Virus record (IMG/VR): IMGVR_UViG_3300046318_000295
Span: 1-30,680 of that record
Origin: a virus
Direction: 5' to 3' (one strand)
Length of the DNA stretch: 30,680 bases
The position numbers and the translations under genes were made by a program. The notes beneath the pieces are model-generated. The model did not search any database and was not told the origin of the DNA. It saw nothing but the letters and a program-made list of their open reading frames with translations. Shown in pieces: positions 1 to 30,680 of this stretch (the first letter of the stretch is position 1; each line of letters opens with the position of its first letter).

Positions 1-105
1 GAAAGACTTCACAAAAAGAAAATTGCCCCTGCCCCTATAAAACCCCTAGGCCTAGGCAAAGAACCTTACCAGTAAAGGGTTGTAGGAGTGCTTGGGATGC
101 TTGAT
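1..105. other. Non-coding end region with 12-bp palindrome
   Basis: No gene was found between the HNH stop codon and the window edge. The stretch holds a perfect palindrome, CCTAGGCCTAGG (45-56), next to three C4 tracts on the plus strand (GCCCCTGCCCC around 25-35 and CCCC at 43-46), which read as G4 tracts on the minus strand. The minus strand runs palindrome, GGGG, TTTTAT, so a weak end-of-operon terminator is possible. Its position between an HNH gene and (across the window ends) the ParB/terminase genes is where cos or pac sites often lie. That role is inferred from position only. Confidence 0.4.
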
Positions 106-390
106 TTACAGTGGCTTGTCGCCACGCCTTGAGTTGCAGGAGATGTGGGCTGGGAGCAAAGGAGAGTTGATATCTCCAGGGATCACATGGTCTGCTGAAA
201 TCTCTTTGCGATCAGTGAAAGCTTGGCCGCACAGATGGCAGTGGGTAGCCATAGCCCTGATCACTTCTCTTTGTCTTCGGTATGCAGGATTGCTATATCT
301 GCCCTGCTTTTCCTTTTCATGGACTTGGCAATAGCTTCCACCTGCAGTCAAGGATCCACATTTGATACAGGGCTTTGGAAATCTTCCCAT
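106..390 (-). CDS. HNH endonuclease
   Basis: A 94-residue small HNH nuclease that probably nicks or cleaves DNA with a single bound metal ion. The N-terminus has a CIKCG knuckle (residues 8-12) and a CxVH motif near 21-24. The core reads CHLCG (about 51-55), then ADHVIPGD (the first H of HNH with its acidic partner), then LLPAHISCNSRRGDK, where N and the last H/C residues complete the motif. It starts at an ATG fused to the upstream stop as TAATG. Lone HNH proteins beside the terminase and genome end often assist cos cleavage by the large terminase. Here it is the last gene of the leftward early block and sits next to the terminase block only if the ends are joined. The family call is firm; the packaging role is inferred. 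Confidence 0.85.
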   Translation of the reverse strand: MGRFPKPCIKCGSLTAGGSYCQVHEKEKQGRYSNPAYRRQREVIRAMATHCHLCGQAFTDRKEISADHVIPGDINSPLLPAHISCNSRRGDKPL

Positions 391-602
391 TATTCGTCAT
401 CCAAAGGGTCGTTGTATTGGTCATAGATGGCTTGAAATCCCAAAGCAATGTCGGTGTTCGTTAGCACTGTTGAATCCCTCGTATCGGTCGCTGAAGGCTT
501 ATCTGAGTGTCTGTGAGTCTTTCTCCAGTTCTTCACCAAGATCACTGCATCTCTGTCGTCTGTCTCAAATTCTGCACCACATGAACAGACTTCCCTGATC
601 AT
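390..602 (-). CDS. Hypothetical small Cys-containing protein
   Basis: A 70-residue acidic protein of unknown function. The N-terminus carries CSCG (7-10) and then a charged stretch with HRH (around 30-32), so a small metal-binding fold is possible but a second Cys pair is missing. The C-terminal half is polar and ends DPLDDE. The ATG overlaps the stop of the NlpC/P60 gene (ATGA) and its own stop forms TAATG with the HNH start, so it is translationally coupled on both sides. The tight packing supports a real gene. No family was recognised. Confidence 0.7.
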   Translation of the reverse strand: MIREVCSCGAEFETDDRDAVILVKNWRKTHRHSDKPSATDTRDSTVLTNTDIALGFQAIYDQYNDPLDDE

Positions 603-1138
603 TGAATGACTCTCACAAATCTGATCTGGGACTTCTTGAAGTCAGTCAGTGGCTGAATCACTGTGGTCTTGTAAAGGCGATTAGCGTTGATTATCAGTCC
701 AGAGCCAACATAGATTGCTGAATGATAGAAGTCAGTTGATCCTTGGTGAGCAAAAACTACAATGTCGCCAACTCTAGGGATTGAAACTCTTTGCCCTACA
801 TGACCTTGCTTATTAGCAGAGTGCGGCAACTCTATGTTCATTCTTTGATACGCATACCTAACCATTCCTGAACAATCCCAACCTGCAATTGTTGATCCTG
901 AAAAGACATAGCCAGTCTTATGAACTCTAGTGGTCAGGTATTCAACAACTTGCTTGAGCTTCAGTCTTTTCTGCTTCTGCTTTACTTCCTTGCCGAAATT
1001 CAATAAGGTCGTTCGCAGATCATAAGTTGCTGTCAGAGATTCAGATTTAGAAACCCTAGCTTGTCCAGAGCCTGTCCCAAAATTGATTGAGAGAAGCGTG
1101 AGCAAAGTGATCATTGCCACTAACATCTTTGTCTTCAT
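599..1138 (-). CDS. Secreted NlpC/P60 cell-wall hydrolase
   Basis: A 179-residue protein with a signal-peptide-like N-terminus: a basic start (MKTK), a hydrophobic run to about residue 19, then a small-residue stretch to AQ-like GQA (25-27). Residues 55-75 look helical and basic. The catalytic domain follows: GWDCSGMVRYAYQ with nucleophile Cys89, a VGDIVVF strand (123-129), and FYHSAIYVG with general base His139. A polar third residue probably lies near Asn151. NlpC/P60 enzymes cut gamma-D-Glu-diamino acid bonds in peptidoglycan stems. The export signal implies action from outside the membrane without holin. It lies far from the M23/holin lysis cassette, so this is a second wall hydrolase, perhaps for late wall weakening or exclusion. 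The start overlaps the FmdB-like stop (ATGA). Confidence 0.85.
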   Translation of the reverse strand: MKTKMLVAMITLLTLLSINFGTGSGQARVSKSESLTATYDLRTTLLNFGKEVKQKQKRLKLKQVVEYLTTRVHKTGYVFSGSTIAGWDCSGMVRYAYQRMNIELPHSANKQGHVGQRVSIPRVGDIVVFAHQGSTDFYHSAIYVGSGLIINANRLYKTTVIQPLTDFKKSQIRFVRVIQ

Positions 1139-1311
1139 CTTGCATCCTTACCCCAGCCGCCACCAACGAAGCGAATGGTTTGAAGCCCAAACTTTCTTTC
1201 CATGTCCAACTCACAGAGTTCACAGTAAGGCTTTGGAACTTCTTCAGTCATCTCTGCAAAAACTTGTTCAGTCCTTCCACAATTAGAACAAATGAAATTG
1301 TATGTGGGCAT
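1135..1311 (-). CDS. FmdB-like zinc ribbon protein
   Basis: A 58-residue zinc ribbon beginning MPTYNFICSNCG, the hallmark start of the FmdB/CxxC_CxxC_SSSS family. The first knuckle is CSNC (8-11) and the second CELC (about 30-33), followed by the usual aromatic-basic tail ending GGGWGKDAR. Family members are widespread in Actinobacteria and their phages and are annotated as putative regulators; the biochemical role is unknown. An upstream in-frame ATG four codons earlier is possible, but this ATG overlaps the metallophosphoesterase stop as TGATG and gives the canonical family N-terminus. It precedes the NlpC/P60 gene with an ATGA overlap. Confidence 0.8.
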   Translation of the reverse strand: MPTYNFICSNCGRTEQVFAEMTEEVPKPYCELCELDMERKFGLQTIRFVGGGWGKDAR

Positions 1312-2477
1312 CAGATCTTCCAAACTGTTCCAGTGAAATCTTTATCTCTTTCTAAGACAAAGCAGACAAGTCCAGGCTGGCTGTCTTCACCTTGGCTTGT
1401 TCTCCACCAGTTAGATCCGTTGTCAAGTGTTGCGGCCTGCACCCAGAATCTTGAAGTTCCCCTAGGAGTTGAACCGAGCTCTAGAACTCTAAGGTGATGG
1501 AAATGTCCACTAACTCCAATAGTTGCCGCATGAACTGGTTGCTTTCCGAACGCTTGCTTTCTCCACCAGTCTGGAACTGCATCTGGCCTTGCAGATTGAT
1601 GTCCATGCCATAAACCGAGAATGTGGAAGGAATCTTGAAAGACATCTATTGCTAAAGATTCGTCATGAGAAGCAGGCTCAAAGAATTCAATCGGCAGACC
1701 AACTTCCTTACTCAATCTGGCTAGAGTCCTTCCGATATGGATTCCCCAGTCATCCGTAGCCTTGCCGACTCTCTGCTTGTTGATCCTGAATTGGCAATGA
1801 TTGCTTCCAACGCTTAGATAAGTTATTGGTGCGTGCTTAGAAAGCATCTTCAAAGTTTCCCAAGCCAAAGAAGTAGCCAAATCCACTTGTTGCATAACGC
1901 TTAGGTCATTAGATTGCAGTTGGTGCATGTCGGCCGCATTACCAAAGTTCTCAATCGTGTCGCCAACATCACAGAAGATAATCTTTTCAGGCTTCTGCTC
2001 TCTGACCTTAGCGATTAGCTTGACTTGAGTTTCAGCGACTCTGTGAATCAACGCATCAATTCCACCCCTGTGATCCACTTTGCCAACTTGCAAGTCAGAC
2101 CAAAGAATGACCATAGCCTTTCCAGGCTGAACAGATTTAGGTTGCACTGGCTTCGTCTTCTTAGCCAAAGAATAAAGCAATGGCAGATTGATTACAGAAT
2201 TTCTTTTCACCCAGCGAATCCGAACTGAAGTCATCCAAGCAGGCTCAAGTGGAAAAGGCCTTGCCACCTGCCACCTTGAGATTCTAGGTTCACCGACAAT
2301 CTCTATTTCGTCAGGATTGATTCCTGCATCTCTCAGAAAGCTTTCAATGTCTGTCGGGTTATCTCCTTCAACAGCAGGTAAAGTCGCTTCACCACCAGAG
2401 CCGTCAAAAGTGATTGAAGGACTCCAGCCTTCAGGAACGCTAACCTTTGGTGCAGGCTTGCTTAGGTCTTCCAGCAT
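1311..2477 (-). CDS. Calcineurin-like metallophosphoesterase
   Basis: A 388-residue protein with an N-terminal region of about 120 residues that I do not recognise, followed by a metallophosphoesterase fold: WSDLQVGK (127-133, motif I, D-x-Q instead of D-x-H), CDVGDTIE (169-176, motif II GDxxE), GSNHC (224-228, in place of GNHD), then WHGHQ (290-294) and SGHFHH (323-328). The metal ligands are therefore mostly present with variant residues. Phage members of this group are often annotated as DNA-repair exonucleases or nucleotidases by resemblance to SbcD/Mre11. The substrate cannot be read from sequence. The preceding gene encodes a small HTH-like protein whose 3' end overlaps this start. An upstream TTG is possible but the ATG is preferred. 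Confidence 0.82.
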   Translation of the reverse strand: MLEDLSKPAPKVSVPEGWSPSITFDGSGGEATLPAVEGDNPTDIESFLRDAGINPDEIEIVGEPRISRWQVARPFPLEPAWMTSVRIRWVKRNSVINLPLLYSLAKKTKPVQPKSVQPGKAMVILWSDLQVGKVDHRGGIDALIHRVAETQVKLIAKVREQKPEKIIFCDVGDTIENFGNAADMHQLQSNDLSVMQQVDLATSLAWETLKMLSKHAPITYLSVGSNHCQFRINKQRVGKATDDWGIHIGRTLARLSKEVGLPIEFFEPASHDESLAIDVFQDSFHILGLWHGHQSARPDAVPDWWRKQAFGKQPVHAATIGVSGHFHHLRVLELGSTPRGTSRFWVQAATLDNGSNWWRTSQGEDSQPGLVCFVLERDKDFTGTVWKI

Positions 2478-2686
2478 GAACAACGCTTCTCTCTGTGATG
2501 TTTGATTGATGTATCGCTTAACTTGATCTCTCGCTTCAACAATTCATTCTGCAAAGTCTTGCAAGGCCATTCAGGATTCATGACAGCCTGCTCCAGAATC
2601 AAAGCATCCTTGTCAGCCATTTCGTCTTTCACAGTGCGAACTCTGCAACTTACAATCTTGACTGGCAACTTCAAATCTTCAAGCAT
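2462..2686 (-). CDS. Small HTH-like DNA-binding protein
   Basis: A 74-residue protein. Residues 24-66 (DKDALILEQAV through IKLSDTSIKHHR) look like a helix-turn-helix: a first helix, a WPCKTLQNELLKR helix, then LSDTSIKHHREKRCSC as recognition helix and Cys-containing tail. Similar segments occur in actinophage proteins located before or fused to a metallophosphoesterase. Here the two are separate, overlapping genes, so they may act together on DNA. The start forms TAATG with the upstream stop. Target and role are unknown. Confidence 0.65.
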   Translation of the reverse strand: MLEDLKLPVKIVSCRVRTVKDEMADKDALILEQAVMNPEWPCKTLQNELLKREIKLSDTSIKHHREKRCSCWKT

Positions 2687-2916
2687 TATCTTCTTTCCAA
2701 ATCCAGCCTATAACTAGCCAGATCAATTTCTTCCGATTCCCAAGCCAAAATCTTCTTTGCTAAGTTATCTGCCAAAGTCTGCATTATGTCGCCTTGTGCA
2801 GCAGAAACTAAAAGAAGATCAGCCAGAGCAAAGCGAATCCCTTCAAGATCAGCACTCCAGATCAGATTCTTGTCCCGAAGCAACTCAACAGCTTCGTCAA
2901 TAGCCCTAGTCATCAT
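2686..2916 (-). CDS. Hypothetical helical protein
   Basis: About 76 residues, predominantly alpha-helical and acidic (RAIDEAVELLRDK..., then ALADLLLVSAAQGD and LADNLAKKILAWE). No catalytic motif or family was recognised. Two adjacent in-frame ATGs (2916 and 2913) overlap the end of the upstream membrane-protein gene. A GGGGAC segment just upstream suits the first. Further upstream in-frame ATGs (2940, 2943) would overlap the neighbour more deeply and are less likely. The stop forms TAATG with the HTH-like gene. Confidence 0.6.
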   Translation of the reverse strand: MMTRAIDEAVELLRDKNLIWSADLEGIRFALADLLLVSAAQGDIMQTLADNLAKKILAWESEEIDLASYRLDLERR

Positions 2917-3046
2917 GGCTGTCCCCAAACTGATGGTCATCAATGTATTCGGCTTGGGTCAGATAAGCCATGAAAATACTGGCAAGCATCAAGAAAAGGA
3001 TTCCACCACCAACAATTGCCAACAGAATCAAAATAAATTCCAGCAT
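2906..3046 (-). CDS. Single-pass membrane microprotein (46 aa)
   Basis: A 46-residue protein with one strongly hydrophobic helix covering residues 2-29 (MLEFILILLAIVGGG..., IFMAYL) and an acidic C-terminal tail rich in Asp and His (YIDDHQFGDSHDD). It overlaps the upstream stop as TGATG and the downstream start by about 11 bases, so it sits within a tightly coupled chain of tiny genes. The function is unknown. It is one of three short membrane proteins alternating with soluble microproteins between 2.9 and 4.3 kb. Confidence 0.65.
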   Translation of the reverse strand: MLEFILILLAIVGGGILFLMLASIFMAYLTQAEYIDDHQFGDSHDD

Positions 3047-3273
3047 CAGTCAATGTCCACCGAGTCAGAAAGCTTCTCCAGGATTAGATCCAAAATTGCT
3101 TGCATCTGTGCATTAGTGATCACTTCAACTCTCTCCAATTCAATTAGAGCATCTGAAGTTCTTTCGGCTTCAGCCCTGCGGCCTTCCTTCACTCCAGCAA
3201 GATAATCTTTACTGAAAATGTTGATCGCATTTACCCGAATGCACTGGCATCCGTCATTACAACTGCAAGTCAT
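3046..3273 (-). CDS. Hypothetical Cys-rich helical protein
   Basis: A 75-residue protein with a Cys-rich start (MTCSCNDGCQC, four Cys in 11 residues) followed by an amphipathic charged segment YLAGVKEGRRAEAERTSDA and a long acidic helix ending DSVDID. The arrangement (Cys motif, G-R-basic helix, leucine-rich helix) parallels the gene at 3925-4176 (MTTCQCR..., GVRQEQQRIIELL), suggesting an old duplication. The ATG overlaps the upstream stop (ATGA). Metal binding by the Cys cluster is possible; the role is unknown. Confidence 0.62.
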   Translation of the reverse strand: MTCSCNDGCQCIRVNAINIFSKDYLAGVKEGRRAEAERTSDALIELERVEVITNAQMQAILDLILEKLSDSVDID

Positions 3274-3413
3274 TTCTCTCCTTCAATCTTTAGGCAGTTT
3301 TCTTCAATGAAAATGTGAAGCTCTTCAAAAGCGTTCCCATAAGCAATCATTGTATTGGCAACCTGCATTTCTCGGTAAATTGCAAGCAGATCCCAGATTT
3401 GTTCTTTAGTCAT
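3270..3413 (-). CDS. Microprotein, paralogue of 3591-3761 product
   Basis: A 47-residue protein starting MTKEQIWDLLAIYREMQ and ending IEENCLKIEGEK. It resembles the 56-residue product at 3591-3761 (MKQSQIWEILDIHRLL..., FIAEHCLAG): both have a QIW[DE][IL]L start, a YR/HR in the same helix, and a FI-E-[EH]-[NH]-C-L segment near the end. This start was chosen over an upstream ATG because it gives the paralogous N-terminus and has a GGAGCAACAAA segment upstream. The function is unknown. Confidence 0.6.
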   Translation of the reverse strand: MTKEQIWDLLAIYREMQVANTMIAYGNAFEELHIFIEENCLKIEGEK

Positions 3414-3594
3414 TTTGTTGCTCCTTTTCTTCAACATCAGTCCATTCACCCCAAGAAAATGAACCAACAGATTCTTGACCTTCACCATCTTCTAATTCTT
3501 TGATCCCAAGCTCTAAAGCCTGCTCTTTAGATTCGGCTTCAACTTCCACTGTATAAACAACGGAAGCATCCATCTTCACAACCCACTTCTTCAT
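3406..3594 (-). CDS. Hypothetical small beta-alpha protein
   Basis: A 62-residue protein: MKKWVVKMDASVVYTVEV forms probable beta strands, then EAESKEQALELGIKELED a helix, then an acidic tail ending EEKEQQND. The strand-strand-helix pattern with KEQAxELG resembles small phage proteins annotated only as hypothetical. The start overlaps the upstream stop (ATGA), and this ATG is preferred over one nine codons earlier. It lies between the two QIW-type paralogues. Confidence 0.6.
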   Translation of the reverse strand: MKKWVVKMDASVVYTVEVEAESKEQALELGIKELEDGEGQESVGSFSWGEWTDVEEKEQQND

Positions 3595-3761
3595 TCTTGA
3601 CCTTCTTCCACACATTCGCATTCGTCATCCCTAACTCCAGCCAAGCAATGTTCAGCAATGAATTCATACAGCAAAGACATTCCAATACTGTTCTTATGCT
3701 TATCGGTATCACATAGCAGTCGGTGGATGTCCAGGATTTCCCAGATTTGACTTTGTTTCAT
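3591..3761 (-). CDS. Microprotein, paralogue of 3270-3413 product
   Basis: A 56-residue protein beginning MKQSQIWEILDIHRLL and containing FIAEHCLAG near residue 40, then a Cys-containing acidic tail (DDECECVEEGQE). It parallels the 47-residue protein at 3270-3413 over most of its length. The start forms ATGA with the stop of the membrane microprotein upstream and is preferred over a start six codons earlier. The function is unknown; the acidic Cys tail has no counterpart in the shorter paralogue. Confidence 0.6.
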   Translation of the reverse strand: MKQSQIWEILDIHRLLCDTDKHKNSIGMSLLYEFIAEHCLAGVRDDECECVEEGQE

Positions 3762-3928
3762 TTGTTTTCTCCTTCGCAATTTTCAATTGCAGTCTGTTCG
3801 GTCTGATACTTGCTCCAGCAAGGTTCTTGAGTCTGACTCCAGAAAGCCAGAATTGTGATCAGCACGCTAAGTGCCGCTAGTGCTGAAACGATAAAATAAA
3901 ACGATTCACGCTTAGTTAGATCAGTCAT
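3758..3928 (-). CDS. Single-pass membrane microprotein (56 aa)
   Basis: A 56-residue protein with a short polar N-terminus (MTDLTKRES), a hydrophobic helix at residues 10-30 (FYFIVSALAALSVLITILAF) and a polar C-terminus with two Cys (CWSKYQTEQ, ENCEGENK). It overlaps both neighbours by four bases. It could sit in the inner membrane with its Cys-bearing tail outside, but the sequence gives no function. Confidence 0.62.
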   Translation of the reverse strand: MTDLTKRESFYFIVSALAALSVLITILAFWSQTQEPCWSKYQTEQTAIENCEGENK

Positions 3929-4176
3929 TTAGTTTCTCCCTTGATAAGTGCAATAACATCTTCAAACCAGAAACCTTTAGCATGAGTCCAATCTTCAGGT
4001 CTTTGATTGATAAGTTCAGTTAGCAGCTCAATGATGCGTTGCTGTTCCTGCCTTACACCCTGCTCAATCTTGTTTTGCAATGTCTCATCAAACCAAGTGC
4101 GAGTCATGACAAGATTCTTATTGTTCTCCCTGCACTGGCAAGTAGTCATCACCAGCGTTTCGTTAGGCTCAATCAT
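3925..4176 (-). CDS. Hypothetical Cys-motif helical protein
   Basis: An 83-residue protein. After MIEPNETLV comes MTTCQCRENN, then a long charged helix (LQNKIEQGVRQEQQRIIELL) and a C-terminal part with KGFWFEDVIALIKGE. The middle resembles the GVKEGRRAEAER segment of the 3046-3273 product, so the two may be paralogues. The start at 4176 overlaps the upstream membrane gene (ATGATTGA); translation could also start at the internal MTTCQC. No enzymatic motif was seen. Confidence 0.6.
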   Translation of the reverse strand: MIEPNETLVMTTCQCRENNKNLVMTRTWFDETLQNKIEQGVRQEQQRIIELLTELINQRPEDWTHAKGFWFEDVIALIKGETK

Positions 4177-4339
4177 TTGCACTCCTAAGAGAAATCTTGA
4201 TTGCCACAATTGCAATAAAAGCAAGCATCAGAAAAGAAACAATCGGATGCGTGAAGAATGGCATCAAGAATCCAGCAATGTAAGCGACAGCAAAGAAACC
4301 AGCAAAAGCAACTGCAAGTTGCAAAACAAACCTAATCAT
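4169..4339 (-). CDS. Two-helix membrane microprotein (56 aa)
   Basis: A 56-residue, very hydrophobic protein with two predicted membrane helices, residues about 3-27 (FVLQLAVAFAGFFAVAYIAG) and 33-50 (IVSFLMLAFIAIVAIKIS), separated by a short PFFTHP turn. The start overlaps the upstream stop by four bases (ATGA) and the stop lies inside the next gene's start. Size and topology would fit a small holin- or antiholin-like protein, but it lies in the early region away from the lysis genes, so I do not assign that role. Confidence 0.62.
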   Translation of the reverse strand: MIRFVLQLAVAFAGFFAVAYIAGFLMPFFTHPIVSFLMLAFIAIVAIKISLRSAND

Positions 4340-4536
4340 GAAATGCCACCCATTCCCAGAACTTTACGGATCTGATTGATTGCTTCAATGCGATTCAAAT
4401 TAGCTTCAGCCATGTAAGCAAGAATTGCGTCATCCCACTTATCCCAAACATCAGCGTGCAAAGCGAAATCTCTGTTGCACATCCACCAGTCTTTGTAAGC
4501 GTTAGTTGCCGCAATGAATAGTTCAGCCTGAGTCAT
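4336..4536 (-). CDS. Hypothetical helical protein (cassette B, gene 4)
   Basis: A 66-residue mostly helical protein starting MTQAELFIAATNAYKDWW and ending VLGMGGIS, rich in Trp and Asp (DVWDKWDDAILAYM). It is the last of four genes that follow the hairpin leader at 5047-5099. Its start is formed by the shared junction GGTGCATAATG, coupling it to the gene upstream. No family was recognised. Confidence 0.65.
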   Translation of the reverse strand: MTQAELFIAATNAYKDWWMCNRDFALHADVWDKWDDAILAYMAEANLNRIEAINQIRKVLGMGGIS

Positions 4537-4739
4537 TATGCACCTACCAATTCAACTTTGATGTTGCCATGAAGATAATTGAAAACATTTTCTTGAGATT
4601 CCTGATTGAAGAATGAAATCGCAAAGATTGTGGAATCTTCCTTGATTGAGTGAATCGCAATGATGTCCAGGATTGACCCATTTGTGTCCCAGATTGAATC
4701 TCCTGCAACAAGCTCACGAATAAATTTAGTTGCAGACAT
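4536..4739 (-). CDS. Hypothetical small beta-rich protein (cassette B, gene 3)
   Basis: A 67-residue protein. After a short helix (FIRELVAGDSIWD) it is mainly beta: GSILDIIAIHSI, TIFAISFF, and a last strand ending KVELVGA. The pattern suggests a small SH3-like barrel. It is entered through a GGTGCATAATG junction and leaves through another, which encodes its C-terminal GA. The function is unknown. Confidence 0.65.
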   Translation of the reverse strand: MSATKFIRELVAGDSIWDTNGSILDIIAIHSIKEDSTIFAISFFNQESQENVFNYLHGNIKVELVGA

Positions 4740-4840
4740 TATGCACCAACCTTGTAATCAGGATTTGGCTTTAGAACAATGTTGCCTGCCAAAGTGTAAA
4801 TGTAAATAAATCTGTCAGTGGTATTGATCTGCTCGCCCAT
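4739..4840 (-). CDS. Microprotein of 33 residues (cassette B, gene 2)
   Basis: A 33-residue protein, MGEQINTTDRFIYIYTLAGN followed by a short polar tail ending DYKVGA. It is supported less by its length than by context: the ATG arises from a GGTGCATAATG junction with the gene upstream, the stop forms an identical junction with the gene downstream, and the frame fills the gap exactly. Its C-terminal six residues DYKVGA resemble the YSKVGA end of the gene upstream. The function is unknown. Confidence 0.6.
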   Translation of the reverse strand: MGEQINTTDRFIYIYTLAGNIVLKPNPDYKVGA

Positions 4841-5046
4841 TATGCACCAACCTTGCTGTAAGTCATAGCGATCTCAAAAGATGTATGAACATCTGCAGGG
4901 AAATCCACTAGGTCATCATTGTCATCAATGCAAGTGATCTGGTAGTTATCTCCACCAACCCAAGTGATTGCATCCACCTGATAAAGTCTGCCATTCAAGT
5001 GCTTGAAGATATCTAGTCTTTGAAGCTCGTAAGTTGCTTTCTTCAT
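4840..5046 (-). CDS. Hypothetical small beta-rich protein (cassette B, gene 1)
   Basis: A 68-residue protein starting MKKATYELQRLDIFKH, then beta-rich (GRLYQVDAITWVGGDNY, QITCIDDND) and ending MTYSKVGA. The frame is open 50 codons further upstream, but the chosen ATG follows directly on the AGGACAAAAGGACAAA segment shared with the 10591 gene, and the upstream extension would be encoded by promoter and leader sequence. It is first in a four-gene cassette linked by GGTGCATAATG junctions. The function is unknown. Confidence 0.7.
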   Translation of the reverse strand: MKKATYELQRLDIFKHLNGRLYQVDAITWVGGDNYQITCIDDNDDLVDFPADVHTSFEIAMTYSKVGA

Positions 5047-5099
5047 TTCTTTGTCCTTTTGTCCTATAAGGCCTTGTGCCTTATGTATGTAAACTAGCC
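5047..5099 (-). promoter_or_regulatory. Promoter and 5'-hairpin leader B
   Basis: On the minus strand: GGC plus the -10-like box TAGTTT (5096-5091), six bases, predicted +1 A at 5084, then a perfect 7-bp hairpin ATAAGGC/GCCTTAT (5084-5078 with 5072-5066) around the loop ACAAG, followed by AGGACAAAAGGACAAA and the ATG at 5046. The same layout occurs before the gene at 10591: same length from GGC-TANNNT to AGGACAAAAGGAC, loop containing ACAAG, tandem GGACAAA segment. The leader would be 38 nt long and its stem would begin at the first nucleotide. No convincing -35 box was seen. Confidence 0.6.
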
Positions 5100-5192
5100 G
5101 ATTTTCAGCCAGAAAAGAAGCATTTACAGCAAAATTCTTTATATCATTTTGATAAAGAAACCTGTATAGAAAAGCCCTAAAACTATGCAGAT

Positions 5193-5624
5193 TCAAGCAA
5201 AATGGCTGACAGTTACTGCCACGCCAGATTGCCGCACAGCATACTTCTTGCTGATCTCAAGCCTTACAACAAGGGAATCATCAGCCCAGACTGGCTTCAT
5301 GCCATCCAGGAGTCCCCGAGCAAGCTTATCCAAGTCAGGCGGCGTAATCGGATAATCCCTTTTCACAGTCTTCGGACGAGTCAAATAAAAGACTGCTTCA
5401 ACTTTGACAGCCTGATCAAACTTAGAGTCATCTCCAGAATCCTTCATGCCCTGAATCACAGCATCATTGACTGCTTTACGCCAAGCAGGAAGCTTCGGAG
5501 AAGATTCAATTATTAACGGAATGTTATTCCCAGCCGCTGTCCTTCTAGATCCGACATACTTCTTAGATCCTTGTGGAGCAGGATCAACTCCGAAGACTGT
5601 GAAGCTAAAACTATTTCTTGCCAT
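5193..5624 (-). CDS. rusA: RusA-like Holliday junction resolvase
   Basis: A 143-residue endonuclease of the RusA family, which cleaves four-way junctions as a dimer. The N-terminus has the usual start strand and PAPQGSKK (residues 15-22). The catalytic acidic cluster is visible as PDLDK (96-100) and WADDSLVV (113-120), with a GLLDGM helix between them. Length and order match the family. In phage replication it would resolve branched intermediates made by the exonuclease/annealing system before packaging. The ATG at 5624 lies inside a possible short upstream reading frame, and a hairpin at 5653-5690 separates it from ssb, so it may need its own promoter. Confidence 0.88.
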   Translation of the reverse strand: MARNSFSFTVFGVDPAPQGSKKYVGSRRTAAGNNIPLIIESSPKLPAWRKAVNDAVIQGMKDSGDDSKFDQAVKVEAVFYLTRPKTVKRDYPITPPDLDKLARGLLDGMKPVWADDSLVVRLEISKKYAVRQSGVAVTVSHFA

Positions 5625-5757
5625 AATAATTCACCACAATAACAAACCAACAGAAAACCCCTGCAAACCCATTCAAGGCTTGCAAGGGTTGAACTGTGAA
5701 ACAAGAGTTAACAATAAATAGCAGACCAAAAAGAAAACCTGCTATCCACGAACCCAT
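5611..5757 (-). CDS. Possible hydrophobic microprotein (doubtful)
   Basis: A 48-codon frame starting two bases after the SSB stop and overlapping the RusA start by 14 bases. The product would have two hydrophobic stretches (WIAGFLFGLLFIVNS, and FAGVFCWFVIVV). Against it: there is no Shine-Dalgarno sequence before the ATG, and its middle coincides with a 14-bp hairpin plus T-run (5653-5690) that looks like an intrinsic terminator. It may be an accident of T-rich sequence. Confidence 0.3.
   Translation of the reverse strand: MGSWIAGFLFGLLFIVNSCFTVQPLQALNGFAGVFCWFVIVVNYYGKK
5653..5690 (-). terminator. Intrinsic terminator candidate after ssb
   Basis: On the minus strand the arm AACCCTTGCAAGCC pairs with GGGTTTGCAGGGGTT (14 pairs, two of them G-T wobbles) across a short loop, followed by TTTTCTG. 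It would end or attenuate transcription between ssb and rusA. The T-run is short and the hairpin also lies in a possible reading frame. Confidence 0.5.
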
Positions 5758-5760
5758 AAT

Positions 5761-6084
5761 TTAGAAGGGTGCGTTAGCAACAATAGATTCTAAAACTGGT
5801 GGAACAACTGCTGGAACATCAATTTGTGCATTGTTGATATCCAACTTGACTTTTCTTCCAGGCTTACCAGTCTTATCTTCAAAGTCTTCAATCTTTGCTG
5901 AAAGCTGCCCAAAAACAACAACATCTGCATCAACTGGCAAATTATGTGAAACAGCAAACCAAACTGTCCAAGTCCTTGTGTAATCTTCCCCAGTAGCCGA
6001 CTTGTAGCTTTCAACTAGAGAAAGTCCCTGATTGCTTGCACCAAAAACTTTTGAGACTTTACCTGCAACTTTTACAACTGCCAT
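5761..6084 (-). CDS. ssb: Single-stranded DNA-binding protein
   Basis: A 107-residue OB-fold-like protein: GKVSKVFGASNQGLSLVE, then YTRTWTVWFAVSHN (strands 2-3 with the Trp/Phe pattern typical of SSB), then ADVVVFGQLSAKIEDFEDK and a VKLDINNAQI strand. The body is followed by a short linker and the ending APF, like the SSB C-terminal tip that binds partner proteins, though the acidic residues before it are missing. It is shorter than bacterial SSB (about 150-180). It lies with dnaB, the winged-helix protein and rusA, as expected for coating replication and recombination intermediates. Confidence 0.72.
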   Translation of the reverse strand: MAVVKVAGKVSKVFGASNQGLSLVESYKSATGEDYTRTWTVWFAVSHNLPVDADVVVFGQLSAKIEDFEDKTGKPGRKVKLDINNAQIDVPAVVPPVLESIVANAPF

Positions 6085-6148
6085 TTTATTTTCTTCTTTC
6101 GTAGATTAGTTATTTTGTTTAGATTTGAAACTTTACTGCCAGATCATT

Positions 6149-6424
6149 CTATACGATATCGCTGACAATATGTGCAACATTTACACAATCCAAATGACCA
6201 CAAATGCGTTCCCCAGGATAAACCAAAACACCTTCGTCATCAATCGGATTCAAATTAGGATCTAAAGCACCCTGAAATGGAATACAGCGAAGTTTCCCGT
6301 ATTGAATGGTATTCGCTGGCTTCACCCTGCAAGAAACACAAAGCAGATCCTTCCTGCCACGCTTCTCAGCGTTCACAGTCCAAACAAAGCCACATCTGCG
6401 GCACTGCACCTGATTATCCTGCAA
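6149..6424 (-). CDS. Zinc-finger protein, HNH-like C-terminus
   Basis: A 91-residue protein with two Cys pairs in the N-terminal half (CRRC at 8-11 and CVSC near 29-32), consistent with one zinc ribbon. The C-terminal half contains an RICGHLDCVNVAHI segment, which resembles the last part of HNH nucleases (Cys...Cys-Asn...His). A full HNH active site is not evident. The start shown is TTG overlapping the dnaB stop; a GTG five codons later is an alternative. Binding to nucleic acid is likely but unproved. Confidence 0.6.
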   Translation of the reverse strand: MQDNQVQCRRCGFVWTVNAEKRGRKDLLCVSCRVKPANTIQYGKLRCIPFQGALDPNLNPIDDEGVLVYPGERICGHLDCVNVAHIVSDIV

Positions 6425-7700
6425 ACCCTATTTCCCTAACCCTAGAAAACTCACCATCAAACTTCGCTTCAAAGAAGCCAGTCGCACCATGCCGATTCTT
6501 CACCACATCCAAAGTAATCAAAGACTTCTGACCATAAGCGAAAAGCTTTTGGCTCTCACCCCTAGAAATCTTAGTATCTTCAATGATGTCTGCATCACTC
6601 TGCTTCCTAGAAAGCATAATGATCACATCTGCATCCTGCTCAATCTGACCTGAATCACGAAGATCACCTGCAGTCGGTCTTTCATCAGGCTTGCCATCAA
6701 TCCTACGATTCAACTGTGCCAAAGCAACCACAGGCACACCAAACTCCTTAGAAAGATTCTTCAAATCCATGCTGATCTGCGAAATCTGTTCATACTTCGG
6801 AGCTTTAGGATTAGCCGCCTGAATCAACTGCAGATAATCCACAAAGATAGCCTTCACAGGTCGCTTCAACAAAACAGAATTTAGATAAGCCCGAATCTGT
6901 GCAATGGTCTGACCACCACGATCCAAAATCATAAGCTTACTTTCAACAGTCTGAATCAAAGAAGCAATTGCAGACTTCCACTCAGGAAGAAGCAACCCAC
7001 GTTCAATGCTCTCCAAAGGAATTCCCAACTCACCAGCAACAACACGATTCAACAAGGAAGCCTTATCCATCTCCAAGCTAAAGAACAAAACATCTTCCAT
7101 CCTAGAAAGTTCCCAAGCCAACTGCATCCCAACCACAGTCTTACCAACTCCAGGTCTAGCACCAATAACATAAAGCCCAGACTGCTTCAACCCAACAATA
7201 AGCCGATTCAACCCAGCAAAACAAGTTTCCAAAGTCCTTTTAGGATTCAAGATCTCGTTCAACATCAACTGCAAATCCCAGCGAAGATCAGGCAACTCCA
7301 AAGCTTCCACAATCTTCAACTGATCCAACTTCACCCGAACAGAATCAATCTTGGACTGAACATCTCCACCCTTCTGCAACTCCAAAGCAAGCAAACCCAA
7401 CTGGCGTTCAACAGACTTCTCCAAAACCCTTGAAGCATAGAAATGAACATTCTGCGGCGTAAAAGCAAACTGCAAAGAATCCCAAACTCTCTGCCGAACA
7501 GCAGGACTCTCAATCTCAGCCGAAACAGTAAACACATCAAAGAACTTCTTCTTCTCAAACTGCTCCGACATAATGCCAAACGCTTCACGAAACCAAGGAG
7601 AATCAAAGTCATCAGCAACAAGCGAAACCTGATCCATGCCCAAACCCTGATTAGTCAAAAGACAAGCAACAACTAACTCTTCAAAATCAATTTCATTCAT
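6414..7700 (-). CDS. dnaB: Replicative DNA helicase, DnaB family
   Basis: A 428-residue DnaB-type helicase that would unwind DNA ahead of the phage fork. Residues 1-110 form the N-terminal helical domain (DFEELVVACLL..., FDVFTV). The RecA-like motor follows: Walker A GARPGVGKT (180-188), FFSLEM (206-211), Walker B IFVDYLQLI (285-293), AQLNRR (328-333), then DLRDSGQIEQDADVII (346-361) and a C-terminal KNRHGATG arginine-finger region. Length matches the family (about 430-470). It sits immediately downstream of the winged-helix protein, which may help load it. No primase was recognised in the window, so priming probably uses a host enzyme. Confidence 0.95.
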   Translation of the reverse strand: MNEIDFEELVVACLLTNQGLGMDQVSLVADDFDSPWFREAFGIMSEQFEKKKFFDVFTVSAEIESPAVRQRVWDSLQFAFTPQNVHFYASRVLEKSVERQLGLLALELQKGGDVQSKIDSVRVKLDQLKIVEALELPDLRWDLQLMLNEILNPKRTLETCFAGLNRLIVGLKQSGLYVIGARPGVGKTVVGMQLAWELSRMEDVLFFSLEMDKASLLNRVVAGELGIPLESIERGLLLPEWKSAIASLIQTVESKLMILDRGGQTIAQIRAYLNSVLLKRPVKAIFVDYLQLIQAANPKAPKYEQISQISMDLKNLSKEFGVPVVALAQLNRRIDGKPDERPTAGDLRDSGQIEQDADVIIMLSRKQSDADIIEDTKISRGESQKLFAYGQKSLITLDVVKNRHGATGFFEAKFDGEFSRVREIGFAG

Positions 7701-7702
7701 TT

Positions 7703-8317
7703 CTAATTCTTCCCTTTAGACTGCGAAGCAGCTCTGTCCAAGTATGCCCACCATCTCTCAAGCCTGACCTTCTCGGTATAAGCAGACCGACATTCATAGC
7801 CAGAAGCAAAAGAAGAAAGCAAGTCATCAACAAGCAACGGAGCAAGCCCAGAAACTTGAATAGAAGCAAGATGCAAATCACCAAACCTAGTGGAATCAAA
7901 AACAAGAATTTCACTATTGCTTTTAACTAATGTTTCTTTACTGTTTAGAGCCTTGATATTCAATGGGCTTTCTTCTTGAGAATCAAGGGTCTTATTCTGT
8001 GAGTTTCGGGACGCATTTCGTGGGCTATCTTTTACAGAATCAAGGCCTGGAAGCAAAATGGCGTAGCGATTAGCACGCTTAGAATGGGCTGATCCTTTGT
8101 CCCACACAAGCTCACCCGAAGCCTTCAAACGCTTCAAACAGCGATCAACAGTATCAACATTGCACCTAAGCATCATTGCGAGAGTTTCTCTGGTCGCAAA
8201 CATTCCCTTGGGCTGACGAAACTTGACTAACGCCAAAAGCAACAGCAAATCATTGCCCGAAGCCTGACTGTTCTGCCAGACTGCTTCATAATCTTCAAAT
8301 TTGTATCTTTTACTCAC
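7703..8317 (-). CDS. Winged-helix replication protein
   Basis: A 204-residue protein with an N-terminal winged helix-turn-helix: helices about 15-35 (GNDLLLLLALVKF), FATRETLAMMLRCNVDTVDR (40-59) as the HTH, and a wing GELVWDKGSAHSKRANRY (67-84). A Ser/Asn-rich linker follows, then a C-terminal helical part with RLERWWAYLD. Phage replication initiators and helicase loaders have this layout, and the gene directly precedes dnaB with only two bases between. Initiator or loader function is inferred from this neighbour. The start is GTG. Confidence 0.65.
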   Translation of the reverse strand: MSKRYKFEDYEAVWQNSQASGNDLLLLLALVKFRQPKGMFATRETLAMMLRCNVDTVDRCLKRLKASGELVWDKGSAHSKRANRYAILLPGLDSVKDSPRNASRNSQNKTLDSQEESPLNIKALNSKETLVKSNSEILVFDSTRFGDLHLASIQVSGLAPLLVDDLLSSFASGYECRSAYTEKVRLERWWAYLDRAASQSKGKN

Positions 8318-8333
8318 TTTGTCCCATTTTCAT

Positions 8334-9311
8334 TTACTTGTAAATTGCCGCTAAAACATCTTCATCAATAAGAAGGCGTAAAGCCATCTCTGCTTGCTGT
8401 GGAACAACTCCATTGCCCAAAGCTTTCAACTGCTCAACTCGCTTCAATCCGATTTCAGGATCACAAACCCAACCTTCAGGTAATCCCATAAGCCATTCCA
8501 CAAAGTCTGCAGAAAGCCTGTGGCCATCATCTTTACCATCTGGCTTAGTTGGCAAAGGTGCAGATCTGTCAATGACTGCTTCCCAACGCCTGATTGCAGG
8601 TTCAAACTTACCCCAAGAAACTGCTTCATTCACTACTTCTTCCCGAAGATTTCTGTAGCCGCCTGGACTTCGCAATTTCAATTCAGCAATCTGTTCAGGA
8701 GTTTTGATCTCTCTATGCTCCATGGTATTTAGAGTCGGCAACAATTTCATTTGAGAATTCAACAAGATATCTCTAGCCTGATTGCTCAACCAGACTTGCC
8801 CAGTCTTAGATTTAGTTTCACTGCTTTGAAGCGAAGGAGCTTTAGAGCCTTCACTAGCAACTGGAGTCATCAACAATTCCATTCGGACTGCCACGCCTAA
8901 GCTTGCTCCAGGCATCCCCTTAGTTTTGCCATCCAAATAATCTTGTCGCCTGCCCAAATAATCTTCAATCGGCTCGTCATGATTCCTGATATGAGCAACT
9001 GCAGGAGTCGGCAAAGTAACTAAATCCTTGACTTGATCCCTAAGCATCACATAGTGGCCTTTAGCGATTTTGACTTCGGCAGATACTGCTCCACCTTGAC
9101 CTTCAACTGCAATTGGGGAACGCAATAATGAAAATTCTGAATCTTTGATGAGCTGCTCCTGCATCTGAAGCCCGAACACCTGTCCATTTCGCATCATACC
9201 CGATATCGGCCAGCGACCCGAGAACGGCCTGAATTGCTGTGAAAACAGGTTCGCTTCCCCAACTGTCCAAATCTTCTTGACTGTATTCCATTCCGTTATC
9301 TGCTTGAGCAC
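8334..9311 (-). CDS. Cytosine-5 DNA methyltransferase, C-terminal part
   Basis: This frame carries the target-recognition region and last motifs of a C5 methyltransferase: LVTLPTPAVAHIRN and MELLMTPVASEG (proline-rich repeats typical of the variable region in phage enzymes), then HRLSADFVEWLMGLPEGW (motif IX) and QLKALGNGVVPQQA (motif X). It lacks motifs I-VIII, which lie in the +1-offset frame at 9103-9672. The frame is open to a GTG at 9311, but the first 60 or so codons overlap the N-terminal part and look unlike a protein, so the coding part probably begins near 9114. The two pieces would make one enzyme after a +1 shift at or near a C4 run at 9118-9115. Confidence 0.7.
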   Translation of the reverse strand: MLKQITEWNTVKKIWTVGEANLFSQQFRPFSGRWPISGMMRNGQVFGLQMQEQLIKDSEFSLLRSPIAVEGQGGAVSAEVKIAKGHYVMLRDQVKDLVTLPTPAVAHIRNHDEPIEDYLGRRQDYLDGKTKGMPGASLGVAVRMELLMTPVASEGSKAPSLQSSETKSKTGQVWLSNQARDILLNSQMKLLPTLNTMEHREIKTPEQIAELKLRSPGGYRNLREEVVNEAVSWGKFEPAIRRWEAVIDRSAPLPTKPDGKDDGHRLSADFVEWLMGLPEGWVCDPEIGLKRVEQLKALGNGVVPQQAEMALRLLIDEDVLAAIYK

Positions 9312-9672
9312 TTAGCAAACCCCTTACATTTTCTATAACAACCAACTTAGGTTGTAGTTCTTGAATAGCTCTGGCGAATTGAAGCCATAGCCCTGACCTT
9401 GTTCCTTCTTGAAGCCCTGCACGCTTCCCTGCAAGCGATAAATCTTGGCAAGGAAATCCACCAGTCAAAACATCTATTGGCTCAACTTGAGTGAAATCCA
9501 CTTCAGCGACATCCCGATAATTTGGGATTCCTGGAAAATGCTTTTCAAGGATTGCCGAAGGTGCTTTATCCCATTTACAGTGCCAAACAATTTCTGAATC
9601 CAAGACATTTAGCACTGCAAGATCCAGACCACCATAACCAGAGAAAAGACTGCCCACTTTCAATTTAGGCAT
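9103..9672 (-). CDS. Cytosine-5 DNA methyltransferase, N-terminal part
   Basis: A 189-residue frame with motif I SLFSGYGGLDLA (8-19), motif IV GGFPCQDLS with catalytic Cys75, motif VI ENVRG (114-118) and motif VIII AAHQRFRIFI (173-182). It stops right after motif VIII, where a whole enzyme would continue into the recognition domain; that continuation is in the other frame (8334-9311). The enzyme would transfer a methyl group from SAM to C5 of cytosine, protecting phage DNA from restriction. The ATG at 9672 is preferred over an in-frame TTG two codons upstream. The frameshift may be a true disruption, programmed, or a sequence error in the C4 run. Confidence 0.82.
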   Translation of the reverse strand: MPKLKVGSLFSGYGGLDLAVLNVLDSEIVWHCKWDKAPSAILEKHFPGIPNYRDVAEVDFTQVEPIDVLTGGFPCQDLSLAGKRAGLQEGTRSGLWLQFARAIQELQPKLVVIENVRGLLSAQADNGMEYSQEDLDSWGSEPVFTAIQAVLGSLADIGYDAKWTGVRASDAGAAHQRFRIFIIAFPNCS

Positions 9673-9958
9673 CTGCAAGGATTTCTTTCAACTTAGATTT
9701 TGCCGCCTTCAAATCTGCAGTGAACTGCCATTCAAGCGTTTCAACATCAAAGTCCTTATCCACTTTTCTAATACTGAAAAGCTTTTCACTCTGATTGAAA
9801 TTGTCTTCTTGGCTGATAAAGAAATAATCTGTCCCAACCTGCTTCAGGGTTGCCCAGTAAATCTTTGAACCCCAAAAGGCTAAGGCATCCTTGCTAAACC
9901 AGTGTCCAGTCTTAGCCCTGATAAGCAACCATTCATTGCAATCTTTGCTGTAAGTCAT
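9665..9958 (-). CDS. Hypothetical protein (cassette A, gene 4)
   Basis: A 97-residue protein beginning MTYSKDCNEWLLIRAKTG, aromatic-rich and probably beta in the first half (ALAFWGSKIYWATLK, DYFFISQED), ending in a Lys-rich helix (LKAAKSKLKEILADA). It is last of the four genes following leader A and is entered through GGTGCATAATG. The frame is open further upstream, but that extension would overlap the previous gene. It overlaps the methyltransferase start. No family was recognised. Confidence 0.65.
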   Translation of the reverse strand: MTYSKDCNEWLLIRAKTGHWFSKDALAFWGSKIYWATLKQVGTDYFFISQEDNFNQSEKLFSIRKVDKDFDVETLEWQFTADLKAAKSKLKEILADA

Positions 9959-10140
9959 TATGCACCTGCTTCCTGATTGAGATCTACGCCTAAGTCTGCG
10001 ACCCAAGTTCGCAACGACTGCTCTGACCAAAATGATTTGATGTGATAGCCACGCAACTGCAAGGCGTAAGTTGTTCTTTTACCTGATTTGATTTGCATAC
10101 TCCAGCCTTGGCCGAGTTGCTTAGTCTGAATAAAGATCAT
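9958..10140 (-). CDS. Hypothetical small protein (cassette A, gene 3)
   Basis: A 60-residue protein starting MIFIQTKQLGQGWSMQIK, with strands YALQLRGYHIKSFW and a short helix SLRTWVADLG, ending NQEAGA. A longer frame starting at 10224 is rejected because the ATG at 10140 comes from the GGTGCGTAATG junction and the extension overlaps the previous gene. The function is unknown. Confidence 0.65.
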   Translation of the reverse strand: MIFIQTKQLGQGWSMQIKSGKRTTYALQLRGYHIKSFWSEQSLRTWVADLGVDLNQEAGA

Positions 10141-10409
10141 TACGCACCGACCTTTTCCAGATTTTCCGACTGCAGCTTTTCTAAGTTTGCAATTTGTCTT
10201 CTTAGCGAATTGATTAACCACCACTGGCGATCTTCAGCGTAATAACCTGATCCAGTTTCTCTTTCAAGATCAGACTTCATGCAAGCGATCCAACTATCCA
10301 ACGTTGCAATCTCTACTTCATGCTTGCCTGCAGTTTGTGGCATCCACTCAATATCTGTTTCATGGCCATACCATCTAGCAATGTTTGGAAGGATTTTAAC
10401 TGTGATCAT
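10140..10409 (-). CDS. Hypothetical protein (cassette A, gene 2)
   Basis: An 89-residue protein: an N-terminal MITVKILPNIARWYGHE part, then a mainly helical section with many Trp (TLDSWIACMKSDLERE, RQWWLINSLRRQIANL) and an ending LEKVGA. The C-terminal helix could form a short coiled coil. It is joined to both neighbours by GGTGCGTAATG. No family was recognised. Confidence 0.65.
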   Translation of the reverse strand: MITVKILPNIARWYGHETDIEWMPQTAGKHEVEIATLDSWIACMKSDLERETGSGYYAEDRQWWLINSLRRQIANLEKLQSENLEKVGA

Positions 10410-10591
10410 TACGCACCCATAATTTCTGCGTATTCGCTTTTAACAACTCTTTTAGCAATTCTTACAATTGTTGCAGTTGAAGATTCTGACCAGTCAAGAA
10501 GTGCTTCGTCTTCAATGAAGTTTTGAATCTTCAGTGCTTCTTCCAAAGAAATGCTTAGATGTTCAGCAATCAGTCTTGTATACATGTTCAT
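10409..10591 (-). CDS. Hypothetical small helical protein (cassette A, gene 1)
   Basis: A 60-residue helical, acidic protein starting MNMYTRLIAEHLSISLEEAL and containing FIEDEALLDWSESSTATIVR; it ends EYAEIMGA. ATG 10591 is six bases after an AGGAC element; a second ATG two codons later is possible. It is the first gene after leader A. Similar short proteins occur in actinophages without known function. Confidence 0.68.
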   Translation of the reverse strand: MNMYTRLIAEHLSISLEEALKIQNFIEDEALLDWSESSTATIVRIAKRVVKSEYAEIMGA

Positions 10592-10643
10592 TTTTTGTCC
10601 TTTTGTCCTTCAGGGCTTGTTCCCTGATACATACAATGTAGCC
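10592..10643 (-). promoter_or_regulatory. Promoter and 5'-hairpin leader A
   Basis: On the minus strand: GGC plus TACATT (10640-10635), six bases, predicted +1 A at 10628, then a perfect 6-bp hairpin TCAGGG/CCCTGA (10627-10622 with 10615-10610) around the loop AACAAG, then AGGACAAAAGGACAAA and ATG 10591. The layout matches leader B (5047-5099) base for base in spacing while the stem sequence differs. Two tandem TATTTGGC copies lie just upstream (about 10642-10659). The stem may protect the transcript's 5' end or control access to the ribosome-binding segment. Confidence 0.6.
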
Positions 10644-10713
10644 AAATAACGCCAAATAGACGAATGTAAATGCATTTTTTTCAAAAGATTTTTAGCAGGA
10701 AAAGCCTTGAATT

Positions 10714-10881
10714 CTAGGGGTTTTTAGGCATATTTGCGAGCTTTACGCTTTGCTCCTGAAGCCTAGTAAGGATTTTGGCTCTAAGAATGACCTGATTCTG
10801 CCCTTCCAAGATTAGGGCTAATTCAGTCAATTCAGCGATATGGCTGATAAGTATTGCCTGTTCAATTTCTAGAGATTCCAT
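10714..10881 (-). CDS. Hypothetical helical microprotein
   Basis: A 55-residue helical protein, MESLEIEQAILISHIAELTE then LALILEGQNQVILRAKI and LQEQSVKLA, probably one or two amphipathic helices or a short coiled coil. The ATG at 10881 overlaps the 3' end of the annealing-protein gene by 20 bases; a longer frame to 10965 would lie almost wholly inside that gene. It is the last gene before leader A. The function is unknown. Confidence 0.6.
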   Translation of the reverse strand: MESLEIEQAILISHIAELTELALILEGQNQVILRAKILTRLQEQSVKLANMPKNP

Positions 10882-11365
10882 CTGCCTTACCTTTGATTGC
10901 TTCCAGAATACTTGACGGAACTTTATTCTGCTTCGCTTCATTGTAAAGGGAACGCAAGCCTTCAAGATCCGAAATGTTCTCTAACGCCGCCATCCAATTC
11001 TTTGAAGGAGAAACTCCCCGATTGACCTTGTTCATTTCTTCCCGAGTAACTCTCTTATCCCCAGAATAATTTGCGTTAGCCAGACACCTACCGATTGCTG
11101 AAGTTTCTGCGTTCTCCAGGGCTGAAGTTTTGTTGGCCATCCCTGCACCATCAATTTCAAAAGCCAAACCAGTCGCTTTCGGCAATCCCCGAGCCTGATC
11201 TTCAGAAGTCAAATAAACCCAAGCTTGCACAACCCAAGTCAAGATTGCTCTGTCATGTGCTTGAGTTATGTTCTTAGTAACTATTCTTCCATCTGGAAAA
11301 TCTCTGTAGAAGCGTGCAATTCTTTCGGCAACAGTTTCATAATCTGCAGGGTTAAAGTGAGCCAT
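10862..11365 (-). CDS. Putative ssDNA-annealing recombinase (ERF/Rad52-like)
   Basis: A 167-residue protein with YETVAERIARFYRDFPDGRI (9-28), a beta section WVVQAWVYLTSEDQARGLPK and the motif KTSALENAETSAIGRCLANA (79-98), which resembles the ETSAIGRALA core of phage ERF/Sak-type annealing proteins. The basic segment SGDKRVTREEMNK follows. Its gene lies two genes after the YqaJ exonuclease, the usual exonuclease-annealing pairing of lambda-type recombination. Together they would process and anneal DNA ends during replication or genome circularisation. The motif resemblance is recalled, not computed, so the family call is moderate. Confidence 0.6.
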   Translation of the reverse strand: MAHFNPADYETVAERIARFYRDFPDGRIVTKNITQAHDRAILTWVVQAWVYLTSEDQARGLPKATGLAFEIDGAGMANKTSALENAETSAIGRCLANANYSGDKRVTREEMNKVNRGVSPSKNWMAALENISDLEGLRSLYNEAKQNKVPSSILEAIKGKADGISRN

Positions 11366-11562
11366 TATCTATCTTCTTTCTTCAAGCCTAAAGTGATTAG
11401 GACTGTTATAAGTTCTTGTCTTTCTTCAGGTGTCAATTCAATTTCAAACTTTGCAGAATAACCTATTCCAGATTCAGGAATAGCCTTCAGAATCAAATTG
11501 AAATCTCCTTCATCCCCAAAAGTAAATCCGTCAAATTCATATCTTGCGTTTTCTTTACTCAT
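11365..11562 (-). CDS. Hypothetical small protein between exonuclease and annealing genes
   Basis: A 65-residue protein starting MSKENARYEFDGFTFGDEGD, with a strand-rich middle (FNLILKAIPESG, YSAKFEIEL) and a C-terminal helix TPEERQELITVLITLGLKKE. It fits exactly between the exonuclease and annealing genes, with its stop forming TAATG with the latter. It may be an accessory of the recombination pair, but this rests on position alone. Confidence 0.65.
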   Translation of the reverse strand: MSKENARYEFDGFTFGDEGDFNLILKAIPESGIGYSAKFEIELTPEERQELITVLITLGLKKEDR

Positions 11563-11563
11563 T

Positions 11564-12445
11564 TTATTTCGCTTTCTTGATTGTTAGATAAGGAAGGCCA
11601 CCAGCACGCTGACTTAGAGTGCAACAGATTACGCCATCAATAGTTCCATTCTTTGCACCATTCAAAGCTGCAACAGTTCTGGATTTCATTTCACGAAGAA
11701 AAGATTCGGCTTCATCAAATTTTGATTGAGCATTGAAAAGTTCAACGCCCAACTGACCTAACTCTTCATTTCTGACTTCAATGTCTGGAGATAACGCTTT
11801 AGCAGTTTCATAAGTGGATTCAGATCCATCCCATTCAGGTTGCAGATTTTCTAAGACATTCTGTCTGAATCTGTTCACTGCTTGAAGCATTGAATCCCAT
11901 TCAAAGTCATCCCAAAGTACTTCATACTCTTTATAGCGGCCAGCATTGACAACAGCGAAGACTGTCTTCTTCAAGCCAAAGACGAACATATACCAAAAGA
12001 CTTGAGCCTTGTAATGCTCTGGCACTGCATCCCAATAAGTTGCAGTATGTTTGATCTCCAAAATGTAAGCCTGCTCATTTTCATCAAAGCAGATACCATC
12101 TGGATTAGCGTGCATCCATTCATAACTTTTAGAAGCATAAGTTCCAACTTCTTCAACGACATGATCAGGATGTTGCTCTTTGTAAAGCTCACGAATTGCA
12201 GGCTCAACTAACTGCCCAAGTCGCATAGCAGTATTTCCGATTCTAGGTCTTTCCAGCCTTCCAGTCTTTTCAGCCCACAAAGTCATTGCAGAAGTAAAAG
12301 GAGATAAGCCCAAGATTGCACCTATTTCGGATCCTGAAATGACTCCAACCTGATTTCTCAAGGCGTGCCATTCAGGGGAACTGTTTTCAAAATTTCCAAG
12401 GAAAACAGCGTTTTCAAGTATTTGAGTCAATTTATTGTTTTTCAT
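11564..12445 (-). CDS. YqaJ/lambda-Exo-type exonuclease
   Basis: A 293-residue nuclease of the PD-(D/E)XK YqaJ family, which resects double-strand ends 5' to 3'. Visible motifs: EWHALRNQVGVISGSEIGAI (25-44), GQLVEPAIRELY with the conserved Glu81, HANPDG with Asp116, the catalytic ILEIKHT (ExK, Glu130-Lys132), and YKAQVFWYM with Gln148. The reading frame is open 51 codons further upstream, but that extension overlaps whiB on the other strand and contains no family motif. The chosen ATG starts just before the normal YqaJ N-terminus. Upstream there is TATAGT with exactly six bases to the ATG and no proper Shine-Dalgarno, suggesting a leaderless mRNA. First gene of the early leftward block. Confidence 0.87.
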   Translation of the reverse strand: MKNNKLTQILENAVFLGNFENSSPEWHALRNQVGVISGSEIGAILGLSPFTSAMTLWAEKTGRLERPRIGNTAMRLGQLVEPAIRELYKEQHPDHVVEEVGTYASKSYEWMHANPDGICFDENEQAYILEIKHTATYWDAVPEHYKAQVFWYMFVFGLKKTVFAVVNAGRYKEYEVLWDDFEWDSMLQAVNRFRQNVLENLQPEWDGSESTYETAKALSPDIEVRNEELGQLGVELFNAQSKFDEAESFLREMKSRTVAALNGAKNGTIDGVICCTLSQRAGGLPYLTIKKAK

Positions 12446-12460
12446 ACCTAAACTATAGTT
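12446..12460. promoter_or_regulatory. Overlapping divergent leaderless promoters
   Basis: Only 15 bases separate the divergent exonuclease and whiB starts. Leftward, TATAGT (12457-12452 on the minus strand) is followed by six bases and ATG. Rightward, TAAACT (12449-12454) is followed by six bases and ATG 12461. Both match TANNNT at the spacing expected if transcription starts on the A of ATG. The boxes overlap by three bases inside the perfect palindrome AACTATAGTT (12451-12460), so the two promoters should compete. The -35 elements would lie inside the opposite genes and are not obvious. Confidence 0.55.
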
Positions 12461-12763
12461 ATGACCACTGACAAAGCAACTCAAGAACGCTTGACTGTAA
12501 ATCTCAACGAAGCCATCCTGGACAATGGTGGCGTTGAATGTGAGCAAGTGCCAGAAATTTTCTTCCCCGAAGACTTCAGAGCTAAAAGCAAAGGGCAAGA
12601 TCTGGAAATGGCTAAATTGGCAGAACAGACTGCAAGGGAAATTTGCCTAAGATGCCCAGTAATGGCGAAGTGCCTTCAAGTGGGAATGTTTGAAGATTAT
12701 GGCATTTGGGGTGGATCCACAGCCGAGCAAAGAAAACGGATTAGAAAGCAAGCCGAGTTCTAG
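12461..12763 (+). CDS. WhiB-family transcriptional regulator
   Basis: A 100-residue WhiB-like protein and the only rightward gene. The four iron-sulfur ligands are Cys27, Cys62, Cys65 and Cys71 (ICLRCPVMAKC), with the diagnostic GIWGG turn at 81-85 and a basic C-terminal helix (AEQRKRIRKQ) that contacts DNA. FF-P-E near 34-37 is also typical. WhiB proteins bind a 4Fe-4S cluster and the region 4 of the primary sigma factor, redirecting host RNA polymerase; phage versions can repress host whiB genes. It lies between early and late blocks and diverges from the exonuclease gene, so a role in early/late switching is plausible. It marks the host as actinobacterial. Confidence 0.93.
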   Translation: MTTDKATQERLTVNLNEAILDNGGVECEQVPEIFFPEDFRAKSKGQDLEMAKLAEQTAREICLRCPVMAKCLQVGMFEDYGIWGGSTAEQRKRIRKQAEF

Positions 12764-12821
12764 TCCAAATAAGCCTTAGAACGCCTTTTAGGGACTTCCA
12801 AGCCTAAAAGCAGGGATTGCC
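12764..12821. terminator. Convergent intergenic region with inverted repeat
   Basis: Between the ends of whiB (+) and the holin gene (-) is a perfect 8-bp inverted repeat CTTTTAGG/CCTAAAAG (12785-12792 and 12803-12810, 10-base loop), followed by a smaller AGGG/CCCT repeat (12812-12823). No long T-run follows on either strand, so it is a weak or factor-assisted bidirectional terminator at best. Confidence 0.4.
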
Positions 12822-13118
12822 CTACTTCTTATCTTCAGACTGCTCTTTAGCCTTCTGGATCGCATCTGAAGCACCTTTAGCGACATCAGCCCGAGTAGCC
12901 TTGCCAGTCGTTGCGATTGCATAACCCAAAGCTCCAAGAACTCCAAGCATCAAAGTTCCCCAAGCAACAGCCACGCCATTGACCCAAGATCCAGTCAAGG
13001 CCGCACCAACACCTGCAGATCCACCAAGGATAAACAAGAAAATACCAAAGCCACGCCAAACAAGCTCGGCAACAACTTCATAAACAGACTTCAATCTAGA
13101 CATCAAAATTTCTTTCAT
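12822..13118 (-). CDS. Putative holin
   Basis: A 98-residue membrane protein. Two hydrophobic helices are clear, about 25-45 (IFLFILGGSAGVGAALTG) and 48-71 (VAVAWGTLMLGVLGALGYAI), followed by a charged, Lys/Glu-rich cytoplasmic tail ending KAKEQSEDKK. It directly follows the M23 endolysin (TAATG junction), the normal place for a holin that opens the membrane for the lysin. Two in-frame ATGs (13118 and 13100, residues 1 and 6) could give a dual-start holin/antiholin pair, with the extra N-terminus carrying one Lys. That last point is speculative. Confidence 0.7.
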   Translation of the reverse strand: MKEILMSRLKSVYEVVAELVWRGFGIFLFILGGSAGVGAALTGSWVNGVAVAWGTLMLGVLGALGYAIATTGKATRADVAKGASDAIQKAKEQSEDKK

Positions 13119-13585
13119 TATTTCGCTTTCAAATTGGCAAGGATGTGCTTCAAAGGATCAATCAAGTCTTCATAAGCGGCCAAATGGATTTTAGGGTTGC
13201 TCCAGGACTTATTAGCTTTACCGATAGACAAATGTAAATGTGCTCCAGTTGAAGCAGATCCTGACGGAGTATTCTTGCCACCACCAACTCTGCCAATAAC
13301 ATCACCCATTTTGACTTTTGAATCCTTCTTCAAAGGGGATTGCTCTGCAAGGTGAGCATACAAAACAAAATGACCATCTTTAGCCGAATGCACAAGAAAC
13401 CATCCAAGAACATCAGACCATTCATTGATAAAAACAGTTCCGTCAGTAATTGCTGGAATCGGGGACTTCTCCTTAGGACTCCAGTCCTGACCACGATGTG
13501 GCCTGCCATTCCTATAAGGTGCAAGATTGCCAAACTCGTCATTGCGAGTCTTAGCAGGGAAAGGTTCACGATAAATTGCAGTCAT
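13118..13585 (-). CDS. M23 peptidase endolysin
   Basis: A 155-residue LytM/M23 zinc endopeptidase. The zinc site is visible as HRGQDW (His30, Asp34) and the HLH of GAHLHLS (His116, His118), with YAHL (His78 near the catalytic His) and GDVIGRVGG between. These enzymes cut peptidoglycan cross-bridges. No signal peptide or separate wall-binding domain is present, so it should depend on the adjacent holin for release. The short length leaves room only for the catalytic domain. Two coupled genes upstream and the holin downstream form a lysis cassette. Confidence 0.88.
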   Translation of the reverse strand: MTAIYREPFPAKTRNDEFGNLAPYRNGRPHRGQDWSPKEKSPIPAITDGTVFINEWSDVLGWFLVHSAKDGHFVLYAHLAEQSPLKKDSKVKMGDVIGRVGGGKNTPSGSASTGAHLHLSIGKANKSWSNPKIHLAAYEDLIDPLKHILANLKAK

Positions 13586-13606
13586 GCAATCAATTCTACT
13601 GAAAGG

Positions 13607-13837
13607 TTAGAATCCTAATCCTTTAGTAACTGCCAGAACCAGCCCTGAAGTGATCACTGCAGTGATTAGAGCAGGCATCCAAGCATTTCTGTTGATCTGC
13701 TTTTCAAGCTCACGAATCCTGTTTTCATGATCTCTAGAAGATTCCAGGATTTGAATTGAATTTGCTTTCAGAATCTCAATGTCCCGAACGATCTGCAGAA
13801 GCAGAGTCTGATTAGTCGGCTTTGGTTGCTCAGTCAT
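13607..13837 (-). CDS. Coiled-coil membrane protein of lysis cassette
   Basis: A 76-residue protein: residues 10-52 form a probable coiled coil (LLLQIVRDIEILKANSIQIL, RDHENRIRELEKQINR), followed by one C-terminal hydrophobic helix (MPALITAVITSGLVLAVTKG). Proteins of this shape upstream of actinophage endolysins are annotated as holin-like or accessory lysis proteins. It could be a second holin component or a spanin-like factor. The start overlaps the preceding 40-residue gene. Confidence 0.62.
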   Translation of the reverse strand: MTEQPKPTNQTLLLQIVRDIEILKANSIQILESSRDHENRIRELEKQINRNAWMPALITAVITSGLVLAVTKGLGF

Positions 13838-13952
13838 CTGCAGTCATCTCAATTCCACAAAAGCAACAGACCACAGGAATTCCGTCTGGATGTGGATAGT
13901 GCTTTTCATCTCCCATAGCACAGTTTTCTGTCTTACAAGTAATTCTTTTCAT
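13830..13952 (-). CDS. Zinc-knuckle microprotein (40 aa)
   Basis: A 40-residue protein, MKRITCKTENCAMGDEKHY, then PHPDGIPVVCCFCGIEMTADD. Two pairs of Cys (positions 6 and 11; 29, 30 and 32) suggest a single zinc site. The frame fits the gap between the tail and lysis genes and overlaps the next start by eight bases. The length is near the limit for confident calling; the Cys pattern and packing are the support. The function is unknown. Confidence 0.55.
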   Translation of the reverse strand: MKRITCKTENCAMGDEKHYPHPDGIPVVCCFCGIEMTADD

Positions 13953-13960
13953 GATTAGTC

Positions 13961-14311
13961 CTAACCTGCCGCAGTTCCAGAAGTCATTTGAATAGCAATA
14001 CCAGAAACAATTACGTTCGCCGCTGAAGTAGTGTTTCCATTATTACGCAAGCCAACAGTTACTGTTCCAGAAGTTACTGCTGAAATGTATGCAGTTAAAT
14101 ATTGATCTCTACTTGAAACAGTTACAAGGGGAGCAACGCTGAAGCGAGAAGCAGGAAATGCAACTGCAGTAGTTGTTGAAGTGTTGATTGCGATAGTAGC
14201 AACTTGAGTAAAAGTGAACGCTGAAGAAGCGTAAGGAAGCTTTGTAAAGTTTCCGTTCAAATCGGATGCAGTGAGAACTTCCCCGATAGACCAAGTTTTA
14301 GTGCCTGACAT
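13961..14311 (-). CDS. Small fibre/lectin-like tail protein
   Basis: A 116-residue protein beginning MSGTKTWSIGEVLTASDLNG, an N-terminal motif common in phage tail-fibre and tip proteins. Residues 30-112 are beta-rich, low in charge and rich in Thr, Val and Ala, with VAFPASRFSVAPLVTVSS and VGLRNNGNTTSAANVIVSGI, resembling an H-type-lectin-like trimerising sandwich. Its gene follows the large hub protein and precedes the lysis cassette. Receptor or glycan binding at the tail tip is the likely role, inferred from location and composition. Confidence 0.6.
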   Translation of the reverse strand: MSGTKTWSIGEVLTASDLNGNFTKLPYASSAFTFTQVATIAINTSTTTAVAFPASRFSVAPLVTVSSRDQYLTAYISAVTSGTVTVGLRNNGNTTSAANVIVSGIAIQMTSGTAAG

Positions 14312-14337
14312 AATTTTCTCCTAAACCCTTATTTTAC

Positions 14338-16170
14338 CTAAGCCAAAGTATCTGTATCTAAAATACCAAGAAAGTTGGAATCAAGTCTAAAGGGCAGGTT
14401 ATCTAACGAAGCAAGACTGAAAATGATTGAATCTCTTTCCACATCAGTGTCGGAACTAATACCTAGAACCTGATAATACTTATCAACATTCGCACCTGTC
14501 GCAGAAGGTTGAAAAGCCAATCTGACGACATCTCTGATCTCAATGCCTAAAACAATGGTCTGTTGAGCCGAAGTCAAAGCTTCTAAAGCAACAGTCATGC
14601 GATTAGCCCGATACTCTGGCAATCTAAATTCTCCCAGGAACGCTGAAGCAATCTCTGCAGGTTTAGTCAAAGAAGTCGTTAGATTATCGGTCTGGCTGTA
14701 ATCTCTAACTCCATACAAAGACTGGCTTGTTGAATCATCTGCAGTAGCAGTAGCATTTACGCCAACGACTTGAATCTGATTGTAGAGCTGTTCAGAAGCA
14801 TAAACGACTTCAAGATCTGTGAACGGGATTGCTGTTCCGTTGAAAATAGATTGAGCATTTCCACCTGCAAAGCTTCTGACAGAAGGAGCAGTAATCGCTG
14901 AAGCAATACTAGTCAAAAGACCTGACTGGCTTTCTCTAGGGATTCCAGACCAAGCAACTTCATATGCTGTGGAAGCCGAAGCAGAAGAAGCGTAAGGGTT
15001 GTAATCTCCATTGAAATAATTCACGCTAGTTGATGCAGGCTCAATGATAAAACCATCACCACTCATGATGTAGGCACTGCTACCAATAGCTTGGGCATAA
15101 GCAACCAAACCACCGATTGCACTTCCAGAAGTTTCTGTTTTAGTTACAGAGAATGAAACCCAGCCAGTTCCAGAAACACTTGTTGAAGCGGCTGCACCAA
15201 ACACTTGACCAGTTGGATCTAAAGTAAATAGACTGATGTCAAATACTCCAGCCGCACCATTCAATAAACCAGCAAAAGTAAAAGTGCCACCCATATTGGC
15301 GTATCTTTCAGGGTTGTAATCCTGATGCACAAAACCAACATAACTGTCAGTAGGAACAAAAGGATCTGCCACAGTTCCACCACGCCATGTGTAGCCACCA
15401 TAAGCACTAAGAGTTGCTGTTGATTGAGTTCCAATAAGAGTCCAGCCAGTGCGTGGCTCACCTTCAACAATGTTTCCTGTAACAATAGTTGCAGTTGCAG
15501 GGTAAGTTATGAAATTGTATCTGCTGGTATTCTGCCACTCATAATCAGTGAAACTGCGATCTTTCAACTGCATGACTGCTGAAGCACTGCTGTAGAAATC
15601 TGCAGGCTCACTCCTAGCAACATTCTGCAAATAACTTAGAACATTATCTCCAGAAGAATTCTGATCATAACCAACAAGAGTATGACCACCACGAACTCCT
15701 GCATACTCTGAAGCACCAAATCCGTTGTAATTCATTACAGTATCAATTCGGTCGCTTGTGGCTTCAACCTTCCATTGCGTGCCACCAGTAAAGCTTGCAT
15801 TGCTTACCCGATACATCATGTCTAAAGCAGAAACTGTTGCCTGCCCATTGAACCCTGATTCGTCATAAGTGAATTGCCAGTCCTGCACGAATCCAGTGAA
15901 ACGCCTGACTCCATTACTGCTTACTCTGATCCTGCCTGCAGGTTGCACAAGCGTATAACCATAAGTGCCATTCCAAAGTGGAGAACTCTGATTCAATGGG
16001 TCAAAGACTCGGTCATTGTTCACAAAAGTGATGCTGACTGATCCTGCAGAGAAATCTTCTAAAGCCCGACTGATTCCACGACTTATTGAGATGCTTTGAA
16101 CATATTGAGTTACATCAACATAACTGCTTGAGCCGAACTGAAGCTCAACAACATAAGTAGGTAATGCCAT
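14338..16170 (-). CDS. Tail hub/tip protein with carbohydrate-binding-like insert
   Basis: A 610-residue minor tail protein. The N-terminal domain (about 1-120: YVDVTQYVQSISISRG, SVSITFVNNDRVFDP, RRFTGFVQDWQF) resembles the first domain of siphophage distal-tail/hub proteins. Residues 232-392 look like a galactose-binding beta-sandwich of the CBM4/9 type (GWTLIGTQSTATLS, then DGFIIEPASTSVNYFNGDY). Residues 420-610 include a hub-like section with RMTVALEAL and GIEIRDVVRLAF. It follows the tape measure gene with two bases between. The sandwich insertion suggests binding to wall sugars, which would help host adsorption. The domain boundaries are my estimates. Confidence 0.68.
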   Translation of the reverse strand: MALPTYVVELQFGSSSYVDVTQYVQSISISRGISRALEDFSAGSVSITFVNNDRVFDPLNQSSPLWNGTYGYTLVQPAGRIRVSSNGVRRFTGFVQDWQFTYDESGFNGQATVSALDMMYRVSNASFTGGTQWKVEATSDRIDTVMNYNGFGASEYAGVRGGHTLVGYDQNSSGDNVLSYLQNVARSEPADFYSSASAVMQLKDRSFTDYEWQNTSRYNFITYPATATIVTGNIVEGEPRTGWTLIGTQSTATLSAYGGYTWRGGTVADPFVPTDSYVGFVHQDYNPERYANMGGTFTFAGLLNGAAGVFDISLFTLDPTGQVFGAAASTSVSGTGWVSFSVTKTETSGSAIGGLVAYAQAIGSSAYIMSGDGFIIEPASTSVNYFNGDYNPYASSASASTAYEVAWSGIPRESQSGLLTSIASAITAPSVRSFAGGNAQSIFNGTAIPFTDLEVVYASEQLYNQIQVVGVNATATADDSTSQSLYGVRDYSQTDNLTTSLTKPAEIASAFLGEFRLPEYRANRMTVALEALTSAQQTIVLGIEIRDVVRLAFQPSATGANVDKYYQVLGISSDTDVERDSIIFSLASLDNLPFRLDSNFLGILDTDTLA

Positions 16171-16172
16171 GA

Positions 16173-17480
16173 CTAACCTGTACTTCTAGCGTTCCAGAAC
16201 AATGTTGCAGGTAATCTGCCATTAGTCTTCACATACTTACCTAAAGCATCAACAGCCTTCTTTGGATCCACTGCAGTGTTATTTATTGTGATGTTATTGA
16301 TAATATTTCCAGAACTGCCCTTGCCATCTTTTCCGACAAATAGACCTTTATCCATTCCAGGATTGTAAGCCGAGAATTTGCTTTTAGCTTGATTTGCAAG
16401 GAACTTTCTGTTTTCAGGTTTAGTAAATTCTGCATCAATTGTGTCTAAAGCTCCAGCAGTAATTGCAACAGGAACAAGATATTTAGCCGCAGTAACCACA
16501 GGCGTTTTTGTAAATTTAGAAATAGGACTGCCAGTATTTCCAGCGGCGATCGCAGTCATGGCAGTGATCAAGTTAGCAATTGCTTTACCACTATTTGCAA
16601 GCATCATGATTCCCTTTAGAGCAAGCAAAGCAGGCAAAGCCTGAATCAATCCTGTCGCAACATTCTTGAAGCCTTCAATCGCATCACCATCACCGAAGTA
16701 TCCGAAGAAAGTTTTCACGCTTCCAATTACATCTCCAATAGCATCTTTGATATCTTGAAAAGTTTTACCTGCATCTGACTTAGGGTTAGCAAGATCGTCA
16801 AAGAACTTTCCAACAACTTCAATAGCTCCACCTTCTTTACTAATTTCATCAATAAAATCAATAAGAATTGGAAGCACAACTACACCAAGTTTTTCCTTCA
16901 AAATGTCCATGCTGTTGTTGAACTTCATAAAAGGATCAGCATTTGCTTCTGCCATGCCCTGATAAGTTTTAGCAAAATCACCTAAAACATCCTTAGACTT
17001 TGCAAGTTCAGGAAACATTCCTTTGAGAGCAGTCGTGTTACCTGCATAAGCCTTGGCGACAGCGTTAGCAATTTTAGTTTGAGATTTTCCAGAACCAGCA
17101 GTGGCATCAATAGTAATCTTTAGAAGCCTTTGAGCATCTTTCACATTCTTAGTGACATTTCCAAACTTAGCCATAGTTGGTCTAAGGTCATCGTCCATAA
17201 TTCCAGTCTGCAAAGACAAGGACTCAATGAATTTGTCGTTCTCTTTTAGAGAAGCCGCTGTTGCACCAGCGTTTCTTGCAAGTTGAATATTTAGAAGGCG
17301 AGTAGATTTCTCGTCAGCCGCCGCCGCTTTAGCCGCATCAAGAAGCGTATCTGCAAGGGCTTTGATACCAAAACCAATACCGACAGCACCTAAAGTTTTA
17401 GATAATCCAGAGAAGCCAGATTTGGCTTTCTTGATTCCAGAGTCATCAAATTTTGATAACAGCTTGATAATGACGGACAT
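16173..17480 (-). CDS. Tail tape measure protein
   Basis: A 435-residue protein, Ala/Lys-rich and helical, with an N-terminal FSGLSKTLGAVGIGFGIKAL hydrophobic stretch and further ones at about 205-220 and 275-315. Section ...GLIQALPALLALKGIMMLA is a membrane-type segment, as in other tape measures that reach the host membrane. It follows the tail-assembly chaperone and precedes the hub protein. By the usual 0.15 nm per residue it would set a tail of about 65 nm, short for a siphophage. It shares a one-base-overlap start with the gene before. Confidence 0.85.
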   Translation of the reverse strand: MSVIIKLLSKFDDSGIKKAKSGFSGLSKTLGAVGIGFGIKALADTLLDAAKAAAADEKSTRLLNIQLARNAGATAASLKENDKFIESLSLQTGIMDDDLRPTMAKFGNVTKNVKDAQRLLKITIDATAGSGKSQTKIANAVAKAYAGNTTALKGMFPELAKSKDVLGDFAKTYQGMAEANADPFMKFNNSMDILKEKLGVVVLPILIDFIDEISKEGGAIEVVGKFFDDLANPKSDAGKTFQDIKDAIGDVIGSVKTFFGYFGDGDAIEGFKNVATGLIQALPALLALKGIMMLANSGKAIANLITAMTAIAAGNTGSPISKFTKTPVVTAAKYLVPVAITAGALDTIDAEFTKPENRKFLANQAKSKFSAYNPGMDKGLFVGKDGKGSSGNIINNITINNTAVDPKKAVDALGKYVKTNGRLPATLFWNARSTG

Positions 17481-18040
17481 TAGTTCAACTTCCTATTGAC
17501 TTTCAACGCATACTTCTCTACTACTAATTTTAGGTCGGCTTCAACACCTGCCAATTTTCCTTCAACTGCAGGATAAACAAAATTAGATTTGTTGCGTTTT
17601 CTCAAATTGACAATCATGGCTTCACCTTGCCCATTGATTTTATGTGTCCTAGTGCCACCCTTATACGGATAAGGTTTAGTTCTTTCAGCCCTAGGAACTC
17701 CAGATCCCTTACCTGCAGTATCTGCTAAAGCAGTCAAAGGCGAAGCCACGATCAATCTAAACAAAGAAGTGATTGCATATCTTCTTGAGCCTGTTGCTCT
17801 GATTGAGAAATCCACTTTGTTGGCGGCTTTGCCTGCTCCCCAAGCAAGTCTTCCCGAAGGATTCTTTTCCCTTGACATACCTGAAAGTGGAGCAACTGCA
17901 GGGATTGCATCTCTGATCGCTGTCTGTGGTTTGACTGAAAGTTTGCGTGCTTCAGCGACCATCTGTTTCTTTAGTCCAGGCTCAATGGCTTTTATATCTG
18001 CAAGCAATCCCTTGACATCATAAACAACTTGCTCTGGCAT
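17480..18040 (-). CDS. Tail protein of unknown type between chaperone and tape measure
   Basis: A 186-residue basic protein starting MPEQVVYDVKGLLADIKAIE, with a helical N-terminus, AIRDAIPAVAPLSGMSREKN and a C-terminal part with FVYPAVEGKLAGVEADLKLV. The look (helical N-terminus, Gly/Pro-rich basic centre) is somewhat like HK97 gp10-type tail-completion proteins, but the position between chaperone and tape measure is unusual for them. The frame opens 12 codons earlier (18076), but ATG 18040 has AGGA at the correct distance and does not overlap the frameshifted chaperone extension. Confidence 0.6.
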   Translation of the reverse strand: MPEQVVYDVKGLLADIKAIEPGLKKQMVAEARKLSVKPQTAIRDAIPAVAPLSGMSREKNPSGRLAWGAGKAANKVDFSIRATGSRRYAITSLFRLIVASPLTALADTAGKGSGVPRAERTKPYPYKGGTRTHKINGQGEAMIVNLRKRNKSNFVYPAVEGKLAGVEADLKLVVEKYALKVNRKLN

Positions 18041-18047
18041 TTTATTC

Positions 18048-18433
18048 CTAAGATTCTCTTTGCGATTTGAGTGCAAACATCATTGTGTTTAGCATCCGAT
18101 CTGATTCCTGCAATAAAACGCTAGGAGCAATCCCAGTGGCAACTGCAAGATTTGCAATAAACCAGTGGTAAGAATCTTCCCCTAAGCTTTTGAAACTTTT
18201 GGGTCAGCAACCGCCACATCTTCAACAAGATCAGCCCAAGATTCAAAATCTGCAGATGTCTTTGCAACTCTGACAGAAGAAAGCCAAGCCAGATAATAGA
18301 GATGTGTAAGCTTTGAAAGCTTATCAATGCTCAAATCAAAATGGGCTTCCCACTTGATCACATCACTTGCCGAAGTAGTTATTACAGAGGCTTCGCCTTC
18401 ATACAATTTGATAGTAAGTTCTAGTTTTTGCAT
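18048..18433 (-). CDS. Tail assembly chaperone, -1 frameshift product
   Basis: Long form of the chaperone. Ribosomes would read 79 codons from 18433, slip -1 at CCCAAAA (18203-18197) and continue for 49 codons (SFKSLGEDSYHW..., ending MMFALKSQRES) to the TAG at 18050-18048, giving 128 residues. The new frame is open from the slip site to just before the next gene's Shine-Dalgarno and has protein-like content. Lambda G/GT-type chaperones use the same arrangement between tail tube and tape measure genes, and the ratio of short and long forms matters for tail assembly. The slippery site and open frame are seen; the slip itself is inferred. Confidence 0.75.
18182..18433 (-). CDS. Tail assembly chaperone, short form
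   Basis: An 83-residue protein starting MQKLELTIKLYEGEASVITT, with a beta-rich N-terminus and a helical C-terminal half (LSKLTHLYYLAWLSSVRVAK), ending ADPKVSKA. It is the unshifted product of the chaperone gene, analogous to lambda gpG, and would bind the tape measure protein during tail tube polymerisation. It lies between the tail tube gene and the long-form extension. ATG 18433 is the start for both forms. Confidence 0.75.
   Translation of the reverse strand: MQKLELTIKLYEGEASVITTSASDVIKWEAHFDLSIDKLSKLTHLYYLAWLSSVRVAKTSADFESWADLVEDVAVADPKVSKA
18197..18203 (-). promoter_or_regulatory. Slippery heptamer CCCAAAA for -1 frameshift
   Basis: In zero frame it reads C CCA AAA near the end of the short chaperone form, five codons before its stop, matching the X XXY YYZ rule. 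CCA and AAA tRNAs can re-pair on CCC and AAA. No strong downstream stem-loop or upstream Shine-Dalgarno-like stimulator was verified. Confidence 0.72.
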
Positions 18434-18451
18434 GAAGTTATTCTAACCTAT

Positions 18452-18862
18452 TTATGCTGTGGCTCGTGAAATTGCACCCGTTGTCGGCCAAGTGATACTG
18501 AATGTGGCTAGATCACCAATGTTTCCAGAAATAGGTGTCAAGTCAGTAACCAAACAAACTGCAGTATAGGCAGGGTTGCTTGAGCTAGTCGCTGTTGAAG
18601 TTGGCTTGATCACAACTGTCGCATTTGTGCCAAGCAAAGGCCACAAAGTAGCATCAACAGTTGAAGCTGCATAGTCCTGATTGAACTGAAGGGTTAGGCT
18701 TCCTTCTTTTAGACCAGCAACACGAGTAACCCAAGTGCTTCCAAAAGCAGTAGTCGCCACATCTGTTGCTGAACTTTTCAACTCAACTTGAGTCAAGTAA
18801 GAAGCGAGAGCAGTAGAACCATTGATTGAAACATTGAAGTCTGTTGCAACAAAAATTGCCAT
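18452..18862 (-). CDS. Major tail tube protein
   Basis: A 136-residue beta-rich protein starting MAIFVATDFNVSINGSTALA, with YLTQVELKSSATDV and FGSTWVTRVAGLKEGSLTLQ, then FNQDY and a Thr/Ser-rich C-terminal half ending WPTTGAISRATA. The pattern (first strand, VELKSSADxVDxTxF-like loop, GLKxGSLTLxF) is the tail tube signature of many siphophages. It stacks as hexameric rings around the tape measure. The gene lies between the terminator-like protein and the chaperone. Confidence 0.8.
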   Translation of the reverse strand: MAIFVATDFNVSINGSTALASYLTQVELKSSATDVATTAFGSTWVTRVAGLKEGSLTLQFNQDYAASTVDATLWPLLGTNATVVIKPTSTATSSSNPAYTAVCLVTDLTPISGNIGDLATFSITWPTTGAISRATA

Positions 18863-18872
18863 TTATTTTCCT

Positions 18873-19274
18873 TTATCTTGCGAAAACTTGAACCGAAAAC
18901 TCGGCACTCAAATAGTCTATACCGTTCACAGTAATAGCCCCATACGCTGAAAGTTCTGCCAGAAAGACTTCATAAGCGTTTCCACCTAAAGTGCGATCTG
19001 ATTCAACAGCCGCCTTGACTGACCCAGTTCCAGGAGCAACCCAAATGTCCAAAGTGTTCTGTGCAGTCCTTTCAGAAACTCTGCCAACGATCACAGTTAC
19101 TTTGAAAGTGTATTCAGACATACTCTGATTATTTTGCCTATTGTAAGCAACCTTGGTCAGACCAATCATTGCCACAGGTGGATTCACCACATCTGGCAGA
19201 GTTTCAAGAACTCGCAATCCAGAAAGAGTCTTCAGGTTATTTGCTAATCCTGTCCGAAGATCACTAATTGACAT
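18873..19274 (-). CDS. Tail terminator-like protein
   Basis: A 133-residue protein with an N-terminal helix (ISDLRTGLANNLKTLSGLRV), then LPDVVNPPVAMIGLTKVAYN and beta strands (YTFKVTVIVGRVSERTAQ, GIDYLSAEFSVQV). Order and fold pattern resemble lambda gpU-type tail terminators that cap the tube, as does its position just before the tail tube gene. A head-closure role is the alternative. Its start overlaps the connector stop through a GGTGCGTAATG junction. Confidence 0.62.
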   Translation of the reverse strand: MSISDLRTGLANNLKTLSGLRVLETLPDVVNPPVAMIGLTKVAYNRQNNQSMSEYTFKVTVIVGRVSERTAQNTLDIWVAPGTGSVKAAVESDRTLGGNAYEVFLAELSAYGAITVNGIDYLSAEFSVQVFAR

Positions 19275-19879
19275 TACGCACCAGTTCTAAGCAGACGGAA
19301 CGGATTGATAAGTTGAGCCACATCACCATCAATGCTTGAACCAACTCGCATGATACCTAAGTCAGAAACACCAGCAACTCCTAGTGGAGATTCCAAACGC
19401 TTGAACAATCTTGAAGCCTGAATAATAGTCGCAAATTTGATTGAATCTGGCACGCTTGCCCAACCGAACTGACCAGTAACTTTTACTAAAGCTATGTCAG
19501 CCCAAACAGGAAACAAATAGTTATCCGTTGCAGTAATCGCATTGATTGGATAGTAAGCTCCATTCGCCCACCTATTGGCAGGCAATAACTGATAGTCGCC
19601 TGACTCCCAAGTGGTATCAAAGATTAGTGGATCAGTGCTTGCAGTCTTGATCTCACTAATTGATTGAGCATCATCAATCCAGCACATGAAACCATCATTC
19701 GCTTGAAAATAGCGAACTTCATTTGCACTAGTTGAATAAAAGTATCTGTTGCAATATTGATCAATCATTCTTGAAGCAGCATTTACGCTGTTCTCAATCA
19801 AAGCGTCATCAATAGTGTCTGTAATTCTTAGAGCCGCTTTCACATCTGCAAGCGTGCAATACCCATTTGTTATCGCCAA
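19274..19879 (-). CDS. Head-tail connector (gp6-like)
   Basis: A 201-residue protein. The start MAITNGYCTLADVKAALRIT and ASRMIDQYCNRYFYS match the helical N-terminus of gp6/gp15-like adaptor proteins, which form a ring under the portal. The middle is beta (SISEIKTAS, DYQLLPANRWANG, FGWASVPDSIKFA), and helix KFATIIQASRLFKRLESPLG closes the fold. It ends INPFRLLRTGA. It is the first tail-joining gene after the sugar cassette, with AGGAG before its ATG. Confidence 0.8.
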   Translation of the reverse strand: MAITNGYCTLADVKAALRITDTIDDALIENSVNAASRMIDQYCNRYFYSTSANEVRYFQANDGFMCWIDDAQSISEIKTASTDPLIFDTTWESGDYQLLPANRWANGAYYPINAITATDNYLFPVWADIALVKVTGQFGWASVPDSIKFATIIQASRLFKRLESPLGVAGVSDLGIMRVGSSIDGDVAQLINPFRLLRTGA

Positions 19880-19901
19880 AATAAACTCCTAAAGTCAATT
19901 C

Positions 19902-20345
19902 TTATTTTAGTCGCTTGCCTGCTATGCGAGCTTTCAGTTCAGTTGTTGAAATGCCTTGAGTATAAGGAACATAAATCAAACCAATTTCACGCTTATCCAG
20001 CCAGTCCTGGGAGAACTGCATTTGAGCATAATAATCTTTCCTAGCCCAGTCATCACCGATAACCACAAAATCTGGATCTACTTTTGTAATCGCAATTTTA
20101 GAATCAGCGTTTCCATAATTTGGAATTACCGAATCCACATATTTACAGGCCAACAACACTTCGGCTCTATCTTTGAAAGAAACAACAGGTCGCTTCCCTT
20201 TATAGGCTTCAATGAATTCATCCCTATTCAAAGAAACAACAACCTGTCCACCATCTCCAGCAATTCGCTTACATTGCTTCAAGAACCTGACATGGCCTGC
20301 ATGAAACAAATCAAATGTTCCACCTGTATAAACTACTGATCCCAA
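19902..20345 (-). CDS. Cytidylyltransferase-like protein (TagD/RfaE2 type)
   Basis: A 147-residue nucleotidyltransferase. TGGTFDLFHAGHVRFLKQC contains the HxGH motif (15-18), CKYVDSVIPN (67-76) matches the RYVDEVI block of glycerol-3-phosphate cytidylyltransferases, VVIGDDW follows, and ISTTELKARI (near 132-141) is the C-terminal nucleotide-binding motif. These enzymes join CTP or ATP to a sugar- or polyol-phosphate, giving an activated donor. It follows two glycosyltransferases and may make their substrate. The start is TTG and overlaps GT2 by 13 bases. The exact substrate cannot be told from sequence. Confidence 0.82.
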   Translation of the reverse strand: MGSVVYTGGTFDLFHAGHVRFLKQCKRIAGDGGQVVVSLNRDEFIEAYKGKRPVVSFKDRAEVLLACKYVDSVIPNYGNADSKIAITKVDPDFVVIGDDWARKDYYAQMQFSQDWLDKREIGLIYVPYTQGISTTELKARIAGKRLK

Positions 20346-20983
20346 GCGTTAGTCCTTCTGATTTGTAAGTCCCATTCGCCTTGACTCAAATCATTTTCAG
20401 CAAGTTTTTGTTGAAACAATCTTTGATTAGCTTGGAAGGTTCTGTCATTCTGGCTATGAAAGCCACTGTTCAGCGTGCTTGAATTATCGTGCAACATCAC
20501 AGCATGAATAAATTTCGCAGGAACTCCAGCGGCTTTCAATCTGTGTTCATAGTCATTATCTTCAAAATAAATCGGGTGAAATCTCTCGTCAAAGATTCCT
20601 GCTTTTAGAACTGCACCTTCGCCAAGAACAAAGCCACTCCACTTAGGCATAATGCTTAGAAAATTGATTGCTTCAGGATCCACTTGCTCGCTAATCTTCT
20701 TCAAAGCTCCTTCGGCAAAGACAGAATCATCATTGACTAAAACCCAATAAGGTGCGAAAGGAGTTGTCTTGATAATTAGATTCAATCCACCACCATAACC
20801 CAAGCCATGTGGAACTTGAATAAGCCAAAGATTCTTGACCAAATCTGGCTTCACAGGTTGCCATTCACGCTTGCCAGAATTATCCACAATTACCAGATTT
20901 TCCACTGGATAATCAATGCTTGCTAAAAGGCGATCTGCCAGATCAAATCTTGAGTAAGTGAGAAAGCCTAAAACTGGAATCAC
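20333..20983 (-). CDS. GT2-family glycosyltransferase
   Basis: A 216-residue GT-A-fold transferase of the rhamnosyltransferase-like GT2 group. Strand-turn VIVDNSGKRE (31-40), the metal/donor site WVLVNDDSVFAEGALKKI (80-97, DDS) and ...YFEDNDYEHRLKAAG (about 139-153, with the catalytic ED) are visible. The length is short compared with about 280-300 for free-standing enzymes. The start is GTG within GTGA, coupled to the Cys-rich peptide upstream. With the GT4 and cytidylyltransferase genes it forms a sugar-modification cassette; the acceptor could be a virion protein or a host surface polymer. Confidence 0.82.
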   Translation of the reverse strand: MIPVLGFLTYSRFDLADRLLASIDYPVENLVIVDNSGKREWQPVKPDLVKNLWLIQVPHGLGYGGGLNLIIKTTPFAPYWVLVNDDSVFAEGALKKISEQVDPEAINFLSIMPKWSGFVLGEGAVLKAGIFDERFHPIYFEDNDYEHRLKAAGVPAKFIHAVMLHDNSSTLNSGFHSQNDRTFQANQRLFQQKLAENDLSQGEWDLQIRRTNAWDQ

Positions 20984-21075
20984 TGGTTCTTCACCTTGAT
21001 TGCTTTACAGCAACACTTATCAGGAACAGGATCCCAAACACATTCACCACAACACCTGCCATTGTGCTGACTCAC
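20980..21075 (-). CDS. Cys-rich 31-residue microprotein
   Basis: A GTG-started frame with GTGA overlaps at both ends: its start overlaps the GT4 stop and its stop overlaps the GT2 start. The product contains GRCCGECVWD and then DKCCCKAIK: six Cys in a span of about 16 residues, in a CC-x2-C...CCC pattern, with a basic tail. The exact fit to both neighbours argues that it is translated. It could bind zinc or iron, or serve as a small partner of the two transferases. Too short for family assignment. Confidence 0.6.
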   Translation of the reverse strand: MSQHNGRCCGECVWDPVPDKCCCKAIKVKNQ

Positions 21076-22250
21076 TTGGCAGAAAGCTTTTCAATCAAAG
21101 GTTTCCAGGATTCTGCATAAACCTTGTCGGCATCATACTCTTTAGCGAAAGCAATCGTGTCAGGGAACTCTTTCTTTCCACGCTGATAAGCCTGCTCTAA
21201 AGCATCCACAATTCCTTGAACAAGTGGAATGTTGAACCAAGTGTGCTGACCTGCATCCCAGAAAGGTTGCCCATTGACTAGGAAAGAATCAGGAGAAGCA
21301 AGCTCTGCAGAAGCCGCAAAGTTAGAAGTGATAATAGGCACGCCACAAGCTTGTGCTTCTATCTGTGGAACGCCAAACCCTTCACCATAGTTGCAGAACA
21401 AGCCGACATCCCAAGCCGAATAGATCGCCGCCAAAGTTTCTTGTGAAATACCATACTGATACGCAATTGGATCAACGAAGGCAACTTTCTCAGATGGAAC
21501 TCCACAAGCCTGAAGGATGTTCGGCAAAACAAATCCAGACTGCTTTCCATAAGGTTCAGTATGCAAATACAAAACGACATCATCATGCTTGGCGGCGAAG
21601 ATTGCAAATGCTAGAAAGTTCTCTGCAACTGCTTTTCTGTGAATAAAGCCACCTGCTTTGTTAGCAAAATTCATTCCAACAACGAACTTGTCTTTTCCAC
21701 GCACAAATTCTTCACCCGAAATTCCTTCAGGGAGATTTGCTGTCGGCTTGAAAACTTGCGTATCAATAGCGTGGGGAATGTATTCGGATTCAAGACCTGC
21801 CTGCTCAATCATGTTCTTACCGAACTTGGACATGGCAATAGGAGTTACATTTGGCTTCTTTAGCCACGCCAAAACCTTTTCAGGTGCAGGCTGATGATCA
21901 ATCGGAGTCCAGGATGCAATCGGTAAGCTATCTAAAGCAGGGTTATCTAAAACCCACACATCATACAAAGTGATCAGAAAATTTGGTAAGCCTTTATTTT
22001 CTGCACTCCAGTGCTGAAAGTTTAGTGGAAGCACATCAGTTGAATACTGATTCATTCCCCTTGAATAGTGGGGAATCAAGCCTGATCCTGTTTCAATCAG
22101 ACCATTGACTCCTTCGCCACCATAGTTAGAAAGCATGGCAACCTTATGACCATCTTTGACAAGTCTTGAAATAACTTGTTTAGATTGAGTTCCATAACCA
22201 GTTGGTTGATTAAGTGAATTTGAATACCAAGAAATGCATGTTTTTGTCAT
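21072..22250 (-). CDS. GT4-family glycosyltransferase
   Basis: A 392-residue GT-B-fold transferase. The N-terminal domain has GYGTQSKQVISRLVKDGHKV (18-37), the acceptor-side loop common in GT4. The linker VGMNFANKAGGFIHRK (191-206) starts the donor domain, and EGFGVPQIEAQACGVPII (290-307) is the EX7E donor-binding motif with Glu290 and Glu298. It would transfer a sugar from a nucleotide donor. The gene follows the capsid terminator and has its own TANNNT box six bases before ATG with no clear Shine-Dalgarno, suggesting a separate leaderless unit. Confidence 0.85.
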   Translation of the reverse strand: MTKTCISWYSNSLNQPTGYGTQSKQVISRLVKDGHKVAMLSNYGGEGVNGLIETGSGLIPHYSRGMNQYSTDVLPLNFQHWSAENKGLPNFLITLYDVWVLDNPALDSLPIASWTPIDHQPAPEKVLAWLKKPNVTPIAMSKFGKNMIEQAGLESEYIPHAIDTQVFKPTANLPEGISGEEFVRGKDKFVVGMNFANKAGGFIHRKAVAENFLAFAIFAAKHDDVVLYLHTEPYGKQSGFVLPNILQACGVPSEKVAFVDPIAYQYGISQETLAAIYSAWDVGLFCNYGEGFGVPQIEAQACGVPIITSNFAASAELASPDSFLVNGQPFWDAGQHTWFNIPLVQGIVDALEQAYQRGKKEFPDTIAFAKEYDADKVYAESWKPLIEKLSAK

Positions 22251-22262
22251 GCGACCAGCATA
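22251..22262 (-). promoter_or_regulatory. Leaderless promoter candidate for sugar cassette
   Basis: On the minus strand TATGCT (22262-22257) is followed by six bases GGTCGC and the GT4 ATG. The box lies 8 bases past the capsid terminator stem, so transcription of the cassette can restart there. No convincing -35 element is visible because that position falls in the terminator hairpin. Confidence 0.45.
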
Positions 22263-22264
22263 GT

Positions 22265-22312
22265 AGAAAACACTCCCTAAATCTGCTACGAAACAGAAAT
22301 AGGGAGTGCTGT
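22265..22312 (-). terminator. Intrinsic terminator after major capsid gene
   Basis: Perfect 9-bp stem CACTCCCTA/TAGGGAGTG (22308-22300 and 22279-22271 on the minus strand), with an inner TCTG/CAGA stem separated by a TT-TT internal loop, followed by TTTTCTAC. It lies directly after the capsid stop codon at 22332. Confidence 0.7.
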
Positions 22313-22331
22313 CTAAAAGAGTAAAGAAGCC

Positions 22332-23498
22332 TTAGCTTGCTCCACCCTTGAATTTCTTGATGTTCGCCTTCTGCACGAGTGCACTGTCAATACGCCAAGT
22401 CGCACGCCATGTGGCCAAGTCGTTTCCGAATGCATAGTCATCACTGCGATCAACCTGAAGACCACCAGCGTTTCTGATGTAAAGTGCCTTCATATCTCCA
22501 ACAGCAAGTGAGTTAGCACCAGTTGCAGGTGATGGCATTGAAGGAGTTTCAATAACTGGAACACCTAGAACTAGATCACGCTTGTCAAGACCAGTTCCGA
22601 TATCAAACAGGTATTGACCATAAGAGTCCTTTAGCTTACGCAGTGCCGCAATAGAAGTGCTGTTTGCAAGCATTGCGAAAGTTGGCTTCTGACGAAGTGA
22701 ACCATCTAGAGAATACACAAGGTCAATTACGTTATCCGCAGAGAACGCACCTGATACACCTGTTGAACCAGTAACACCAGTGCCTGCCACAGGTAAGAAC
22801 CCTGTCGGTTCAACTGTCCCTGTGCCATTGATAATCTTGTCGCCAATTGCATAACCGAAAGAGTTACCGAACTGCTCTGCAAGGAAACCAATAACATCAA
22901 CGCCTGCATCAAGAACAAGTTCTCTAGCCAACTGGCTCAAAGCACTGAACTTAAAGGATCCAAGTGTGGTGAAGGTATTGAATGTCGGTTCTGACGTTCC
23001 GATACTTGAACCTGCACCAACGATTGTTGCAGTTGAGAAAGCAGACTGTGAAGGAATCTGAAGGTTCTCACCTGAAGCAGTGTTGATCACAGTTGCATAC
23101 TCAAGCAATGGGTTAACTAGACGAGCAACTTTCACGATCTCGTTATAGAACGAAGTCGGTACTGGTGCACCAGTTGTGGAAGGTGTAATAGCACGGAACT
23201 CGTGTCCACGAACTTCACCAAGAATCATCTTGCGAAGAATGTCAGACTCTGAATCTGAAACAGTTGCACCAGCGAAATCAACTGCGGCCTTAGTCATTAC
23301 TTCGGCAACCTTTGCTTCACGCTGTTCTAGTTCAATTAGTTCATTACGCTTGTTGATTTCAGCAGTCAGATTTGCATACTTTGCTTCATCTTCGCCAGAC
23401 CAAACATTGCCACGAGCTTCAACTGAATCAATCAGTTCTTTTGCTTCATGCCAAGCTTTAGCTTTTGCATCAACCTGCTTTGAGATAAATTCACTCAT
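22332..23498 (-). CDS. Major capsid protein, HK97 fold
   Basis: A 388-residue HK97-type capsid subunit. Residues 1-75 are the helical delta/scaffold-like domain (VDAKAKAWHEAKELIDSVEA, AEINKRNELIELEQREAK), normally removed by the prohead protease; the cleavage point is probably near GEVRGHEFRA (93-102). The mature part has ITPSTTGAPVPTSFYNEIV, INTASGENLQIPSQSA (E-loop and spine) and ends with RATWRIDSALVQKANIKKF. ATG 23498 has AAAGGAAC upstream. The gene is flanked by terminators and so is transcribed alone, which suits its need for hundreds of copies. Confidence 0.95.
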   Translation of the reverse strand: MSEFISKQVDAKAKAWHEAKELIDSVEARGNVWSGEDEAKYANLTAEINKRNELIELEQREAKVAEVMTKAAVDFAGATVSDSESDILRKMILGEVRGHEFRAITPSTTGAPVPTSFYNEIVKVARLVNPLLEYATVINTASGENLQIPSQSAFSTATIVGAGSSIGTSEPTFNTFTTLGSFKFSALSQLARELVLDAGVDVIGFLAEQFGNSFGYAIGDKIINGTGTVEPTGFLPVAGTGVTGSTGVSGAFSADNVIDLVYSLDGSLRQKPTFAMLANSTSIAALRKLKDSYGQYLFDIGTGLDKRDLVLGVPVIETPSMPSPATGANSLAVGDMKALYIRNAGGLQVDRSDDYAFGNDLATWRATWRIDSALVQKANIKKFKGGAS

Positions 23499-23624
23499 AA
23501 GGGTTTGTTCCTTTCAAGAACATAAATAGGGGATTTTAGACTCAGAGATAAACTCACATAATCTGATCAGGGATAAACGCACTGACAAAATCATTTTATA
23601 CTGCAGAAATAGATACGCCAGAAA
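23499..23624 (-). promoter_or_regulatory. Capsid-gene promoter region with direct repeat
   Basis: After the upstream terminator, capsid transcription must start here or depend on read-through. Two TAAAAT boxes (TANNNT) lie at 23598-23593 and 23538-23533 on the minus strand; the second would give a leader of about 30 bases containing AAAGGAAC. Between them is a 12-base direct repeat GTTTATC(C/T)CTGA (23578-23567 and 23553-23542), 25 bases start to start, which could be a protein-binding site. The true start point cannot be fixed by eye. Confidence 0.4.
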
Positions 23625-23654
23625 CAAAAAAACCCCCTGGGACAAATCAGGGGG
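23625..23654 (-). terminator. Intrinsic terminator between protease and capsid genes
   Basis: On the minus strand CCCCCTG pairs with CAGGGGG (23654-23648 and 23639-23633, 8-base loop), followed by seven T residues (23632-23626). This is a standard Rho-independent terminator that separates the packaging/protease genes from the capsid gene. Confidence 0.85.
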
Positions 23655-23713
23655 AAAGAATTAGTTTTCTTTTTTATTGTGAGCCAAGGAAACCTAGCAA
23701 TCACAAGGACACT

Positions 23714-25573
23714 CTACACCTTTTGCATCAATAAATCCAACTGCTTCTTCTTCATGTCAAGCAGGGCTTGGGCATTATTGACTTCAGGATCCTTCTGAAG
23801 CACCTTATTTAGCGTTTCAGTCAGCAATTCGCCTTGGCGTTCAGTCAATTCTTCGCCTGATTCTAGGGCAAGAAGGGCTGAAGTTAGCTCTTCGGCTGAA
23901 ACTCCCCTGATCTCTGCCAACTGCAGGATCTTGCTTTGTAGATCAGAAAGTGATCTAACGCTTGCAGTTCCAGAAGTGGCTGTATATGCAGGCCATGAAA
24001 CGACTGATACTTCATGGATATTTACACGCTTCAGTATTCTTTGATCTGCCGAAATCCATTCGTCCCCATTTGCGGCAACTCTGAATCCGAAACTAAAGGC
24101 GTTCACATCTCCACGCTTGATTAGCGTAGCCGCATCACGACCTGCCTGTGTGTCAGGAAGATTTGCTTCAATAAGCAGACCATGGCTATCTTCAGTAACT
24201 GTCAAAGTTCCTGCTCTAGTGGATCCTAAAACTATTCCTGTGTCATGATTCCAAAGAAGCTTGATGTCATTTCTTGACTGCAGAGAAGCCCTGAAAGCTC
24301 CAGGCTCAATTGTTTCAGTGAATGGCAAAGGCTCGCTAGGAGAGTTGAAGACTGCGGCATATCCTCGCAAAGTCATTCCATCACCTTCAGCACGAATCTC
24401 TAGGTCATGAATTGCTTGTCTTCTTTCAATGCCTTTAGCAACTCTCTCGCCACGCTTTGCAAGTTCGGCAACCTGCTCTGGCTCAACAAATCTGACTGCA
24501 TCTTCTTCCATCATTTCAGGAGCAGGCATCTCAACAACATCAGTTGGTGCAACTTCTGCAGTGCTTTCAACTAATTCAGACAAATCAGAAACAGTATCAA
24601 CAAGCTTGCCAACTAGTTCCAGGACATCTCCCTTCAATTCTTTGAGTTGCTCAAGCAAATACTCTTTGCCCATTGAAACCTCTTCCATTTTGATTTCTTC
24701 CATTTGTCTTACTCCATCCATAGCAGGTAAATCATTTGGTGAATAAACTGCATCTACTCCAGCATTTCTGTAAGAAGCCCTTGCTTCAGCATTATTTTCA
24801 ACCACAAAAACCACTTCCAAACCATCTGCTAAAAACTTTGAAGCGACTTCGCCTTTGAATTTAGCACTTTCATTCTGATCATTAGGTTGCATGATCAACC
24901 TTGAATAACTAACTTCAAGTTTATCTAGTAAATCTGTAGTTGCCTTGCGATCAGATTCATGTCTGCCAGTAACAATCACCAAATCAACTTGCTGTGATCT
25001 AATCCAAGAATAAAGATAAGAGTTCAACTGACCATCAACTAGCAGAGTGTCATCAAAGTCGCTAATTGCAATCTGATTTGGTAAAGCCCTAACAGCAGAT
25101 TCACTTGGCAAATTATTCACCCAAGATTGACCTGCATCACCACCCCAAGCATCCCACGCAACACGACCAGCAGACGGAAAGTTATCTTCCCCAGCATTGA
25201 AACCGGTCGCTTTCTTATCCACTTCATGTCGTGCGAAATAGGAAATCATTCGGTTTACAGTTTCACCAGAAATGGCAACGCCTGAAGCTAACTGCGAAGC
25301 CCTTCTTCTACCAACTGCAGTGAAGCCACTCCCTGCATAGCCTTCTTCAATCCACTTCAAAGCTCTTTTAGCCGCAACAGCCACGCCTGCAGGTGGAGAA
25401 TATATTTCATTAGAATCAACTGCTCTCTCACCACCAACAGGAACGCCTTCAGCCAAACTAACTGCGATCATCTGTGCAATGGCTTGAGCTTTAGTCTTAT
25501 ACTTGCCTAAAACAACTCCGTCATCTTTGACTGTGTTCCAGCCTGTTGAAACTTGCTCAATGAAATAAGGCAT
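23714..25573 (-). CDS. Prohead protease fused to a HAD-like domain
   Basis: A 619-residue multidomain protein. Residues 1-50 form a small N-terminal domain. Residues 59-152 (VAVAAKRALKWIEEGYAG, SYFARHEVDKKATGFN, GRVAWDAWGGDAGQSW) match a helical module found in phage head proteins. Residues 168-285 are HAD-like: SDFDDTLLVDG (171-181, motif I), VIVTGR (199-204, motif II), a Lys near 238-240 and FVVENN (256-261). Residues 296-345 are coiled-coil, scaffold-like. Residues 390-540 are the U35/HK97 protease: LRGYAAVFNSPSEP, LLWNHD (His443) and VNAFSFGF (Ser494), with NIHEVSVVSWPAY. The C-terminal 70 residues are helical. It would cut the capsid delta domain; the HAD role is unknown. Confidence 0.85.
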   Translation of the reverse strand: MPYFIEQVSTGWNTVKDDGVVLGKYKTKAQAIAQMIAVSLAEGVPVGGERAVDSNEIYSPPAGVAVAAKRALKWIEEGYAGSGFTAVGRRRASQLASGVAISGETVNRMISYFARHEVDKKATGFNAGEDNFPSAGRVAWDAWGGDAGQSWVNNLPSESAVRALPNQIAISDFDDTLLVDGQLNSYLYSWIRSQQVDLVIVTGRHESDRKATTDLLDKLEVSYSRLIMQPNDQNESAKFKGEVASKFLADGLEVVFVVENNAEARASYRNAGVDAVYSPNDLPAMDGVRQMEEIKMEEVSMGKEYLLEQLKELKGDVLELVGKLVDTVSDLSELVESTAEVAPTDVVEMPAPEMMEEDAVRFVEPEQVAELAKRGERVAKGIERRQAIHDLEIRAEGDGMTLRGYAAVFNSPSEPLPFTETIEPGAFRASLQSRNDIKLLWNHDTGIVLGSTRAGTLTVTEDSHGLLIEANLPDTQAGRDAATLIKRGDVNAFSFGFRVAANGDEWISADQRILKRVNIHEVSVVSWPAYTATSGTASVRSLSDLQSKILQLAEIRGVSAEELTSALLALESGEELTERQGELLTETLNKVLQKDPEVNNAQALLDMKKKQLDLLMQKV

Positions 25574-25575
25574 CT

Positions 25576-25848
25576 TTAGTCCTGCTTCTGAATCATCACG
25601 CCAAGTTGCCAGTCCCCTGTAGCAGTTCTTGCGTAAAGGGAATCTCCTGGATCCAAAGTTATCTGTAAAAACACATTTGGACTTAACTCAACAGAATCGC
25701 CTGCAACCAAATCTGCGTTGCCGATATATATAAGGCGACCATCTGCTTTCTCAAGATTGTGAATTGTTGCCCGAACAGGTTGAATGTCTGGAGAAACAAT
25801 CTCAACTAAAGCAGTTCCAACAGTGAAAGCATTTTGACTAATTGGCAT
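25576..25848 (-). CDS. Small beta-rich head-region protein
   Basis: A 90-residue protein beginning MPISQNAFTVGTALVEIVSP, entirely beta in character (ATIHNLEKADGRLIYIGNAD, SVELSPNVFLQITL, DSLYARTATGDWQLGVMIQ). It lies between portal and protease genes with TAATG coupling to the portal. Proteins of this size and place may decorate the head or bind the portal; no family was recognised with confidence. Confidence 0.65.
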   Translation of the reverse strand: MPISQNAFTVGTALVEIVSPDIQPVRATIHNLEKADGRLIYIGNADLVAGDSVELSPNVFLQITLDPGDSLYARTATGDWQLGVMIQKQD

Positions 25849-27182
25849 TATTCCCCTGTTTCATAACTGCCATCAGGCACAGTTGTAGGATTCTGAAGTT
25901 GCACTGTTGGCAAGCCTGTGTGAGCAATCTTTGGTAAGCCTAGAACTGTCAAGACATCTTCAGGAACAAAGCCTAGAGAGATTAGCTTTTGAGCCATTGT
26001 GATCTTAGTTTCGTCTTCAGTCAATGAAGCGGCAGAAATGTCCACATTTGCTAGTGGAACTCTTATGACATCTCCACCTTCAATTGGTTGCATGTTTTCT
26101 TTTCTTCTAACTTCATTAGTTGAGAACACACCATTCTGAAGCATCTTAGAGTAGCCTTCAATTCTTGTTGCATAATCGCCACGAAGCAGATCGTCAGTAT
26201 TGAATGACAAGAAAGCATAATCTGGAAGCAGGCTTGAGAAAGCATCTTCAAGTTTTGCTAACCATGGTCTAAGCGTGTGAGTAACAAACGCAATCTGCTT
26301 CTGCTCAATGCTGTTGTAAGACTGACCACCATTGTTCAACCCGATCATGTCTGTTGGAACACGATAAGCTCTGGCAATGTCTTCAACTGCAAGTCTGCGA
26401 GAGTCAAGCATTTGGGCTTGATCATTAGCGATTGTTGTTGGCTTGAAGCTTGCACCACCAGAAAGAATTCCAGTCTTGTGAGCCTTACGGAATCCCTTGT
26501 GCTGTCTATCAAAACTCTTTGCAAGGTTCTCTGCTTGCTCTGCAGTCAATGCTCCAGGATACTCAATTACACCTTGTGTAAGTGTGCCTTGTCCAAAGAA
26601 GCGAGAAGCAAAACTTTCTAAAGCAATCGCTAACCCGATATTCTCTTTCAAAGTATCAACTGGAGATTTGGCTCTAAGATCTCCAGCTAAAAGAATTGAG
26701 CCAGCAATGTGAAGAACATCATCTGTTGTTAAAACTTTTCTGGTTTCTCCAGAATAAGCAAACAACTTTTGACCTAAAGAATTTCTTGAAACAGTTACAG
26801 CCAACGGATTCAAAACAATCATGTTTATTACTTTGCCCTGATCATCTCTGAAGATTCTGATAAAAGCATTTCCGTCAGTCAGCAAACTGATTAGAGTCTG
26901 TTGCCAAAATGCCACGCTAGGCATGGAAGCATCTGGCTTGATAACCCAAGCAGGTCTAGGTCTATAAGGCGTAGCAATTCCATCTTTGCGAATATAAGTA
27001 TCAACTGGCAGAGCAGAAATAGTGTCTGAAATCAAAGATACGCAAGCCCAAACTGCATTGACCTGCAGTGCAGTGTTGTAATCCACATAAGCCGAAGATT
27101 GGGTTTCGTATGAAGTCAGATCTCCAGCACCCCAAAGAGATTGAAAAGAAATTGCTCTGGACTCTCTAAGATTTCCTAGCAT
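25848..27182 (-). CDS. Portal protein, HK97 family
   Basis: A 444-residue portal protein forming the dodecameric DNA channel. Typical parts are VNAVWACVSLISDTISALPV (41-60), LLTDGNAFIRIFRDDQG, VLHIAGSILLAGDLRAKSPV, and IARAYRVPTDMIGLNNGGQS-like clip/crown section, then SYNSIEQKQIAFVTHTLRPW. Length is usual for the family. It follows the large terminase and a short membrane protein, with an ATG overlapping the latter's stop as TAATG. It recruits terminase for packaging and later seats the connector. Confidence 0.95.
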   Translation of the reverse strand: MLGNLRESRAISFQSLWGAGDLTSYETQSSAYVDYNTALQVNAVWACVSLISDTISALPVDTYIRKDGIATPYRPRPAWVIKPDASMPSVAFWQQTLISLLTDGNAFIRIFRDDQGKVINMIVLNPLAVTVSRNSLGQKLFAYSGETRKVLTTDDVLHIAGSILLAGDLRAKSPVDTLKENIGLAIALESFASRFFGQGTLTQGVIEYPGALTAEQAENLAKSFDRQHKGFRKAHKTGILSGGASFKPTTIANDQAQMLDSRRLAVEDIARAYRVPTDMIGLNNGGQSYNSIEQKQIAFVTHTLRPWLAKLEDAFSSLLPDYAFLSFNTDDLLRGDYATRIEGYSKMLQNGVFSTNEVRRKENMQPIEGGDVIRVPLANVDISAASLTEDETKITMAQKLISLGFVPEDVLTVLGLPKIAHTGLPTVQLQNPTTVPDGSYETGE

Positions 27183-27328
27183 TAGTTACTCCTTCTTTCT
27201 AAAGCTAACCCAAATAGAAGAACCCCTGTTCCTGCAACAACTAAACCTGCAGGAATGTAGATCAAAGAAATGGCGATAGCAATCACTGAAATTCCGACTG
27301 CTTGCAAAATTGTAGATAACAAAGGCAT
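27182..27328 (-). CDS. Two-helix membrane microprotein (48 aa)
   Basis: A 48-residue hydrophobic protein with helices at about 4-25 (LSTILQAVGISVIAIAISLI) and 27-41 (PAGLVVAGTGVLLFG), then a basic end LALERRSN. It lies two bases after the large terminase stop and shares TAATG with the portal start, so it is co-translated with head genes. Small membrane proteins at this position recur in actinophages. They may help prohead assembly at the membrane or act in superinfection control; neither is shown. Confidence 0.65.
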   Translation of the reverse strand: MPLLSTILQAVGISVIAIAISLIYIPAGLVVAGTGVLLFGLALERRSN

Positions 27329-27330
27329 CC

Positions 27331-28854
27331 TTAGAAAACAAAAAATTCTGGAATAACATCCGTTTCTAGTTTAGTAGTTGCTCTATCATAAGCCATTACA
27401 AAAGCGACAGCGGCGTCAATCTTTCTTGCACTGTTGCGAGATTCTTTCACAATTCTTGCACCCATTGCATCAATCTTGAGCATGGAGTTATCCAAATGTC
27501 TTGCCAGCAAAGGATTTCCATCATGAGTCAAAGTAGCTTCAGTAACTGAATCAAAGACTTTCTGGCAGGCAGGAATCATACGCCTTGGACTTGTGCAAGG
27601 AAACTCCACAATGGGCAATCCAAGATCCTGAAGCACTGCCATGCTTCTTTGCCATCTGAAAGGGTCAAAGGCAATTTCTTTTACATTCCTGTATTTCTGG
27701 CAGAACATCTTGATAGTTTCTTCAACTTCCAAAGTATCAACACGCCACTCTGCATTGTCTGTCGGTTGCTTCTCCCAGGCTTTGACAAGAAACACATGAG
27801 GCTTATCTTCTTTAGATTTAGGAACAGTAACTCCAACAATGGCTGTGGTATCTCCAGAGAATGATCCATCAACGCCCAGAATAATTTCTGCATCTTCGGC
27901 AATTTCAATCTCTGCCCTAAGCGTTCCCCAAACACCTGCAGGAAGCCAAGCATTTTGAGAGCTAACCCATTGATTGCAACGCTTTGTTCTGAACTCTGCT
28001 TCAGGTGTTCTTTTCACCATTGATTCAAAGTCGCTTTTAGAATTCAAATCTCCGTAAGCAGGGTTTGCTTTTATCCATGTTTCTTCAAGTCTGTGATCTG
28101 CATCAAGTGGTGCTTCCCACCATGCCATGTAAAAACTCGGGTCGTCAATTTCACCAGTGGCAACCTTTTGTCCGTATTTGTAAAGCTGATAAGCAGTTGA
28201 GTCTTGACCTGTTGAATCTGACTTCACTCCACAAGTCGTTGTCGCTAACATAATTGGCTGTTTTCTGGAAGCCATAGAAAGTTGCATAACATCCCACATA
28301 GTTCTGTCCTGCAAAGCGTGAATCTCGTCAAAGATAACTGCCGAAGCGTTCAAACCTTCCTTTGAGTAAGCTTCAGCTGAAAGCACTCGCCAAACAGAAC
28401 CAGTTTCAGGAACTTCAATGACATCCCGATAAATGTTGCACATTGAAGCAAGTTCAGGTTCTCTCTCAATAATCTTTCGGGCATCTCCAAAAGTGATTCT
28501 CGCCTGCTCCTTTTCAGCGGCACAAGAATAGACTTCACCACCATCATCTCCATTGAAAAGAAACCACAAGCCAAGCCCTGTAATCAAGGCCGACTTTCCG
28601 TTTTTTCTCGCCATTGACCAAATGGCTGTTCGTTTCTGGAAAAGTCCATTCTCGTCTAAAACTAAAGTTTCTTCTAAAAGTTGTTCCTGCCAAGGTCTAA
28701 GTTGAATCGGCTCACCAGTATTTCCTGCAACAGAATCCTTGGTTAGAGTCACAAAAGTGTTAATGAAATCAATGGCATCTGCACCTTTAGAACCATACTT
28801 AGATTCCGTTGGAGTTACCCAAGCAGGTGGCCATGAACTATTTAGATTCTCCAC
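27331..28854 (-). CDS. terL: Terminase large subunit
   Basis: A 507-residue packaging motor of the Terminase_1/phage HK97-like group. The ATPase part has the Walker A-like IWSMARKNGKSAL (78-90) and Walker B AVIFDEIHAL (172-181), then the coupling motif LATTTCG (203-209). The nuclease part begins LGVDGSFSGDTTAIVG (326-341, Asp329) and includes EIAFDPFRW and the last acidic residue in KIDAAVAFVMAYDRA. It would translocate DNA through the portal and cut it. The start overlaps the small-subunit gene by 17 bases. Length and motif order are normal. Confidence 0.95.
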   Translation of the reverse strand: MENLNSSWPPAWVTPTESKYGSKGADAIDFINTFVTLTKDSVAGNTGEPIQLRPWQEQLLEETLVLDENGLFQKRTAIWSMARKNGKSALITGLGLWFLFNGDDGGEVYSCAAEKEQARITFGDARKIIEREPELASMCNIYRDVIEVPETGSVWRVLSAEAYSKEGLNASAVIFDEIHALQDRTMWDVMQLSMASRKQPIMLATTTCGVKSDSTGQDSTAYQLYKYGQKVATGEIDDPSFYMAWWEAPLDADHRLEETWIKANPAYGDLNSKSDFESMVKRTPEAEFRTKRCNQWVSSQNAWLPAGVWGTLRAEIEIAEDAEIILGVDGSFSGDTTAIVGVTVPKSKEDKPHVFLVKAWEKQPTDNAEWRVDTLEVEETIKMFCQKYRNVKEIAFDPFRWQRSMAVLQDLGLPIVEFPCTSPRRMIPACQKVFDSVTEATLTHDGNPLLARHLDNSMLKIDAMGARIVKESRNSARKIDAAVAFVMAYDRATTKLETDVIPEFFVF

Positions 28855-29302
28855 TTGCCCTTGCTTCTTGCCTACGCTTCAAGGCATCCATCTTACTAAT
28901 TGCTTTTACTTCAGCGACTCCAAGTCTGGATCTATCTGCAGGAGTGAATCCTAAAAGGCTTAGATTGCTTATGATTCTAGAATCTAGTTCTCTCAAAGCT
29001 TTGCGTTCTCTCCAGTCCTGATTCTGCATTACTTTCACTCTAAGATTCCATCTTTCGTCCACAAGCTCACAAGTCATCAACAGAATTTCAGAATCGGTAT
29101 TAGGGCTTATCCAACTCAAGCCAGAACCCCAAATCTTGTCCCAAAACTCACGCCCATACTTTAGAAGCGGCCGAGCAGGTTCAGGAATTCTTGAAATAGG
29201 TTCTAAAAGTTGAAGTTGAGTGGTATCTGGTAAAGGTCGCTTTCCAGGATTGCCCAATTTTCTTTTGACTTCAGTAGGTTTACTTGGTCTTCCTGCTGGC
29301 AT
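28838..29302 (-). CDS. terS: Terminase small subunit, P27 family
   Basis: A 154-residue protein starting MPAGRPSKPTEVKRKLGNPG, the signature opening of P27-type small terminases, then ...LPDTTQLQLLEPISRIPEP. The middle helices EFWDKIWGSGLSWISP and LLMTCELVDERWNL belong to the same family, and SLLGFTPADRSRLGVAEVKA (about 112-131) is the C-terminal oligomerisation part. It recognises the packaging site and regulates the large subunit. The gene precedes terL directly. Confidence 0.9.
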   Translation of the reverse strand: MPAGRPSKPTEVKRKLGNPGKRPLPDTTQLQLLEPISRIPEPARPLLKYGREFWDKIWGSGLSWISPNTDSEILLMTCELVDERWNLRVKVMQNQDWRERKALRELDSRIISNLSLLGFTPADRSRLGVAEVKAISKMDALKRRQEARASGESK

Positions 29303-29305
29303 AAG

Positions 29306-30043
29306 TTAGTCCTTGGGTTGGAGCAGTAGGGTCAGATTTGCACTGCCTTCTTTTGACTGGGAGTCAATCGCATCACTATCAATGCTTCTACCGCCTACAC
29401 CCTTATACATGGTAGCACCTTGTCGCTGAATTTCGCTGAAAGGTAGAATCGGGACTGTCAGGCGATCCTTAGCCGAAGGATTTAGAAAATACATGTAGCG
29501 AAGTTGAAAGCCTGCAAGTGGAGCCGCACCATTCTTCTTCCAATAGGTCGCATTTCCACCACCTGGAAGACCGACATTCAAACTAAGGTCAGTCATGATT
29601 TCCCCATTAGGCATCCTAAGAATTGTCTTGTTCTTCTTCAAGCCAGTCAAAAAAAATCCACTAGCCCGATAAATAGTTCCATCTCCACACTGCGTTCCAT
29701 CTGCAAAGCTAATGACCCACTCAACTGTTGGTGCGTGCTTCTTCAACATCTTCATTGCAACGCTGATTGCTCTGCTCTCTGAATTCTTAGGCAAGGCATC
29801 AGTGAAGGCCATGCGATTCAATTCCAGAAAACCATTCCAAGCAGTGTCCTTGACCAAGCCAATAACTTTACTCTTATCAAGCGAAGGGCCGAACGACATC
29901 ACGCCTTCAAGCGAACCTGCATAAAAAACGCCAAGATGCAACTGACTATTAGAAACAACTTTGCCGCTGTAGTGAACTCGCTTGACCAAAGCATTTGCTT
30001 CTTTAGAAGAAATGGGTTTGACGACAATATCCTTAGCCGACAT
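29306..30043 (-). CDS. Mom-like DNA modification protein (GNAT fold)
   Basis: A 245-residue protein resembling phage Mu Mom, which converts adenine to N6-carbamoylmethyl-adenine and thereby blocks many restriction enzymes. Recognisable segments: VHYSGKVV (23-30), LGVFYAGSLEGVMSFGPSLD (37-56), LELNRMAFTDALPKNSESRA (73-92), and VISFADGTQCGDGTIYRASG (110-129), followed by FFLTGLKKNKTI. These match the acetyltransferase-like core of Mom relatives. The ATG forms TAATG with the ParB-like stop; an ATG five codons earlier is less likely. Family membership is recalled from motif shape; the chemistry of this member is inferred. Confidence 0.8.
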   Translation of the reverse strand: MSAKDIVVKPISSKEANALVKRVHYSGKVVSNSQLHLGVFYAGSLEGVMSFGPSLDKSKVIGLVKDTAWNGFLELNRMAFTDALPKNSESRAISVAMKMLKKHAPTVEWVISFADGTQCGDGTIYRASGFFLTGLKKNKTILRMPNGEIMTDLSLNVGLPGGGNATYWKKNGAAPLAGFQLRYMYFLNPSAKDRLTVPILPFSEIQRQGATMYKGVGGRSIDSDAIDSQSKEGSANLTLLLQPKD

Positions 30044-30636
30044 TACTTCTCCATCCAAGCTTCAACAATTCTGAAGATAGCGTTTCCATTGCTGTTCGTA
30101 TTCAAATCAAAATCAAAATCACCCAAAGCCTTAGCCTGATCTAAAGCGACTCTGATCAGATCTGCTTGAGAGTTATGCAAAGTGAAAGACATGGTTTCCA
30201 TTTCACCCTTTTCTTTACCCAAGCCTTCAAAGGCATCTTCAAGTTCTTGCTCTCCAGGCTGTTCAATCTTGAAGAAACCAAAATCTTCAATTTCAAAATC
30301 TGCTTCTTCAAGCTCAATCAACTGAGAAGCCAAAACTTCTTTATCCCATTCAGCCAATTCTGCTGACCGATTATCTGCCAGAGCATAAGCCTTGACTTTG
30401 TCTGCATCCCACTCGTCTGGAATCAATGCCACTTGAATCTCTTTCCACCCCAAGGATCTTGCCGCAATGATTGTTCCATTTCCAGCGACCACAGTTTTAC
30501 GCCAAACGACAATTGGCTTTCTCTGACCAAAGGCTTTCAAGCTTTCAGCAATGACCTTGAGATTCAGGTCATCATGCTTCCTTGCATTATTGGGATCAAG
30601 CGACAAGTCATCAATTTTCAAAGTTTCAATATTCAT
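30043..30636 (-). CDS. ParB/Srx-like nuclease-domain protein
   Basis: A 197-residue protein with an N-terminal ParB/sulfiredoxin-fold domain: LSLDPNNARKHDD (11-23), ESLKAFGQRKPIVV (31-44), VVAGNGTIIAARSLGW (49-64) and ALADNRSAE (85-93). In this domain the GNG/AAR part binds nucleotide. The C-terminal part includes METMSFTLHNSQADLIRVAL and a final helix FRIVEAWMEK seen in phage ParB-methylase proteins. Such domains are usually fused to a DNA methyltransferase; here it stands alone beside mom and the terminases, suggesting a joint role in DNA modification. It is the first gene of the leftward late block. Confidence 0.82.
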   Translation of the reverse strand: MNIETLKIDDLSLDPNNARKHDDLNLKVIAESLKAFGQRKPIVVWRKTVVAGNGTIIAARSLGWKEIQVALIPDEWDADKVKAYALADNRSAELAEWDKEVLASQLIELEEADFEIEDFGFFKIEQPGEQELEDAFEGLGKEKGEMETMSFTLHNSQADLIRVALDQAKALGDFDFDLNTNSNGNAIFRIVEAWMEK

Positions 30637-30680
30637 GAACTAAGCCTATTTGAAAAAAGGCATAATTTTGCGAATACCTG
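30637..30680 (-). promoter_or_regulatory. Upstream region of ParB-like gene, possible leaderless promoter
   Basis: On the minus strand TAGGCT (30648-30643) lies exactly six bases before the ATG, the same TANNNT-N6-ATG arrangement as before whiB, the exonuclease and GT4. The AGG in the box is eight bases from ATG, so a weak Shine-Dalgarno role is the alternative. No -35 box is evident. The rest is A+T-rich with a poly-T segment; the window ends 44 bases upstream of the ATG. Confidence 0.4.

Follow-up and report, generated by a model that had tools for sequence, protein, structure and literature searches.

A promoter-anchored hairpin leader with a conserved tail at two small-gene cassettes of freshwater actinophages

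Short repeats at gene starts are known from several groups of actinophages. In cluster K mycobacteriophages, the SAS/ESAS elements combine a conserved ribosome-site repeat with an inverted repeat (PMC3203893); they were later read as SigA-like promoters (PMC11373665), and the inverted repeat overlaps the promoter, with pairing in RNA found unsupported by the authors (Pope et al. 2011). Cluster EF Microbacterium phages carry GGGAAAGGACCCC over the start, and the accessible part of their description (PMC7302621) does not present these start-associated sequences as RNA hairpins. Inverted repeats shortly upstream of small-gene starts also occur in cluster EG (18 bp, as in Hyperion) and cluster O (17 bp), a position that they share with the leader described here.

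The leader of phage T7 gene 10 consists of a 5'-terminal stem-loop, an A-rich stretch and a Shine-Dalgarno sequence, an example of phage use of this arrangement. The E. coli ompA-type stabilisers (Emory, Bouvet, Belasco 1992) likewise have their stem-loop at the 5' end itself or no more than one or two nucleotides away, with an unstructured A-rich stretch and a Shine-Dalgarno sequence behind it, and stabilisation by such structures is recorded for E. coli and other bacteria (Emory 1992; accessible part of PMC7509114). In the stabilising Shine-Dalgarno leaders of Bacillus cryIIIA and phage SP82 (PMC7509114), a ribosome-site-like purine motif lies near the 5' end and its role in translation is dispensable. 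In the actinobacterium Mycolicibacterium smegmatis, 5' UTR hairpins failed to stabilise a reporter, and a genome-wide correlation was likewise not seen (PMC11728522). Here we describe a leader that is a start-associated phage element of a new variety, probably working like a 5'-terminal stem-loop leader, with SAS/ESAS as the nearest published kind.

The stretch of DNA analysed, called the window, is a virus record of 30,680 bases with nearly all genes on the minus strand. Two leaders, A and B, both lie on the minus strand and read TACATT-GTATGT-ATCAGGGAACAAGCCCTGA-A-GGACAAAAGGACAAAAA-ATG and TAGTTT-ACATAC-ATAAGGCACAAGGCCTTAT-A-GGACAAAAGGACAAAGAA-ATG, respectively. Their parts are as follows.

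10659..10664, minus strand: -35 region of leader A (positions -36..-31), weak against the family consensus TTGCNT
10635..10640, minus strand: -10 hexamer TACATT of leader A, exactly 6 nt 5' of the stem foot
10610..10628, minus strand: leader A predicted +1 (10628) and hairpin TCAGGG/CCCTGA, loop AACAAG, from folding and family covariation
10602..10608, minus strand: first GGACAAA motif of leader A, a poor Shine-Dalgarno sequence, from family conservation
10597..10602, minus strand: Shine-Dalgarno sequence AAGGAC of leader A, from anti-Shine-Dalgarno duplex energy across the family
5091..5096, minus strand: -10 hexamer TAGTTT of leader B, on the same layout as leader A
5066..5084, minus strand: leader B predicted +1 (5084) and hairpin ATAAGGC/GCCTTAT starting at +1, loop ACAAG, from folding and family covariation
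5058..5064, minus strand: first GGACAAA motif of leader B, from family conservation
5053..5058, minus strand: Shine-Dalgarno sequence AAGGAC of leader B, from anti-Shine-Dalgarno duplex energy across the family

An earlier note on this DNA had aligned the two leaders without gaps over 29 bases between GGCTA and AGGACAAAAGGAC, and had described perfect stems that differ in sequence, a common tail and a pairing register shifted by one base. All of these are present in the window, the shift being real (the arms of leader A occupy +2..+7 and +14..+19); the GGC ahead of the -10, which the note had included, is not a feature of the related leaders. The sequence GGACAAAAGGAC occurs at two places only in the window, leaders A and B, and a perfect stem at +1 or +2 follows just 3 of the 646 TANNNT sites on both strands, namely the two leaders and one site within a coding region. 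Folding energies as low as that of leader A were reached by none of 2000 shuffles, and 0.25% of shuffles equalled leader B.

Scans of viral contigs for the terminase and DnaB yielded 160 related loci, in dozens of which the leader is visible, and 53 distinct leaders from related IMG/VR phage contigs are all of one plan: a weak TTGCNT-like -35, a TANNNT -10, 6 nt, a purine, a stem-loop, GGACAAA, AAGGA and ATG. The pattern is found in the relatives far beyond chance; many of the contigs are fragmentary, and related phages are non-independent samples. Two rows of the 53-leader listing (L104 and L094) were set in a wrong register automatically; inspection by eye shows that they conform to the plan. 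At the -35, T is present in 50 of 53 leaders, with the consensus TTGCNT; the -10 ends in T in all 53 and has A in second place in 51. The stem measures 6-8 bp and the A-rich loop 4-6 nt. GGACAAA starts 0-5 nt after the hairpin (51/53, with CGACAAA in 2/53), AAGGA follows 7-13 nt beyond it and about 8 nt ahead of the ATG, and the 5' UTR is 37-45 nt long. The distance from the -10 to the purine at the stem foot, the predicted +1, is exactly 6 nt in the family, in support of the earlier proposal that the hairpin is tied to a predicted transcription start. This purine stays A or G also in leaders whose first pair is lost, as would be expected if transcription began there.

The covariance model was seeded with seven ungapped leaders, a choice made because the 3' arms are put in the wrong place when MAFFT is used plainly. 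The model search of related phages, which had been suggested together with the original observation, found both window copies again along with many others, and every match under an E of about 0.1 was on the sense strand. Two-sided changes were seen at seven of the eight stem pairs, a result that none of 500 shuffles matched and that no slid register came near. The alignment fitted to the model has 95.7% of its cells paired, a figure that includes some weak hits and is biased towards the model's own structure, and because of that bias two further tests of pairing were run. When 3' arms were swapped between leaders with different arms, a few rows being off register, the mean folding energy went from -7.5 kcal/mol with their own arms to -3.0 kcal/mol. 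Among the 35 unique hairpins, counted from +2 inward, the non-Watson-Crick cells comprised 21 G-U, 3 A-C and 3 others, of which at least one A-C and one other cell trace to the misregistered L104 row. Transitions in a DNA palindrome produce G-T and A-C equally often, so the excess of G-U over A-C argues for selection on RNA; judged from these substitutions, the leader pairing is selected in RNA, not in DNA.

A close relative illustrates how far the arms may change. Leader A of L086 has ATAAGGC/GCCTTAT and the window's leader A has TCAGGG/CCCTGA, next to a neighbouring protein that is 97.6% identical. Arm swaps, covariation and G-U bias in the relatives agree with the earlier suggestion that structure rather than sequence is kept. 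That suggestion had been made vulnerable to uncompensated broken stems in relatives; it survives, about one leader (L152) being substantially weakened.

Across the family, the duplex with the anti-Shine-Dalgarno sequence averages -6.1 kcal/mol for the second motif and a weak -3.4 kcal/mol for the first GGACAAA; of the two GGAC copies, the second alone makes a good Shine-Dalgarno site. The tail is predicted to be about 82% unpaired (48 different starts in their real contexts). Breaking the hairpin in silico slightly lowered the accessibility of the ribosome site, from 0.80 to 0.76, and insulation of this site by the hairpin is not visible in the fold model. Because the tail belonged to the search model, its conservation is best gauged by a count anchored on RusA: sought with no hairpin required, the tail stands behind RusA in 57 of 58 non-redundant loci. 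The near-invariance of the first GGACAAA is unexplained by the ribosome and so leaves room for a binding factor; conservation beyond plain ribosome-site needs suggests some binding partner.

The leader is confined to two places, behind RusA and behind an annealing-type gene. At the latter, the tail follows the phrog_11717-like gene and its small neighbour in 16 of 43 loci, and many loci lacking the leader have TTAGATACTTNNTATG at the following gene, suggestive of a leaderless start or mRNA. In L122, L109, L125 and L137, for example, which are without leader A, the next gene begins directly behind TTAGATACTTNNT. The surroundings of the two leaders in the window are these.

10714..11365, minus strand: fixed neighbours upstream of leader A (phrog_11717-like ORF and small ORF)
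10862-11365, minus strand: phrog_11717-like ORF, putative annealing protein
10714-10965, minus strand: small ORF beside the phrog_11717-like ORF
10409..10591, minus strand: first ORF of cassette A, 60 aa, no assigned function (no Pfam or PHROG match)
10407..10417, minus strand: cassette junction GGTGCGTAATG, a stop/start overlap
10138-10148, 9956-9966, 4838-4848, 4737-4747 and 4534-4544, minus strand: further cassette junctions
9103-9678 and 8334-9311, minus strand: DNA cytosine methylase-like frame, two overlapping ORFs in different frames, recognised by eye
5656-5690, minus strand: terminator-like hairpin of 15 pairs, between ORFs 5761-6084 and 5193-5624 (RusA)
5193..5624, minus strand: RusA-like resolvase (PF05866, phrog_140), fixed neighbour upstream of leader B
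4840..5046, minus strand: first ORF of cassette B, 68 aa, no assigned function (homologues in relatives)
12461-12763, plus strand: WhiB-like regulator, encoded against the direction of almost all other genes

The split in the methylase-like frame (8334-9678) is a frameshift, either programmed or from assembly, and the hairpin at 5656-5690 lies close to where the region transcribed from leader A ends.

The first ORFs behind the leader belong to 33 unrelated families (69 distinct sequences), six of which are found behind both leader A and leader B. Homologues of the first ORF of cassette A stand first in cassette B in L098, L115, L135 and L191, while the first ORF of cassette B has a homologue following leader A in L148 and one following leader B in each of L139 and L086. 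When viral contigs were scanned directly for relatives of the 60-aa ORF, none turned up, its homologues surfacing later beside leaders, and Pfam and PHROGs matched none of the four window cassette ORFs scanned. The sequence Gly-Ala-stop ends 44 of 67 complete first ORFs, and in both cassettes the small ORFs meet at a common junction, GGTGC[A/G]TAATG. In the relatives the overlapping junction GGNGCNTAATG lies at most 2.5 kb downstream of the leader in 72 of 78 sense cases and in no antisense case. The variety of ORF families together with the common unit ends points to a constant front end serving interchangeable cargo, and the leader is indeed reserved for small-ORF cassettes, in the window phage, as the earlier note had proposed, and in its relatives. 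The junction may mark where units are exchanged or may couple translation; one model in the literature explains phage mosaicism by short conserved sequences at boundaries (PMC3233612). The same GGTGC[A/G]TAATG junction is also present at 19272-19282.

The large terminase is 56% identical to that of Pontimonas phage phiPsal1 and has a 50% relative in a Microbacteriaceae metagenome bin. Together with the WhiB gene, these relatives point to an actinobacterial host, likely but not proven, and probably one of the Microbacteriaceae. All seven near-complete genomes searched (28-34 kb, window included) hold one or two copies of the leader. In phiPsal1, the nearest named phage, the model found no match and its intergenic gaps, when read, held no clear equivalent. 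A degenerate hairpin pattern run on 2.9 million viral contigs returned 39 stretches, all in the window's clade except one (L175), apparently a chance match. Derivation of the leader from the host was rejected, as 300 Microbacteriaceae genomes gave one weak partial match at chance level. Rfam gave no match at gathering score in the window and, in eight relatives, weak chance-level matches elsewhere with none on the leader, and a known RNA family was rejected on this ground; no tRNA was found.

The leader resembles SAS/ESAS in being a short conserved repeat at the ribosome site, used for numerous non-structural genes and preceded by an inverted repeat and a SigA-like promoter, the last judged by sequence only (consensus TTGCNT-18-TANNNT). 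The SAS consensus, GGGATAGGAGCCC or GGGAAAGGACCCC, is however absent from it: the tail reads GGACAAA(N)AAGGA and has only AAAGGAC in common, which is also what it shares with the cluster EF consensus GGGAAAGGACCCC. Cluster K genomes carry 11-19 SAS copies as against one or two leaders here and, in contrast to cluster K, the leader's repeat is transcribed and covaries, with a strong G-U bias. Membership of SAS/ESAS as defined was rejected, the consensus being missing and the repeat supporting pairing in RNA. In AnnaSerena (L194, MH271292), about four of nine EF sites, read by eye, have a hairpin from about +1 to +3 after TANNNT that abuts GGGAAAGGACCCC (record positions about 35699, 36666, 47183 and 49171); a shared architecture with the leader is a lead. 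The cluster EG half-site ATCAACC resembles ATCAGCC, whereas the EG repeats GATCAACCNNGGTTGATC are palindromes that do not vary, have 2 bp at their centre and lack the tail. They look like DNA palindromes, and the leader covariance model R1 did not find them (best E 1.4). Relative to ompA-type stabilisers, the leader has pairing backed by covariation across a phage clade and a second conserved motif, GGACAAA; stabilisation by the leader would be an extrapolation, and its host lineage is actinobacterial, where M. smegmatis showed no effect. It shares with cryIIIA and SP82 the purine motif near the 5' end, but its first motif pairs poorly with the anti-Shine-Dalgarno sequence and sits behind a 5'-terminal hairpin.

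The comparison of leaders thus establishes a covarying, promoter-anchored hairpin that is transcribed, with a conserved tail predicted to be unstructured. Our main reading, at a probability of roughly one half, is that the leader, composed of a stem-loop and a ribosome-loading tail, serves two hypervariable small-gene cassettes as a context-independent front end for expression. Transcription would start at the stem-foot purine, and the mRNA would open with a 5'-terminal stem-loop, behind which an A-rich tail without structure carries GGACAAA and AAGGA. The stem-loop, unable to pair with the ribosome site, would leave 5'-end-dependent RNases (RNase E/J, pyrophosphohydrolase) without an unpaired 5' end to act on, the open tail would load 30S subunits, and any ORF placed behind the leader would presumably be expressed well. 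That the stem protects the mRNA 5' end is suggested by analogy and held with moderate confidence, since the M. smegmatis test, the best actinobacterial one, was negative.

A different role, which we regard as possible but doubtful, would make the hairpin and GGACAAA a site for a phage or host RNA-binding protein or for RNA polymerase, acting as antiterminator or translational regulator on both cassettes together. It would account for a first GGACAAA that is almost invariant in spite of being a poor Shine-Dalgarno sequence, for the A-rich, restricted loop and closing pairs, and for the presence of the element at exactly two sites per genome. The loop nevertheless varies in sequence and length (4-6 nt), stems are wholly different even in close relatives (ATAAGGC against TCAGGG), and neither a candidate protein nor an Rfam match was found. 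The 15-bp terminator-like hairpin (5690-5656) in the region transcribed from A also speaks for this role, and the lack of a boxA-like element against it. The rigid 6-nt spacing between the -10 and the stem foot would also suit a hairpin that acts in initial transcription (promoter escape or pausing) or in setting the start site, and has no further function once the mRNA is complete; this is unlikely, as the conserved tail would be left unaccounted for and sigma-70 promoters in general are not known to carry a hairpin consensus of this kind. We consider it very improbable that a phage repressor or activator binds the inverted repeat as a DNA operator across the start site, a role that has been put forward for start-associated inverted repeats in other actinophages. 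The position at +1 would fit, and the invariant GATCAACCNNGGTTGATC repeats of EG phages (accessible part of PMC7302621) are partly similar to ATCAGCC-N4-GGTTGAT, but selection on DNA does not explain 21 G-U against 3 A-C cells, the inter-arm spacer varies between 4 and 6 nt, and the arms differ in sequence and covary. A DNA operator palindrome is largely refuted by these features, with 35 different hairpins.

The expression front end could, more speculatively, belong to a plug-in system in which ORF units ended by GGTGC[A/G]TAATG are set behind a fixed front end. Counter-host genes would be swapped between the two sites by means of the junctions and the phage's own annealing protein, exonuclease and RusA, and a dedicated factor would read the hairpin and GGACAAA and time both cassettes; we offer this tentatively. 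As a phage RNA structure, the leader has strong support from covariation and lies outside every Rfam family. In an abundant, almost uncultured group of freshwater actinophages it flags the hypervariable small-gene sites, and it may serve as a direct handle for finding variable genes, which are candidates for a part in host takeover or counter-defence. For the start-associated repeats of actinophages, long without an explanation, it raises a testable question at the RNA level, and at least some Microbacterium cluster EF sites look like the leader when read as RNA.
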